The notes under the pieces are model-generated. The model saw nothing but the letters and a program-made list of their open reading frames with translations, ran no database searches and had not been told where the DNA came from. From the NCBI GenBank assembly GCA_900299145.1, contig OMIN01000108.1:1-52259 (forward strand): 52,259 nucleotides of DNA, written 5' to 3'. The first letter of the stretch is position 1. Every line of letters starts with the position of its first letter. Of the stretch, positions 1 to 52,259 are shown piece after piece. Origin of the DNA: Betaproteobacteria bacterium. Lineage in GTDB: Bacteria > Pseudomonadota > Gammaproteobacteria > Burkholderiales > SG8-41. The translations under genes and the position numbers were made by a program.

Positions 1-488
1 CTGAAGAAACTGATCCCTTCGCCTTCGCCCTTGATGTAATCGTAGCCCCACTTCCATTGATAGCCAGTGACCTTGATGGTCAGATCGGGATCAGAAGTAT
101 CACGTAACTGGATCAGCGCGCGCGTCGCGGGCCACGCCATCGCAACCAAAATAATGGCCGGCACCACCGTCCAGCCCACTTCCACCCAGAAATGCTCGTG
201 GAAATTCGCGGCCTTGTGCCCCACCGATTTGCGGTGCGCGTGAACGGCGTAGAACATGAAGCCGAACACCACGACAAAAATCACCACGCAAATCCAGGTG
301 ATCACCATGTGCAAGTCATAAATGGTGTGGCCAAGCGCCGTATTCGGCGTTTGCAGGTTGAGCTTGTACTCCGCGAACGCGGCGGCCGGCGCCAGCAGCG
401 CCATCAGCATCATCGGCAGCCTTGTCACAACCGCCAACCTCGCCAATAGCGTGGACACCTTGGAAATTATTGCCCGCTTGTTACTCAT
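1..488 (-). CDS. coxB: Cytochrome c oxidase subunit II, N-terminal part (runs off window)
   Basis: Subunit II of the aa3-type oxidase takes electrons from cytochrome c through CuA and passes them to subunit I in the inner membrane. The visible 162 residues contain a signal-like hydrophobic start, a short mature N-terminus (AEYKLNLQTP), a first membrane helix (HMVITWICVVIFVVVFGFMF), the conserved HFWVEVGWTVVPAIIL helix, and the family motif KVTGYQWKWGYDY. The CuA domain lies outside the window. The ATG at 488 follows a GGGGGAAGA stretch; the DUF2244 gene lies 52 nt upstream in the same direction. Identity is clear from the sequence; only the start is slightly uncertain. Confidence 0.93.
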   Translation of the reverse strand, partial: MSNKRAIISKVSTLLARLAVVTRLPMMLMALLAPAAAFAEYKLNLQTPNTALGHTIYDLHMVITWICVVIFVVVFGFMFYAVHAHRKSVGHKAANFHEHFWVEVGWTVVPAIILVAMAWPATRALIQLRDTSDPDLTIKVTGYQWKWGYDYIKGEGEGISFF

Positions 489-540
489 TCTTCCCCCGGA
501 TGGTTACTACCGCTCAACTTGATACTAGTACCACTAGCCC

Positions 541-1062
541 TCAACCGCCGCGCAGTCTGGCTTGCAGCTCCCGCGCCAACCTTTGCCGGCCGCCATCATC
601 AAGATAGCGGCCCACTTCCACTTCCCTGCCGTGCGAGCGCAGTGCGAGCCGCGTAATCGAACCGTGCCAGCCGCTCTGCTCCACCACTAGCTGCGCCCAG
701 GCGCGGTTAAATTCATAATGCCGCGTTTGCGACGCCTCGCATACCGCCAGCGCCACCGCGTTGCCGCGGATCACCAGCGATTCCGAATCCCGCGCATGGC
801 GTGTGATCCAGACAAAAGTCACATACAGCGCGAACGCTTCCAATCCGGCGAACGGCAGAATCAGCCATGCGCCCAGCGCCGCGAACATCACTGCAATCAT
901 CAGGGAAATCAGCGCCAGGGAAGTAAACACCATTGCACAACAGCGTGTGCCCGGCGAATCACCCGCTATACCGGCATTTCCTGTAACACCGGCCAGCGAA
1001 TTCATCCGGCGCGTATGCAACGCGAACTCCCCAAGCTGACCGCCGGCGCCCTCGAATGCCAT
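541..1062 (-). CDS. DUF2244 membrane protein upstream of coxB
   Basis: A 173-residue protein with two adjacent hydrophobic segments (around residues 45-90) and a soluble C-terminal domain containing the arginine-rich LALRSHGREVEVGRYL stretch. This is the layout of DUF2244 proteins, which are commonly encoded beside cytochrome oxidase genes; their function is not established. I chose the ATG at 1062 because the family motif (here LHTRRMNSLAG) begins soon after it; an ATG at 1005 is possible. Between that motif and the first helix lies a stretch reading GVTGNAGIAGD that looks extra compared with the family and corresponds to a micro-repeat also seen at 21722-21755 and 51381-51416. Confidence 0.75.
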   Translation of the reverse strand: MAFEGAGGQLGEFALHTRRMNSLAGVTGNAGIAGDSPGTRCCAMVFTSLALISLMIAVMFAALGAWLILPFAGLEAFALYVTFVWITRHARDSESLVIRGNAVALAVCEASQTRHYEFNRAWAQLVVEQSGWHGSITRLALRSHGREVEVGRYLDDGGRQRLARELQARLRGG

Positions 1063-1231
1063 ATTATTGAAACCCTCGTTGATGCGTTTGCAGGATTCCA
1101 TCGGACGCAGGCGAAAAGCCCCCCTGATAAGCAGGGTGAATTTAACACAGCGAAGGGTATCGAGGCAACTTGGTAAGCCCTTGAATCCTCGTGAAATCTC
1201 GTTGATGCATCGCATTGACACGCGCGATTTT

Positions 1232-1963
1232 TCAGGCTACGCGCGCATCGCGCAGCCATTGCTCAACATGTGAATCCCACTGGCGAGTGACGGTAACCAC
1301 ATCCCGCGCCGCGCCAAACGCGATGCGTACAAGCAACGGCGCGGCAAGCCTTTCGTGCAAAGCCGCGACGTTTTCATCCGCGTAAGGCATGTCTGCATCA
1401 ATGTGATTGGCCACCCAGCCGGCCAGCACGAGGCCGCGCGCGCGGATCGCCTCCGCCGTGAGCAGCGCATGATTTAGGCACCCCAGACGCATGCCCACCA
1501 CCAGCACCACCGGCAGCGCCAGTTCGCGCGCCAGATCGGCGCTGGTTTCGCTGCCATTCAACGGCACACAAAAGCCGCCTGCCCCTTCCACGATCACAAC
1601 GTCAGCAAGCGCCGACAGGCGTGCGTAAAATTTAATTATCTCTTTGATTTTTATGGTTTTTCTATTAATGTCCGCTGCAATGTGCGGCGCAATCGCCTGC
1701 TCGAAACAGTACGGATTGACAGCCCCGCGCGGCGCGCTCACGTTGCCAGCGGCGATCAGTTGCTCAACGTCTTCATTCACCCACGCGCCATTGACGAATT
1801 CTGCGCCCGCCGCCACCGGCTTCATGCCCACCGCACGCGCGCCGCGCGCCGCGAACGCACGCAGCAGCGCGCAAGCGACCAGCGATTTGCCAACGCCGGT
1901 ATCGGTGCCCGTAATGAACAGCCCGTTAGGCGTGAGAGGTGAGGCGTGAGGCGCGGCGCTCAT
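1232..1963 (-). CDS. bioD: Dethiobiotin synthetase
   Basis: BioD closes the ureido ring of dethiobiotin from 7,8-diaminopelargonate, CO2 and ATP in the cytoplasm. The 243-residue protein has the P-loop GTDTGVGKS near residue 20, the MKPVAAG segment and the VEGAGGFCVPL motif. The ATG at 1961-1963 overlaps the bioC stop as ATGA, implying coupled translation as the last gene of bioBFHCD. The first residues (APHASPLTP) are encoded by a degenerate 7-nt tandem repeat. Residues near the middle (INRKTIKIKEII) are encoded by a very AT-rich patch, a copy of the dispersed motif described in the findings; from recalled family members this seems to replace ordinary sequence without changing length. No bioA is present in the window. 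Confidence 0.95.
   Translation of the reverse strand: MSAAPHASPLTPNGLFITGTDTGVGKSLVACALLRAFAARGARAVGMKPVAAGAEFVNGAWVNEDVEQLIAAGNVSAPRGAVNPYCFEQAIAPHIAADINRKTIKIKEIIKFYARLSALADVVIVEGAGGFCVPLNGSETSADLARELALPVVLVVGMRLGCLNHALLTAEAIRARGLVLAGWVANHIDADMPYADENVAALHERLAAPLLVRIAFGAARDVVTVTRQWDSHVEQWLRDARVA
1633..1660 (+). repeat. Dispersed AT-rich motif, copy 1 (inside bioD)
   Basis: Aligns without gaps to the core TAASTATYTGWTTTWATT but is one of the more diverged copies (TAATTATCTC at the left end). It runs antisense to bioD and codes for its KTIKIKEI stretch. Local composition is far more AT-rich than the flanks. Confidence 0.6.
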
Positions 1964-2838
1964 GGTTCTCGTGCAGGTTTGATGTCGATGATTTTTTTGC
2001 CGCTTGCCGTCACGCGCGGCAGCGGCTTCCATGCGTGGCCGTAGATCACCTCAAACGTTGCGGGGAGTTTGCGGTCACGGCGTAACGGTTCGTACGCTTC
2101 GGCAACCGCCACCAGCCGCGCGCGGCCGGTAAGGCCCTGCGCACGGTCTTGCGTGGCGTTGTGTGCGCCAATGGCTTTGAGGTCACGCATCAGCGCGCGC
2201 ACGTCCGGGTAGGTAAGCGTAAACGGCTCCATGTCCATCACCGGATCGGCGTATCCGCGCTTGACCAAAATGTCGCCGATGTCGTGCAGATCAACAAAGC
2301 GACTGACGTGCGTGTGCCTATCCACTGTTGAAAACGCCGCGCGCAATTCCTTCAGGGTATCCGGCCCGAAGGTGCTGAACATCAAAAGCCCGCCGGGTTT
2401 CAGCACGCGGTGAAATTCGCCGAACGCGTGGTCCAGATCGTTAACCCATTGCAGCGCAAGATTACTCCACACCAGATCTACGCTGGCGGTGGCGAGTGGC
2501 AGCGCTTCGATGTCGCCACAGACTTCCATAACCTTTTGATTTAAAAAGAATTTAAGCCATGGGGTTGGCGCTCGCTCACGCGCCTTTTGCAGCATGGTGA
2601 GCGCGATATCGCAAGCCATGAGGCGCGCCTTGGGATACCGCGCGCGCAACAGCGGCAGCGCGTTGCCGGTGCCACAACCGGCGTCGAGCAACAGTGCTGG
2701 TTGATGCTTAATGAGATCGAGCCGCTCGTTCATGCGTTTGCACACTTCGTGCTGCAACACGGCGGCCACGTCGTAACTCGCCGCAGCGCGCCCGAACGAA
2801 CGGCGCACGGCGGCTTTGTCAAACTGCGGTGGTTTCAT
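1960..2838 (-). CDS. bioC: Malonyl-ACP O-methyltransferase
   Basis: BioC methylates malonyl-ACP with S-adenosylmethionine, so that fatty acid synthesis can build the pimeloyl chain of biotin. The 292-residue protein shows the class I methyltransferase glycine motif LLDAGCGTGNALPLL and the DIEALPLA and LVWSNLALQWVND segments typical of BioC. The ATG at 2838 lies 20 nt inside the end of bioH; an upstream in-frame start would extend deeper into bioH. The stop overlaps bioD as ATGA. Having bioC and bioH in one operon indicates the E. coli type BioC-BioH route. A patch reading WLKFFLNQK carries dispersed motif copy 2. Confidence 0.95.
   Translation of the reverse strand: MKPPQFDKAAVRRSFGRAAASYDVAAVLQHEVCKRMNERLDLIKHQPALLLDAGCGTGNALPLLRARYPKARLMACDIALTMLQKARERAPTPWLKFFLNQKVMEVCGDIEALPLATASVDLVWSNLALQWVNDLDHAFGEFHRVLKPGGLLMFSTFGPDTLKELRAAFSTVDRHTHVSRFVDLHDIGDILVKRGYADPVMDMEPFTLTYPDVRALMRDLKAIGAHNATQDRAQGLTGRARLVAVAEAYEPLRRDRKLPATFEVIYGHAWKPLPRVTASGKKIIDIKPAREP
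2529..2556 (+). repeat. Dispersed AT-rich motif, copy 2 (inside bioC)
   Basis: TAACCTTTTGATTT and the A/T tail align ungapped to the consensus, antisense to bioC, coding for part of WLKFFLNQK just before the conserved GDIEALPLA motif. Confidence 0.65.
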
Positions 2839-3586
2839 CGAAAAATCTGCTGAGCATCGCTGCGAACGCATCGGTGCGGCTCAAAAATGGTGCGTGGCCT
2901 GCGCCGGCGATAGCCTCAAAACGCGCGTTGGGCAGCGCGCGGCTTAGCGCCTCGCCCGCCGCGCACGGTGTGACTGCATCAGCTTCGCCGTTAATCACCA
3001 GCGTCGGTTGCGTAATGCTCGCCAAGTCGGCGCGCAAATCGGTGGCGCGCAAAATCTCCAGCCCGGCTTCGAGCGCCGCGCTCGCGGGCAACTCGTGCGT
3101 GAATAGCGCCGTGCGCAACTGGTGCGCCACACGCACGGCCTGCACATCGCCCTGGGATTGCAATGCGACAAAGCGCCGCAGCAAGGAACCGCCATCGCGC
3201 TTGAGTTGCGTGGCGAATTGCCGCATCAGTGCGGGTGTCACGCCGTGCGGCCAGCGCTCACGCTGCACAAAGCAAGGTGTTGCGGCGACCAGCGCCAGCC
3301 GTTCGATTTGCGCCGGTGCGCGCTTCGCCCACATGAGTGCGACCTGCGCGCCCAGCGACCAGCCGAGCACGTGGCAGGTTTTCGGCGCCGATTTCGCAAA
3401 TGAGGCTGCGAGTTGGCCCGCGATGCGCTCCAGAGTGTAAGGCTCGCACGCGGGCGCATCGCCATAGCCGGGTAGCGGCATCACGGTAACGCGAAAATTT
3501 TTCCCCAACGCACGCGCGAGCGGCCGAAAAATTTCGGTGTGGCTCGCCCAGCCGTGCAGCAACACCAGATGCGGTTTGCCGATCAT
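2819..3586 (-). CDS. bioH: Pimeloyl-ACP methyl ester carboxylesterase
   Basis: BioH removes the methyl group that BioC added once the chain is pimeloyl length. The 255-residue protein is an alpha/beta hydrolase: LHGW oxyanion segment near residue 10, nucleophile elbow GWSLGAQ near residue 77, VINGEADAVTP with the catalytic aspartate and AGHAPF with the catalytic histidine near the C-terminus. Its ATG overlaps the bioF stop as ATGA and its end overlaps bioC, so it is translated inside the biotin operon. The fold alone would not fix the substrate; position between bioF and bioC does. Confidence 0.93.
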   Translation of the reverse strand: MIGKPHLVLLHGWASHTEIFRPLARALGKNFRVTVMPLPGYGDAPACEPYTLERIAGQLAASFAKSAPKTCHVLGWSLGAQVALMWAKRAPAQIERLALVAATPCFVQRERWPHGVTPALMRQFATQLKRDGGSLLRRFVALQSQGDVQAVRVAHQLRTALFTHELPASAALEAGLEILRATDLRADLASITQPTLVINGEADAVTPCAAGEALSRALPNARFEAIAGAGHAPFLSRTDAFAAMLSRFFDETTAV

Positions 3587-4740
3587 GTGAATACCGTTGC
3601 GGCGTCGCGCAGCGCCGTGCCGAGTTGACGAATGTCGTCGGCGGTGTGTGCGGCGGAGAGTGAAATGCGCAGACGCGCCGTGTTGGGCGGCACGGAGGGC
3701 GGGCGTATCGCGGGCACCAGAATGCCGCGCGCTTTGAGCGCGTCAGCCACGGCAAGTGCGGCGCGGTTATCGCCGATGATCAGCGGCTGGATGGCGGTGT
3801 CCGAAGATAGCAGTCGCCAGCTCGACGGAATGGATGTAAGTATTTGTTTTAATTGATAAATATTTTTCTGGAGCTGTTGACGCAAAGCGCCACCATCGGC
3901 GATGAGTTCAACGCTTTTCATGAGCGCACACGCCAGCAGCGGCGGTATCGCCGTGGTGTAAATGTAAGTGCGCGCGCGCTGCATCAAGGTTTCGATGAGG
4001 TCAGCCTCGCCCGCGACAAACGCGCCGCATACGCCAGCGGCCTTGCCCAGCGTGCCCATGTAAATCACGCGTGGGTGCTTGACGTTGAAGTGCTCGAGCA
4101 CGCCACGGCCGTTTTCACCGAGCACACCAAAGCCATGTGCGTCGTCGAGCAGGATCCACGCGTCGTGTCTGTCGGCGAGCGCCACGAGTTCGCGCACTGG
4201 CGCAATGTCACCGTCCATGCTGAACACGGCATCCACCGCAATCAGTTTGCGGCGAGCCTTCGTCGTCGCGAGCAGCTGCTCAAGTTGCGTGAGATCGTTG
4301 TGTGCGTACCGCTTGAATTGCGCGCGTGAAAGCTGGCAGGCATCGTTCAGCGAGGCGTGATTCAAGCGGTCGGCGAACACGGCATCCTCGCGACCCAAGA
4401 GCGCCGTAACCGTGCCGATGTTGGCCATGTAGCCCGTGGAAAACAGCAGCGCGCGCGGCAGTTGCACAAAGGCCGTGAGCGCCTGTTCGAGTTGCTCGTG
4501 CGCGCGCGCGTGACCGAGCACCAGATGCGAAGCGCCCGCGCCGACGCCGTGCGCTTGCGCGCCCGCCTGTGCGGCGGAAATCAAATACGGGTGATTGGCC
4601 AGGCCGAGGTAATCGTTGCTGCAAAATGCAACGTAAGGATTGCCATCGACGACAACTTTCGCGCTTTGTGCGCTTTCCAGCGTGCGGCGTTGGCGGCGCA
4701 GGCCTGCTGCGTCAAGGCGCGCGAGTTCTTCGGCGAACAT
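3583..4740 (-). CDS. bioF: 8-amino-7-oxononanoate synthase
   Basis: BioF condenses pimeloyl-ACP with alanine in a PLP-dependent decarboxylating reaction. The 385-residue protein has the SNDYLGLANHP start segment, the LDDAHGFGVLG motif with the aspartate that contacts PLP, and TLGKAAGVCGAF with the PLP lysine. The ATG at 4740 gives a normal family length and follows the bioB stop by 10 nt; longer in-frame extensions run into bioB. The stop overlaps bioH as ATGA. The region QLQKNIYQLKQILTS is encoded by an AT-rich patch containing dispersed motif copy 3, one of the best matches to consensus. Confidence 0.95.
   Translation of the reverse strand: MFAEELARLDAAGLRRQRRTLESAQSAKVVVDGNPYVAFCSNDYLGLANHPYLISAAQAGAQAHGVGAGASHLVLGHARAHEQLEQALTAFVQLPRALLFSTGYMANIGTVTALLGREDAVFADRLNHASLNDACQLSRAQFKRYAHNDLTQLEQLLATTKARRKLIAVDAVFSMDGDIAPVRELVALADRHDAWILLDDAHGFGVLGENGRGVLEHFNVKHPRVIYMGTLGKAAGVCGAFVAGEADLIETLMQRARTYIYTTAIPPLLACALMKSVELIADGGALRQQLQKNIYQLKQILTSIPSSWRLLSSDTAIQPLIIGDNRAALAVADALKARGILVPAIRPPSVPPNTARLRISLSAAHTADDIRQLGTALRDAATVFT
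3837..3864 (+). repeat. Dispersed AT-rich motif, copy 3 (inside bioF)
   Basis: Begins TAAGTATTTGTTTTAATT, an exact match to the 18-nt core, followed by GATAAATATT. It is antisense to bioF and codes for NIYQLKQIL. Confidence 0.85.
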
Positions 4741-4750
4741 CGTGGGATAG

Positions 4751-5764
4751 CTACTGTCTTGCGGGCTCCATCGCATGCAGCCCCAGCTTCGCAAACAGCA
4801 CCTGATCTTTTTCCACGTCAGGGTTTCCCGTGGTGAGCAGCTTCTCGCCGTAAAAAATCGAATTCGCCCCCGCCAGAAAACACAGCGCCTGGATGCCTTC
4901 TGGCATTTCCTGACGGCCAGCCGAGAGCCGCACCATGGCTTTGGGCATGGTGATGCGCGCGCAGGCAACAGTCCTTACAAACTCCAGTAAATCGAGCGTT
5001 TGTGTGCCATTCAGGGGCGTACCTTCAACCTGCACCAGATTGTTGATCGGCACGGATTCGGGATACGGATTCATGTTCGCGAGCTGCGTAATCAATGCAG
5101 CGCGTGCGCGGCGGGTTTCGCCCATGCCGACAATGCCGCCGCAGCACACATGAAGGCCAGCATCGCGCACGCGCGAGAGTGTGTCGAGGCGATCATCCTG
5201 CGTGCGTGTGGAAATGATCTGGCCATACAACTCCGGCGCGGTGTCGATGTTGTGGTTGTAATAATCAAGGCCCGCGTCTTTCAATTGTTCGGCTTGCCCT
5301 TCTTTTAGCATGCCGAGTGTGGCGCAGGTTTCCATACCCAGCCCGCGCACCGCCCTCACCATGTCGATGACCTTGTCGAGATCGCGCTGCTTCGGCCCGC
5401 GCCACGCCGCGCCCATGCAAAAGCGCGTTGCGCCGTTGTCTTTGGCGCATTGCGCGGCGGCGACCACCTTTTCGATGGACAGCATGTCCTCATTTTCCAC
5501 GCCGGTGTGATAACGCGCGGCCTGCGGGCAATAGCCGCAATCTTCCGGGCAGCCGCCGGTTTTGATCGACAGCAGCGTTGAGCGCTGCACGGCGTTCGGA
5601 TCAAAATTTTCCCGATGCACGGTCTGCGCGCGATACATGAGATCATTAAACGGCAGGTCGAATAAGGCGGCGACTTGATCGACGTTCCAGCGCCCGGCAC
5701 TGGCAGGCGCGCCAGACGGATCGTGCAGCGGAGGTAACGAAGGGCGCGAATCAGGCGTATCCAT
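4751..5764 (-). CDS. bioB: Biotin synthase
   Basis: BioB is the radical SAM enzyme that inserts sulfur into dethiobiotin. The 337-residue protein has the CxxxCxxC cluster motif (C72, C76, C79 in [10 protein letters not shown]), the YNHNIDT segment, and [14 protein letters not shown] and MVRLSAGR near the auxiliary [2Fe-2S] site. The ATG at 5764 gives the usual start; upstream in-frame sequence overlaps the divergent comF gene. It is the first gene of the biotin operon, so the promoter should lie in the short bioB-comF gap. No BirA-type operator is recognised there with confidence. Confidence 0.95.
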
Positions 5765-5810
5765 GGCGGCTAAAATTATTGAATGAATTGAACCACTTAC
5801 AGTGTCGTCA

Positions 5811-6584
5811 ATGAACCCCAGGTTGTCAAATTTTACATCCAGGATTTTGGCGCAGTGCGTACACTTTGCCCAGCAGCTGGTTGCGCCATCGTGCCTTTTG
5901 TGCGCCGGCCCCAGCGCGGGCGCGCTGTTGTGCAAGCCTTGTGAAGACGATCTGCCCCATTTGCTACCGGTGGCCCCGGCTCATGGCGCACTGTGCGACA
6001 CCTGCGCGCTGCCTATCACGGCGGGCACGCGTTGCGGCGCGTGTCTGGCCAACCCGCCCGCCTATGACCACGTTTGCGCGCCGTTTACCTATGCCTTCCC
6101 CGCTGATGCGCTGGTGCGGGCGCTGAAGTATCGCAACGGACTGGCGATCGCGCCACTGCTCGGCAACGCCATTGCGGACACGCTCGACGTGCGGCCCGAT
6201 GTCATCATCCCCATGCCGCTGGCCGATGCGCGCCTGCGCGAGCGTGGCTTCAATCAGGCGCAGGAAATCGCGCGCCACGTCGCCCGGCGTAGCGGCATAC
6301 GACTGGCGCCGCGCGCCTGCCGCAAAGTACGCGACACCGCGCCGCAAGCCGCGCTGCCGTGGAAGGAACGCGCGAAGAATGTGCGCAAGGCGTTTGTCTG
6401 CGACGAAGATTTCACCGGGCTGCATGTCACGGTGGTCGACGACGTGATGACCACCGGCGCCACGTTGAATGAAATCGCGCGCAACATCAAACAGGCGGGC
6501 GCCGCACGCGTCACCGGTCTCATCGCCACGCGCACGCTGCCCGGCGCTTTTCGTAAGAACAGAACGCACGCGCCCGATGTTTGA
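5811..6584 (+). CDS. comF: ComF family phosphoribosyltransferase-like protein
   Basis: The 257-residue protein combines an N-terminal cysteine-rich zinc region (pairs CLLC, CKPC, CDTC, CGAC at about residues 30-85) with a C-terminal phosphoribosyltransferase domain carrying the PRPP-binding motif [12 protein letters not shown]. ComF proteins are needed for natural transformation in several bacteria, probably helping single-stranded DNA entry, although the enzymatic activity is unclear. A GTG at 5802 is an alternative start. It is divergent from bioB and its last 8 nt overlap trmL, so the two are probably co-transcribed. Its presence is relevant to the uptake-signal idea for the dispersed motif but does not prove competence. 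Confidence 0.88.
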
Positions 6585-7041
6585 CATCGTCCTCTACGAG
6601 CCGGAAATCCCGCCCAACACCGGCAACGCCGTGCGACTCGCGGCCAACACCGGCGCGCGCCTGCACCTCGTCAAACCCCTGGGGTTTTCGATCTCGCACA
6701 AGCAACTGGAACGCGCAGGCATGGATTACCGCGAATTCGCCGACGTCACCGTGCACGATGACTGGCGCGCCTGCGAAACACACTTCATCGGGCGGCGGCT
6801 ATTCGCCGTCACTACCCGCGGCACGCAACGCTACGACACCGTGGCCTTTCAGGAAAACGATGTCTTCCTCTTCGGCCCCGAGAGCCGCGGCCTGCCGCAA
6901 GCGATGATCGATGAACTCCCCGCCGGGCAACGCATACGGTTGCCGATGCACACGGCCGCGCGCAGCCTTAATTTATCAAACGCGGTGGCCGTGGTGGTTT
7001 ATGAGGCTTGGCGGCAGGTGGGGTTTGTGGAGGGCCATTGA
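6577..7041 (+). CDS. trmL: tRNA (cytidine/uridine-2'-O-)-methyltransferase
   Basis: TrmL methylates the ribose of the wobble nucleotide (position 34) in tRNA-Leu isoacceptors. The 154-residue SPOUT protein has the knot motifs intact: EPEIPPNTGNAVRLAANTG at the N-terminus, LFGPESRGLP in the middle, IRLPMHTAARSLNLSNAVAVVVYEAW near the end. The ATG at 6577 gives normal length and overlaps the comF stop. The SLNLSN codons include TTA, rare in this GC-rich window, making a short AT-rich patch that weakly resembles the dispersed motif. Confidence 0.92.
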   Translation: MFDIVLYEPEIPPNTGNAVRLAANTGARLHLVKPLGFSISHKQLERAGMDYREFADVTVHDDWRACETHFIGRRLFAVTTRGTQRYDTVAFQENDVFLFGPESRGLPQAMIDELPAGQRIRLPMHTAARSLNLSNAVAVVVYEAWRQVGFVEGH

Positions 7042-7511
7042 GAACCTGGCATCTTAGGTAGCAGGTGGCGATGAAATCGCGAATCCAAATAAGTATCTGT
7101 TTTTATTACGTTTTTCATTCCCTCGCAGAAAAGACAAGTTGTCGGAGAGGCAGTGTGAGTTCGGTAACGTAGGATGTAGAGAACACTCTGAACATCGGGG
7201 AGCAGGGCAGATTTCCAAATGAATTCTTGGAGATAGCGTTCTCTCTCTTGATGCGGAAATTCCTGTTTGGGTGGGCTCATGGCTATGGTGCACGACAGAC
7301 TGCCGGGACGCTTTGGGTAAAAGTTACAGAAACTCGCGATATGCTTGATCTGTATCAGCGGTCTCTACTTGCGGGGTGTCAAGCTGAACCCGACATATCC
7401 AAATGCATGGCATTAGCGGCGCGCTTTGTTTTCGTACACCACGATTGACGGTGGCTACGTACTCATATCGGCTTTCCGTAATTTGATCTCGGGTATTTCT
7501 CAGGTAAAGCT
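7042..7511. other. 470-nt gene-poor stretch between trmL and the PEP-CTERM gene
   Basis: Contains dispersed motif copy 4 at 7090-7117. Short open frames exist on both strands (for example 7227-7448 plus) but have no recognisable domain and no convincing start. Composition is visibly less GC-rich than the flanks and continues into the next gene, suggesting an accessory or decayed segment. No tRNA, terminator or mobile element is recognised. Confidence 0.5.
7090..7117 (+). repeat. Dispersed AT-rich motif, copy 4
   Basis: TAAGTATCTGTTTTTATT is an exact match to the 18-nt core; lies 48 nt downstream of the trmL stop. Confidence 0.8.
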
Positions 7512-8129
7512 ATGTTCAATATTATTGTTGCCACGGCACTCGTCCTTGTAACCACTGCCGTTTATGGTGCGGAAATTAATACCGGATCGGACAATGAGCT
7601 ACGGCTTGGCATTTCGAGCACTTCGAATCTTTTTGCAGAACAATCCTACCGCCTTGCAGAATGGGAACTGGGAACGCTTCAGACCGGACAACGATTCACC
7701 GGGACAATCGGACTCGTTAGCCCGATAGATCTCCAAGCCCCCTGGCTCCAGTCTGACCCGGGACTCGAGTTGGAAATTTACGCTGCTCCGTCCGGATCAA
7801 CCGGAAGCAAATATGGTGTGCGAGCCGATCTGTATCGCGACTCCATCGTCGGAGACATAGTGTACAGATATGAAGGCTTTCAGATATTTGCCGGATATAG
7901 AATTGCCGGCGAAGGTGGCGAGGCGAGGGGTGGAATCGGTTACGCTTTATTCCTCCACGGCAGCGGGCCATCCCTGGAACACGGCCCCATTGTCTTTGAC
8001 CGCCTAGTTTATGACGTACATTTTTTTTCCGCGATTCCGGAACCAGGCAATGGCGCACTTCTGGTCAGCGGGTGCCTGCTCATTGCAGGTGTGATCATGC
8101 ATCGACAAAGAAAGGGAATTAAAGGGTAA
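7512..8129 (+). CDS. PEP-CTERM sorting-domain protein, otherwise unrecognised
   Basis: A 205-residue exported protein. It begins with a hydrophobic signal peptide (IIVATALVLVTTAVYGA) and ends with the tripartite PEP-CTERM signal: PEP at about residues 176-178, a hydrophobic span (GALLVSGCLLIAGVIM) and a basic tail (HRQRKGIKG). Such proteins are recognised by exosortase and are usually linked to biofilm or exopolysaccharide export in Gram-negative bacteria. The middle of the protein (about residues 25-170) looks beta-rich and matches no family I know. Base composition is lower in G+C than the neighbours, consistent with an accessory gene. No exosortase gene is in the window. Confidence 0.8.
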   Translation: MFNIIVATALVLVTTAVYGAEINTGSDNELRLGISSTSNLFAEQSYRLAEWELGTLQTGQRFTGTIGLVSPIDLQAPWLQSDPGLELEIYAAPSGSTGSKYGVRADLYRDSIVGDIVYRYEGFQIFAGYRIAGEGGEARGGIGYALFLHGSGPSLEHGPIVFDRLVYDVHFFSAIPEPGNGALLVSGCLLIAGVIMHRQRKGIKG

Positions 8130-8213
8130 CAGGCTTGGAGGCGAACCTTGGCGTTGGCCCTTGAATGCGCTGAGCTCCGCCTCAAACCTTAAATCGTTCC
8201 CCGAAGCCGCCGC

Positions 8214-8227
8214 TTGATGTGCATCAA
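8214..8227 (+). promoter_or_regulatory. Perfect FNR/Anr-type box upstream of the P-type ATPase gene
   Basis: TTGATGTGCATCAA is an exact TTGAT-N4-ATCAA palindrome, the consensus of FNR/Anr/Dnr oxygen-responsive activators. Its centre (8220.5) is about 41 nt before 8262, and GATACT at 8250-8255 is a fair -10 element, giving a class II activation layout. The next start codon is at 8288. The promoter is inferred from spacing. Confidence 0.7.
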
Positions 8228-8287
8228 CATCGCCGGAGCCTCGCCATTCGATACTGCGCCTAAACGTAAGGCGGCATCGGGCTCAAC

Positions 8288-10852
8288 ATGCAGGCCAACA
8301 ATCAGGCTTACTGGAATGTTGAAGCAGCCACGCTGCTCACGCGGCTGGGCAGCAGCACGCGGGGGTTGTCCGCGGAAGCGGTCGCCGAACGCCTGAAACG
8401 CCACGGCGCGAATGCCGTCGCACAAAAAGCGCGCCGTGCCGCGCTGAAACTCCTGCTGCGGCAGTTTGCCAGTCCGTTGGTGATGATTCTGGTGTTCGCG
8501 GCGGCCGTGTCGCTGGTCATGCGTGACTGGGTGGAAGCCACGATAATTCTCGCCATTGTGCTGGGAAGCTGTCTGCTCGGCTTTTCACAGGAATATCGCG
8601 CCTCGGCGGCCATCGCACGCCTGAAGCAACGCCTGGCGCTGACAGTGCGCGTGCGGCGTGGCGGCTGCGTGACCCGTGTTAACGCCTCTGCGGTGGTGCC
8701 GGGAGACGTGATCGAACTGGCGGCGGGAAATCTGGTTCCCGCCGATGGCGTGATCCTCGACGCCAAAGACTTTCTGGTCAGCGAAGCCGCGCTGACCGGC
8801 GAGTCGTTCCCGGTCGAAAAGCAGCCGGGCGTGGCCGCCGCCGATGCACCGCTGGCCGCGCGCGGCAATTGCGTGTTTCAGGGCACCTCGGTGCGCAGCG
8901 GTACGGCGTCGGTGTTGGTGGTAAAAACCGGGCCCGATACTGCCGTCGGCAGCCTGGCTGCGCGTCTGGCGGAAGACCCGCCGGAGACGGATTTCGCGCG
9001 CGGCGTGCGCCATTTCGGCTATTTGCTGCTGCGCGTGATGCTGGTGATCGTGTTGTTTGTGCTGATGATCAACCAATGGCTGGGGCGTCCGGCGCTGGAT
9101 TCGCTGCTGTTTGCCGTGGCGCTGGCGGTGGGACTGTCACCGGAACTGCTGCCCGCGATTGTGAGCGTGACGCTGTCGCATGGCGCGCGCGCGATGGCGC
9201 AACGCGGCGTCATCGTGCGGCGGTTGGAAGCCATTGAAAACCTCGGCAGCATCAATGTGTTTTGCACCGACAAGACCGGCACGCTGACTGCGGGTGTCAT
9301 TACTCTGGATTCCGCGGTCGATGCGCAAGGCAATGCCTCGCCACGGGTCGAGCAGTTGGCGTACCTTAACGCCGCGCTCGAAACCGGCATCGACAATCCG
9401 CTCGATCGCGCCATCGTCGCGGCGGCCGAACGGTCGGGATTCACAAGCACAGGCTACGACAAAATCGACGAAATTCCCTACGACTTTTTGCGCAAGCGGC
9501 TCACCATTGTGGTGGCAGATCACGCCACTCCCGCGCAACATTGCATCATCACCAAAGGGGCGGTCGCCCAAGTACTCGAAATTTGCACGGCAATGACACG
9601 CGAAAGCGGCGAGATCCCGCTGGACGATGCCCAGCGCGCGCAACTCGAAGCCTACTTTCAACAGCAAAGCACCCTCGGCTTTCGCGTGATCGCGGTGGCA
9701 AGCAGACGTGGGGCGCGCAAGGCGCACTATGGGCGCGATGACGAAACGCGCATGTGTTTTGAGGGATTCCTGCTGTTCTTCGACCCGCCCAAGCCCGAAG
9801 CCGAACAGGCCATACGCGAGCTCGCCGCGCTCGGCATACGCATCAAAATCATCACCGGCGACAACCGCCATGTCGCCGCTCACGTGGCCAAGGCGATCGG
9901 GCTCGACGCGCGAGCCCTGCTCACCGGCGGGCAAATTGCAAAACTCAACGACGAAGCGTTGTGGCATCTGGCGCAAGACACAGACTTGTTCGTCGAAGTC
10001 GATCCGCAGCAAAAAGAACGCATCGTGCTGGCGCTGCAGCGCACCGGCAATGCCGTCGGCTATCTGGGCGACGGCATCAATGATGCGCCGGCGCTCAAAG
10101 CCGCGGACGTGGGCATCTCCGTCGATCAGGCGGTGGATGTGGCGCGCGAATCGGCCGATGTGATTTTGCTGCGTCCGGATCTGGCGGTACTGCGCCGCGG
10201 CGTGGAAGATGGCCGCCGCACCTTCGCCAACACGCTCAAATACATCTGCATCACCACCAGCGCCAATTTCGGCAACATGGTGAGCATGGCGCTGGTGACG
10301 CCACTGTTGCCGTTCCTGCCGCTTGCGGCAAAGCAGATATTGCTCAACAACTTTCTCTCCGATTTGCCCAGCATCGCGATCTCCACCGATAACGTCGACC
10401 CGCAGCAGATTGAGCACCCGCAGCGTTGGGACTTGAAGCAGATTCAGCGCTTCATGATCGTGTTCGGATTGGTCAGCACCGCCTTCGATCTGCTGACGTT
10501 TTGGGTGCTGCTCAAATTGTTCCACGCCACCGAAGCGCAATTTCAAACCACGTGGTTTGTGGTGTCGCTGCTCACGGAGCTTGCGGTGGTGCTGGTGTTG
10601 CGCACGCGTATGGCTTGCTGGCGCAGCCCGCCGAGTGGCATCCTGTTGTGGACCACCGTTGCAGTCGGCCTCCTCACGCTGATGCTGCCCTACTCCGGCG
10701 CGGCAACCGCCCTGTTTGGCTTTGTCACGCTGCCGGGAACCATGCTGATCACGACCATCCTGATTGCGGCTGGGTATGTAACGGCAACGGAACTCTTCAA
10801 GTCACACTTTCACGCGCCCCTGGTTCAGCCCCCAAACGGCACGGCTCGTTAG
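8288..10852 (+). CDS. Cation-transporting P-type ATPase, magnesium-type (MgtA-like)
   Basis: An 854-residue P-type ATPase. Seen in order: an N-terminal cation-ATPase domain, the actuator motif TGES (170-173), a membrane segment with AVGLSPELLPAIV (about 279-291) resembling the MgtA/MgtB helix, the phosphorylation site DKTGTLT with D328, TGDNR in the P domain, GDGINDAPAL near residue 595, and a C-terminal bundle of helices. The set is complete, so the enzyme should be active. Magnesium specificity is inferred from likeness to the P3B group and is not certain. A perfect FNR box lies 60-75 nt upstream, suggesting induction at low oxygen. No dispersed motif occurs inside this long gene. Confidence 0.85.
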   Translation: MQANNQAYWNVEAATLLTRLGSSTRGLSAEAVAERLKRHGANAVAQKARRAALKLLLRQFASPLVMILVFAAAVSLVMRDWVEATIILAIVLGSCLLGFSQEYRASAAIARLKQRLALTVRVRRGGCVTRVNASAVVPGDVIELAAGNLVPADGVILDAKDFLVSEAALTGESFPVEKQPGVAAADAPLAARGNCVFQGTSVRSGTASVLVVKTGPDTAVGSLAARLAEDPPETDFARGVRHFGYLLLRVMLVIVLFVLMINQWLGRPALDSLLFAVALAVGLSPELLPAIVSVTLSHGARAMAQRGVIVRRLEAIENLGSINVFCTDKTGTLTAGVITLDSAVDAQGNASPRVEQLAYLNAALETGIDNPLDRAIVAAAERSGFTSTGYDKIDEIPYDFLRKRLTIVVADHATPAQHCIITKGAVAQVLEICTAMTRESGEIPLDDAQRAQLEAYFQQQSTLGFRVIAVASRRGARKAHYGRDDETRMCFEGFLLFFDPPKPEAEQAIRELAALGIRIKIITGDNRHVAAHVAKAIGLDARALLTGGQIAKLNDEALWHLAQDTDLFVEVDPQQKERIVLALQRTGNAVGYLGDGINDAPALKAADVGISVDQAVDVARESADVILLRPDLAVLRRGVEDGRRTFANTLKYICITTSANFGNMVSMALVTPLLPFLPLAAKQILLNNFLSDLPSIAISTDNVDPQQIEHPQRWDLKQIQRFMIVFGLVSTAFDLLTFWVLLKLFHATEAQFQTTWFVVSLLTELAVVLVLRTRMACWRSPPSGILLWTTVAVGLLTLMLPYSGAATALFGFVTLPGTMLITTILIAAGYVTATELFKSHFHAPLVQPPNGTAR

Positions 10853-10871
10853 CTCAAGGCGCATTGTAATT

Positions 10872-10899
10872 TAAGTATTTGATTTAATTTATTATTTTA
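10872..10899 (+). repeat. Dispersed AT-rich motif, copy 5
   Basis: TAAGTATTTGATTTAATT matches the core exactly and is followed by TATTATTTTA. It lies between the convergent ends of the P-type ATPase gene and the thioesterase gene. Confidence 0.85.
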
Positions 10900-10973
10900 T
10901 CGACACCCTCATCGATGACCATGACTGAGGCTAAATCCTGCACAACCTCAGGGCCTTGGGAAAGGCGAACCAT

Positions 10974-11924
10974 TTACCCTTGCCGCGCCGCCACCGCATG
11001 ATTGGATATCACTTCCAGCACCCGCCGGCGATCAGCATTAAATAGTTCCGTACGCACCACTGCGACATTGCGGCCGCTTTGCAATAGGGTGGCGCGCGCG
11101 CTGATGGCCTTGCCTTCGCCGGGGCTGATGTACCACGCGGAGGCGCCGGTGAGCAGCGGGTGCTGCGGCACTGCCGCTTCGGCGGTGACGAGTGCGGCGT
11201 GCATCAGGAAACCGCCCTGCACGTGACCGACGCGATTGCCAATATGCAGGCCCACCGCCAGTTTGCCGGCAGCGCCCTTCGCGGTGCGCTTGACGACCGG
11301 GTTGCACAGCGGCGCGAGGACGTCGCCGTTGGGCGCATCGCGCAGGGCTTTTTCAAAGCGGCGCACGGTTTCTTTTTCGAGGGCTTCGAGTTCGTTCTTT
11401 TTGAGCAGGGGCCGCATATGGCCGTTCTCGCCGCCTTCCCACGGCAGCCCGCTCATCACGCGGCCCGGCGGCGCAGGCGGCGCCACCCACGTGCCCGACA
11501 TGCGCATGACTTCGCGGCCGCCGGCCGTGAGATGCCCGCTGGCGAAGCTTTCCGGCAGCGCAGTGCGCGGTGAAAAGCCGCTGCCCTGACACACGGCCTT
11601 TAGTGTGCCGATGGCGGGCTCGCCGGTGAATTCCGTGCGCAGCATCAGCGTGGCGGTGCGCGCGTTGGGGTCGCTGAACACACGGTTCGCACCCGCGAGC
11701 GCAATGTCCGCCAGATAAATCAGCGCCGCGCGGTTGACGACGCCATTGGCGTCAGTGCAATGCGGGCCGGGCTCTACGACAAATTCGACACCTGATTTCT
11801 CAAAGCGCGGGACAGTCAGGTCGAGGTAGTAGCCGACAAAATGCATGCCCGGCGCGCGGTTACTGGAAATCGCGCGCAACACTTTCTGGCGGATAAAGGA
11901 TTGGGTTTGTGGATCAATGCTCAT
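10974..11924 (-). CDS. Tandem hotdog-fold thioesterase-like protein
   Basis: A 316-residue protein with two hotdog-like halves. The first (about 45-170) includes the NGVVNRAALIYLADIALAGA segment and the second (about 215-312) includes HVQGGFLMHAALVTAE followed by an ARATLLQSGRNVAVVRTELF strand, as in PaaI-type acyl-CoA thioesterases. The substrate cannot be read from the sequence. It lies downstream of gpsA in the same direction, separated only by dispersed motif copy 6, so it may be the last gene of the secB-gpsA transcript. Confidence 0.65.
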   Translation of the reverse strand: MSIDPQTQSFIRQKVLRAISSNRAPGMHFVGYYLDLTVPRFEKSGVEFVVEPGPHCTDANGVVNRAALIYLADIALAGANRVFSDPNARTATLMLRTEFTGEPAIGTLKAVCQGSGFSPRTALPESFASGHLTAGGREVMRMSGTWVAPPAPPGRVMSGLPWEGGENGHMRPLLKKNELEALEKETVRRFEKALRDAPNGDVLAPLCNPVVKRTAKGAAGKLAVGLHIGNRVGHVQGGFLMHAALVTAEAAVPQHPLLTGASAWYISPGEGKAISARATLLQSGRNVAVVRTELFNADRRRVLEVISNHAVAARQG

Positions 11925-11935
11925 GAAATGTATTT

Positions 11936-11963
11936 TAAGTATATGTTTTTATTGAGTATTTTA
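11936..11963 (+). repeat. Dispersed AT-rich motif, copy 6 (covers gpsA stop codon)
   Basis: TAAGTATATGTTTTTATT plus GAGTATTTTA; its right end coincides with the gpsA stop codon, and its left end is 12 nt before the thioesterase start. Confidence 0.85.
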
Positions 11964-12962
11964 TAATTCGGCTTTTGCATCGCGTGCCAGCAGTTCACGC
12001 GCCACGGCCGCCGCCGAACCGGGTGCATCGAGCACGCGGCACACGGCCTCGGTGATCGGCATGTCGATGCCGCGTTGGCGGGCGATGAGCGCAACTTCAC
12101 GCGCACTGTAGACACCTTCGGCCACGTGGCCGAGTTCGGCGAGGATGGCATCCAGCGTCTTGCCTGCTGCGTCCTTCGCGCTTTCCGCCAGCATCAGCCC
12201 CACACGGCGGTTACGCGACAGGTTGCCGGTGCAGGTGAGTATCAAATCGCCTACGCCGGCGAGCCCCATGAAGGTTTCCGCACGCCCGCCGAGCGCCACG
12301 CCCAGCCGCGTGATTTCCGCGAGGCCGCGTGTCATCAACGCGGCGCGTGCGTTCAAGCCAAGGCCGAGGCCATCGCAAATGCCGGTGGCAATCGCCATCA
12401 CGTTTTTCACCGCACCCGCAACTTCCACGCCCACCACGTCGCTGCTGGAATACACGCGCAGCGAACCGCCGTGCAGCTCACGCGCGGTGGCGGCGGCAAA
12501 CACAGCGTCAGCCGAAGCGAGGGTCAGCGCCGTCGGCTGGCCGCGCGCGACTTCCTCGGCGAAGCTGGGGCCTGAAAGCACGCCGCAAGTCGCTTGCGGC
12601 AATTCAGCAGCGCAGATTTGATGCGGCAGCAAGGCCTGTTCGCGCTCGAACCCCTTGCACAACCACACCACGGGTGCGTTGCTGTGCGCGGCATTCAACT
12701 GCTGCAAGGTCGCACGCAAGCCCGCCGTGGTCATTGCGGCCAGCACCAGCGACACATTGTTCAGTGCCAGCGGCAAATCCGCGGTGACCTTGACGCTGGC
12801 GGGTATGACGATATCCGCAAGATAACGCTGATTGACACGCTGCGCATTCAGCGCCGCGGCTTGCCCGGGATCACGCGCCCATAGCGACACCGCGTGGCGC
12901 GCAGCCAGATGCACGGCCATGGCGGTGCCCCAGGCGCCCGCTCCGAGCACGGCGATGTTCAT
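11961..12962 (-). CDS. gpsA: Glycerol-3-phosphate dehydrogenase [NAD(P)+]
   Basis: GpsA reduces dihydroxyacetone phosphate to sn-glycerol 3-phosphate, the backbone for phospholipids. The 333-residue protein opens with the dinucleotide motif [12 protein letters not shown], and carries [13 protein letters not shown] and [20 protein letters not shown] with the catalytic lysine, then [14 protein letters not shown]. Length and start are standard. Order rhodanese-grx-secB-SH3-gpsA on this strand is the usual betaproteobacterial arrangement, with the SH3 gene as an addition. The final codons and stop lie at dispersed motif copy 6. Confidence 0.96.
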
Positions 12963-13023
12963 TCGGGAATGTGGTCTGAATGTGGTCTGAATGGATCGCG
13001 TGGAAAACCGGCGGGCCCGCGCG

Positions 13024-13473
13024 TCACACGCCCCACACCTGCGCAGCGCGTATGAACCCCGATGCGCCGTCGCGATGCCGCACCTTGAGCCAGCCGCTGG
13101 CCAGCGTTTCGCTCAATTCCAGCACGACATTCTGCTGCGCGCGAAACACCGGCGGCGAATTTTCATCGGCATCCACGCGCACTTGCGCGGATGCCACCTT
13201 GACCATCACCGTGCGTTGTTTGTTGCTTACTTTGCCGGCTTCCACCCAATTCAGCGCACCAGTGGCGTCGCGCACTTTCACCCAGCCCTGCAACACCACC
13301 ACCACTTCCAGTGGATATCCCTGGCTGACGATAAAACGCTTTTGCGATTGCGTGGACGGCGCATCGTAGAGAATGACGGCCTCGTCGGTGGCCGAACGAA
13401 ACTCGGCTGCACTGGCAATGCCTGCGCTGGCGCAGCACGCCGCCAATATCAGGCTTGCGACGCCACCCCGCAT
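13024..13473 (-). CDS. Periplasmic SH3-domain protein
   Basis: A 149-residue protein with a signal peptide ([18 protein letters not shown]) and two bacterial SH3-like repeats, each with a GW(V/L)KV core: [20 protein letters not shown] around residues 60-80 and [24 protein letters not shown] at the C-terminus. Such domains bind cell-wall or protein ligands. It starts one base after the secB stop, so it is translationally linked to secB and precedes gpsA. Exact function unknown; the export signal and domain type are clear. Confidence 0.75.
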
Positions 13474-13474
13474 G

Positions 13475-13993
13475 TCAGTTAACCTTCGCTGGCGCAGCTC
13501 CGGCCTGCGCCTGAGCCGCGCGCTGCTGCGCCGCCTGCTGGAACACCTGGTTGAAATCCATGTGGTGCAACACCACTGGCGGAAATCCCGCGCGGCCGAT
13601 GGTGCTTGACACCGCCTCGCGCGCGTAGGGCAACAAATTGGTCGGGCACAGAATGCCGAGCACGGCGTCGAGATCCTGCGGCGGCAGATTGCGGATGTGA
13701 AACAAGCCCGCCTGTGCCACTTCAACCAGAAACACCGTGTGATCCTTCGCCTTGGCGGTAACGGTGATGGTGAGCACCACTTCGTAGAGCGCACCCTGCT
13801 CGACGACATTGGCGCCGGTGTGCACGTTCACTTCCACCTGCGGCTGTTCGTTCTGCAAAAAAATCTTCGGCGCGGCGGGCACTTCGAGCGACATGTCCTT
13901 CACGTAGATTTTTTCGATGCTGAAAATCGGCTGCGTCATGTCAGCCGGATTCTGTGCATTGGGCGCATTTGGCGCGGGGGCTTGTTGGCTCAT
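13475..13993 (-). CDS. secB: Protein-export chaperone SecB
   Basis: SecB holds preproteins unfolded in the cytoplasm and hands them to SecA. The 172-residue protein contains the family signatures FSIEKIYVKDMSLEVPAAP at the N-terminus, the AGLFHIRNLP and CPTNLLPYAREAVS segments and a C-terminal glutamine/alanine-rich tail. It lies between the glutaredoxin gene upstream and the SH3 gene downstream. Start at the ATG at 13993 gives a normal length with the usual short acidic/proline-rich leader. Identification is secure. Confidence 0.96.
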   Translation of the reverse strand: MSQQAPAPNAPNAQNPADMTQPIFSIEKIYVKDMSLEVPAAPKIFLQNEQPQVEVNVHTGANVVEQGALYEVVLTITVTAKAKDHTVFLVEVAQAGLFHIRNLPPQDLDAVLGILCPTNLLPYAREAVSSTIGRAGFPPVVLHHMDFNQVFQQAAQQRAAQAQAGAAPAKVN

Positions 13994-14026
13994 TAAAGAA
14001 CTTTCAGATTGGCTTTTGAAATACGG

Positions 14027-14284
14027 TTACTTTGCCAGCAGCGGATCGAGTCCGCCCGCGCGATCAAGCGCGGAAAGATCATCGTAGCCGCCAACGTGCG
14101 TGTCGCCGATGTAAATCTGCGGCACGGTGCGCCGCCCGGTTTTTTCCATCATTTCAGCACGGCGCGCGGGATCTTTATCGATCATGATTTTTTCGATTTC
14201 CTTCACGCCCTTGCTTGCCAGTAACCGCTCCGCGGTTACACAGTAGGGTCAAACTGCGGTGCTGTACATTACGACTTTGGCCAT
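14027..14284 (-). CDS. grxC: Glutaredoxin 3 with in-frame TGA at the active-site cysteine: probable selenoprotein
   Basis: Read from the ATG at 14284 to TAA at 14027, the frame encodes 85 residues, the usual GrxC length. It starts MAKVVMYSTAV, then an in-frame TGA (14249-14251, codon 12), then PYC and a complete glutaredoxin: ERLLASKGV, GRRTVPQIYIGDTHVGGYDDL and a normal C-terminus. The TGA falls exactly on the first cysteine of CPYC, giving UPYC if read as selenocysteine. No other stop or shift occurs. A hairpin fitting a bacterial SECIS lies at 14221-14239. Gene order rhodanese-grx-secB is normal. Alternatives are a TGC/TGT to TGA mutation or a sequencing error, but then the hairpin position would be coincidence. 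Selenoprotein glutaredoxins are known as a class; selA, selB, selC and selD are not in this window. Confidence 0.78.
14221..14239 (-). promoter_or_regulatory. Candidate bacterial SECIS hairpin in grxC
   Basis: In the mRNA, GTAACCGC pairs perfectly with GCGGTTAC around a GGA loop. The stem begins 9 nt after the TGA and the loop 17 nt after it. As I recall the bacterial SECIS rules (loop 16-37 nt from UGA, loop 3-14 nt, stem 4-16 bp, G among the first two loop bases), all are met. The stem uses GTA and TTA codons, which are unusual in this GC-rich region, suggesting selection on the RNA. No T-run follows, so it is not a terminator. Confidence 0.72.
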
Positions 14285-14306
14285 GATCGTCCTTGTGGGT
14301 ATTATT

Positions 14307-14334
14307 TAAGCATTTGATTTAATTAACTATTTTT
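14307..14334 (+). repeat. Dispersed AT-rich motif, copy 7 (covers rhodanese stop codon)
   Basis: TAAGCATTTGATTTAATT plus AACTATTTTT; the TAG stop of the rhodanese gene lies inside it and the grxC start is 23 nt away. Confidence 0.82.
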
Positions 14335-14770
14335 CCAGCGGCATGCCCGCCTGCGACCACGCGCTGATACCGCCGCGCAATGCCACCACATCGGCGAAGC
14401 CCTGCTTTTTCAACGTCTCGACCGCAGCCGACGCACGGCGCCCCATGGCGCAACTGACAATCACCGGCTTTGACTTGAATTTTTCCAGCTCCTTCACGCG
14501 CTCGGCCAGCTGCTTTTCAGGAATGTGGCGCGCGCTGTTGATGTGGCCGCTGTTGAATTCGCCCTCGTCGCGCACGTCGATCACCACCGCGTCCTTGCGG
14601 TTGATCAGTGTTACCGCGTCCATCGGGCCGACTTCCGCGCCGGGACGCATGCCGCGCGAAAACAGCGGAAACAGCAGCATGCCGCCGGAGGTGATCGCCA
14701 GCCCGAACAACACCATGTTGAGCGGGCTTTTCTGAATGTAGGTAAAAAAACTGGCTATTGACGCATCCAT
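14327..14770 (-). CDS. Membrane-anchored rhodanese-like protein (YibN type)
   Basis: A 147-residue protein with one N-terminal membrane helix (about residues 19-37) followed by a single rhodanese domain: DAVVIDVRDEGEFNSGHI, then the active-site loop VSCAMGRRAS with C107, ending ALRGGISAWSQAGMPLEK. The intact cysteine suggests sulfur (or possibly selenium) transfer or a redox role. A GTG at 14788 is an alternative start, but the ATG at 14770 has a better-spaced GGAAG. It is first in the rhodanese-grxC-secB transcript and divergent from gpmI. Its link with a selenoprotein glutaredoxin is suggestive only, since this gene order is common without selenium. Confidence 0.88.
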   Translation of the reverse strand: MDASIASFFTYIQKSPLNMVLFGLAITSGGMLLFPLFSRGMRPGAEVGPMDAVTLINRKDAVVIDVRDEGEFNSGHINSARHIPEKQLAERVKELEKFKSKPVIVSCAMGRRASAAVETLKKQGFADVVALRGGISAWSQAGMPLEK

Positions 14771-14870
14771 AATGCTTCCGAAGCGCACTCCTGATTTGGG
14801 CTAGAATTATACCGTATGCGCATGCCGCAAAAAAACCTTTGTAAAACATGAACCTGGCGTAAAAACTTCC

Positions 14871-16406
14871 GTGAAAATCACTCCCGTTTTATTGATTATT
14901 CTCGACGGCTTCGGCCACCGCGAGGAATGCGACCACAACGCCATTTGCCAAGCGCGCAAGCCGCACTGGAATTTTTTGTGGGGTAAGTACGCGCACACCG
15001 TTATCGACGCTTCGGAAAAAATGGTGGGCCTGCCCACGGGGCAGATGGGCAATTCCGAAGTCGGCCACATGAACATCGGCGCCGGCCGCGTGGTGTATCA
15101 GGATTACACGAAAATTGAACATGCGATTGAAACCGGCGAATTTCGCAGAAACCCGGTGATGGTGAAGGCGATTGAGGTGGGCAAAACCAACGCGCTGCAT
15201 GTGCTGGGCCTGCTGTCGCCCGGCGGCGTGCACAGCCACGAGTCGCAAATCCTTGAACTGGTGGACATGGCTGCGAAAGCGGGCGTGAAAAATCTTTACG
15301 TGCATGCGTTTCTGGATGGCCGCGATACGCCCCCGAAAAGCGCCGCGCCATCATTGACGGCGTTGCAAAACAAGCTGGATGCGCTGGGTTGTGGCCGCAT
15401 TGCCTCCGTTACGGGCCGCTATTACGCCATGGATCGCGACAAGCGCTGGGAACGCGTGCAGCCTGCTTACGATGTCATCACGCAGGGCAAGTCGGAGTTC
15501 TGGGCAGCCAGCGCTGCCGATGCGTACGCGCTGGCCGACGTGCGCAACGAGACCGATGAATTCGTCAAACCCACCGCCATCGTGCCACCCGGCAGCAAGC
15601 CGGTGCGCATGAACGATGGCGATGCGGTGGTATTCATGAATTTCCGCGCCGACCGCGCGCGGCAACTGACCAATGCGCTGACCGATGCCGCGTTCAAGGG
15701 CTTTACCCGCGAGCATGCGCCCAGGCTCGGCTACTACTGCACGCTCACGACTTACGGTGAGGATTTCGCGCACATTCCTGCCGCCTACCCGCCACAGAAT
15801 ATCAACAACGGCTTTGGCGAATATCTCGCTGCGCGCGGGCTGAAGCAGTTGCGCATTGCCGAAACCGAGAAGTACGCACACGTGACTTACTTCTTCAACG
15901 GCGGCGTCGAAACCCCGTACGCGGGCGAAGAGCGCGTGATGGTGCCCTCACCGAAAGTCGCCACTTACGATCTGCAGCCGGAGATGAGTGCGCGTGAGGT
16001 CACCGACAAACTCGTCGCCGCGATCCAAAGCAAAAAATTCGACGCCATCGTCTGCAACTACGCCAACGGCGACATGGTGGGCCACACCGGTGATCTCTCC
16101 GCCGCCACGCGCGCGATTGAAACGCTGGATGGCTGCATCGGCCGCGCGGTCGAGGCCATGCAGGCCGTTGGCGGCGAAGTGTTGATTACCGCCGATCATG
16201 GCAATGCCGAAACCATGCTCGACACCGCAGCCAATCAGCCGCACACCGCACATACGTTGAATCTGGTGCCGCTGCTCTACATCGGCCGCAAGGCCAAAGC
16301 CGCAAACGGCGGCGCGCTGCAGGATGTCGCGCCGACGCTGCTTAAAATGATGGGTTTACCCCAACCAGCGGAAATGACCGGCAAGCCGCTGCTGGAATTT
16401 TTGTAA
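14871..16406 (+). CDS. gpmI: 2,3-bisphosphoglycerate-independent phosphoglycerate mutase
   Basis: GpmI interconverts 3- and 2-phosphoglycerate using manganese and a phosphoserine intermediate. The 511-residue protein has the metal-binding ILDGFG near residue 10, the nucleophile S62 in TGQMGNSEVGHMNIGAGR, and the C-terminal metal motifs ADHGNAET and QPHTAHT. It starts at a GTG 100 nt from the divergent rhodanese gene. The first codons (VLLIILD) are AT-rich and contain a TTTTATTGATTATT run resembling the dispersed motif but needing a gap, so it is not counted. envC follows 26 nt downstream in the same direction. Confidence 0.96.
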   Translation: MKITPVLLIILDGFGHREECDHNAICQARKPHWNFLWGKYAHTVIDASEKMVGLPTGQMGNSEVGHMNIGAGRVVYQDYTKIEHAIETGEFRRNPVMVKAIEVGKTNALHVLGLLSPGGVHSHESQILELVDMAAKAGVKNLYVHAFLDGRDTPPKSAAPSLTALQNKLDALGCGRIASVTGRYYAMDRDKRWERVQPAYDVITQGKSEFWAASAADAYALADVRNETDEFVKPTAIVPPGSKPVRMNDGDAVVFMNFRADRARQLTNALTDAAFKGFTREHAPRLGYYCTLTTYGEDFAHIPAAYPPQNINNGFGEYLAARGLKQLRIAETEKYAHVTYFFNGGVETPYAGEERVMVPSPKVATYDLQPEMSAREVTDKLVAAIQSKKFDAIVCNYANGDMVGHTGDLSAATRAIETLDGCIGRAVEAMQAVGGEVLITADHGNAETMLDTAANQPHTAHTLNLVPLLYIGRKAKAANGGALQDVAPTLLKMMGLPQPAEMTGKPLLEFL

Positions 16407-16432
16407 GTGACCGCCTGCGTACCACCCATCGC

Positions 16433-17728
16433 GTGACATCTCATAAGTATCTGTTTTTATTATATTTATTGTCGGCGCTGGCGTTCGCCTCATTCGCTTC
16501 ATCCACTTCGGCCGCACCAGCCACAGCCCCGAACGCGGGTGCCGCGAAGGAAGAACTGCAACAACTGCGTGGCCGCATCGAGGCGCTGCAAAAGCAAATG
16601 GCAGGCGCGGAAACCTCGCGCAATGAAGCGGCCGATGCCCTGCGTGAATCGGAGCGGGCCATTTCCGAAGCCAACCGCGATCTTGCGGAACTGGATAAAT
16701 CGTCGGCGGAAGTCAGCCAGCGCAGCGAAGCGTTGCGCGGCGAAACGCGAAAGGCTTCCGTTTCGCTGGATGGGCATCAGAAAAACCTCGCCCGCCTTCT
16801 CCACGCGCAACACGTGCGCCACGGCGGCAGTCCGCCGGACGCCATACGTCTGCTGCTCGGCGGCGAAAATCCCAATGAACTCGCGCGCGATCTGCATTAC
16901 CTGGGCTATGTGTCGCGCACGCACGCCGACGCCATACGCGGCGTGCGCGAAAGCATGGCGCAACTCAAGGCGCTCACGGAAGAAGCGGCTGCCAAAGCCG
17001 CCGAGCTGGCCGCCATCGGCGCCGAGCAGAACAATCAACGCAAACGTCTCGAAGCGGAAAAAGCCAAGCGTGCCGAGGTTGTCAAGCGGCTCGCGCGCGA
17101 CATCGCCCGCCAGCGCGGCGAAATCGGCGCCATGCAACGCAATGAATCGCGCCTTTCGAATCTGATTGAACAATTGGCCAAAGTCATCACGCGCACGCCT
17201 TCGCAGGCACGCCCCGGCCCGGCCGCGCCAGCGGTAACCCCGCAACCAGCCGCTCCGCGCCAACGCGACGAACGCGTGCCGGAGCCAGCAAGCCCTTCCG
17301 TCCCGTCAGCTTCATCCGCCATCGCACAGGCTTTTTCAAAATTGCGCGGACAACTGGCGCTGCCGGTGCGTGGGGAACTAAGCGGGCGTTTCGGCAGTCC
17401 ACGCAGCGATGGCGGTTCAACATGGAAAGGCGTATTTGTGGCCGCGCGGGCCGGCGAAACGGTGCGGGCGGTGGCGGCCGGGCGCGTGGTCTATGCCGAT
17501 TGGCTCAGAGGATTCGGAAATCTGCTGATTATCGACCATGGCGAAAGCTACATGAGCCTGTATGGCTACAACGAAACCCTGCTTAAGCGTGTCGGCGACG
17601 ACATCGGCGGCGGGGATGCGGTCGCCATCGTCGGCAACAGCGGCGGTGGCGAGGATTCAGGTTTATACTTTGAACTTCGCCATCAGGGTAAGCCGTTTGA
17701 TCCGTTGTCCTGGGTTCGCGGCAAGTAG
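16433..17728 (+). CDS. envC: Murein hydrolase activator EnvC
   Basis: EnvC activates periplasmic amidases at the division septum. The 431-residue protein has a signal peptide (KYLFLLYLLSALAFASF), long coiled coils (about residues 35-250, rich in E/A/R/Q), a proline/alanine linker and a C-terminal LytM/M23 domain from about residue 310. That domain is degenerate: the usual HxxxD metal site reads WKGVFVA and the HxH site reads YFELRH, as expected of a regulator rather than an enzyme. The start is a GTG at 16433. The signal-peptide codons are themselves dispersed motif copy 8. ctpA follows 58 nt downstream, as in other proteobacteria. Confidence 0.92.
   Translation: MTSHKYLFLLYLLSALAFASFASSTSAAPATAPNAGAAKEELQQLRGRIEALQKQMAGAETSRNEAADALRESERAISEANRDLAELDKSSAEVSQRSEALRGETRKASVSLDGHQKNLARLLHAQHVRHGGSPPDAIRLLLGGENPNELARDLHYLGYVSRTHADAIRGVRESMAQLKALTEEAAAKAAELAAIGAEQNNQRKRLEAEKAKRAEVVKRLARDIARQRGEIGAMQRNESRLSNLIEQLAKVITRTPSQARPGPAAPAVTPQPAAPRQRDERVPEPASPSVPSASSAIAQAFSKLRGQLALPVRGELSGRFGSPRSDGGSTWKGVFVAARAGETVRAVAAGRVVYADWLRGFGNLLIIDHGESYMSLYGYNETLLKRVGDDIGGGDAVAIVGNSGGGEDSGLYFELRHQGKPFDPLSWVRGK
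16444..16471 (+). repeat. Dispersed AT-rich motif, copy 8 (encodes envC signal peptide)
   Basis: TAAGTATCTGTTTTTATT exact core plus ATATTTATTG, in sense orientation; translated as KYLFLLYLL, the hydrophobic core of the EnvC signal peptide. Confidence 0.85.
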
Positions 17729-17786
17729 CAATTCGGCAATAAATTTGGTGTTTTGAGCTTTGCAGCGTTTTTAACCGGAGTAGTCC

Positions 17787-19247
17787 ATGCGTAACAAACT
17801 GGGTCAAATCGGCCTTGTCATCGGCGGCATCGTTATTGGCGTTGCCATCAGCCTGAATTTTTCGGCGGTGGCGCAACGCGAGGGGGCAACCCGCCAAAAT
17901 CTGCCGTTGCCGGTCGAGGAGCTGCGTGCATTCAGCGAAGTGTTCGGCCGCGTCAAGCAGGATTACGTCGAGCCGGTCGAAGACAAAAAGCTCATTACCG
18001 AAGCCATCAATGGGATGTTGACCGGCCTTGATCCGCATTCAGCTTACCTCGATCAGGACGCCTTCAAGGACATGCAGGTGGGTACGCAGGGCGAGTTCGG
18101 CGGTCTCGGCATCGAAGTCGGCATGGAGGACGGCTTCGTCAAGGTGATTTCGCCCATCGACGACACCCCGGCTTCGCGCGCGGGGGTGATGGCGGGCGAT
18201 CTCATCGTCAAGCTCGACGACAACTCGGTGAAAGGCATGACGCTGAACGACGCCGTGAAACAGATGCGCGGCCGGCCCAACACCAACATCCGTATCACCA
18301 TTGTACGCAAAGGCGAACCGAACCCGATCGAAATTACGCTGACACGCGCCGTCATCAAAATCCAGAGCGTGAAGGCCACCACGCTGGAGCCGGGTTATGC
18401 GTACTTCCGCGTGACGCAGTTTCAGGAGAGCACCGGCGAGCTGCTCGCCAACGCCATTAACACACACGTGAAAGGCCCGATGAAAGGCATCATCCTCGAT
18501 CTGCGCAATGATCCGGGCGGCCTGTTGAATAGCGCTGTGGCGGTCACCGCCTCGTTCATCGATAGGGACAAGCTGGTGGTGTACACGGACGGGCGCGCGG
18601 AAGATTCAAAAATGCGTCTTAACGCGAGGCCCGAAGATTACCTGCGCGGCCGCAACCGCACCGATTATCTGGCCAAGCTGCCGCCAGAAATCAAGAAGCT
18701 GCCGATGGTGGTGCTGGTCAACGGCGGTTCAGCATCGGCCTCGGAAATTGTTGCTGGCGCACTGCAGGATTACGGACGAGCGGTGATCATGGGCCAGCAA
18801 ACGTTCGGTAAAGGCTCGGTGCAAACCATACTGCCGCTGGGCAACAACACCGCGATCAAGCTCACCACCGCGCGTTACTACACGCCCAATGGCCGCTCGA
18901 TTCAGGCAAAGGGCATCACGCCGGACATTCCGCTGGAGAGCGCCATCGACAAAAACGCCAGCCTGCGGCTGCGCGAGGCCGATCTTTCCAAGCATCTGGA
19001 TGACGGCAAGCCCGCTGCCGACAGCGCCGCGGAAAACAAGGATGGCAAGGACAGCAAGGAAGTGGAAAAAGAAAAAGCGCTCGCTGCTGCACGCGCCAAA
19101 TACAATTTCACGCCTGCGGCACGGCCCGAAGTCGACCCCAAAGAGCTGCGCCCCGAGCCTGGCCAGATCGTATCGCCGAAAGATTACGAGTTGAATCAGG
19201 CCGTGGCATTCCTGAAATCGCGGGGCAGCGGTTCCGGCGCCAACTAA
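17787..19247 (+). CDS. ctpA: Carboxy-terminal processing protease, S41 family
   Basis: A 486-residue periplasmic protease that trims or degrades proteins from the C-terminus. Seen in order: an N-terminal membrane/signal segment (IGLVIGGIVIGVAISL), the DPHSAYLD segment, a PDZ domain (about 90-180, GGLGIEVG), then the S41 core with NGGSASASEI near residue 315 holding the serine and FGKGSVQT near residue 341 holding the lysine. The C-terminal tail is charged and low in complexity. Pairing with envC matches the envC-ctpA arrangement known in proteobacteria. The stop codon is the first bases of dispersed motif copy 9. Confidence 0.94.
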   Translation: MRNKLGQIGLVIGGIVIGVAISLNFSAVAQREGATRQNLPLPVEELRAFSEVFGRVKQDYVEPVEDKKLITEAINGMLTGLDPHSAYLDQDAFKDMQVGTQGEFGGLGIEVGMEDGFVKVISPIDDTPASRAGVMAGDLIVKLDDNSVKGMTLNDAVKQMRGRPNTNIRITIVRKGEPNPIEITLTRAVIKIQSVKATTLEPGYAYFRVTQFQESTGELLANAINTHVKGPMKGIILDLRNDPGGLLNSAVAVTASFIDRDKLVVYTDGRAEDSKMRLNARPEDYLRGRNRTDYLAKLPPEIKKLPMVVLVNGGSASASEIVAGALQDYGRAVIMGQQTFGKGSVQTILPLGNNTAIKLTTARYYTPNGRSIQAKGITPDIPLESAIDKNASLRLREADLSKHLDDGKPAADSAAENKDGKDSKEVEKEKALAAARAKYNFTPAARPEVDPKELRPEPGQIVSPKDYELNQAVAFLKSRGSGSGAN

Positions 19248-19272
19248 AATAATTTATTAAAACAAATACTTA
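19245..19272 (-). repeat. Dispersed AT-rich motif, copy 9 (covers ctpA stop codon)
   Basis: On the minus strand TAAGTATTTGTTTTAATA plus AATTATTTTA; the TAA stop of ctpA forms its far end. Confidence 0.85.
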
Positions 19273-19282
19273 TGACAGGACA

Positions 19283-19311
19283 ACGCCCGGCTCCGCCGGG
19301 CGTATTCTTTT
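19283..19311 (+). terminator. Rho-independent terminator abutting the moeB start codon
   Basis: ACGCCCGGC and GCCGGGCGT form a perfect 9-bp stem around TCC, followed by ATTCTTTT. It should end the gpmI-envC-ctpA transcript. The T-run finishes one base before the moeB ATG. Confidence 0.85.
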
Positions 19312-20055
19312 ATGAACGACGAACAGCTCCTACGCTACAGCCGCCACATCCTGCTGCCGGAAATCGGCGTCGAGGGTCAGGAAAAGTTGCGTGCCGCGCG
19401 TGCGTTGGTGATCGGCGCGGGCGGACTCGGCTCCCCCATCACACTGTATCTCGCGGCGGCGGGCGTGGGCACGGTCACGCTGTGTGACGACGACAAGGTA
19501 GACCTCACCAATCTGCAACGGCAAATCGTGCATCGCTCGGATGCCATCGGCAAACCGAAAGTGGAATCCGCGCGTGACACGCTGGCCGACGTGAACCCTG
19601 AAACGAAAATCGAAATGATCGCCGCGCGCGTGGCGGGCGACGAACTCGATCAACTCGTCGCCAAAGCCGACGTCGTGCTTGACGGCTGCGACAACTTCGC
19701 CACCCGTCACGCCGTCAACCGCGCCTGTGTCAAACACAAAAAGCCGCTGGTCTCCGGCGCAGGCGTGCGCTTTGACGGGCAGATCGCCGTGTTCGACATG
19801 CGCGATGCCAAGGCGCCCTGCTACGCGTGCCTGTTCCCCGAAGACTCACAAAGCGAAGAAGTGCGGTGCGCCGTGATGGGCGTGTTCGCACCGCTGACCG
19901 GCATCGTCGGCTGCATACAGGCTGCCGAAGCGCTGAAAATTCTGATAGGGGCGGGGCAGCCACTGGCGGGGCGGCTGATGCTGGTGGACGCGCTGGCGAT
20001 GGATATTCGGACGATACGGTTGAAGAAAGATGCGGCTTGCGCGGTGTGCGGATAA
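19312..20055 (+). CDS. moeB: ThiF/MoeB/HesA family adenylyltransferase
   Basis: A 247-residue E1-like enzyme that adenylates the C-terminus of a ubiquitin-like sulfur carrier (MoaD or ThiS). It starts NDEQLLRYSRHILLPEIG, then the ATP motif GAGGLGSP near residue 40, DDDKVDLTNLQRQIVH, DGCDNFATRH, and two zinc CxxC pairs (CYAC and the C-terminal CAVCG). MoeB and ThiF cannot be separated with certainty here because no partner gene is adjacent. The ATG directly follows the terminator T-run, leaving no visible ribosome binding site, so initiation may be leaderless. Confidence 0.88.
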   Translation: MNDEQLLRYSRHILLPEIGVEGQEKLRAARALVIGAGGLGSPITLYLAAAGVGTVTLCDDDKVDLTNLQRQIVHRSDAIGKPKVESARDTLADVNPETKIEMIAARVAGDELDQLVAKADVVLDGCDNFATRHAVNRACVKHKKPLVSGAGVRFDGQIAVFDMRDAKAPCYACLFPEDSQSEEVRCAVMGVFAPLTGIVGCIQAAEALKILIGAGQPLAGRLMLVDALAMDIRTIRLKKDAACAVCG

Positions 20056-20077
20056 TTGCCGCTGCGAGCCTGTAAGC

Positions 20078-20413
20078 CTACTTCGTCATATCCAGCGAAT
20101 CCGCACTCTCTGCAGCAGAAGCAGAAACTGCCGCCGCCGCACCCGGATTCTCCAGTAACGCCTTTAACGCCGCTGTCACCGCTTCCTGCGTGGGCGCATT
20201 GCGGCCGAGCATTTGCAGCAGCACACGCGAGGGGAAATCCGCGAGGGTTTCGGGCCGGTTCATTTTTATGCGGGCGGCGCTTTCAACGTTGTTACGCAGG
20301 TGTGTCGCCTTGAAGCCAGCTTTGAGGCTTTCCACCGCGTCGGCCATGGCCAGTTGCGAGCGGGCGATGCCGAGCAGCAGTTCGGCCATTTGTTCGGTGG
20401 TGAGTGTGGACAT
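20078..20413 (-). CDS. Small helical protein of unknown function
   Basis: A 111-residue soluble protein with no signal or membrane segment. It looks helical (TEQMAELLLGIARSQLAMADAVESL) with a recognisable NRPETLADFPSRVLLQMLGR middle and an alanine-rich tail. I do not recognise a family. It lies about 40 nt downstream of slmA on the same strand and convergent with moeB. The ATG is preceded by AGGAG at good spacing (revcomp of gagctcctg), which supports real translation. Confidence 0.6.
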   Translation of the reverse strand: MSTLTTEQMAELLLGIARSQLAMADAVESLKAGFKATHLRNNVESAARIKMNRPETLADFPSRVLLQMLGRNAPTQEAVTAALKALLENPGAAAAVSASAAESADSLDMTK

Positions 20414-20452
20414 GGTGAGCTCCTGTTTATAGCCGCCAGAATCGGGGGTCGA

Positions 20453-21037
20453 TTAAGCCAGCACGCCTTCCATTAACTGTTTCCACTGGCGGCCCCAGTT
20501 TTCGGCAGGGTCGCGCTTGAATCCGCTCTTCGCGAACTGGTGCCAACGCCCGGTGACAAAACTCATGATGAGATTGGCTTCGGCGGCGGCGTCTGCATCG
20601 GCCGCAACTTCGTTCGCGCCCATGGCAAAGCGCAATGCCTGCCGCAACGTGGCCTCGAGGCGTTCGTGCAACTGATTAATGCGGATTTGCAGTTTTTCGT
20701 CTTCGTTGACCAGCGCGTCGCCAATCAACACTCGCGTCATGCCGCGATTTTTTTGCGCGAAGCCCAGCAGCACACCGATGATGGATTCACACTGGCGCAG
20801 GCCGCTTTTTTCCTCGCTGGTGATCTTGTTGATCAACGCAAACAGCGTTTGCTCGATGAAATCGATCAACCCCTCGAACATTTGCGCCTTGCCGGAAAAA
20901 TGCCGGTACAACGCCGCCTCGGACACATCCAGTTGCTTCGCCAGCGCGGCAGTGGTGATTTTTTCCGCTGCCGGGCCTTCGAGCATTTGCGCCAGCGTTT
21001 GCAGAATCTGATTCTTGCGGTCTGAAGTTCTTGCCAC
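20453..21037 (-). CDS. slmA: Nucleoid occlusion factor SlmA (TetR family)
   Basis: SlmA binds specific chromosomal sites and disrupts FtsZ polymers over the nucleoid. The 194-residue protein opens with a TetR helix-turn-helix (about residues 25-50: ITTAALAKQLDVSEAALYRHFSGK) followed by MFEGLIDFIEQTLFALINKI and a body with RGMTRVLIGDALVNED and RINQLHERLEATLRQ, closely matching the layout of E. coli SlmA. Its location beside the pyrimidine nucleotidase and argB is the usual betaproteobacterial context. A generic TetR repressor is the alternative, but the HTH flanks and body make SlmA more likely. Confidence 0.87.
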   Translation of the reverse strand: MARTSDRKNQILQTLAQMLEGPAAEKITTAALAKQLDVSEAALYRHFSGKAQMFEGLIDFIEQTLFALINKITSEEKSGLRQCESIIGVLLGFAQKNRGMTRVLIGDALVNEDEKLQIRINQLHERLEATLRQALRFAMGANEVAADADAAAEANLIMSFVTGRWHQFAKSGFKRDPAENWGRQWKQLMEGVLA

Positions 21038-21046
21038 GCTTATCCT

Positions 21047-21721
21047 CTAGTGAATCCGGTGAAACATGCCTTGCAGATTAGCCACGCTACGCACGGTTTT
21101 GTCGACATAGCCGGGCGCGCGGCTTTTTGCCACCGCGGAACCCGTTACCCACACGGTTTTCATGCCCAACCGTTTGGCGGTGCGCAGGTTATCGAGGTTG
21201 TCTTCCACCATGATACAGCGGCGCGGGCGCAAATGGTGCTGGCGGCACAGCCGCAAAAAGCCGAAGGTGTCGGGCTTGGGCCTGTAGCGCGTGTGCTCGA
21301 TGGTGTACACATCCGCGAAGAGATCATGAATGTTGAGCGCACGCAGCACCGCCTGCGCGTAATGCACAGGCGCGTTGGAGAACACGAATTTTCGCCCCGG
21401 CAGGCGCGTCAGCGCGGCGCGCAGCATGGGCTCGGCAATCAGCACGCCATGCAAATCCGGGAACTGGTGCGTGTGCCATAAAAAATGCGCGGGGTCGGTA
21501 TCGTGATGGCGGATGAGGCCAAGGATGGTCGCGCCATAACGCCGCCAGTAGGTATGGCGCAGCGCGTTGGCATCGGCCTCGCTAAGATTGAGATGCGTTT
21601 GCACGTACTCGGTCATGGCGCGGTTGATGCGCGGAAAAATATGTACCGTGGCGTTGTGCAGCGTGTTGTCCAGATCGAATATCCAGGCGCTGCCCGGGTT
21701 GAATCGGGACACGGTGGGCAT
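21047..21721 (-). CDS. HAD-family pyrimidine 5'-nucleotidase
   Basis: A 224-residue HAD hydrolase with motif I DLDNTLHNA, a helical cap with RYGATILGLIRHH, motif II FVFSNAP, and KPDTFGFL plus MVEDNLDNLRTAKRLGMKTVWV as motifs III and IV. This is the SDT1/pyrimidine 5'-nucleotidase subgroup, thought to dephosphorylate pyrimidine or damaged nucleoside monophosphates. I chose the ATG at 21721; a TTG at 21745 would add a short Pro/Val-rich leader derived from a micro-repeat. Located between argB and slmA on one strand with short gaps, consistent with an operon. Confidence 0.85.
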   Translation of the reverse strand: MPTVSRFNPGSAWIFDLDNTLHNATVHIFPRINRAMTEYVQTHLNLSEADANALRHTYWRRYGATILGLIRHHDTDPAHFLWHTHQFPDLHGVLIAEPMLRAALTRLPGRKFVFSNAPVHYAQAVLRALNIHDLFADVYTIEHTRYRPKPDTFGFLRLCRQHHLRPRRCIMVEDNLDNLRTAKRLGMKTVWVTGSAVAKSRAPGYVDKTVRSVANLQGMFHRIH

Positions 21722-21755
21722 GGCCGGCACGGGTGGCACTGGCAACGCCGGCCAA

Positions 21756-22670
<915 letters not shown>

Positions 22671-22718
22671 TTATCGAACGTGAGGCCAAAGGTGAGGACT
22701 CGCTTATTTTACATTAGC

Positions 22719-22761
22719 AAAAAAACAGCGGGGCGCGTATTGCCACCCCGCTGCTTCTTTT
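22719..22761. terminator. Bidirectional terminator between hsp20 and argB
   Basis: CAGCGGGG and CCCCGCTG form an 8-bp stem around a 12-nt loop; seven A's precede it and CTTCTTTT follows, giving a T-run on either strand. It lies 20 nt after the hsp20 stop and upstream of argB. Confidence 0.85.
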
Positions 22762-22780
22762 GTGACGCCAGCCGTTTGCG

Positions 22781-23212
22781 TTACTGGATGGTGATGCGCT
22801 TGGCTGCAGCTGCCGCTTTTTTCGGCAGCGTCAGTTCCAGCACGCCATCGGCGTACCGCGCATTGGCACCGCTTTCATCCACCGCCGCGCCCAGTGCAAA
22901 GGCCCGGTAATACTTGCCGCTGTAGCGTTCGCTGCGCAGTACGCGCTCGCCTTCCTTGACATCCTTTTCCGTGCGGGTCTCGGCACTGATCGCCACCTGA
23001 TCGCCGTCGATGGAAATCTGGATGTCTTCTTTTTTCACACCCGGCAATTCGGCATGCACGGTGTAGGCTTTTTCGGTCTCGGTGATATCCGCGCGAAACT
23101 TGACGGCTGCATCGTTGGCATTGGCCTCAAGCGCCACCGGGCGCACAACAAAGCCGCGCAGCAAGTGATCGAACGCATCATCAAAGGGGGAAAAACGCGC
23201 TATATTTAACAT
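22781..23212 (-). CDS. Small heat shock protein, Hsp20/alpha-crystallin family
   Basis: A 143-residue holdase chaperone. It starts MLNIARFSPFDDAFDHLLRG, has the alpha-crystallin domain (about 45-135) with YTVHAELPGVKKEDIQISID and the YADGVLELTLPKK motif near the end, and finishes with an IxI-like RITIQ tail. The ATG at 23212 has AGGAG 8 nt upstream. A heat-shock promoter is visible at 23266-23294 and a strong terminator follows the gene, so it is probably monocistronic. Confidence 0.93.
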   Translation of the reverse strand: MLNIARFSPFDDAFDHLLRGFVVRPVALEANANDAAVKFRADITETEKAYTVHAELPGVKKEDIQISIDGDQVAISAETRTEKDVKEGERVLRSERYSGKYYRAFALGAAVDESGANARYADGVLELTLPKKAAAAAKRITIQ

Positions 23213-23265
23213 GGTGTCATCTCCTGTTCGTTGAGGCGCCGTGTGTGGGTGGCGCCGATGATTCG

Positions 23266-23294
23266 AATATGGAATCTGCCGTTTTGATTTCAAG
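23266..23294 (-). promoter_or_regulatory. Sigma-32 (RpoH) type promoter for hsp20
   Basis: On the minus strand CTTGAAA (23288-23294) is followed 15 nt later by CCATATT (23266-23272), close to the CTTGAAA / CCCCATnT heat-shock consensus. A second CTTGAAA sits 10 nt further upstream (23298-23304). The start codon is about 54 nt downstream. Confidence 0.65.
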
Positions 23295-23310
23295 CGCTTT
23301 CAAGCACAAT

Positions 23311-23330
23311 CGCGTGAAAAATTTCACGCG
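23311..23330. promoter_or_regulatory. Perfect 9-bp inverted repeat between hsp20 and the ECF sigma gene
   Basis: CGCGTGAAA and TTTCACGCG flank AA, giving a 20-nt near-perfect palindrome. It sits just upstream of the hsp20 -35 elements and 56 nt before the sigma gene start, a natural place for an operator. There is no adjoining T-run. Which regulator binds is unknown. Confidence 0.5.
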
Positions 23331-23347
23331 CAGCCAGTATGGCAACG

Positions 23348-23375
23348 TAAACCATTGTTTTAATTGATTATTTAC
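23348..23375 (+). repeat. Dispersed AT-rich motif, copy 10
   Basis: TAAACCATTGTTTTAATT plus GATTATTTAC; a moderate match in the leader of the ECF sigma gene, ending 11 nt before its start. Confidence 0.75.
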
Positions 23376-23386
23376 AAGGGGTCGTT

Positions 23387-23956
23387 TTGTCCGCACCTGC
23401 CGTCGGCGCCAACCAGATTGAGCAGCACCGCACTTACCTGCTGCGTTACGCCTCGCTGCAACTGCGCGACGCGGGTGCTGCGGAAGACGCGGTACAGGAC
23501 ACGCTGATGGCGGCGATAGAGGGCGCGGCGCGTTTCTCCGGCAAGTCATCAGTGAAAACCTGGCTTACCGGCATCCTCAAGCACAAAATCATCGACCACG
23601 TGCGGCGCCAGTCGCGTGAGCAGCCGCTGTTGTCCGAGGACAGCGAGGGCAGCGAATCAGATATTGTCGACGCCCTGTTTCTTGAAGACGGCCATTGGCG
23701 CCAGCCGCCGTCGAACTGGGGCGACCCCGACAAGGTGCTGGAAAACAAGGCATTCATGGCGATATTCGAGGCCTGCGCCAAGGGCATGCCCGAGAAGACT
23801 GCGCGCGCTTTCATGATGCGCGAAGTGATGGAATGCGACACCGACGAAATCTGTAAGGCGCTGAACGTCACCACGACCAACTGCTGGGTGCTGCTGCACC
23901 GCGCGCGCCTGTCGTTGCGCGAATGCCTGGAAATGAAGTGGTTTGGGAAGAAATAA
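23387..23956 (+). CDS. ECF-type RNA polymerase sigma factor
   Basis: A 189-residue sigma factor with region 2 (about residues 15-80: LRDAGAAEDAVQDTLMAA, KSSVKTWLTGILKHKIID) and region 4 (about 125-180: VMECDTDEICKALNVTTTN, the helix-turn-helix). An acidic insert (LLSEDSEGSESDIVDALFLEDG) separates them. Start is a TTG with AAGGGG upstream; no ATG occurs before region 2. The stop overlaps the start of the small zinc-finger protein (TAATG), a typical sigma/anti-sigma pairing. Target genes are not evident. Confidence 0.85.
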   Translation: MSAPAVGANQIEQHRTYLLRYASLQLRDAGAAEDAVQDTLMAAIEGAARFSGKSSVKTWLTGILKHKIIDHVRRQSREQPLLSEDSEGSESDIVDALFLEDGHWRQPPSNWGDPDKVLENKAFMAIFEACAKGMPEKTARAFMMREVMECDTDEICKALNVTTTNCWVLLHRARLSLRECLEMKWFGKK

Positions 23957-24195
23957 TGCCCATCCCCAGAATCAAATTGCCGCGACCCATGCGACTTGCC
24001 ATCGTGAAAAAGCTGACCTGTAAGGATGTCTCCGTACTGATCTCACGCGAGCATGAGCACCCGCTGGGCGCCGGCGAAAGATTCTGGTTGCGCCTGCATC
24101 TGTATATTTGCACGGGTTGCCGCAATTTCAAGAACAACACGCAGATCATGCGTGCCGCCCTGCAGCGCTACCTTGAGCAGGACAAGGATCGCTGA
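23956..24195 (+). CDS. Zinc-finger anti-sigma-like protein
   Basis: A 79-residue soluble protein with a likely zinc site HxxxCxxC (HLYICTGC near residues 50-57) preceded by KKLTCKDVSVLISREHEHPLG, resembling the zf-HC2 module of zinc-binding anti-sigma factors. It has no membrane helix, so it would act in the cytoplasm. TAATG overlap with the sigma gene implies translational coupling and near-equal synthesis. Whether it senses redox or another signal cannot be read from the sequence. Confidence 0.75.
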   Translation: MPIPRIKLPRPMRLAIVKKLTCKDVSVLISREHEHPLGAGERFWLRLHLYICTGCRNFKNNTQIMRAALQRYLEQDKDR

Positions 24196-24240
24196 CCGGT
24201 TCGCTGTACAGGGGCTCGCGCCGCCACGTATAATCGGCGC

Positions 24241-25371
24241 GTGAAAATCCTCCCGTCAGTTCTATTGTTTTGCGCTGCTCTGTACGGCGCGCCTGTCCAC
24301 GCGCAGGAACCGCCCGCCTCGGAAATCGCCGCGCGCTCGTGGGTGCTGCTCGACACGCAAAGCGGCCAACTCATCACCGGTTACCAGCACGACGACAAAT
24401 TCGATCCGGCCTCGCTGACCAAGCTGATGTCGGCGTATCTGGTGTTTGACGCGCTAAAGCAGAAAAAAATCAAACCGGATCAAGTGGTGCCGGTGTCAGA
24501 GAAAGCGCGCCGCGCCATCGGTTCACGCATGTTCATCCAGCAGGATATTCCGGTGACCGTGAACGAGCTCATTCGCGGCATGATTATCCAGTCTGGCAAC
24601 GATGCGACGATCGCCCTCGCCGAAGCGGTATCCGGCACGGAAGAAGCTTTCACCGCGCGCATGAATCAGGAAGCCAAGCGCATGGGGCTCGCCAACACGC
24701 AATTTGCCAATTCCACCGGCCTGCCCGCGCCCGGCCACGCCTCCAGCGCGCGCGATCTGGCGCAACTCACCGCCGCGCTGATTCGCGATTACCCGGAGCA
24801 CTATCCACTCTACGCGCAAAAAGAATACCGTTACAACGACATTACCCAGCCCAACCGCAACCGGCTGTTGTGGCGCGACCCGACAGTGGACGGTGTAAAG
24901 ACAGGCCACACCGAAGCTGCCGGGTATTGTTTAATCAGTTCCGCCAAACGCGACAACCGGCGGCTGATCGGCGTGGTGCTCGGCGCGGCGTCTGACAGCG
25001 CACGCGCCGCCGAAAGCCAGAAGCTGTTGAATTACGGATTTCAGAATTTCGACACCGTGCGGCTTTACGAGCCGAAGCAGGCCGCCACCACGCCGCGCGT
25101 GTGGAAGGGCACGCTGAATCAGGTGAAGGCCGGTTTCCCGCAAGGGCTATACGTCACCGTGCCCAAGGGGCAAGCGGCGAACCTCAAGGCTAAAATCGAA
25201 AGCCAGCAGCCGCTGTTGGCGCCGCTGCGCACGGGCCAGTCAATCGGCACTTTAAAGCTGGAACTCAACGGCAAGCCGTATTACACGCAGGCGGTGGTCG
25301 CGCTTGAAGACGTGCCGGTGGCTGGCATACTCGGCCGTACGTGGGATGCACTGCGCCTGACGTTACAATAG
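24241..25371 (+). CDS. dacC: D-alanyl-D-alanine carboxypeptidase (PBP5/6 type)
   Basis: Removes the terminal D-alanine from peptidoglycan stem peptides in the periplasm. The 376-residue protein has a signal peptide (first 21 residues), the SxxK motif SLTK with S58 and K61, SGN at 118-120, KTG at 220-222, and the C-terminal PBP5 domain; an amphipathic tail is expected at the end. It starts at a GTG. The D-amino-acid aminotransferase gene follows, an arrangement seen in other betaproteobacteria. dacA, dacC and dacD names are interchangeable here. Confidence 0.93.
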   Translation: MKILPSVLLFCAALYGAPVHAQEPPASEIAARSWVLLDTQSGQLITGYQHDDKFDPASLTKLMSAYLVFDALKQKKIKPDQVVPVSEKARRAIGSRMFIQQDIPVTVNELIRGMIIQSGNDATIALAEAVSGTEEAFTARMNQEAKRMGLANTQFANSTGLPAPGHASSARDLAQLTAALIRDYPEHYPLYAQKEYRYNDITQPNRNRLLWRDPTVDGVKTGHTEAAGYCLISSAKRDNRRLIGVVLGAASDSARAAESQKLLNYGFQNFDTVRLYEPKQAATTPRVWKGTLNQVKAGFPQGLYVTVPKGQAANLKAKIESQQPLLAPLRTGQSIGTLKLELNGKPYYTQAVVALEDVPVAGILGRTWDALRLTLQ

Positions 25372-25377
25372 AACTTT

Positions 25378-25405
25378 AAAAAAGATAAATTAAATCAAAT
25401 AGTTA
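25378..25405 (-). repeat. Dispersed AT-rich motif, copy 11
   Basis: On the minus strand TAACTATTTGATTTAATT exact core plus TATCTTTTTT; lies between dacC and the aminotransferase gene, 6 nt past the dacC stop. Confidence 0.85.
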
Positions 25406-25427
25406 TAGAATATTCGCAGAGGGCGTG

Positions 25428-26291
25428 ATGACTGACACGGTGTATCTCAATGGCGAATTCCTGCCGCTGGAAGAAGCGCGTATCCCGGTGCTCGACCGCG
25501 GTTTCATATTCGGCGATGGCGTCTACGAAGTAATTCCCGCCTATTCGCGAACCCCGTTCCGCATGGCCGAACATTTGCGGCGGTTGCAACACAGCCTTGA
25601 CGGCATACGCCTTGCCAACCCCCTGAGCGACGCCGATTGGACGAAGCTCATGAACGAACTGATCGCCAAAAATGAAGGTGAGGATCAGTCGATTTACCTG
25701 CAAGTCACGCGCGGCGTAGCCAAACGCGATCATGCGTTTCCGAAGGACATCAAACAAACGGTATTCATGATGTCGAGCCCGCTGACCACACCGCCACAGG
25801 CGCAAGTCGACAATGGCGTATCCGCAATCACGGCGTCTGATTTCCGCTGGCTGAAGTGCGACGTGAAATCCGTCTCGCTGCTCGGCAACTGCCTGCTGCG
25901 GCAACTGGCAGTGGACGCCGGAGCGGTGGAAACGATTTTGTTCCGCGACGGCAAGCTGACTGAAGCCTCGGCAAGCAATGTGTTCGTGGTAAAAAACGGC
26001 GTGCTGCTGGCGCCGCCGAAAAACAACCTCGTGCTGCCGGGCATTACTTACGACGTGGTGCTGGAAATCGCCCACGCGCGCGAATTTGAAGTCGAGGTGC
26101 GCGAAATTTCCGAAGCTGAAACCCGCGCTGCCGACGAAATCTGGGTCACCTCATCCACCAAGGAAGTGCTCGCCGTGACCACGCTCGACGGCAAACCGGT
26201 GGGCGACGGCGCGCCCGGCATGCTCTTCAAACGCATGCACGCGCTGTATCAGGATTTCAAGCGGGATGTCATGCGCAGGAAGCCGGCTTAG
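25428..26291 (+). CDS. dat: D-amino-acid aminotransferase, class IV
   Basis: A 287-residue PLP enzyme of fold type IV. Seen: VYLNGEFLPLEEARIPVLDRGFIFGDGVYE at the start, the lysine in DVKSVSLLGN that should carry PLP, and the TEASASNVFVV and LPGITYDVVLEIA motifs. D-alanine/D-glutamate exchange is the usual activity; branched-chain or 4-amino-4-deoxychorismate substrates are alternatives, but position after a D-Ala carboxypeptidase and before ybeD-lipB favours Dat. The ATG at 25428 follows AGAGGG; a GTG lies one codon earlier. Confidence 0.88.
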   Translation: MTDTVYLNGEFLPLEEARIPVLDRGFIFGDGVYEVIPAYSRTPFRMAEHLRRLQHSLDGIRLANPLSDADWTKLMNELIAKNEGEDQSIYLQVTRGVAKRDHAFPKDIKQTVFMMSSPLTTPPQAQVDNGVSAITASDFRWLKCDVKSVSLLGNCLLRQLAVDAGAVETILFRDGKLTEASASNVFVVKNGVLLAPPKNNLVLPGITYDVVLEIAHAREFEVEVREISEAETRAADEIWVTSSTKEVLAVTTLDGKPVGDGAPGMLFKRMHALYQDFKRDVMRRKPA

Positions 26292-26299
26292 CCACCGCG

Positions 26300-26563
26300 A
26301 TGGCCGAAGAAAGCCTGCTACAGTTTCCGTGTGATTTCCCGCTGAAAATTATCGGCTTTCAGCGCGCGGGCTACGCGCAGTCCATCCTCGAACTGGTGCG
26401 ACAGCATGCGCCCGACTACGACGGCGCGGAAATGGAAATGCGGCCCAGCAGCAAGGGAAAATACCTGAGCCTGACCTGCACCATTCGCGCGACCTCGCGC
26501 GAACAACTCGACGGGCTGTATCAGGCACTGTGCGACCACCCCATGGTGGTCAAGGTGCTGTGA
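26300..26563 (+). CDS. ybeD: YbeD family (DUF493) protein
   Basis: An 87-residue cytoplasmic protein with the DUF493 ferredoxin-like pattern: LLQFPCDFPLKIIGF at the start, YLSLTCTIRATSREQLDGLYQALCDHPMVVKVL at the end. Function is undefined, although the gene is almost always next to lipB. It starts 9 nt after the aminotransferase stop and belongs to the dat-ybeD-lipB-lipA series, here interrupted by two genes on the opposite strand. Confidence 0.93.
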   Translation: MAEESLLQFPCDFPLKIIGFQRAGYAQSILELVRQHAPDYDGAEMEMRPSSKGKYLSLTCTIRATSREQLDGLYQALCDHPMVVKVL

Positions 26564-26601
26564 CGCCGGCGGGCGGCGCCAGATCAGTATAACGCCCGGC
26601 C

Positions 26602-26736
26602 CTAGCCTTTCTTGGCGGTCTTCTTTGCCTTGGCGCTGGCCGCGGCTTTGACCACTTTCTTGCCCGCTGGCCGCGTGTTACCGTGAGACCCGATAGCCCG
26701 TTTGCCTTTTGCCGTACGCTTGTCGCCTCTGCCCAT
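26602..26736 (-). CDS. Small ribosomal protein bTHX
   Basis: A 44-residue, very basic protein read from the ATG at 26736 to TAG at 26602: it begins MGRGDKRTAKGKRAIG, then SHGNTRP, then a lysine/alanine tail. The MGxGDxxTxxGK start and the xGxxRP motif match the 30S protein THX (Thx), which sits at the top of the 30S head. A GGGAG (in CAGGGAGTC) precedes the start at suitable spacing. A different open frame over the same bases is probably spurious. Identification rests on the short N-terminal motif. Confidence 0.72.
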   Translation of the reverse strand: MGRGDKRTAKGKRAIGSHGNTRPAGKKVVKAAASAKAKKTAKKG

Positions 26737-26789
26737 TGCATGACTCCCTGAAGAAAAGCTGCATTGTACTCCGCCCGCAGGGAAGGTTG

Positions 26790-27284
26790 CTAACGCGGGC
26801 GATAGATCGTTTTGAATTCGACCGGGAACATCGCGGGAATATCCGATTTCGGATGCCGCACATAGGCGGGGAATTCATTGCACTGCTGCGTCAATTTCGC
26901 CTTGTCGGCGAGCAGGGCTTTCTTGCTCTCTTCGCGCAGTTGCAATACCTCGGCCTGATACTTGCCGTAATTTTTCTGGTAATCCCCCTGATCCTTCGAA
27001 GCACGTTTCACCAGCGCGGCGAAGCGATTGTCAAAATCGTCGATGATGCGTTCGTGCCGGTTGTACCAATCCTTGTAAGCGCCATAAATTTCATCACGCT
27101 TGCCGGGAAGGGTCATGCACGCGTCACGAACAGCAAGCAGGCGCTGATACTCGTTGTACATCGTCGCCAGATCGGCGGTATACGAGCGGCCCTCGGCTGC
27201 TGATGCCGCTGCAGCCGCGTGCGCCGGGCCCGTCAGCGCCAGCAGCAGCCACGCACCCGCCTTCGCAAAAACCCACATTTTCAT
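26790..27284 (-). CDS. Exported protein of unknown function
   Basis: A 164-residue protein with a signal peptide (MKMWVFAKAGAWLLLALTGPAHA) and a mostly helical mature part rich in charged residues: YTADLATMYNEYQRLLAVRD, YKDWYNRHERIIDDFDNRF, and KYQAEVLQLREESKKALLADKAKLTQQ. Two cysteines are present. I do not recognise the family. The ATG at 27284 gives a complete signal peptide, whereas longer starts add unlikely sequence. It lies divergent from lipB and may be co-oriented with the THX gene. Confidence 0.6.
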   Translation of the reverse strand: MKMWVFAKAGAWLLLALTGPAHAAAAASAAEGRSYTADLATMYNEYQRLLAVRDACMTLPGKRDEIYGAYKDWYNRHERIIDDFDNRFAALVKRASKDQGDYQKNYGKYQAEVLQLREESKKALLADKAKLTQQCNEFPAYVRHPKSDIPAMFPVEFKTIYRPR

Positions 27285-27403
27285 GACATTCCCAACCATT
27301 GGTTCGACCGCGAAAGGCGGCATTGTGCTACCGTTCCCGTTCAGGAACAACCGCGCACGATTGTTGACGTGTTGCTGACTCACCATAGACCGCACCTTCG
27401 GCC

Positions 27404-28045
27404 ATGAATTCCCCGGTGGATTTGCCTGCACCCGCCATCCGCGTGCTGGGCGTGCGCGACTATCTGCCGCTATGGCGCGACATGCAGATTTTCAGTGCCG
27501 CGCGCACTGACGCGACACAAGACGAGATCTGGCTCACGCAACACCCGCCGGTTTACACTCTAGGCCTTGCGGGCAAGCCCGAACATCTGCTGCACGCCAG
27601 CACCGGCATCCCGCTGGTGAAAACCGATCGCGGCGGGCAAATCACCTATCACGGGCCGGGACAACTGGTGGCATACACGCTGCTCGATATCAAACGGCGC
27701 GGTTTGGGGGTGCGTGCGCTGGTGCGTAAGCTCGAATCCGCCGTGATAGACTTGCTCGCCGCTTACCGCATCACGGCGTATGCCCGTGCGGACGCGCCGG
27801 GGGTGTACGTCACCGTTAATCACGCCGAAGCCAAAATCGCCGCCCTGGGATTGCGCGTCAAGAACGGCTGCTGCTATCACGGACTCGCGCTCAACATCGA
27901 CATGGACCTCGCCCCGTTTCTCGCCATCAACCCTTGCGGCTACGCCGGGCTTGCCGTGACGCAACTGCGCGATCTGCAGGTGAACGAGCCGTTTGAAACC
28001 GTGAGCGAAAAACTCACCCAACATCTGCTGCGCGGGTTGGCATGA
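27404..28045 (+). CDS. lipB: Octanoyl-[acyl-carrier-protein]:protein N-octanoyltransferase
   Basis: LipB moves the octanoyl chain from ACP to lipoyl domains of dehydrogenase complexes. The 213-residue protein carries [25 protein letters not shown], the catalytic lysine K144 in AEAKIAALG and the acyl-thioester cysteine C178 in INPCGY. Start and length are standard. Its stop overlaps the lipA start as ATGA, so the two steps of lipoate assembly are translated together. Confidence 0.96.
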
Positions 28046-28989
28046 CCACGGCCGGTGAAAAGCAGAAGGGGCAGGCCAAGACCGCGCGCATTCCGATCAA
28101 GATCGTGCCAGTCGAGCGCGCGGCCGCGCTGAAAAAGCCCGACTGGATCCGCGTGCGCCTTACCGACAGCCCGCGCTTTCGCGAGATCAAACACATTCTG
28201 CGCGAGCAGAAATTGCACACCGTGTGCGAAGAGGCCTCGTGCCCAAACATCGGCGAATGCTTCGGCAAGGGCACAGCCACTTTCATGATCCTCGGTGATC
28301 TGTGCACGCGCCGTTGCCCGTTTTGCGATGTCGGCCACGGCAAGCCGCTGCCGTCGGACGCCGACGAACCGGTGCATCTCGCCGATACCATCGCCGCGCT
28401 CAAACTCAAATACGTGGTGATTACGAGCGTGGATCGCGACGACCTGCGCGACGGCGGCGCGGCCCACTTCAAGGCCTGCATCGCCGAAGTGCGCAAGCGT
28501 TCGCCGCAAACGCGCATCGAAGTGCTGGTGCCGGATTTTCGCGGACGCCTCGATATCGCGCTCGACATCTTGAGCGAATGCCCGCCCGACGTGATGAACC
28601 ACAACCTTGAAACCGTGCCGCGTCTCTACAAGCAGGTGCGCCCCGGCGCAGATTACACTAACTCTCTGATTTTATTGAAAAATTTTAAGGCGCGCTTCCC
28701 GCACCTTCCCGCCAAATCGGGCCTCATGGTGGGGCTGGGCGAAACCGACGATGAGATTCTTGAAGTGATGCGCGACCTGCGCGCGCACAACGTCGACATG
28801 CTCACCATCGGCCAGTATCTGCAACCCAGCGCACACCACCTGCCCGTGCTGCGCTACGTTGAACCTGCGACGTTCGACCTGTTTGCCGAAAGAGCCACCG
28901 AGATGGGCTTCATGCACGCGGCCAGCGCGCCACTGGTGCGATCAAGTTACCACGCGGATCAGCAGGCGCATGAAGCGGGCGTCGGTTAG
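28042..28989 (+). CDS. lipA: Lipoyl synthase
   Basis: LipA is a radical SAM enzyme that inserts two sulfurs into octanoyl groups on lipoyl domains. The 315-residue protein has both cluster motifs: auxiliary cluster C62, C67, C73 ([12 protein letters not shown]) and SAM cluster C88, C92, C95 (CTRRCPFC), plus the C-terminal RSSYHADQQ with the serine ligand of the auxiliary cluster. The LILLKNFKA stretch is encoded by dispersed motif copy 12, in a region where relatives carry a similar LDLLKRFKA. End of the dat-ybeD-lipB-lipA series. Confidence 0.96.
28659..28686 (+). repeat. Dispersed AT-rich motif, copy 12 (inside lipA)
   Basis: TAACTCTCTGATTTTATT plus GAAAAATTTT, sense orientation, coding for NSLILLKNF. 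Confidence 0.75.
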
Positions 28990-29024
28990 CAAGCCAATCG
29001 CCTCAGACGCGGCTCCGCTTTCGA

Positions 29025-30404
29025 TCAGGATTCCGTAAAGGCCGTCGTAAAGCGCCGTAACAATGGTCGCAGAAGGTATGCCATCATTGAGCGCTCTCCG
29101 GTTTTCACCATTACCGTGGTTTGCATGCCGGGTTGTATTGCAAAAGCGCCGAGCTTTCGCAGTTCCACACCAGGCACGGCGACGCGTATGGTGTAGTACT
29201 GCGCGCCGGAGCGCGGATCCGTCAATGCGTCGGCCGACAGGGTTTTCACTTTGCCGGTGATGACCGGCTGCTTGACCTGGTTGACGTAAGCGTCAAAGTG
29301 CACGTCGGCGGGCAAGCCCACCCGGACGCGATCAATGTATTGAGGCGCAATCTGGCCTTCCACGACAAGCTCATCGCCGTCGGGCACGATTTCCATCAAT
29401 TTGTCTCCGGCTTTAACCACGCCGCCGGCGGTAAAAAGCGCCAGATCAACAACCGCGCCAGACGCCGGGGCACGCATCACCAGCCGTTCATGAACATCTT
29501 TCGCCGCCGCCAGCCGCTCACGCGCCACGGCGGCGTCTTTTTGCACATCGGCAAGCTGGGTTTCGACCTCGCGCCGGAACTCGACCTCGCGTTGCGCGCC
29601 GCGCATGCGAAACTCGGACAGCCGCGCCTTGACCGCCGCTATATTGGCAAGATCTTCGCTTTGTTTGGTTTGCACCTCGGCAAGCTGCCGCTCAATTTCA
29701 ATCAACTGCACGCGCGAAACAAAATTCTGCTTGAAGAGTTTCTGGAAAGCCGTCAGTTGTTCCGTAAACAGCTTGATCTGTTGTGTGCGCCCCGCCACCA
29801 ACTCATCAAGGCTCCGCAATTGCGATTCGAGACCTGCCACGGATTCGCGCAGAATGGCGAGTTCGCCCTGTAACGCAGCGCGCCGCGAGCGAAACAATTC
29901 CTCCTGCGCGCGCATCAACGCCCCCAATTCGGCGTCCGCCACCTTTTCCGAAAGCGTGTCGGGGTAGCGTATCACTGTAACGCCGCTGCGCTCGGCCTGC
30001 AGCCTCGCGGCGGTTATCGCCGCCACGCGCCACTGACTCTCGGCGGAATTCAGACTTGCCTTCGCTTGGGCATCATTCAGCACCAGCAAGGTGTCGCCTT
30101 CACGTACGCGCTGCCCCTCCCGCACAAGAATTTTGTCGACAATCCCGCCATACAAATGATCGATCCGCTTGCGCTTGGACTCCACCGCGATCACGCCCGG
30201 CCCCGGCACGCCTTCATCCATAGGTGCGAAAATCGCCCATGCCAGAAAACCGCCAAATCCGACCAGCAGTACCGCAAGCCCGCTGCGCACGACCCGGGCG
30301 TAATTGGCATCCGGCAGCACGGGTGGCGCCGGCGCCGTACTGACGCCAGGAACTTGGCCGCTGGCGGGCTTGTCAGCATCATCCCTGTTGTTATCGTTGC
30401 TCAT
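29025..30404 (-). CDS. HlyD/PrtE-type membrane fusion protein of a type I secretion system
   Basis: A 459-residue periplasmic adaptor. A proline-rich cytoplasmic start is followed by one membrane helix (SGLAVLLVGFGGFLAWAIF), a biotinyl/lipoyl-like half (GGIVDKILVREGQRVREGDTLLVL), a long coiled-coil hairpin (about 110-310) and a return lipoyl half with APASGAVVDLALFTAGGVVKAGDKLMEIVPDG. It connects the inner-membrane ABC exporter to a TolC-like outer pore. The ABC gene lies 13 nt upstream on the same strand. No TolC homologue or secreted substrate gene is visible nearby, so cargo is unknown. Confidence 0.9.
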   Translation of the reverse strand: MSNDNNRDDADKPASGQVPGVSTAPAPPVLPDANYARVVRSGLAVLLVGFGGFLAWAIFAPMDEGVPGPGVIAVESKRKRIDHLYGGIVDKILVREGQRVREGDTLLVLNDAQAKASLNSAESQWRVAAITAARLQAERSGVTVIRYPDTLSEKVADAELGALMRAQEELFRSRRAALQGELAILRESVAGLESQLRSLDELVAGRTQQIKLFTEQLTAFQKLFKQNFVSRVQLIEIERQLAEVQTKQSEDLANIAAVKARLSEFRMRGAQREVEFRREVETQLADVQKDAAVARERLAAAKDVHERLVMRAPASGAVVDLALFTAGGVVKAGDKLMEIVPDGDELVVEGQIAPQYIDRVRVGLPADVHFDAYVNQVKQPVITGKVKTLSADALTDPRSGAQYYTIRVAVPGVELRKLGAFAIQPGMQTTVMVKTGERSMMAYLLRPLLRRFTTAFTES

Positions 30405-30417
30405 GCCGTCATCCGCC

Positions 30418-32115
30418 TCACACGCGAGGGACGGGCGCTGACGCCGGGGCCATGCGCGCCTTCATCGCATTAAACACCTGCTCACGCGGCCCATAGGCCT
30501 GAACCGCCCCGTCGACCAACACCAATACGTAATCGGCCAGCGCCAGCACGTTTTGCCTGTGGGTAATCACAAACAGCGTTCGCTGCCGCTCCTTGAGTTC
30601 CCGCAACGCTTTCTGCAGCGCTGCGTCCCCCGCCTCATCAAGATTGGCGTTCGGTTCATCCAGCACGATCAGGGAGGGATCGCCATACAATGCGCGCGCC
30701 AGTCCAATGCGCTGGCGCTGGCCGCCGGAAAGAACCAGCCCCCCCTCGCCAATCCGCGTGTCGTAACCCTGCGGCAAATGCTGGATCAACTCGTGCACGC
30801 CTGCACGCTGCGCGGCCTGCAGAATCCCGTCGGTGTCCAGCACGCCAAAACGTGCAATGTTCTCCGCCAACGTACCTTCCATCAGCTCAACACTTTGCGG
30901 CAAATAGCCCACCCACGCGCCCAGCTCACTCTTGTTCCAGGCGTATACGTCAGCGCCATCAAGGCGCATTGCTCCGCTTTGCGCCTTCCATATGCCCACC
31001 AGAGTACGCGCCAGCGTGGATTTGCCCGAGCCGCTGGGGCCTATGACCGCCACGACCGCTCCTGCGGGCGCGCGAAAGTTAAGTCCCTTCAGGATGGTTT
31101 CGCGCCGGCCCGGTGCCGCGACCTCCAGACTTTCTGCCTGCACCTCACCCTTTGGTCGCGGCAAGGGCAATGATTCCGGCCGTGGGGGATGCGCTGCCAG
31201 CAGCTCGCGCAGGCGTTGCCGCGCGCCACGCGCGGCGACAAAGCCTCGCCAGGTGGAAATGCCCAGCTCCACCGGCGCCAGCGCGCGGCCAAGCAGAATG
31301 GACCCCGCGATCATGCCGCCAGCAGTAATCTGGTTTTCCAGAACGAGATAAGCGCCCAAGCCTAGAATGCCGGATTGCATGGTCAGACGAAAAAAACGGG
31401 TAAGCGCGCTGATAGCGGCGGCGCGGTCGCTGGCCTGCGCCTGCAGGGTCAGAAAAGCGGCTTGCCGCCCGAACCAGCGCTCGCGCAAACGGGAGAGCAT
31501 GCCCATGGCGTGCACGGCTTCCGCGTTGCGCAGGTTGGCGGCGGCATAGGCATTGGCTAGTGCGGCTTCGCGCGCCGCGCCAGCGAGCGCTGGCGCCGTG
31601 AACCGTTCCGTAAGATACGCCATTAGCGTAAGGATCAGAGCACCCGCCAGCGCGAACACCCCCATCCATGGACTGATAATAAACACCACACCCAAGTAAA
31701 TTGGCATCCACGGCGCATCAAAAAATGCGAACACGCCCTGACTGGTCATGAACTGGCGCAACTGCGTCAAATCGGCGAGCGCCTGTGAGCCGCTGCCACT
31801 CTGCAGATAGCGCTCGAACGAGACGTCAAACAGGCGCGGCGCCAGCGCCACATCAAGCGCAACGCTCATGCGCACCAATACGCGAGAACGCACGAACTCC
31901 AGCGCGGATTCAAGCGCGAACAGCCCCAACATAATGAGGGACAACATCAACAGTGTGGTCATATTGCGGCTGGACAGCACGCGGTCGTACACCTGCAGCA
32001 TGTACAACGAAGGCACAAGCAACAACACGTTGATGGCCAGGCTGAATGCGCCTATCGCCCAGAATACGCCGTGAAAACGGCGCAGCACCAGCGATAGTTC
32101 ACTTTGATTGTTCAA
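30418..32115 (-). CDS. Type I secretion ABC transporter (permease-ATPase fusion)
   Basis: A 565-residue protein: a membrane domain of six helices (about 20-300, starting GVFWAIGAFSLAINVLLLVPSLYMLQVYDRVL) and an ATPase domain with Walker A GPSGSGKST, Q-loop VGYLPQSVELMEG, signature LSGGQRQRIGLARAL, Walker B LIVLDEP and the H-loop histidine in FVITHR. This is the PrtD/HasD type without an N-terminal C39 peptidase, typical of exporters for RTX-like proteins carrying uncleaved C-terminal signals. The start is a TTG with GGCGG upstream. It is cotranscribed with the fusion protein gene. Confidence 0.9.
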   Translation of the reverse strand: MNNQSELSLVLRRFHGVFWAIGAFSLAINVLLLVPSLYMLQVYDRVLSSRNMTTLLMLSLIMLGLFALESALEFVRSRVLVRMSVALDVALAPRLFDVSFERYLQSGSGSQALADLTQLRQFMTSQGVFAFFDAPWMPIYLGVVFIISPWMGVFALAGALILTLMAYLTERFTAPALAGAAREAALANAYAAANLRNAEAVHAMGMLSRLRERWFGRQAAFLTLQAQASDRAAAISALTRFFRLTMQSGILGLGAYLVLENQITAGGMIAGSILLGRALAPVELGISTWRGFVAARGARQRLRELLAAHPPRPESLPLPRPKGEVQAESLEVAAPGRRETILKGLNFRAPAGAVVAVIGPSGSGKSTLARTLVGIWKAQSGAMRLDGADVYAWNKSELGAWVGYLPQSVELMEGTLAENIARFGVLDTDGILQAAQRAGVHELIQHLPQGYDTRIGEGGLVLSGGQRQRIGLARALYGDPSLIVLDEPNANLDEAGDAALQKALRELKERQRTLFVITHRQNVLALADYVLVLVDGAVQAYGPREQVFNAMKARMAPASAPVPRV

Positions 32116-32257
32116 GCGCGCTGGCCGCCTTTCGATTGCTTTCGTATGCTTGGAATTGCTCGGATTCGCGATAGCGAGACAATTTTACCCGCGCGCACAG
32201 CCTTTTCATTGACTCAGTGTGCGTTCGAATGAAAAACCGGCCCCTGCCGCTTAGCGC

Positions 32258-32758
32258 TCACACTGCCTCGCCCAGCGCACGTTCGACGGTGCGATGCAAT
32301 TTCTTGAAATCCGGCTCACCCACCACGCGATACACAATATCGCCGCGCTTGTCGATCACGAAGGTGGTCGGCGTCAGAGTCAAATCGCCAAACGCCTTGG
32401 CGTGTTCGCCCACCGGGTCGAACGCCACTTTGAACGGCAGCGCGTTTTTCTCGGCGTAGCCCACGACGCGAACCGGCGGGTCGTGCCACATCGCCACCGC
32501 AACGGTCTCAAAACTGCGCGTCTGATATTTCTTGTGCGTCTCGACGAGTTGCGGCATTTCCTTGAGGCAAATGCGGCAATCGGTGGCCCAGAAGTTCACC
32601 AGCACGACTTTGCCGCGCAGGCTGGCGAGTGGAATGGTTTCGCCCTTGACGGTTTGAAAGGTGACCGCCGGCGCAGGTTTTTTCTCGAACGCCGGCGCAC
32701 AGGCTGTCAGGAGCGCCAAAATCGCCCAAGCAGTTGCCGCGAACAACCGGGCAGGCAT
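32258..32758 (-). CDS. TlpA-family thioredoxin-like lipoprotein
   Basis: A 166-residue protein with a lipoprotein signal (LLTAC, lipid cysteine C20) and a thioredoxin-like domain with active site C61-RI-C64 in FWATDCRICLKEMP, and the cis-proline segment LTLTPTTFVID. Such periplasmic proteins reduce disulfides, for example in cytochrome c or oxidase copper-site assembly. The ATG at 32758 gives a full lipobox; earlier starts overlap the divergent DUF4197 gene. Both active-site cysteines are ordinary TGC-type codons, in contrast to the glutaredoxin at 14027-14284. Confidence 0.85.
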   Translation of the reverse strand: MPARLFAATAWAILALLTACAPAFEKKPAPAVTFQTVKGETIPLASLRGKVVLVNFWATDCRICLKEMPQLVETHKKYQTRSFETVAVAMWHDPPVRVVGYAEKNALPFKVAFDPVGEHAKAFGDLTLTPTTFVIDKRGDIVYRVVGEPDFKKLHRTVERALGEAV

Positions 32759-32822
32759 AGGATTGCAAAACGTGCGGGCAGCCCGCATCCAGCGCCGCGT
32801 GTTTAACCGGGAGAAATCGACC

Positions 32823-33500
32823 ATGTTGCGTATTCTGAGTGTGTTTTTGCTGTCTGTCATGTCCTGCGCTGCAAACGCGCAACTCGCCGCTATCAGCAAT
32901 GCCGACGCCGCCAGCGGCGTGCGTCAGGCGCTGTCGGACGGCGCAGCGGCTGCCGTAGCCAAACTCGGCGTGGAAAACGGCTTTCTCGGCAATCCGCAAG
33001 TCAAAATTCCCATGCCACCCGCGCTGCGACAGGTCGAAGGCGCGATGCGCACTTTCGGCATGAAAAAGCAGGCGGACGATCTGGTACTGGCGATGAACCG
33101 CGCCGCCGAAGCCGCCGTGCCGGAAGCGAAAACCCTGCTGATCGACGCCGCGAAAAAAATGACTCTGCAGGACGCCAAGGGCATTTTGTCCGGCGGGCAA
33201 ACCTCCGTGACGGATTATTTTCGCCGCACCACCAGCGGCCAGCTTACGCAGCGCTTCCTGCCCATCGTGAAAAAATCCACCGAGCGCGTCGGCCTTGCGC
33301 AGCAGTACAACACGCTTGCCGGACAAGCCGCGTCCTACGGCCTGATCAAAAAAGATCAATCCACCATCGAAGGCTACGTCACGCAAAAATCGCTCGATGG
33401 GCTGTACCTGATGATCGGCGAACAGGAAAAAGCCATACGCGCCAACCCGGTCGGCGCGGCGAGCGATATCGTCAAGAAGGTTTTCGGCGCGCTGAAATAA
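32823..33500 (+). CDS. DUF4197 exported protein
   Basis: A 225-residue protein with a signal peptide (MLRILSVFLLSVMSCAANA) and the DUF4197 pattern: ISNADAASGVRQALSDGAAAAVAKLG, FLGNPQVKIPMPPALRQVEGAMRTFGM and a C-terminal TQKSLDGLYLMIGEQEKAIRANPVG. Function is unknown; members are periplasmic and frequently stand alone. It is divergent from the TlpA-like gene and 36 nt ahead of the DUF900 hydrolase gene. Confidence 0.88.
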   Translation: MLRILSVFLLSVMSCAANAQLAAISNADAASGVRQALSDGAAAAVAKLGVENGFLGNPQVKIPMPPALRQVEGAMRTFGMKKQADDLVLAMNRAAEAAVPEAKTLLIDAAKKMTLQDAKGILSGGQTSVTDYFRRTTSGQLTQRFLPIVKKSTERVGLAQQYNTLAGQAASYGLIKKDQSTIEGYVTQKSLDGLYLMIGEQEKAIRANPVGAASDIVKKVFGALK

Positions 33501-33536
33501 TAACCGCACCCCGCATAATCGCAACAGGAGGCGCAC

Positions 33537-34574
33537 ATGTCCATCGGCAATACGTTTCTGATCTGCACGCGCAAGGTTGACAGCAAGGGCACGTACACCG
33601 GTGAGCCCGGCGAAACTACTTTCTTGCGTGTATCACCTGGCAAAACCACTTACGGCACAGCGGAACAAATCAGCAAAAGCCGCTGGAAAAAAGCGGTGAT
33701 CGCCGCCGCCGATGGGCACGAGGACGAAGTCACCGGCGCCACCGGAGACATTCTGTTTTTCGTTCACGGCTATAACAATGATATCCCCACTGTGCTGTGG
33801 CGCACGCGCACGCTGCAAAATACACTGACAGCAGCTGGCTGGAAGGGGTTGGTGGTCGGCTTTGACTGGCCCAGCGAAAACTCTACGCTGAATTATCTGG
33901 AGGACCGCAAAGATGCAGCAAACGTCGCGCAGCGGCTTATCGACGACGCGCTTGAACTGGTGGTGGACGCGCAATTTCCCGACGATCCTGCCACCCCTCC
34001 GTGCAAGATCAACGTGCACCTGCTTGGCCACTCGACAGGCGCCTACGTCATCATGGAGGCGTTTTCGCAGGCAGCCAAGAACGGCCGATACTTCAAGAAG
34101 CCCTGGCGCATGGCTCAAATCGCTTTCATCGGCGGCGACGTATCAAGCAGCTCTCTGGCTGCTGATTGCGACTGGGCCATGCCGATGTATGAACGCAGCT
34201 TCCGGCTGACCAATTACTCCAACGGCTACGACAAGGTACTGGGGGTTTCCAACATGAAGCGGCTGGGCACTGCCCCGCGCGCCGGACGCGTGGGCCTGCC
34301 CTCCGGCGCGCCGCGCAAAGCGGTGAATATCGATTGCTCCAGCCATTTTGCGAGCAAGGATCCGCGGCAGTCCACCTTCACCGGCACGTTCAACCACTCC
34401 TGGCATATTGGCGACGAAACCTTCGCGCTTGATCTGGCAATGACGCTCGAAGGCAGTATTGACCGCACAGTGGTGCCCACGCGGCAGATGGTCGACGGCA
34501 AGCTGGTGCTCATCGGCGGACAGGGCCGGCCGGAATTTCAGGATCAGTGGGACGAAGATCGCCCGCCGCAATAG
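33537..34574 (+). CDS. Alpha/beta hydrolase of the DUF900 family
   Basis: A 345-residue protein with no signal peptide. The hydrolase core shows ILFFVHGYNND (about 72-82), LVVGFDWPSEN, the nucleophile elbow LLGHSTGAYV with S166, and a late histidine in HSWHIGDE or SSHF. DUF900 members are esterase-like enzymes without an assigned substrate. GGAGG precedes the ATG (CAACAGGAGGCGCACATG), an unusually strong ribosome binding site for this window. Probably co-transcribed with DUF4197. Confidence 0.78.
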   Translation: MSIGNTFLICTRKVDSKGTYTGEPGETTFLRVSPGKTTYGTAEQISKSRWKKAVIAAADGHEDEVTGATGDILFFVHGYNNDIPTVLWRTRTLQNTLTAAGWKGLVVGFDWPSENSTLNYLEDRKDAANVAQRLIDDALELVVDAQFPDDPATPPCKINVHLLGHSTGAYVIMEAFSQAAKNGRYFKKPWRMAQIAFIGGDVSSSSLAADCDWAMPMYERSFRLTNYSNGYDKVLGVSNMKRLGTAPRAGRVGLPSGAPRKAVNIDCSSHFASKDPRQSTFTGTFNHSWHIGDETFALDLAMTLEGSIDRTVVPTRQMVDGKLVLIGGQGRPEFQDQWDEDRPPQ

Positions 34575-34597
34575 GTTGGCGCAGACGATGTTGAGGA

Positions 34598-35008
34598 TTA
34601 TCTTGCGCGCAGCCGCGCCAGGCTGTAATCCGCGATCGCGTCCAGCACGCCAGCGTCTTCGCCGATCGCTTTCGCCACGCGCAATTTGATGCCGCTGGCG
34701 GCGCGGGCTTCGGCGGCGAGCTTCGGCAAATCGCCGCGCACGTGCAGCCCACCGCCTAAAAACAGCGGCACGATCACTGCACGTTTTACGCCCGCCGCCG
34801 CCAGCGTTTGCGCGGCTTCCAGCAAACCTGGCTGCATGAATTCACCGAACGCCAGCACGGCATTTGGCGTTCCATTGCGACGAACATTTTTCAACAGGCG
34901 GTCGAAGGGCTTACGCCATGCGGCATTGCGAGAACCGTGGGCGAACAAAATCAGCCCGGTGTCGCTAAGCCTGGCATCACCATCATGCAAGTATTTGTTT
35001 TTATTCAT
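34598..35008 (-). CDS. CbiX/SirB-type sirohydrochlorin chelatase
   Basis: A 136-residue short CbiX-type protein with GLILFAHGSRNAAWRKPFDRL at the start and VPLFLGGGLHVRGDLPKL in the second half, which holds the two metal-binding histidines. Single-domain members insert iron or cobalt into sirohydrochlorin. The neighbouring cobA and cysI genes point to siroheme for sulfite reductase. The first codons (MNKNKYL) derive from dispersed motif copy 13, so the true start could also be a later, non-ATG codon, but no better start is seen. Confidence 0.82.
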   Translation of the reverse strand: MNKNKYLHDGDARLSDTGLILFAHGSRNAAWRKPFDRLLKNVRRNGTPNAVLAFGEFMQPGLLEAAQTLAAAGVKRAVIVPLFLGGGLHVRGDLPKLAAEARAASGIKLRVAKAIGEDAGVLDAIADYSLARLRAR

Positions 35009-35015
35009 TATTTTA
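34988..35015 (+). repeat. Dispersed AT-rich motif, copy 13 (spans a start and a stop codon)
   Basis: CAAGTATTTGTTTTTATT plus CATTATTTTA. It contains the CbiX start codon (35006-35008) and the stop of the Bug gene (35013-35015). Confidence 0.85.
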
Positions 35016-35960
35016 ATAATCCGTGCGCGGCACTTGTGCCACCCTCACCATTTCCGCGTAACGCTCGGCTTCAGCCTTGATGAACTGGCGAAAATCGGCC
35101 CCGCCGCGCCCCTCGGGTTCATAGCCGCCGCTCACGAGTGTTTCGCGCACACGCGGCAACTGCAAAGCTCTGGCCGCCGCCTGCTGCAGGCGCGCGACGA
35201 TGGCGGCGGGCGTTTTGGCCGGCGCGAACCAGCCGTGCCACGAACCGGCAAGCTCCAGATTGGCGACGCCGGCTTCACGCATCGTCGGCAGTTGCGGCAG
35301 CCCTGCGAAGCGCGCGGCGCCCGTAAACGCCAGCGCTTTGACGCGCCCGCCCTTGACCAGCGGCAAGGCCACCGTTGCGGGAATGAACGTCGCCTGCACT
35401 TCGCCCGCCATCAACGCGCTTAACGCGGGCGCGACACCTTTGTACGGCACGTGCAACAATTTGACGCCCGTACGCACGGCAAAGAGTTCACCCGCCAGAT
35501 GGAGCGTGTTACCCACGCCCGGTGAGCTGTAGTTCACCTTGCCCTCGCGCGCCAGCGCGACGAATTCCTTGACGTTGCTGGCGGCGACATTGTTGTTCAC
35601 CAACAGCAAGTACCCCGTGCCCAACACCACGTTTACCACTGGCTCGAAATTGCGGTTAATGTCGTAAGGCAGTTTTGTGTAGGTCAGCGGGTTGATGACG
35701 AACGAAGCTGTCACATGCAACAGCGTGTAACCGTCGGGGGCGGCTTTCGCCACGAGGTCGGTGCCGATAATGCCGTTGGCGCCGCCGCGATTGTCGAGTA
35801 CGAACTGCTGGCCAAATTGCGCGCCGACTTCATTGGACACCGTGCGCGCGATGACATCGGTGGTGCCGCCAGCGGTGAAAGGCACGACCAGGCGGATGGG
35901 GCGGCTGGGGAACGACTGCGCCCGCGCTATCGGCAGGCTTGCCATCAGCACGAAAAACAT
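35013..35960 (-). CDS. Bug-family (TctC-like) periplasmic solute-binding protein
   Basis: A 315-residue exported protein with signal peptide MFFVLMASLPIARA and the family pattern FPSRPIRLVVPFTAGGTTDVIARTV, RGGANGIIGTDLVAKAAPDGYTLL, YSSPGVGNTLHLAGE and GWFAPAKTPAAIVARL. Bug proteins bind small carboxylates or amides for tripartite tricarboxylate transporters, though many are orphans; no TctA/TctB genes are visible here. The ATG at 35960 is chosen because the upstream in-frame extension reads through a palindromic repeat. Ligand unknown. Confidence 0.9.
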   Translation of the reverse strand: MFFVLMASLPIARAQSFPSRPIRLVVPFTAGGTTDVIARTVSNEVGAQFGQQFVLDNRGGANGIIGTDLVAKAAPDGYTLLHVTASFVINPLTYTKLPYDINRNFEPVVNVVLGTGYLLLVNNNVAASNVKEFVALAREGKVNYSSPGVGNTLHLAGELFAVRTGVKLLHVPYKGVAPALSALMAGEVQATFIPATVALPLVKGGRVKALAFTGAARFAGLPQLPTMREAGVANLELAGSWHGWFAPAKTPAAIVARLQQAAARALQLPRVRETLVSGGYEPEGRGGADFRQFIKAEAERYAEMVRVAQVPRTDY

Positions 35961-35974
35961 GGCACACCGCCACT

Positions 35975-36055
35975 GTCGTTCCCGCCTGCGCGGGAACCTA
36001 TAGCACAGTGCCACTTGAGACACGATTATGGATTCCCGCCTGCGCGGGAATGACA
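35975..36055. repeat. Inverted pair of REP-like palindromes
   Basis: Two copies of TTCCCGCCTGCGCGGGAA at 35979-35996 and 36033-36050. Their flanks (GTCG before the first, TGAC after the second) show they are in inverted orientation. Each can form a 7-8 bp hairpin. This resembles the common proteobacterial REP/REPIN type. Located between the Bug gene and the cupin gene. Confidence 0.8.
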
Positions 36056-36105
36056 GCCTTGGTTAATCAGCATCTACGCAAACTCAAAATCAAACCATCG
36101 CGCAT

Positions 36106-36714
36106 TTACGTCGCATCAAGCGGCGCATTCGCCTCCAGCGTGAACTGCCAGCCCAGGCTTATCAATTTTTCCACCATCTCGGGGCCAAATTTCGCGGCGA
36201 CTTTTTCGGCAGTCTCCGGCACGCGGCCGACGTCGTCGAACTCGCCAACCTTGCCCTGAATAATCACCAGCATATGCGCGTCGGCATCGGAAATATTTTT
36301 GAAGGTACGCGTGACACCCGGCGGCACGGCCATCAGATCAAACGGCTCGATCACGACTTTTTCCTCGCCCTTGTCGCCCCAGATCATTTCCCATTTGCCG
36401 GTGAGCGCCATGAAGGTTTCGTGCGTCTTCCAGTGCACATGCAGGCCAGCGCCGTTACCCGGCGGGCAGGTCACGATGCCAAGGCGAAACACACCCGCAT
36501 CACCGCCCACCACCGGCGGCGTCGGCGACAACTGCCCGCCCAGATGCAGCGGCGACATGATGTTGTAAGTGGTTTTCGCGGTAATCATTTCCAGCACTTC
36601 CGGCGGGATACCCTTGTTCGCGCCGTGCTGCGCCTTGGTAGATTTCAGATCCTTGAAGCGCGCAATGCGGGCTTTCATTTCTTCCTGGGTCGGACGCTTG
36701 GTTTTGGCTGGCAT
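36106..36714 (-). CDS. Cupin-domain protein
   Basis: A 202-residue soluble protein with a cupin barrel: motif 1 GNGAGLHVHWKTHETFMALTGKWEMIWGD (about 90-118) retaining both histidines and the glutamate, and motif 2 PPGVTRTFKNISDADAHMLVIIQG. Metal-dependent dioxygenase or binding protein are both possible; substrate unknown. The lysine-rich start and helical C-terminus (ETAEKVAAKFGPEMVEKLI) are unassigned. It lies on the same strand as the siroheme genes but with a 144-nt gap from cobA, so a shared role is unproven. Confidence 0.75.
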   Translation of the reverse strand: MPAKTKRPTQEEMKARIARFKDLKSTKAQHGANKGIPPEVLEMITAKTTYNIMSPLHLGGQLSPTPPVVGGDAGVFRLGIVTCPPGNGAGLHVHWKTHETFMALTGKWEMIWGDKGEEKVVIEPFDLMAVPPGVTRTFKNISDADAHMLVIIQGKVGEFDDVGRVPETAEKVAAKFGPEMVEKLISLGWQFTLEANAPLDAT

Positions 36715-36740
36715 AATTATTCAATAAAAACAGATGGTTA
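36713..36740 (-). repeat. Dispersed AT-rich motif, copy 14 (touches cupin start)
   Basis: On the minus strand TAACCATCTGTTTTTATT plus GAATAATTAT, ending at the cupin gene start codon. Confidence 0.82.
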
Positions 36741-36858
36741 CGAAGAATGTCCTTTAGACGCCTTCAGTCGATATGGCTCGGGCATCGGAGAGAAAGCGGC
36801 TTTCGACAGGCGCTTGGCCGCGATTCTACCGCCCTCGCGCCGAAGCCCGAGTCGCGCG

Positions 36859-37647
36859 TCAGCGCGCGGATTTGCGCACGAGCGTGGCAAGTGTCGCGGC
36901 AAATGTCGTGGCACGGGTGTCCGTCACGGCGTTGTCTGCCATGTCCGCATACACCTCGCCCACCATCACCAGCGCCGGGCCTGCGCCAACACTTTGCGCG
37001 GCATCGGGCAGCTCACCCACCGTGGTGCGAATCACGCGGCATGGCTCGCCCGACGCGTTTTCAACAATTACCACCGGCCGCTCCGGCGGCACGCCATGGG
37101 CAATCAGCGCATCACTCACGTTTTGCGCCTCGCCTGCCGCCATGTAGAGGACGGCGGTGTCGGCGGCCGCGGCAGCTTTCGCCCAGTCATTGGGCTTGCT
37201 GCCCGCCGCCTCGCGCGGCGTGGCGAATACCACGCTGCGTGCCAAGGCACGGCGCGTCAGCGAGACTTGCAGTTCAGCGCTGGCCGCAAACGCTGCGCTC
37301 ACGCCGGGCACAATTTCCATGGCCACGCCGGCGGCGGACAACGCATCGATTTCCTCCTGCGCGCGGCCGAACAGCATCGGATCGCCGCCCTTCAGGCGCA
37401 CCACCGTTTGATGCTTGTGCGCGGCGTCGATCAACTGTTTGTTGATAAAGCGCTGCGCGGTGGAATGCTTGCCGCTGCGCTTGCCGACGGCAACTTTAAT
37501 CGCACGTTCAGCCAGCGCCAGCGTTTCGGGATGCACCAACGCATCGTGAAACACGATGTCGGCGCTCGCAAGGAGGCGCGCAGCGCGCAGCGTGAGCAGG
37601 TCAGGCGCGCCGGAGCCCGCGCCAACAAGATAAACCGTGCCGCTCAC
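36859..37647 (-). CDS. cobA: Uroporphyrinogen-III C-methyltransferase
   Basis: Methylates uroporphyrinogen III at C2 and C7 with SAM to give precorrin-2 for siroheme. The 262-residue protein shows VYLVGAGSGAPDLLTLRA, the VRLKGGDPMLFGRAQEE motif, VPGVSAAFAASAE and YMAAGE, all family signatures. It is the stand-alone SUMT type without the CysG N-terminal dehydrogenase/chelatase domain; the CbiX protein 2 kb away may supply the chelatase, but no precorrin-2 dehydrogenase is visible. It follows DUF934 and cysI on the same strand. Confidence 0.93.
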   Translation of the reverse strand: MSGTVYLVGAGSGAPDLLTLRAARLLASADIVFHDALVHPETLALAERAIKVAVGKRSGKHSTAQRFINKQLIDAAHKHQTVVRLKGGDPMLFGRAQEEIDALSAAGVAMEIVPGVSAAFAASAELQVSLTRRALARSVVFATPREAAGSKPNDWAKAAAAADTAVLYMAAGEAQNVSDALIAHGVPPERPVVIVENASGEPCRVIRTTVGELPDAAQSVGAGPALVMVGEVYADMADNAVTDTRATTFAATLATLVRKSAR

Positions 37648-37689
37648 GCGCGCAATATTTCGGCCGCTTACCAGGGGATCACCAAGGGC

Positions 37690-38220
37690 TCACCAGGGAT
37701 TAACCGCGAGCTGCGCCAGCGCGCCGCCCACGCGTGTCGTGCCAGGGGTACCAAGGCGCACGCCATCATCAATCGCCGGTTGATACGGCGCGCTGAAATC
37801 GCCAAATGCCGTCAGCGCCACTTGCGGATCCTGATCGTCGCGTAACGCGAAGGCGTCAAAACCACAACGCGTCATGTAGAACAACTGGTCGCGCAGCACA
37901 TCGCCCACCGCGCGCAGTTCGCCCTTCCAGCCCAGCCGCCGCAGCAGCCGTGCGATCGAATAGCCGCGCCCGTCGACAAACTTCGGAAAGCGCACGGCAA
38001 TCAGCGCCAGCCGGTCGAAATCCGCCGTCAGCACACGCGGATCGTCGGTGTTTTCGAGCAGGACACCGTGGCGGCCCGCGCGCTTTACGAGTTGCTCGCG
38101 TTGCGCCGTCCACACCGCCAGCGGCACAATCACGTCGCCGCTCGCGGGGATCGCGAATTCCGCCTTAAGCTGCAGCCAGCTGTCGATTGCGATGCGCTTG
38201 TTTTTTATCAGTGTCGCCAT
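37690..38220 (-). CDS. DUF934 protein of the assimilatory sulfate cluster
   Basis: A 176-residue protein with the DUF934 features VPLAVWTAQRE, IAVRFPKFVDGRGYSIARLLR and ELRAVGDVLRDQLFYMTRCGFDAF. Members sit next to cysI and cysH in proteobacteria and are believed to support sulfite reduction, perhaps in electron transfer, but the biochemical role is not settled. The ATG at 38220 overlaps the end of cysI by 56 nt. The codons for LIKNKRI contain a TTGTTTTTTATCA run that only weakly resembles the dispersed motif. Confidence 0.85.
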   Translation of the reverse strand: MATLIKNKRIAIDSWLQLKAEFAIPASGDVIVPLAVWTAQREQLVKRAGRHGVLLENTDDPRVLTADFDRLALIAVRFPKFVDGRGYSIARLLRRLGWKGELRAVGDVLRDQLFYMTRCGFDAFALRDDQDPQVALTAFGDFSAPYQPAIDDGVRLGTPGTTRVGGALAQLAVNPW

Positions 38221-39865
38221 AAATGTGTCTCTTGAAAGGTTCAATGCCCAGCCGCTGCACCACGTCGATAAAGCGTTCTTCGGGCGAATCGCGGTGGCCT
38301 ATGTAATATTCGATCAGCTTTTGCACCACGTTCGGCACATCGGCGCGCGCGAACGACGGGCCGATGACTTTGCCGAGCGAGGCATTGTTGCCCTGCTGCC
38401 CGCCGATGGAAACCTGATACCACTCCTCGCCATTTTTATCGACGCCGAGGATGCCGATGTGGCCGATGTGATGATGGCCGCAGGAATTCATGCAGCCGGA
38501 AATATTCAGATCCAGCTCGCCGATATCATGAATAAAATCAAGATCCTGAAACCGCTCATCAATGGCCAGCGCCACCGGAATCGACACCGCGTTTGCCAGC
38601 GAACAGAAATCGCCGCCGGGGCACGCAATGATGTTGGTGATGAGGCCGATATTCGGCGTGGCGAATCCGAGAGTCTTCGCCTCGCGCCACAACGCAAACA
38701 GCGCACGCTTTTCCACGTCGGGCAGCACCACGTTCTGCTCGTGCGTCACGCGCAGTTCGCCGAAGCTGTAGCGTTCCGCGAAATCGGCAATGGCGTCCAG
38801 TTGCGCGTCGGTGACATCGCCCGGCGGCACGCCGGCGCGTTTTAGCGACAACGTAACCGCAGCATAGCCCGGCATTTTGTGCGCGTGCACGTTGCGCCCA
38901 TGCCAGCGCGCGAACGCCGTATCAGCGTCCAGAAATGTCTGCAACTCCGCATCGTGCGTCGGCTGCGGGCGGTACGGCGGCGCGGTAAAACGCGCGGCGA
39001 TGCCTTCGACGATTTCGCGGGTTAACGTGCCGGGGCCATCCACCAGACTTTGCCATTCGGCCTCGACCTCGGTACCAAACGCCGCGATGGTGCGCTCTTT
39101 CACCAGAATCTTGATGCGCGCCTTGTATAAATTGTCGCGCCGGCCGTAACGGTTGTAGACGCGGATCACAGCCTCCAAGTACGTGATCAGGTGTTTCCAC
39201 GGCAGAAACTCGCGGATCACCTGGGCGATGATCGGGGTGCGGCCCATGCCGCCGCCGACGTAAACCTTGAAGCCGACCTCACCTTTGGCATCACGCACGG
39301 CTTGTAGGCCGATGTCGTGCAACTGAATCGCGGCGCGATCTTCGGTTGCGCCCGAAACCGCGATCTTGAACTTGCGCGGCAGAAACGCGAACTCGGGATG
39401 AAACGTCGACCACTGCCGCAGTACTTCTGTCCACACCAGCGGGTTGACGATTTCGTCGGGCGCCACACCCGCCAGATGATCGGTGGTGATGTTGCGAATG
39501 CAGTTGCCGCTGGTTTGCACGGCGTGCATTTCCACCTTGGCGAGGTCGGCCAGAATGTCCGGCACCTCGGCGAGCTTGGGCCAGTTGAACTGGATGTTCT
39601 GGCGCGTGCTGAAGTGGCCGTAGCCGCGGTCATACTTGCGTGCGATGTGCGCAAACATGCGTACCTGCGCCGCCGACAACATGCCGTACGGCACCGCCAC
39701 GCGTAGCATGGGCGCGTGCTTTTGCACATACAGGCCATTCTGCAAGCGCAGCGGCCGGAAATCGTCTTCAGCCAATGTCCCGGCAAGGAAACGCCGCGTC
39801 TGATCGCGAAACTGTTCCACCCGTTCGGCGACGATGCGATGATCGATTTCGTCGTAGTGATACAT
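38165..39865 (-). CDS. cysI: Sulfite reductase hemoprotein (nitrite/sulfite reductase family)
   Basis: Reduces sulfite to sulfide on a siroheme/[4Fe-4S] centre. The 566-residue protein has YGHFSTRQNIQFNWPKL, SGNCIRNITTDH, the GGGMGRTPIIAQ loop, and cluster ligands CPGGDFC and NISGCMNSCGHHH (CX5C...CX3C). The MYHYDEIDHRI start at 39865 matches family starts; the longer frame to 39922 reads through the hairpin and motif in the leader. No cysJ, cysH or cysDN is adjacent. Divergent cysB suggests cysteine-linked control. Confidence 0.94.
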   Translation of the reverse strand: MYHYDEIDHRIVAERVEQFRDQTRRFLAGTLAEDDFRPLRLQNGLYVQKHAPMLRVAVPYGMLSAAQVRMFAHIARKYDRGYGHFSTRQNIQFNWPKLAEVPDILADLAKVEMHAVQTSGNCIRNITTDHLAGVAPDEIVNPLVWTEVLRQWSTFHPEFAFLPRKFKIAVSGATEDRAAIQLHDIGLQAVRDAKGEVGFKVYVGGGMGRTPIIAQVIREFLPWKHLITYLEAVIRVYNRYGRRDNLYKARIKILVKERTIAAFGTEVEAEWQSLVDGPGTLTREIVEGIAARFTAPPYRPQPTHDAELQTFLDADTAFARWHGRNVHAHKMPGYAAVTLSLKRAGVPPGDVTDAQLDAIADFAERYSFGELRVTHEQNVVLPDVEKRALFALWREAKTLGFATPNIGLITNIIACPGGDFCSLANAVSIPVALAIDERFQDLDFIHDIGELDLNISGCMNSCGHHHIGHIGILGVDKNGEEWYQVSIGGQQGNNASLGKVIGPSFARADVPNVVQKLIEYYIGHRDSPEERFIDVVQRLGIEPFKRHIYGDTDKKQAHRNRQLAAA

Positions 39866-39869
39866 GCTG

Positions 39870-39897
39870 AAAGCCCTTGTTTTATTTAACTTTATTT
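39870..39897 (+). repeat. Dispersed AT-rich motif, copy 15 (diverged, cysI leader)
   Basis: AAAGCCCTTGTTTTATTT plus AACTTTATTT aligns ungapped, with most mismatches in positions 5-7; lies 4 nt upstream of the cysI start codon. Confidence 0.5.
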
Positions 39898-39919
39898 GCC
39901 CCGATGCGGGGGCTTTTTT
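39898..39919 (+). terminator. Terminator-like hairpin opposite the cysI leader
   Basis: GCCCC and GGGGC pair around GATGCG and are followed by six T's on the plus strand. No plus-strand gene ends here, so it would stop antisense transcription or form a hairpin in the cysI 5' leader. Confidence 0.5.
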
Positions 39920-40047
39920 CACCGCTTTTTAGCGGGGTTGCGATGGTCGCCGAAGTCTTATATTCTGTAAACGACTATTTTTAAACTTGCTAATGAATTT
40001 TTAGTATATTACGTGGCGTTTTCGCGACAGAATTGACGTATTTTAAA

Positions 40048-40075
40048 TATTTTAATGATTTAAATCAAATAGATA
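40048..40075 (-). repeat. Dispersed AT-rich motif, copy 16
   Basis: On the minus strand TATCTATTTGATTTAAATC plus an A/T tail, between cysI and cysB. The whole surroundings are AT-rich, so this match is less striking than those inside GC-rich genes. Confidence 0.6.
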
Positions 40076-40188
40076 TATTGACTAAGTCATGTACCACTTG
40101 AATAAATCCTGTGAATCACGTGGTTCACGTAAACCGCAGGCAGTTGTGTTAGCGTTTACTTACTCGGCCGCCGGCCGGATGGCCTAGC

Positions 40189-41142
40189 GTGAACCTCCAG
40201 CAACTGCGCGCGGTACGTGAGACCTCGCATCAGCACTTCAACCTGACGCTGGTGGCGCAGGCGCTGCACACCACGCAGCCCGCCATCAGCCGCCAAATTC
40301 GCGAACTGGAGCAGGAGCTGGGTGTGGAGCTTTTCACCCGCCACGGCAAGCGGCTCACCGGCCACACCGACGCTGGCCGCGAAATTGTCCCCATTGTTGA
40401 ACGCCTGTTGCAGGAACAGGCCAATCTGCGCACCGCCGCCGCCGATTTTCGAAGCCGCGACGCCGGCGAACTGGTGGTCGCCACCACCCACACGCAGGCG
40501 CGCTATGCGCTACCGCGCGTGGTGGCGCGCTTTCGCCGCAAATTCCCGCATGTCAAACTCGCGTTCCATCAAAGCGAGCCACAACGCATCGTCGACGCCG
40601 TGAGGAGCGGCGAAGCCGACATCGGCATCGCCACCGAATCTCTCGCGCGTGCCACCGATTTGCTGAGCTTTCCGTGCTACACGTGGAACCATGTCGTCGT
40701 CGCGCCGCCCGATCACCCGCTCGCACGCGCCACGCGCCCGACGCTGGCGGATGTCGCGGCCTACCCCATCGTCACCTACGAAGTCATTTTCACCGGCCGC
40801 CCGCACATCGACGAGGCCTTCGCGCGCGCCGGCATTACGCCCGACATCGTATTAACCGCACTCGACTCCGACGTCATCAAAACCTACGTGCGCGAAGGCC
40901 TTGGCATCGGCATCATCGCCGCCATGGCCTTCGACGCGCGCGCCGACAGCGACCTTGCCGCCATCGACGCCGCACACCTTTTCGCCAGCAACGTAACTCG
41001 GTTGGCGATCCGGCGCGGTGTCGCACTTCGATCTTATGTATATGATTTTATAGAGTTATTTGCACCGACATTGACGCGAACGGTGATCGGGCATGCGTTG
41101 CGGGCAACAGCGGCGCCCGAGGCTAGCGGTTACAGTATCTGA
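40189..41142 (+). CDS. cysB: CysB-type LysR transcriptional regulator
   Basis: A 317-residue LysR regulator of cysteine/sulfur assimilation genes. The N-terminal helix-turn-helix (about 1-60: MNLQQLRAVRETSHQHFNLT, TQPAISRQIRELEQELG) and ligand domain with VVATTHTQARYALPRV and TYEVIFTGRPHIDEAF, which contacts sulfate or O-acetylserine in CysB/Cbl, are intact. It starts at a GTG and is divergent from cysI, the expected target. The C-terminal RSYVYDFIELFAP, a conserved family segment, is encoded by dispersed motif copy 17. Confidence 0.92.
   Translation: MNLQQLRAVRETSHQHFNLTLVAQALHTTQPAISRQIRELEQELGVELFTRHGKRLTGHTDAGREIVPIVERLLQEQANLRTAAADFRSRDAGELVVATTHTQARYALPRVVARFRRKFPHVKLAFHQSEPQRIVDAVRSGEADIGIATESLARATDLLSFPCYTWNHVVVAPPDHPLARATRPTLADVAAYPIVTYEVIFTGRPHIDEAFARAGITPDIVLTALDSDVIKTYVREGLGIGIIAAMAFDARADSDLAAIDAAHLFASNVTRLAIRRGVALRSYVYDFIELFAPTLTRTVIGHALRATAAPEASGYSI
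41035..41062 (+). repeat. Dispersed AT-rich motif, copy 17 (inside cysB)
   Basis: TATGTATATGATTTTATAG plus AGTTATTTGC in sense orientation, coding for YVYDFIELF with unusually AT-rich codons for this gene. Confidence 0.72.
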
Positions 41143-41144
41143 CC

Positions 41145-42110
41145 ATGCACCCCCAAAGAGCGCAATCAACAACGCTGGCCACTTGCCCGAATATCCTTTT
41201 GGTTATTCGACCGATCCTCTTCGCTTTCTTGGCTCTTTGTCTCGCCCGGCCCATTCATGCACAAGAAACATTGCCGCTTGCGCAAGAACTGGTCACTACA
41301 AAAACCGGCTACACCGACAAGAAACGCGATCTAGAAGAACTGCGCGTGCGGGCGTACGTGCCGGTGCTCCTCAAAGCCGTGGGTAAGGGCCCGGCGTGGA
41401 ATCCGCAGCACCCGAACTGGGCAGCCACGGAAAAGCGCATTAACGCGGAGTGGCGAAAGCTTTACGCGGATTATCTGGCACGCATGGCGCGTGACGCGGG
41501 TTTCGCCTGGATCGATGAGGCGCTGGCGCGGGAATATTCACAGCGTTTTACGGTGGAGGAACTCACCGCGCTGCTCGCGTTTTACCGCTCGCCCGCGGGC
41601 GCCGCGCTGATCGAGCTGGAGAAGCTGTTTCTGGTGTTTTATCCGGCGGAGCTCACGCGCGCGCTGTCACGGGTGATGATCGGCAACGACGCGTTGTCGG
41701 CGGCGGAGCAGGTGGCGTTTCGCGCGCCGGAAAATCGCTTGCGCCGCGAGTTTGCCGTGCTATTCGAAAGCGAAACGATCTTGTTTGAAGAAGCCCTGCG
41801 CATCGGCGGTGCTTTTGTCGGTGAGAACGCTGCGTTTGTGCAACAGGGCGCGGTGGCGACGGCTGCCGCCGAAATCGACGCGCTGCGGCAAAAGCTCCCG
41901 CCGGCATTGCTTGCTGAGGTGCAGGCGTTTCTGAAAACGGACGCCGGGTTGAAGGAGCGCGAATTTCTCGCGCTGGCGTTGCGCATTGCCGCACCCGCCG
42001 GCGAAGACACTGCACGCGCAAAGCAGGAGGAGGCTGCGTTCTACAAGGGCTTGGCGGAATTGTCAGCGCAGTGGCGCGCGGCAGCGGCTGGCGAAAAAGC
42101 ACCTGAATAA
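41145..42110 (+). CDS. DUF2059 exported protein
   Basis: A 321-residue protein with an N-terminal signal segment (ILFAFLALCLARPIHA, cleaved near residue 39) and a DUF2059 core containing FTVEELTALLAFYRSPAGAALIE, the hallmark of that family. The C-terminal half is helical and alanine/glutamate rich. Function is unknown; periplasmic location is inferred. It follows the cysB stop by 2 nt, hinting at co-transcription. Its stop codon sits in dispersed motif copy 18. Confidence 0.82.
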   Translation: MHPQRAQSTTLATCPNILLVIRPILFAFLALCLARPIHAQETLPLAQELVTTKTGYTDKKRDLEELRVRAYVPVLLKAVGKGPAWNPQHPNWAATEKRINAEWRKLYADYLARMARDAGFAWIDEALAREYSQRFTVEELTALLAFYRSPAGAALIELEKLFLVFYPAELTRALSRVMIGNDALSAAEQVAFRAPENRLRREFAVLFESETILFEEALRIGGAFVGENAAFVQQGAVATAAAEIDALRQKLPPALLAEVQAFLKTDAGLKEREFLALALRIAAPAGEDTARAKQEEAAFYKGLAELSAQWRAAAAGEKAPE

Positions 42111-42134
42111 AATATCAATAAAAACAAATAGTTA
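42107..42134 (-). repeat. Dispersed AT-rich motif, copy 18 (covers DUF2059 stop codon)
   Basis: On the minus strand TAACTATTTGTTTTTATT exact core plus GATATTTTAT; the TAA stop of the DUF2059 gene lies in its tail. Confidence 0.87.
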
Positions 42135-42188
42135 CGAACACCACCCTAAGGCAGTTGATCTGATTCGCCTCTTACGTCGTTTCCGCTG

Positions 42189-43040
42189 CTAACGCGCTTT
42201 CAGGAACAGTTCCGGATCCACATAAACACCGTTCAGCAATACCGCCCAGTGCAAATGCGGGCCGGTCACGCGGCCGCTGGCGCCGGAAAGACCGATCACC
42301 TCGCCGCGGGCCACGCTGTCGCCGGCTTTCACATCGATGCGGCTCATGTGGATATAGAGCGTGATGAAGCCCTGCCCATAGTCAAGCCACACGCTTTTAC
42401 CGGAATAAAAGTAATCATCGACGGCAATCACGCGCCCCGCCGCCGCCGCGCGCAGTGGCGTGCCGGCGCCCACCGCCACGTCCAGCCCGGCATGCGGTGA
42501 GCCTTCTTTGCCATTTAACGTGCGGCGTAAACAGAAGCGCGCTGACAGCCTGCCCGCCGCCGGCAAATCGAGAAAAAAATTCACGGGTGGCGCATCACTC
42601 CAGTATGTTTTCGCGGCGGCGATCAGCGGTTGATCGCGGTCGTCACGCGCCTGATTCTCCGGCGACAACTGCAAAAAGCGCGGATCAATGCGCAAGTGCT
42701 GCGTGGGATAGGGCTTGGGTTTGGCCTTGATCTCGAACGCAGTGGTATAAACCACGCGCACGCCATCTTTTAGCGCGTTCACCTGCAACTGCTGCATGCC
42801 GGGCGCGGCATCGAGCGGAATGCCGACCACGCCGAACAAACCTTCGTCCAACGTCAACGTCAACACGCGATTGCCGCCGAACGTCACCTCCAGCACCGGC
42901 GCGTCAGCTTCACTCAGTTTCACAATGGCCACACCGCCGGGATACGGCGAGTGACGCGGCAGCGTCGCCAGTTGCGCGTGCGCGCTGGCGCACAAGAGCG
43001 CCCACAGCAGTACACAAACGTATCGTAGTACGTAAGTCAT
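42189..43040 (-). CDS. M23-family peptidoglycan endopeptidase
   Basis: A 283-residue exported protein with signal peptide (YVLRYVCVLLWALLCASAHA), an Ig-like N-terminal part and a C-terminal M23 domain from about residue 175. Unlike EnvC, the zinc ligands are present: HAGLDVAVGAGTPL supplies H and D, and GPHLHWAVLLNG supplies the HxH. It probably cuts peptide cross-links in peptidoglycan. Its ATG overlaps the ybiB stop as ATGA; the DUF2059 gene converges on it. Confidence 0.9.
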   Translation of the reverse strand: MTYVLRYVCVLLWALLCASAHAQLATLPRHSPYPGGVAIVKLSEADAPVLEVTFGGNRVLTLTLDEGLFGVVGIPLDAAPGMQQLQVNALKDGVRVVYTTAFEIKAKPKPYPTQHLRIDPRFLQLSPENQARDDRDQPLIAAAKTYWSDAPPVNFFLDLPAAGRLSARFCLRRTLNGKEGSPHAGLDVAVGAGTPLRAAAAGRVIAVDDYFYSGKSVWLDYGQGFITLYIHMSRIDVKAGDSVARGEVIGLSGASGRVTGPHLHWAVLLNGVYVDPELFLKAR

Positions 43041-43984
43041 GCCGTGCATTCGAGTTCCTGCACAAGCCGCACAGCCTTCACGCAACACGCCGCCTGATGC
43101 GCAATCGCCGCCGGGATCGGCTGGCGGCCGTCGAGGACTTCGCGGATCCACGCGGCAGTGACTTGCGCATCGCGGCTGGCAGGCAGCACGGGGGCGGCCT
43201 CGCCGGGCGCTTCCCACAGTTGCGCGGATTGGCCGTCAAGCCACTCCATCTGCGGCGCCCGGCGCGGATGCGCCACCGCCTCGCCCTCGGCGCCACGCAG
43301 CAGCAGGGCGTGCCGATTGTGACGATCATGGCGGGTAAAAAATTCGCGCATGCGTAACACATATTCGGGATGCGTCACGCTGGTGAGGCGCACCGCCGGC
43401 GTGGTGAAGGGCTGCAACAGCTTAGCCACGGTGTGCCCTGAACTGCGCACGCCAAGCACGTTGCGCAAAGCCAGCAGACGCGCCAGCGGCGGCGCAAGCA
43501 CATCCAGGGGGATGAACGTAACTATATGATTTAATTCACTATTTTTTTGATCGTTTAGGGATGCCACAGGCGCCACGCCGAGCGCCGCCAGCACTTCACA
43601 GGTGGTCACGCGGGCGGCGTCCGTGCGCACGCCGTGTATCAACACCGGCACGCCTTCGCGCGCGACCAGCAATGCCAGCAGCGGCGTGAGATTGGGCAAC
43701 TGCCGCGCACCGTTGTAGGCGGGAATCACCAGCGGCACTGTGCCGGCGGGCGCGGTGAGATGCGCATAACTCGCCTCGCACGCCTCAAGAAAGCCCGTAA
43801 GCTCATCGAGCGATTCGCCCTTGATGCGCAGCGCCATCAGCACCGCGCCCAGTTGCAGATCGGGCACGTCACCCGCGAGCATCCCCGCGAACAACGCGCG
43901 CGCGTCGTCGCGGCTCAGGTCGCGCGCGGCGTTTTTGCCGCGGCCGATGTCCTTGATGATGCGGGTGAGTTCGGAAGGTGCCAT
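43037..43984 (-). CDS. ybiB: DNA-binding protein YbiB (TrpD2 family)
   Basis: A 315-residue protein of the anthranilate phosphoribosyltransferase fold: IIKDIGRGKNAARDLSRDDARALF, LGAVLMALRIKGES, VLIHGVRTDAARVTTCEVLAALG, and NVLGVRSSGHTVAKLLQPF. E. coli YbiB is reported to bind DNA and to lack transferase activity. The ATG at 43984 gives the family length. A central segment (LNDQKNSELNHIVTFIPLDV) is unusually asparagine/lysine rich because it contains dispersed motif copy 19. Translationally linked to the M23 gene by ATGA overlap. Confidence 0.87.
   Translation of the reverse strand: MAPSELTRIIKDIGRGKNAARDLSRDDARALFAGMLAGDVPDLQLGAVLMALRIKGESLDELTGFLEACEASYAHLTAPAGTVPLVIPAYNGARQLPNLTPLLALLVAREGVPVLIHGVRTDAARVTTCEVLAALGVAPVASLNDQKNSELNHIVTFIPLDVLAPPLARLLALRNVLGVRSSGHTVAKLLQPFTTPAVRLTSVTHPEYVLRMREFFTRHDRHNRHALLLRGAEGEAVAHPRRAPQMEWLDGQSAQLWEAPGEAAPVLPASRDAQVTAAWIREVLDGRQPIPAAIAHQAACCVKAVRLVQELECTA
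43519..43546 (+). repeat. Dispersed AT-rich motif, copy 19 (inside ybiB)
   Basis: TAACTATATGATTTAATT plus CACTATTTTT, antisense to ybiB, coding for the KNSELNHIV stretch. Confidence 0.82.
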
Positions 43985-44091
43985 GCGGCTATGATCGCAT
44001 GACGGCGGCCATGGCGGCAGGTACCACGGCGTTCGTGACGAAATGACTAAACTGCCGGCCGGATACGCGGCCAAACCGCGACGCGGTCTGT

Positions 44092-45134
44092 TTACTGCAG
44101 CGGAATGCCTGCATCCTTGATGACTTTTGCCCAGCGCGCGAGCTCGTCGCGGATAAACTGGTCGAATTCCTCGCGACCCTTCGGCGTGGTATCGATGGCC
44201 ATTTCGTCGAGCTTCTGCTTTACGTCGGGCGCGCGCAGCACCGTGCTGAAATCGGCATAAATTTTGTCGATCACCGGCGCGGGCGTGTTCGCCGGCGCGC
44301 ACACGCCGTACCACGAGCTCACATCGTAACGCGACACGCCGGACTCCTGCATCGTCGGCACGTTGGGCAGCAATGCCGCGCGCCGCGCGCTGGTAACCGC
44401 CAGCGGACGCAGGCGGCCCGTCTGCACCGGGCCGACGATGGCGGGCAGATTCGAAATGTTGAACGGTATCTGGCCTCCGATGGTATCGGTGATGCCCTGT
44501 GCGGCCACCTTAAACGGAATGTGCGCAACGTCGATCTTCACCAGCAGCTTGAGCAGCTCCATCGACAACTGTGGCGATTCACCGGCAAGCCCGGCGGAGT
44601 AACTCAGCTTGCCGGGGTGCGCCCTGGCGTAGGTGATGAATTCGCTGATCGATTTGATGGGCACCGATGGATGTGCCGTCAGAATGTTGGGTGTGGTGCC
44701 GATGCGCGTAATGGGAATGAAATCCCGCGCCTGATCGTACGGCACGTTTGAATACAGAGAAACCGAAATGGCGCTCGACGCGATATTGCATTGAAGCAGT
44801 GTGTAACCATCAGGCGGCGACTTGGCGACAAACGCCGCGCCCAAAATGCCGGCGACGCCCACGCGGTTTTCCACGATCACCTGTTGGCCCCACAAGCGCG
44901 TGAGCCGGTCGCCCAGCAAGCGCGCCACAAAATCCGGCGAAGCGCCCGCGCCGAACGGCACAACGTAACGCACGGGTTTGCTAGGGAATGTCGGGCTGCC
45001 GCTCGCTGATGATGCCGAGCTGCACCCTTCGGCGAGACTTGACTCCATGACAAGGCAGGGCAGCCGCAAACCACGACCATCAGCAACGAAAGCAGCCAAC
45101 AGCGTAAACGGATCGTATTAACCGGGCTTTTCAT
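44092..45134 (-). pseudogene. Bug-family solute-binding protein gene, frameshifted after the signal peptide
   Basis: The body (44092 to about 45000) is a complete Bug/TctC-like protein: PSKPVRYVVPFGAGASPDFVARLL, GVAGILGAAFVAKSPPDGYTLL, YSAGLAGESPQLSMELL. That frame has no signal peptide. A good one (MKSPVNTIRLRCWLLSLLMVVVCG... ending LSWSQ) starts at ATG 45134 in another frame. The two must be joined by a one-base shift near 45000-45045. Either the gene is inactivated or the assembly has an indel there. Residues MESSLAEGCSSASSASG at the join look non-native. Ligand unknown. Confidence 0.72.
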
Positions 45135-45200
45135 CTGTGGTTCTCCATGGAATTGACACTGTGCCATGCCTCGGCACTACGCTAACGTCCAAGCCCCTTT

Positions 45201-45392
45201 TCATTGAAGCGAAATTCGCCCGGTATTGCAATCGTACACCTCGTCGCGCCTGGATGAATACATTCGCCAGATCACCTGCCCGCCAGCAACCTTGAGGCCG
45301 CGTATACGCAACGCGATGGGCGCCAGCCTCCCGTCCCTCATAAGATCCGGACATTGGCCACCGTTCGATTTCACGGGTCGCATGGCCTGCAC
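45201..45392 (-). CDS. Possible small ORF of unknown function
   Basis: A 63-codon frame starting at GTG with an ATG four codons later, containing IRGLKVAGGQVIWRMYSS and VYDCNTGRISL. It could be a real small protein or the tail of a decayed gene, since a stop lies only nine codons upstream. No ribosome binding site or known domain is evident. Listed because the 279-nt interval holds nothing else recognisable. Confidence 0.25.
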   Translation of the reverse strand: MQAMRPVKSNGGQCPDLMRDGRLAPIALRIRGLKVAGGQVIWRMYSSRRDEVYDCNTGRISLQ

Positions 45393-45413
45393 CAGTTCGT
45401 GAAATGCAGCATG

Positions 45414-45719
45414 CTACTCGCGCCATTGTAAATGGCCTGGAACCAGCGGCACGGCCAGCAGCAAAACACAAATCAGCATGACGATGTTACCGCCGCGCAG
45501 CTTGCGTTCTTTCCAGCAGCCGATCAAAGCCAAAACAAAAATCAGCATGGCGCACAGTCCCACGGCGTCCGCAAGCCAGATCAGCATCGTTGGGCCGGAC
45601 ACTTCAATCCACATCAGCGCGGCGGCGGCAGCGGAAAAACCAACCAGCGCCACGCACGCGAATGCCGCGCTCATGGGTGCGGGCGGCTGCGCCTGCCTGG
45701 ATCCAACGGCTTCGGTCAT
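45414..45719 (-). CDS. Small membrane protein of unknown function
   Basis: A 101-residue protein with three hydrophobic spans (AAFACVALVGFSAAAAALMW, MLIWLADAVGLCAMLIFVLALIG, GGNIVMLICVLLLAVPLVPG) separated by short polar loops, one with the basic WKERKLR. No family recognised. It stands alone between the frameshifted Bug gene and polA. The ATG at 45719 is the only convincing start. Confidence 0.55.
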   Translation of the reverse strand: MTEAVGSRQAQPPAPMSAAFACVALVGFSAAAAALMWIEVSGPTMLIWLADAVGLCAMLIFVLALIGCWKERKLRGGNIVMLICVLLLAVPLVPGHLQWRE

Positions 45720-45862
45720 TACTATTACGCGCTATTCCAATACCGATCCTGAATGATAGCCACGCGCCGGGCCGAGCAGGGCAATTCCGGTGCGGGCCAG
45801 CCCACTCAAGACGAACCTGCCATTCCGGCAAGAATTCATACCCTCAAAAATTCTGGGTAAAT

Positions 45863-45890
45863 TTAAAAATTCAATTGAAACAAACAGTTA
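45863..45890 (-). repeat. Dispersed AT-rich motif, copy 20 (just past polA)
   Basis: On the minus strand TAACTGTTTGTTTCAATT plus GAATTTTTAA, 11 nt downstream of the polA stop. Confidence 0.8.
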
Positions 45891-45901
45891 CGAAACCATG
45901 G

Positions 45902-48625
45902 TCAGTGCGCTTTATCCCAATTGGCCCCCTCACCCAATTCCACCAGCAACGGCACGGCAAGTTGCGCGACACCATTCATCAACGCCGGCAGTTCGCTTTT
46001 AACACGCACGCGTTCAGCTTCGGGCACTTCCAGCACCAATTCATCATGCACCTGCATGATGAGTTTGGTGGCAAGTTTTTCGCGTGTTAACCATTGATCC
46101 ACCGCGATCATCGCCATTTTGATCAAATCGGCCGCCGTGCCCTGCATCGGCGCGTTGATGGCGGCGCGTTCGGCGCCCTGGCGGCGCGCGACGTTTGAGC
46201 TTTTGATTTCGGGCAGCCACAGGCGGCGGCCGAAGACGGTTTCGACGTAGCCCTGATTGCGCGCCCGCTCGCGGGTGTTTTTCATGTAGGCATCAACACC
46301 GGGGTAACGCGCGAAGTAGCGCTCCATGTATTGCTGGGCGGCGCTGCGTTCAAGCCCGAGTTGCCGCGCGAGGCCGAAGGCGGACATGCCGTAAATCAAG
46401 CCGAAGTTGATCACCTTGGCGTAGCGGCGCTGTTCGCCGCTGACTTCCGCCAGACCCGTGCCGAAGATTTCCGATGCCGTGTGACGGTGAATGTCTTCGC
46501 CCGCCGCGAACGCCTTGAGCAGACTTTCATCGCGCGAGATGTGCGCCATGATGCGCAACTCGATCTGCGAATAGTCGGCGGACATGATGACGCAGCCCGG
46601 CGGCGCGATGAACGCCTCGCGGATGCGGCGGCCTTCGGCGGTGCGGATCGGGATGTTTTGCAAATTCGGATCGTTGCTGGCGAGCCGACCGGTGATGGCA
46701 ATGGCCTGCCCGTAATTCGTATGCACGCGCCCGGTGTCGGGGTTGATCATGCCCGGCAATTTGTCGCTGTAGGTGGATTTCAGTTTCGCCAGACCCCGGT
46801 ATTCGAGGATCAGCTTAGGCAAAGGGTGATCGAGCGCCAGTTGCTCCAGCGAATCCTCGTCGGTGGAAGGCTGGCCGGTGGGCGTTTTTTTCACCGGCTT
46901 CAGGCCCTGTTTCTCGAACAGGATTTCCTGTATCTGCTTGGGTGAACTCAGATTGAACGGCTGCCCGGCCTGCTCGTGCGCCTTGGCTTCGGCAGCGATC
47001 ATTTTCGCGCCAAACTCGGCCGACAGTTCGCTCAACAACTTCACGTCGAGCAGCACACCGTTACGCTCCATTGATTGCAGCACCGGCATCACCGGCATTT
47101 CGATATCGCTGTAAACATGCAGCAGCTTTTCATCGGCAGCGACTTGCGGGTAGAGCGTCTCGTGCAGGCGCAGCGTGATGTCGGCATCTTCCGCCGCGTA
47201 CTCGGTGGCGCGTTCGATCGACACCTGCTCAAAGCCGATGCGCCCGGCGCCCTTGCCGGTCACCTCATCGTAAGTAATTGTTTTTATTGATAAATGCCTG
47301 GCAGACAAATCATCCATATCGTGCGGCTTGTGGCTTTCCAGCACGTAGGATTGCAACAGCGTGTCGTGCACCACGCCGCGCAACGAGACCCCGTGATTGG
47401 CGAACACATGCGTGTCGTATTTGATGTGTTGCCCGAGCTTGGGTGCGGCCGCGTCTTCGAGCCAAGGCTTTAATTTCGCCAGCACGTGGTCAAGCGCCAG
47501 TTGATCGCCCGCGCCGGGATATTGATGCCCGACGGGAATGTACGCCGCTCTGCCCGCTTCCACACACAGCGAGATGCCGACGAGCCGCGCCTTGAACGGA
47601 TCGAGGCTAGTGGTTTCAGTATCCACGGCGGTAAGTCTCGCCGCGCGAATTTTATCGAGCCATGCGTCGAGTTGGGATTCGGTGGTGACGGTTTCGTAAT
47701 GCTTTTCCGTGGGCGCGGGCGGCGGCGCTACTGGGGCGGCAACCGCTGGCGTGGGCGCGCCTGATTCAGCCGCGCCGCCGTTGTCCATCAAATCCTTGCG
47801 CCGCGACTTAAAGTCATAGCGCTCGAACAAGGTTTCGAGCTTGGCGTCATCTCGCGGCTTCGCGGTGAGTTCATTCAGCGCCACCGGCAACGCCACGTCG
47901 CATTTGATGGTGAGCAGCCCGCGTGCGGTGGGCAGCCAGTCGAGCGCCTTGCGCAAATTCTCGCCGACAACGCCGCCAATTTCCCCCGCGTGACTCACCA
48001 CGTTATCCAGCGTGCCGTACTGCGTGAGCCACTTCACTGCCGTCTTGGGCCCGACCTTGTGCACGCCCGGCACGTTGTCGACGGTGTCACCGATCAGCGT
48101 CAGGTAATCGACAATGCGCTCTGGCGGAACACCGAATTTTTGCGCGACTCCGGCTTCATCGAGCTTTTCGTTGGTCATGGTATTGACGAGCGAAATGCTG
48201 GGTGACACCAGTTGCGCGATGTCCTTGTCGCCAGTGGAGATCACCACCTTCATACCCTGTGCTTCCGCCGCGCGCGCGAGGGTTCCGATCACGTCATCAG
48301 CTTCCACGCCCTCCACAATCAACAGCGGCCAGCCCATAGCGGCGATGGCTTCATGCAGCGGTGGAATCTGCGAGGCCAGATCGTCGGGCATCGAAGGACG
48401 GTTGGCCTTGTATTCCGGGTAGACGTCGTCGCGAAAGGTTTTACCCTTGGCATCGAACACGCAGGCCGACAGCGCGGCGGGCGTATCCTTGTGCAGCCGC
48501 TTTAGCATGGCGAGCACGCCGTACAGCGCGCCCGTGGGTTCACCGCGCTTGTTGCGCAAATCGGGCAGCGCGTGAAACGCACGATACAAATAGGAAGAGC
48601 CGTCAACCAGCAGCAGGGTGTCCAT
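45902..48625 (-). CDS. polA: DNA polymerase I
   Basis: A 907-residue repair and Okazaki-fragment polymerase. The N-terminal 5'-3' exonuclease (about 1-290) has LLVDGSSYLYRAFHALP, GVEADDVIGTLA and GDTVDNVPGV. The middle 3'-5' proofreading domain retains its acidic residues (AVDTETTSLDP and YAAEDADITLRLHE). The polymerase domain has ADYSQIELRIMAH, the O-helix KVINFGLIYGMSAFGLARQ and the catalytic HDELVLEVP. All activities look intact. In the exonuclease domain HLSIKTITYDEV is encoded by dispersed motif copy 21. DUF2782 is divergent. Confidence 0.97.
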   Translation of the reverse strand: MDTLLLVDGSSYLYRAFHALPDLRNKRGEPTGALYGVLAMLKRLHKDTPAALSACVFDAKGKTFRDDVYPEYKANRPSMPDDLASQIPPLHEAIAAMGWPLLIVEGVEADDVIGTLARAAEAQGMKVVISTGDKDIAQLVSPSISLVNTMTNEKLDEAGVAQKFGVPPERIVDYLTLIGDTVDNVPGVHKVGPKTAVKWLTQYGTLDNVVSHAGEIGGVVGENLRKALDWLPTARGLLTIKCDVALPVALNELTAKPRDDAKLETLFERYDFKSRRKDLMDNGGAAESGAPTPAVAAPVAPPPAPTEKHYETVTTESQLDAWLDKIRAARLTAVDTETTSLDPFKARLVGISLCVEAGRAAYIPVGHQYPGAGDQLALDHVLAKLKPWLEDAAAPKLGQHIKYDTHVFANHGVSLRGVVHDTLLQSYVLESHKPHDMDDLSARHLSIKTITYDEVTGKGAGRIGFEQVSIERATEYAAEDADITLRLHETLYPQVAADEKLLHVYSDIEMPVMPVLQSMERNGVLLDVKLLSELSAEFGAKMIAAEAKAHEQAGQPFNLSSPKQIQEILFEKQGLKPVKKTPTGQPSTDEDSLEQLALDHPLPKLILEYRGLAKLKSTYSDKLPGMINPDTGRVHTNYGQAIAITGRLASNDPNLQNIPIRTAEGRRIREAFIAPPGCVIMSADYSQIELRIMAHISRDESLLKAFAAGEDIHRHTASEIFGTGLAEVSGEQRRYAKVINFGLIYGMSAFGLARQLGLERSAAQQYMERYFARYPGVDAYMKNTRERARNQGYVETVFGRRLWLPEIKSSNVARRQGAERAAINAPMQGTAADLIKMAMIAVDQWLTREKLATKLIMQVHDELVLEVPEAERVRVKSELPALMNGVAQLAVPLLVELGEGANWDKAH
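47271..47298 (+). repeat. Dispersed AT-rich motif, copy 21 (inside polA)
   Basis: TAAGTAATTGTTTTTATT plus GATAAATG, antisense to polA, coding for LSIKTITY, a segment that is conserved in DNA polymerase I. Confidence 0.8.
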
Positions 48626-48733
48626 GTTTGCGCTTGATTTCGAGAGTGCCGGGCATCACTTGCAGACGCGGGCCACGCTTTCAAATTATCTGCGAAAGGC
48701 CGATAATCCAGCGTGAATCGAGGATACCCTACT

Positions 48734-49138
48734 ATGTACCTTATGCGCGCACCAATCACCACCAGCGCCCGTTTCACGGCGGTTTCCGCCGCCATGGCCG
48801 CGCTGCTGACCGCCGCCCTGTTCACCGCCGCACCGCACGCCTTTGCGCAAACGCGCGAGCGCCCGCCCAATCTGCAGCCGGTGCCGGAACCGCCGCCGCC
48901 CCCCAAGGGCTTCGAGCTCGACAGCGCGCTGGAACCACAAGTTACCACCGTGAAGCGCGGCGAGGATACCGTCGAGGAATACCGCCTTGGCGGCCGGCTC
49001 TACATGATGAAAGTCACACCCGCTGGCGGCGGCACGCCCTATTACCTGGTCGACCACACCGGCAACGGTTCCTTTGCGCGCCAGAATGCGCACGACACCG
49101 GCCTGCGTCCACCGATGTGGGTGATACACAGTTTTTGA
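48734..49138 (+). CDS. DUF2782 exported protein
   Basis: A 134-residue protein with a long signal peptide (ending APHAFAQ), a proline-rich spacer (LQPVPEPPPPPKGFE) and the DUF2782 core EPQVTTVKRGEDTVEEYRLGGRLYMMKVTPAGGGTPYYLVD. Function is unknown; members are short periplasmic proteins usually near polA and thrB. The ATG at 48734 is chosen over a GTG at 48713. The last codons and stop coincide with dispersed motif copy 22. Confidence 0.88.
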   Translation: MYLMRAPITTSARFTAVSAAMAALLTAALFTAAPHAFAQTRERPPNLQPVPEPPPPPKGFELDSALEPQVTTVKRGEDTVEEYRLGGRLYMMKVTPAGGGTPYYLVDHTGNGSFARQNAHDTGLRPPMWVIHSF

Positions 49139-49155
49139 TTTTGTTCGTTATTACT
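49128..49155 (+). repeat. Dispersed AT-rich motif, copy 22 (covers DUF2782 stop codon)
   Basis: ACAGTTTTTGATTTTGTT plus CGTTATTACT aligns ungapped; the TGA stop of DUF2782 (49136-49138) lies in its core. Confidence 0.65.
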
Positions 49156-49252
49156 GCCGAGTGCCAACAGCGAAGACGCCCCCGCGTTCGTCAACTCCGA
49201 GCAGTTGGGAAGCCATAACCCGGTGTCACAGGGCGCATCCCTCGTCACAACT

Positions 49253-49277
49253 CCCCTCCCGCAAGCGGAGGGAGGGG
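49253..49277. repeat. Intergenic inverted repeat, REP-like
   Basis: CCCCTCCC and GGGAGGGG pair perfectly across a 9-nt spacer (GCAAGCGGA). It sits between DUF2782 and thrB and resembles palindromes common in intergenic regions of Burkholderiales. No T-run follows. Confidence 0.65.
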
Positions 49278-49364
49278 ATACCTCAACGTAAGCAGGAGCG
49301 ACAAGATTGGAATTTTGCCGCTTGTAGCTTGTACACTGAATGCTAAACGCGGTACGCTCGCACG

Positions 49365-50315
49365 ATGTCCGTCTTCACCACCGTCACTGCCAGCCAGCTT
49401 GAAGTCTGGCTGAAACTTTACGATCTCGGCACGCTGTCGGAATTGCAGGGCATTGCAGCCGGCATTGAAAACACCAACTACTTCGTCACTACCACGCGTG
49501 GCCGCTACGTGCTGACGTTGTTCGAGAAGCTCACCACGCGCGAGTTGCCGTTTTATCTGAACCTGATGGCGCATCTCGCACGCGCCGGCGTGCCGTGCCC
49601 GGCGCCCATGGCCAATCGAACGGGCGGTTTTTTGGGTGAACTCAACGGCAAGCCGGCAAGTCTGGTAACGCGGCTGGAAGGGAAAGACCTCACGCAGCCC
49701 ACACCGGACGATTGCGCGAAGGTGGGCGAGGTGCTGGCGCGCATACACGTTGCCGGGCAAGGCTACGCCGCACGCATGGATAACCCGCGCGGGCCGGCGT
49801 GGTGGCGCGCGGTGATGCCGGACATTCTGCCGTTTTTAGGCGGTGACGATGCCGCGCTGCTGCGCGAGGAAGTCGCATGGCAGGACAGGCAGTACGCGGC
49901 CAGCCTTGCGCAGGGCGCGATACATGCCGATCTCTTTCGCGACAACATCCTGTTTCATCATGGCAACGTCGCGGGCGTCATCGACTTTTATTTCGCCTGC
50001 ACCGGCGCACTGCTCTACGATGTGGCGATCACCGTTAACGACTGGTGCCTGCAGACGGACTACCAACTCGACGCAGCGCGCGCCAGCGCCTTGCTCGCGG
50101 GCTATCGCGCGGTGCGGCCGTTCACCGCCGCCGAACACGCGTCATGGCCGGGGCTGCTGCGCGCGGGGGCGCTGCGCTTTTGGGTATCACGGCTTTACGA
50201 CTTTCATTTGCCACGCAAGGGCGAGCTTACGCACGCCAAGGACCCGGGGCATTTTCAGCGCCTGCTGCGCGCGCACATCGCCATCGGCACGCGCCAGATC
50301 GAATTGCCGTGCTAG
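49365..50315 (+). CDS. thrB: Homoserine kinase, aminoglycoside-phosphotransferase fold (ThrB type II)
   Basis: Phosphorylates homoserine in threonine synthesis. The 316-residue protein has the nucleotide-binding start GIAAGIENTNYFVTTTRGRYVLTLFE, the catalytic loop IHADLFRDNILF near residue 186 and the metal aspartate in GVIDFYFA. This kinase-fold ThrB replaces the GHMP type in many proteobacteria and commonly neighbours BPSS1780-type genes in betaproteobacteria. Start at the ATG at 49365 is standard. A related choline/hydroxylysine kinase is less likely given the context. Confidence 0.92.
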   Translation: MSVFTTVTASQLEVWLKLYDLGTLSELQGIAAGIENTNYFVTTTRGRYVLTLFEKLTTRELPFYLNLMAHLARAGVPCPAPMANRTGGFLGELNGKPASLVTRLEGKDLTQPTPDDCAKVGEVLARIHVAGQGYAARMDNPRGPAWWRAVMPDILPFLGGDDAALLREEVAWQDRQYAASLAQGAIHADLFRDNILFHHGNVAGVIDFYFACTGALLYDVAITVNDWCLQTDYQLDAARASALLAGYRAVRPFTAAEHASWPGLLRAGALRFWVSRLYDFHLPRKGELTHAKDPGHFQRLLRAHIAIGTRQIELPC

Positions 50316-50374
50316 CCCCGTCAGGATGCTTATAATGACGCCCAGGGAAATTTGCGAAAAGCTTTGATACGGTC

Positions 50375-51151
50375 ATGGTGCAATCTCGCCCGGTAGCGGC
50401 GTCGCGCGGCCTGCGCTGGATAGGCGAAGGCTTCGCGCTGTTCAAAAAAAGCGCGGCCATGTGGCTGATGATCACGCTGGGGCTGTTCGCCGCTTTCAAG
50501 CTTATTTTGCTGATTCCGTTCATCGGTGTCGTTGCCATGCTTGGCCTGCCGATCATACTGGTGGGTCTGATGGAAGGCTGCCGTGCGGTTGATCTGGGCC
50601 AGCCGTTAAAACCGGCGTATCTGCTCAGCGGTTTTGTACGCAACACGGCGGCGCTGGCGCTGTTGGGTGCGTTGTATCTTTTAGGTAACTTATTGATTTT
50701 ATTGATAATTATCACGCTCGGCGGCGATTCGCTGATGCAGGTGCTGAAATTCACGGCCGAACGCAAGGTCACGCCGGAGAACATGCATCTCATCCGCGAA
50801 GCAGTGTCGCAGGCCACGATGGCCGTGCTCGCCGGCTGGGCGCTGTCGATTCCGCTGACCATGGCGTGCTGGTTCAGCCCGCTGCTGGTCTACCTGCACG
50901 ACATGAGGCCGCTGCCTGCCATGGCAATCAGCCTCAAGGCGTGTTTGCAAAATCTGATGCCATTTCTGATTTACGGCGCGGCGTGGTTTTTCGCGCTGAT
51001 GATCGTGACGCCGATCGCCATGGCCACGCGTATCCTCGACTTGGGCATGTGGCTGCTGGCGCCAGTCGTGATTCCATCGTTGTACGCAAGCTACCGCGAT
51101 ATTTTCGTGGCGGTGGAGTCGCCGCCTAGCGCCGGCGCTGCCACACCCTGA
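50375..51151 (+). CDS. BPSS1780-family membrane protein
   Basis: A 258-residue inner-membrane protein. It opens with ASRGLRWIGEGFALFKKSAAMWLMITLGLF, the family signature, and has about six hydrophobic helices, ending AMATRILDLGMWLLAPVVIPSLYASYRDIFV. Function is unknown. It lies between thrB and uvrD, the usual betaproteobacterial position. One helix (LYLLGNLLILLIIITLGG) is encoded by dispersed motif copy 23. Confidence 0.85.
   Translation: MVQSRPVAASRGLRWIGEGFALFKKSAAMWLMITLGLFAAFKLILLIPFIGVVAMLGLPIILVGLMEGCRAVDLGQPLKPAYLLSGFVRNTAALALLGALYLLGNLLILLIIITLGGDSLMQVLKFTAERKVTPENMHLIREAVSQATMAVLAGWALSIPLTMACWFSPLLVYLHDMRPLPAMAISLKACLQNLMPFLIYGAAWFFALMIVTPIAMATRILDLGMWLLAPVVIPSLYASYRDIFVAVESPPSAGAATP
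50686..50713 (+). repeat. Dispersed AT-rich motif, copy 23 (inside BPSS1780 gene)
   Basis: TAACTTATTGATTTTATT plus GATAATTATC in sense orientation, coding for part of the helix NLLILLIII. Confidence 0.78.
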
Positions 51152-51166
51152 GCCGCCGGCCACGCG

Positions 51167-52259
51167 TTACGCCGGCGCGAGATTCGCGTATTCCAGCATC
51201 AGCCATTTCAGGCCGTTGCCGCGAAAATTCACCTGCACCCTCGCTTCAGCGCCACGCCCTTCAGCACTGACAATCACGCCGGTGCCGAATTTTGCGTGCA
51301 TCACGCTTTGCCCGATGCGCCACGGCATGCTGGCGTGGGGCGTCAGGGTTGAGGCGTAAGGTGCTATCGGAGACGCCACGCCACCGGCGTACCCAGCATT
51401 TCCCGTATACACCGGCGCCTGCTGATAGCGCGGCCGCGCATTGATCCGCCGCAAAAGCGCTTCGGGAATCTCGTTGAAAAACCGCGACGGCACGTTGTAG
51501 CGCGTTTGCCCGTGCAGCATGCGGCTTTGCGCGAGCGACAGATAAAGCCGCCGCCGCGCGCGCGTGAGCGCCACGTACATCAGGCGCCGTTCTTCCTCGA
51601 CGCCGTGATCGTCATTGAGGCTGTTCTCGTGCGGGAACAGCCCCTCTTCCATGCCGCTGATAAACACCGTGTGAAATTCCAGCCCCTTGGCCGAATGCAC
51701 CGTCATCATCTGCAGGGCTTCCGCGCCCGGCAGCGCCTGGTGCTCCCCCGCTTCGAGCGCCGCGTGCGCGAGAAACGCCGACAGCACATCGTCTGCCTCG
51801 TTGGCACGCTCGGCCGCCACGGGTGAGGTGACGTCGGCCACCGCCGCGGCCTGCAGCGGATCGGCAACCAGCCACACGTCGCCCTCGGCCACGAATGCCG
51901 CGGCTGCATTTACCAGTTCGTCCAGATTTTCTATACGGTCGGCGCCTTCTTTTTCATTCTGATAATGCGCGCGCAAGCCGCTCGCGTCGATCATGTGCGC
52001 GATGATTTCCGGCAAGGGCAAACCGTGCGTGGCCGCGCGCATTTGCTCGATCAGCCGCACGAACGCCGCGATACTGGAAGCCGCCTTGCCCGACAGCGTA
52101 TTCGCGCACGCTGCCGCCCACAGGCTGATGCCGCGCTCCCGTGCCAGCGTTTGCACCTGTTCCAGACTGCGTGCGCCGATGCCGCGTGCCGGAAAGTTGG
52201 CCACGCGCAAAAACGCGCCGTCGTCTTCCTGCCCTTCCTGTTGCGCTATCAGCCGCAAA
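51167..52259 (-). CDS. uvrD: DNA helicase II, C-terminal part (runs off window)
   Basis: UvrD unwinds DNA in nucleotide excision and mismatch repair. The visible 363 residues cover the 2B/2A domains and tail: RVANFPARGIGARSLEQV, motif V-like MMTVHSAKGLEFHTVFISGMEEGLFPHENS, motif VI EEERRLMYVALTRARRRLYLS, and the C-terminal Tudor-like IGQSVMHAKFGTGVIVSAEGRG. The linker before that last domain (QAPVYTGNAGYAGG...SPIAPYASTLTPHASMPWR) is encoded by two micro-repeat types also found near 961-995 and 1928-1957. Motor motifs I-III are beyond the window edge. Confidence 0.94.
   Translation of the reverse strand, partial: LRLIAQQEGQEDDGAFLRVANFPARGIGARSLEQVQTLARERGISLWAAACANTLSGKAASSIAAFVRLIEQMRAATHGLPLPEIIAHMIDASGLRAHYQNEKEGADRIENLDELVNAAAAFVAEGDVWLVADPLQAAAVADVTSPVAAERANEADDVLSAFLAHAALEAGEHQALPGAEALQMMTVHSAKGLEFHTVFISGMEEGLFPHENSLNDDHGVEEERRLMYVALTRARRRLYLSLAQSRMLHGQTRYNVPSRFFNEIPEALLRRINARPRYQQAPVYTGNAGYAGGVASPIAPYASTLTPHASMPWRIGQSVMHAKFGTGVIVSAEGRGAEARVQVNFRGNGLKWLMLEYANLAPA

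Follow-up and report, generated by a model that had tools for sequence, protein, structure and literature searches.

Glutaredoxins use a nucleophilic cysteine, and a glutaredoxin gene with a stop codon at exactly that position raises the question of whether the gene is dead, the base is wrong, or UGA is read as selenocysteine (Sec). In the window, meaning the whole 52,259-nucleotide stretch analysed here, the minus-strand translation of grxC is MAKVVMYSTAV*PYCVTAERLLASKGVKEIEKIMIDKDPARRAEMMEKTGRRTVPQIYIGDTHVGGYDDLSALDRAGGLDPLLAK*, where asterisks mark stop codons, and its one internal stop is TGA (Table 1). An earlier note, made from the sequence alone, had described a TGA at codon 12 of an otherwise intact 85-codon grxC; the window sequence agrees, with no other lesion in the frame. 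When codon 12 is read as Cys, the product scores 115.4 bits against the “glutaredoxin 3” model TIGR02181 (cut-off 90), while a second glutaredoxin 3 model, NF007923, gives 100.8 bits, below its cut-off of 129. With codon 12 translated, the domain model PF00462 matches at 74.7 bits (cut-off 22.9).

The best match among solved structures is E. coli glutaredoxin 3 (GrxC; PDB 1fov, also 3grx), with 1fov aligned over residues 3-83 at an E-value of 2.1e-24. The two proteins have in common the CPYC position and the TVPQ and GGYDDL motifs, but the nucleophile is Cys in E. coli glutaredoxin 3 and a predicted Sec in the grxC product. We take U/C-P-Y-C to be the glutaredoxin active site and TVP the cis-proline motif. 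The UXX-star glutaredoxin-like selenoproteins, related by name, give weak HMM matches to the same region, all below cut-off (NF041212, 32.9 of 66 bits; NF041114, 22.9 of 72; NF047338, 26.6 of 97), and the grxC product is a glutaredoxin 3.

Table 1. Coordinates of grxC, its predicted recoding elements and neighbouring genes in the window, and of two glutaredoxin fusion genes elsewhere in the source genome (G000).
Feature	Position	Strand	Evidence or remark
grxC, U-P-Y-C glutaredoxin 3	14027..14284	minus	85 codons plus TAA stop
Predicted Sec codon TGA (codon 12), at the position of the CPYC nucleophilic cysteine	14249..14251	minus	
Resolving cysteine of U-P-Y-C, TGT (codon 15)	14240..14242	minus	Cys in 14/14 Sec genes
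Predicted bacterial SECIS hairpin	14216..14242	minus	folds, synonymous freeze at codons 16-23, pair counts
Shine-Dalgarno-like AAGGA, 5 nt 5' of ATG	14290..14294	minus	by eye
Rhodanese-domain protein gene, upstream of grxC	14327..14788	minus	start codon uncertain
secB, downstream of grxC	13475..13993	minus	TIGR00809, 155.9 bits (cut-off 102.8)
gpsA, glycerol-3-phosphate dehydrogenase	11961..12962	minus	NF000940, 454.1 bits (cut-off 202)
gpmI, divergent neighbour	14871..16406	plus	TIGR01307, 703.7 bits (cut-off 330.65)
Glutaredoxin-DinB-like fusion L004	L004:1453-2223 (G000:C158)	plus	LQPG*SSCLRAKEFL
Glutaredoxin-DinB-like fusion L005	L005:928-1704 (G000:C60)	minus	TQPG*SSCLRTKEFL

One possible explanation is that grxC is a nonsense pseudogene, or that the TGA is a sequencing or assembly error, leaving a dead gene or a wrong base. 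Pseudogenes often carry just one in-frame stop, and the assemblies are drafts. However, codon 12 is TGA in 14 genomes from two genera, namely 13 of the 14 members of genus g1 (G000-G008 and G010-G013) and G018 of g6, a sister genus in the same family; since the same codon is TGA in all of them, it is neither a chance event nor a base error. Both the active site *PYC and the TVPQIYIGD motif are present in 14/14 Sec genes.

A glutaredoxin match was found in 144 of 149 relatives (among the matches listed). Among 80 loci of named records, the best of 273 confirmed, the codon could be tabulated for 79 (that of L116 was not read): 53 have TGC, 18 TGT and 8 TGA. All eight TGA loci belong to g1, in records with the prefixes CAM-/CAN-, CADECM, DHVE, VGIF and JAKFYK. 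A further 16 Cys-type loci have TGC or TGT, and the family members read outside g1 and G018 are Cys forms. The state of this codon in relatives had been singled out for checking in the earlier note: close relatives retain TGA and more distant ones have TGC or TGT. Three MAG records (L054, L055 and L063) are titled “Bordetella parapertussis”; grxC of the first two groups with g1 and that of the third with the same family, and these organism names look wrong.

A wider scan used one exact back-translated pattern, TGA-P-[YF]-C-x-x-A-[EK]-x-L. It matched 14 of 74 family genomes (the 13 of g1 and G018), 5 of 399 order genomes (four of g1 and G329) and 3 of 398 phylum genomes (the source genome itself, G543 and G802), and the reversed control pattern matched one genome in the order set, one in the phylum set and none in the family set. 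We rejected the matches in G329, G543 and G802 (L134, L178 and L177, respectively), which have no glutaredoxin frame around them. The pattern is narrow, missing two other glutaredoxin genes of the source genome described below (L004 and L005), and the order and the phylum are each represented by a sample of genomes; the scan therefore does not establish that Sec glutaredoxin is absent elsewhere.

Purifying selection acts on the codons that follow the TGA, with a dN/dS over codons 13-84 of 0.089 for 13 Sec genes, compared with 0.097 for 12 Cys orthologues from genus g7. Neither a dead tail nor translation ending after 11 residues would give a dN/dS of ~0.09. As for a restart of translation, the first in-frame ATG after the UGA is codon 34 in the window gene and codon 45 in the others, with a GTG at codon 27 in most, and a product begun there would therefore lose the active site. 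With this constraint, a frame free of other lesions, the recurrence of the TGA and the frozen silent sites described next, we regard a pseudogene or base error as extremely unlikely.

A bacterial SECIS element is a stem-loop directly after the UGA with a small apical loop that contains G (as described in PMC1088965), and the grxC transcript has a predicted hairpin of this form. The hairpin, GUAACCGC-GGA-GCGGUUAC, begins 9 nt after the UGA. Its core stem, GUAACCGC/GCGGUUAC, pairs 14239-14232 with 14228-14221 and has a 3-bp lower extension, and the apical loop GGA (14231-14229), which begins 17 nt after the UGA, is invariant in 14 sequences.

We compared silent variation across this segment in Sec and Cys genes. 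In the 13 g1 Sec genes, synonymous differences occur in 0.08 of comparable pairs at codons 16-23 versus 0.34 outside codons 13-23, making codons 16-23 the lowest 8-codon synonymous window of the gene. At codons 18-20 (GCG GAG CGG) there are 0/234 synonymous differences; the three silent third bases supply the leading G of the loop and two Gs of the stem, which gives this freeze a structural reason. The Cys orthologues, the 12 g7 sequences that remained among the collected loci after L053 was left out for a one-codon deletion, give 0.37 at codons 16-23 versus 0.39 elsewhere, and 0.46 at codons 18-20. When G018 is added to the Sec set, codons 16-23 become the second lowest window (0.128), the lowest starting at codon 17 (0.121), and codons 18-20 still have 0/273 synonymous differences. 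A permutation that drew 7 codons, where the Sec set had 8 informative ones, gave P values of 0.002 for the Sec set, 0.005 with G018 and 0.41 for the Cys set. The silent sites of the predicted hairpin are frozen in Sec genes and free to vary in Cys orthologues, as would be expected of a bacterial SECIS element.

Folding and covariation say less. For the GGA-topped hairpin to be the fold of 8/8 distinct 30-nt stretches, folding has to begin 6 nt past the UGA; the minimum energy fold of 44 nt is a different one in 4 of the 6 Sec genes folded, pairing bases beside the UGA. The bases that form this competing fold would be hidden under a ribosome pausing at the UGA. The stability of the fold is unremarkable relative to shuffled sequences (z from -0.50 to -1.99 in six Sec genes). 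Of the eight pairs, five are invariant and one shows changes in both partners, a result matched by 295 of 500 shuffles; pairing at columns 16-28 is lost in 5 of 10 distinct sequences. Taken alone, covariation and folding energy are weak evidence for a SECIS element; synonymous constraint is the better test.

The machinery for Sec decoding is encoded in the source genome, a 5.5-Mb assembly of 158 contigs that is 99.69% complete. Contig C110 carries a tRNA-Sec (74.5 bits against a gathering threshold of 47; called tRNA-SeC by ARAGORN, with anticodon tca, that is UCA) together with selA (568.6 bits) and selB (442.7 bits), and contig C129 carries selD (422.6 bits), which has an in-frame TGA of its own. 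The full set that the earlier note proposed to search for is thus present in the same genome as grxC. The selD TGA lies near the start of the gene (L142; G000:C129:8959-9888), and this selD is probably itself a selenoprotein gene. Between selB and selC lies a gene for a thioredoxin-reductase-like flavoprotein (L141:7450-8361, plus strand, G000:C110), which scores 231.4 bits against TIGR01292, below the cut-off of 343.45, and may belong to the Sec operon.

Sec decoding is far wider than Sec glutaredoxin in this family, since selB was matched in 67 of 74 family genomes (at E 1e-60). At the same threshold selB is found in 13 of 14 g1 genomes, the exception being G013, and selA is present in the four of the 13 other g1 genomes that were tested and in G018. 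In G013 a selB start adjoins selA, and the gene contains unknown bases and breaks off at the contig end (L147; G013:C101:1-2700); the missing match is therefore probably a matter of assembly.

Reading of the UGA by a near-cognate tRNA (e.g. Trp), or leaky read-through, would give a glutaredoxin without Sec, and UGA is in general the leakiest stop codon. Against this, UGA stands in the very place of the redox cysteine, the genome encodes the Sec machinery, and constraint on the SECIS-like hairpin is seen in the UGA genes but is missing from the Cys set tested. Of 35 long window ORFs that do not overlap one another (picked on length and not curated as genes), 15 end in TGA, bearing out the earlier note, which had held that TGA is a normal stop elsewhere in the window. 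We consider such misreading very unlikely.

Given the gene, its conserved UGA, the Sec machinery, the purifying selection after the UGA and the frozen hairpin, all of which are computed results, we are highly confident that the grxC product is a functional glutaredoxin 3 in selenoprotein form, with Sec decoding and catalysis assigned by analogy. The earlier proposal that this gene makes a UxxC Sec glutaredoxin is supported by the sel genes, the conservation of the codon and the constraint on the hairpin.

We then propose a model for the synthesis and action of this protein, whose Sec insertion, SelB binding and catalytic cycle we infer from known selenoproteins and glutaredoxins. The ribosome would pause at the UGA of codon 12, and SelB carrying Sec-tRNA-Sec would bind the downstream hairpin with its GGA loop. 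Sec would then be inserted to form the U-P-Y-C active site. As the nucleophile, the Sec12 selenolate would attack either a disulfide in a protein or a mixed disulfide with glutathione; the selenenylsulfide would be resolved by Cys15 or by glutathione, which would also regenerate the enzyme. The usual reductant of glutaredoxin can be made, because a glutathione synthetase is found in G000.

PF00462 has six matches in G000, including grxC. Among them, the protein on contig C44 is a monothiol glutaredoxin of the Grx4 type (TIGR00365, 154.7 bits; cut-off 117.1), L003, with a CGYC motif and a hydrophobic stretch at its N terminus, scores 25.2 of 90 bits on the glutaredoxin 3 model, and L006 is an SspA/glutathione-transferase-like protein. 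The last two, L004 and L005, are the fusions of Table 1, whose matches both end early at a TGA. A second, cysteine-type grxC, which the earlier note had suggested looking for, was not found in the draft assembly of G000. Because no Cys-type GrxC was found, the UGA gene would be the GrxC of this organism, and its level would be tied to selenium supply.

The order rhodanese-grxC-secB is common to the Sec and Cys forms, with matches to all three genes together in 22/22 loci. A gpsA match accompanies them in 21/22, the exception being G011 with little sequence past secB, and gpmI is matched in 21/22 (partially in four), with no match in G134. Rhodanese-type models all score below cut-off on the upstream gene product (e.g. 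GlpE, 61.2 of 102 bits). Since grxC stands directly before secB in a conserved order, the UGA could be a selenium switch first and part of an enzyme second: at low selenium, translation would stop after 11 codons, and termination at codon 12 could be polar, mainly altering secB-gpsA expression, so that inserting Sec would count chiefly as a signal. However, the strong purifying selection on the glutaredoxin codons after the UGA indicates that the protein itself is needed, and the grxC-secB spacing varies between genomes. An attenuator was sought by an Rfam search of the window, which gave no gathering-level match. A role chiefly as a switch therefore seems very improbable to us.

We next consider the origin of the Sec form. 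One member of g1, G009, has a TGT-type GrxC between the rhodanese gene and secB (L139:2970-3227); it retains selA and selB, and its grxC is without the hairpin fold. In a tree of concatenated gpsA, secB, rhodanese and gpmI (1194 columns, 22 genomes), G018 and g1 form one clade with support 100, and the Cys-type G009 falls on a long branch between G018 and the 13 Sec genomes, with supports of 76 and 86. On this tree, one gain of Sec with reversion in G009 costs the same as two gains. A position of G009 outside the Sec clade is not rejected by an AU test (p 0.122), and with G009 placed there one gain of Sec is enough. The Cys-type GrxC of G009 is a candidate Sec-to-Cys reversion.

The two glutaredoxin-DinB-like fusions of G000 (Table 1) also have a TGA, exactly at the first cysteine of CxxC, and when read through the proteins are 50% identical and match PF00462 at 41.8 bits (L004) and 41.1 bits (L005). 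The DinB-like part falls just below the PF12867 cut-off in L004 and well below it in L005. In both genes a 7-bp hairpin with a GUU loop follows the TGA. Of 13 plasmid homologues, the four that were fetched all have Cys at the TGA position, with TGT or TGC in the three codons read. L004 and L005 are probable selenoproteins of a kind that we did not find listed, and the term “DinB” is absent from the searched text of two reviews of selenoprotein families. A Sec glutaredoxin-DinB fusion may be less expected than a Sec GrxC. In G000, three glutaredoxin domains thus seem to contain Sec.

Divergent from selA on contig C110 lies a 620-residue frame with one TGA, in the context “...VISGIGA*GACTPAV...” (L141:1995-3857, minus strand). 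Two UGSC family models match it: PF24696 on the part after the TGA (38.8 bits; cut-off 25) and NF041046 at 54.1 bits, below its cut-off of 125. A stem-loop follows the TGA. This is probably another selenoprotein gene, and the pairing of a TGA with a stem-loop in such further candidates of G000 speaks for the Sec reading of grxC.

Sec glutaredoxins as such are known, as the earlier note had said: those with PF00462 and UxxC are a recognised selenoprotein family (PMC13188914, PMC1794560, PMC1088965). Hosts named in the consulted portions of the literature are Geobacter sulfurreducens, Alkaliphilus metalliredigens, Moorella thermoacetica and Clostridium oremlandii (Grx1), and 10 Sec sequences in COG0695 come from the Sargasso Sea (PMC13188914, PMC1794560, PMC1088965, PMC4479559). 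The C. oremlandii protein is an experimental model, in which the mutant U13C/C16S marks its Sec and Cys (PMC4479559), and a 2026 review states that Sec increases the catalytic efficiency of such enzymes (PMC13188914). The grxC product shares with these proteins the fold family, Sec as the first residue of UxxC and a hairpin right after the UGA within the coding sequence. Compared by description, the named hosts are Deltaproteobacteria and Clostridia in those portions, whereas the present gene is a betaproteobacterial GrxC orthologue in the order rhodanese-grxC-secB-gpsA. For Betaproteobacteria, the tabulated results of a 2006 survey give one selenoprotein family with 10 proteins (PMC1794560, Table 2), and FdhA is described there as the only selenoprotein of the group (PMC1794560). 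No Sec GrxC in Betaproteobacteria was found in the literature searched, and within that literature the lineage and the genus-wide fixation of Sec GrxC are new.

It is tempting to speculate further that Sec-GrxC is more than a faster thiol-disulfide reductase and has a natural glutathione peroxidase-like activity, as reported for engineered selenoglutaredoxins (PMC10298544), that it belongs with L004 and L005 to a wider selenium glutaredoxin system, and that G009 is a natural reversion. We hold this combined scenario to be rather doubtful; if true, the hairpin-free Cys form of G009 would be a natural experiment on the reasons for retaining Sec.

A standard annotation pipeline would likely shorten or omit such a gene, so that the organism would appear grxC-negative. 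Together, our results add to the few selenium glutaredoxins known a predicted Sec form of a housekeeping gene, from a further lineage, an uncultured betaproteobacterial genus. The presence of Sec GrxC in all but one of the 14 g1 genomes, set against Cys orthologues in close relatives that also carry selB, offers a clean natural comparison that turns on one catalytic residue.
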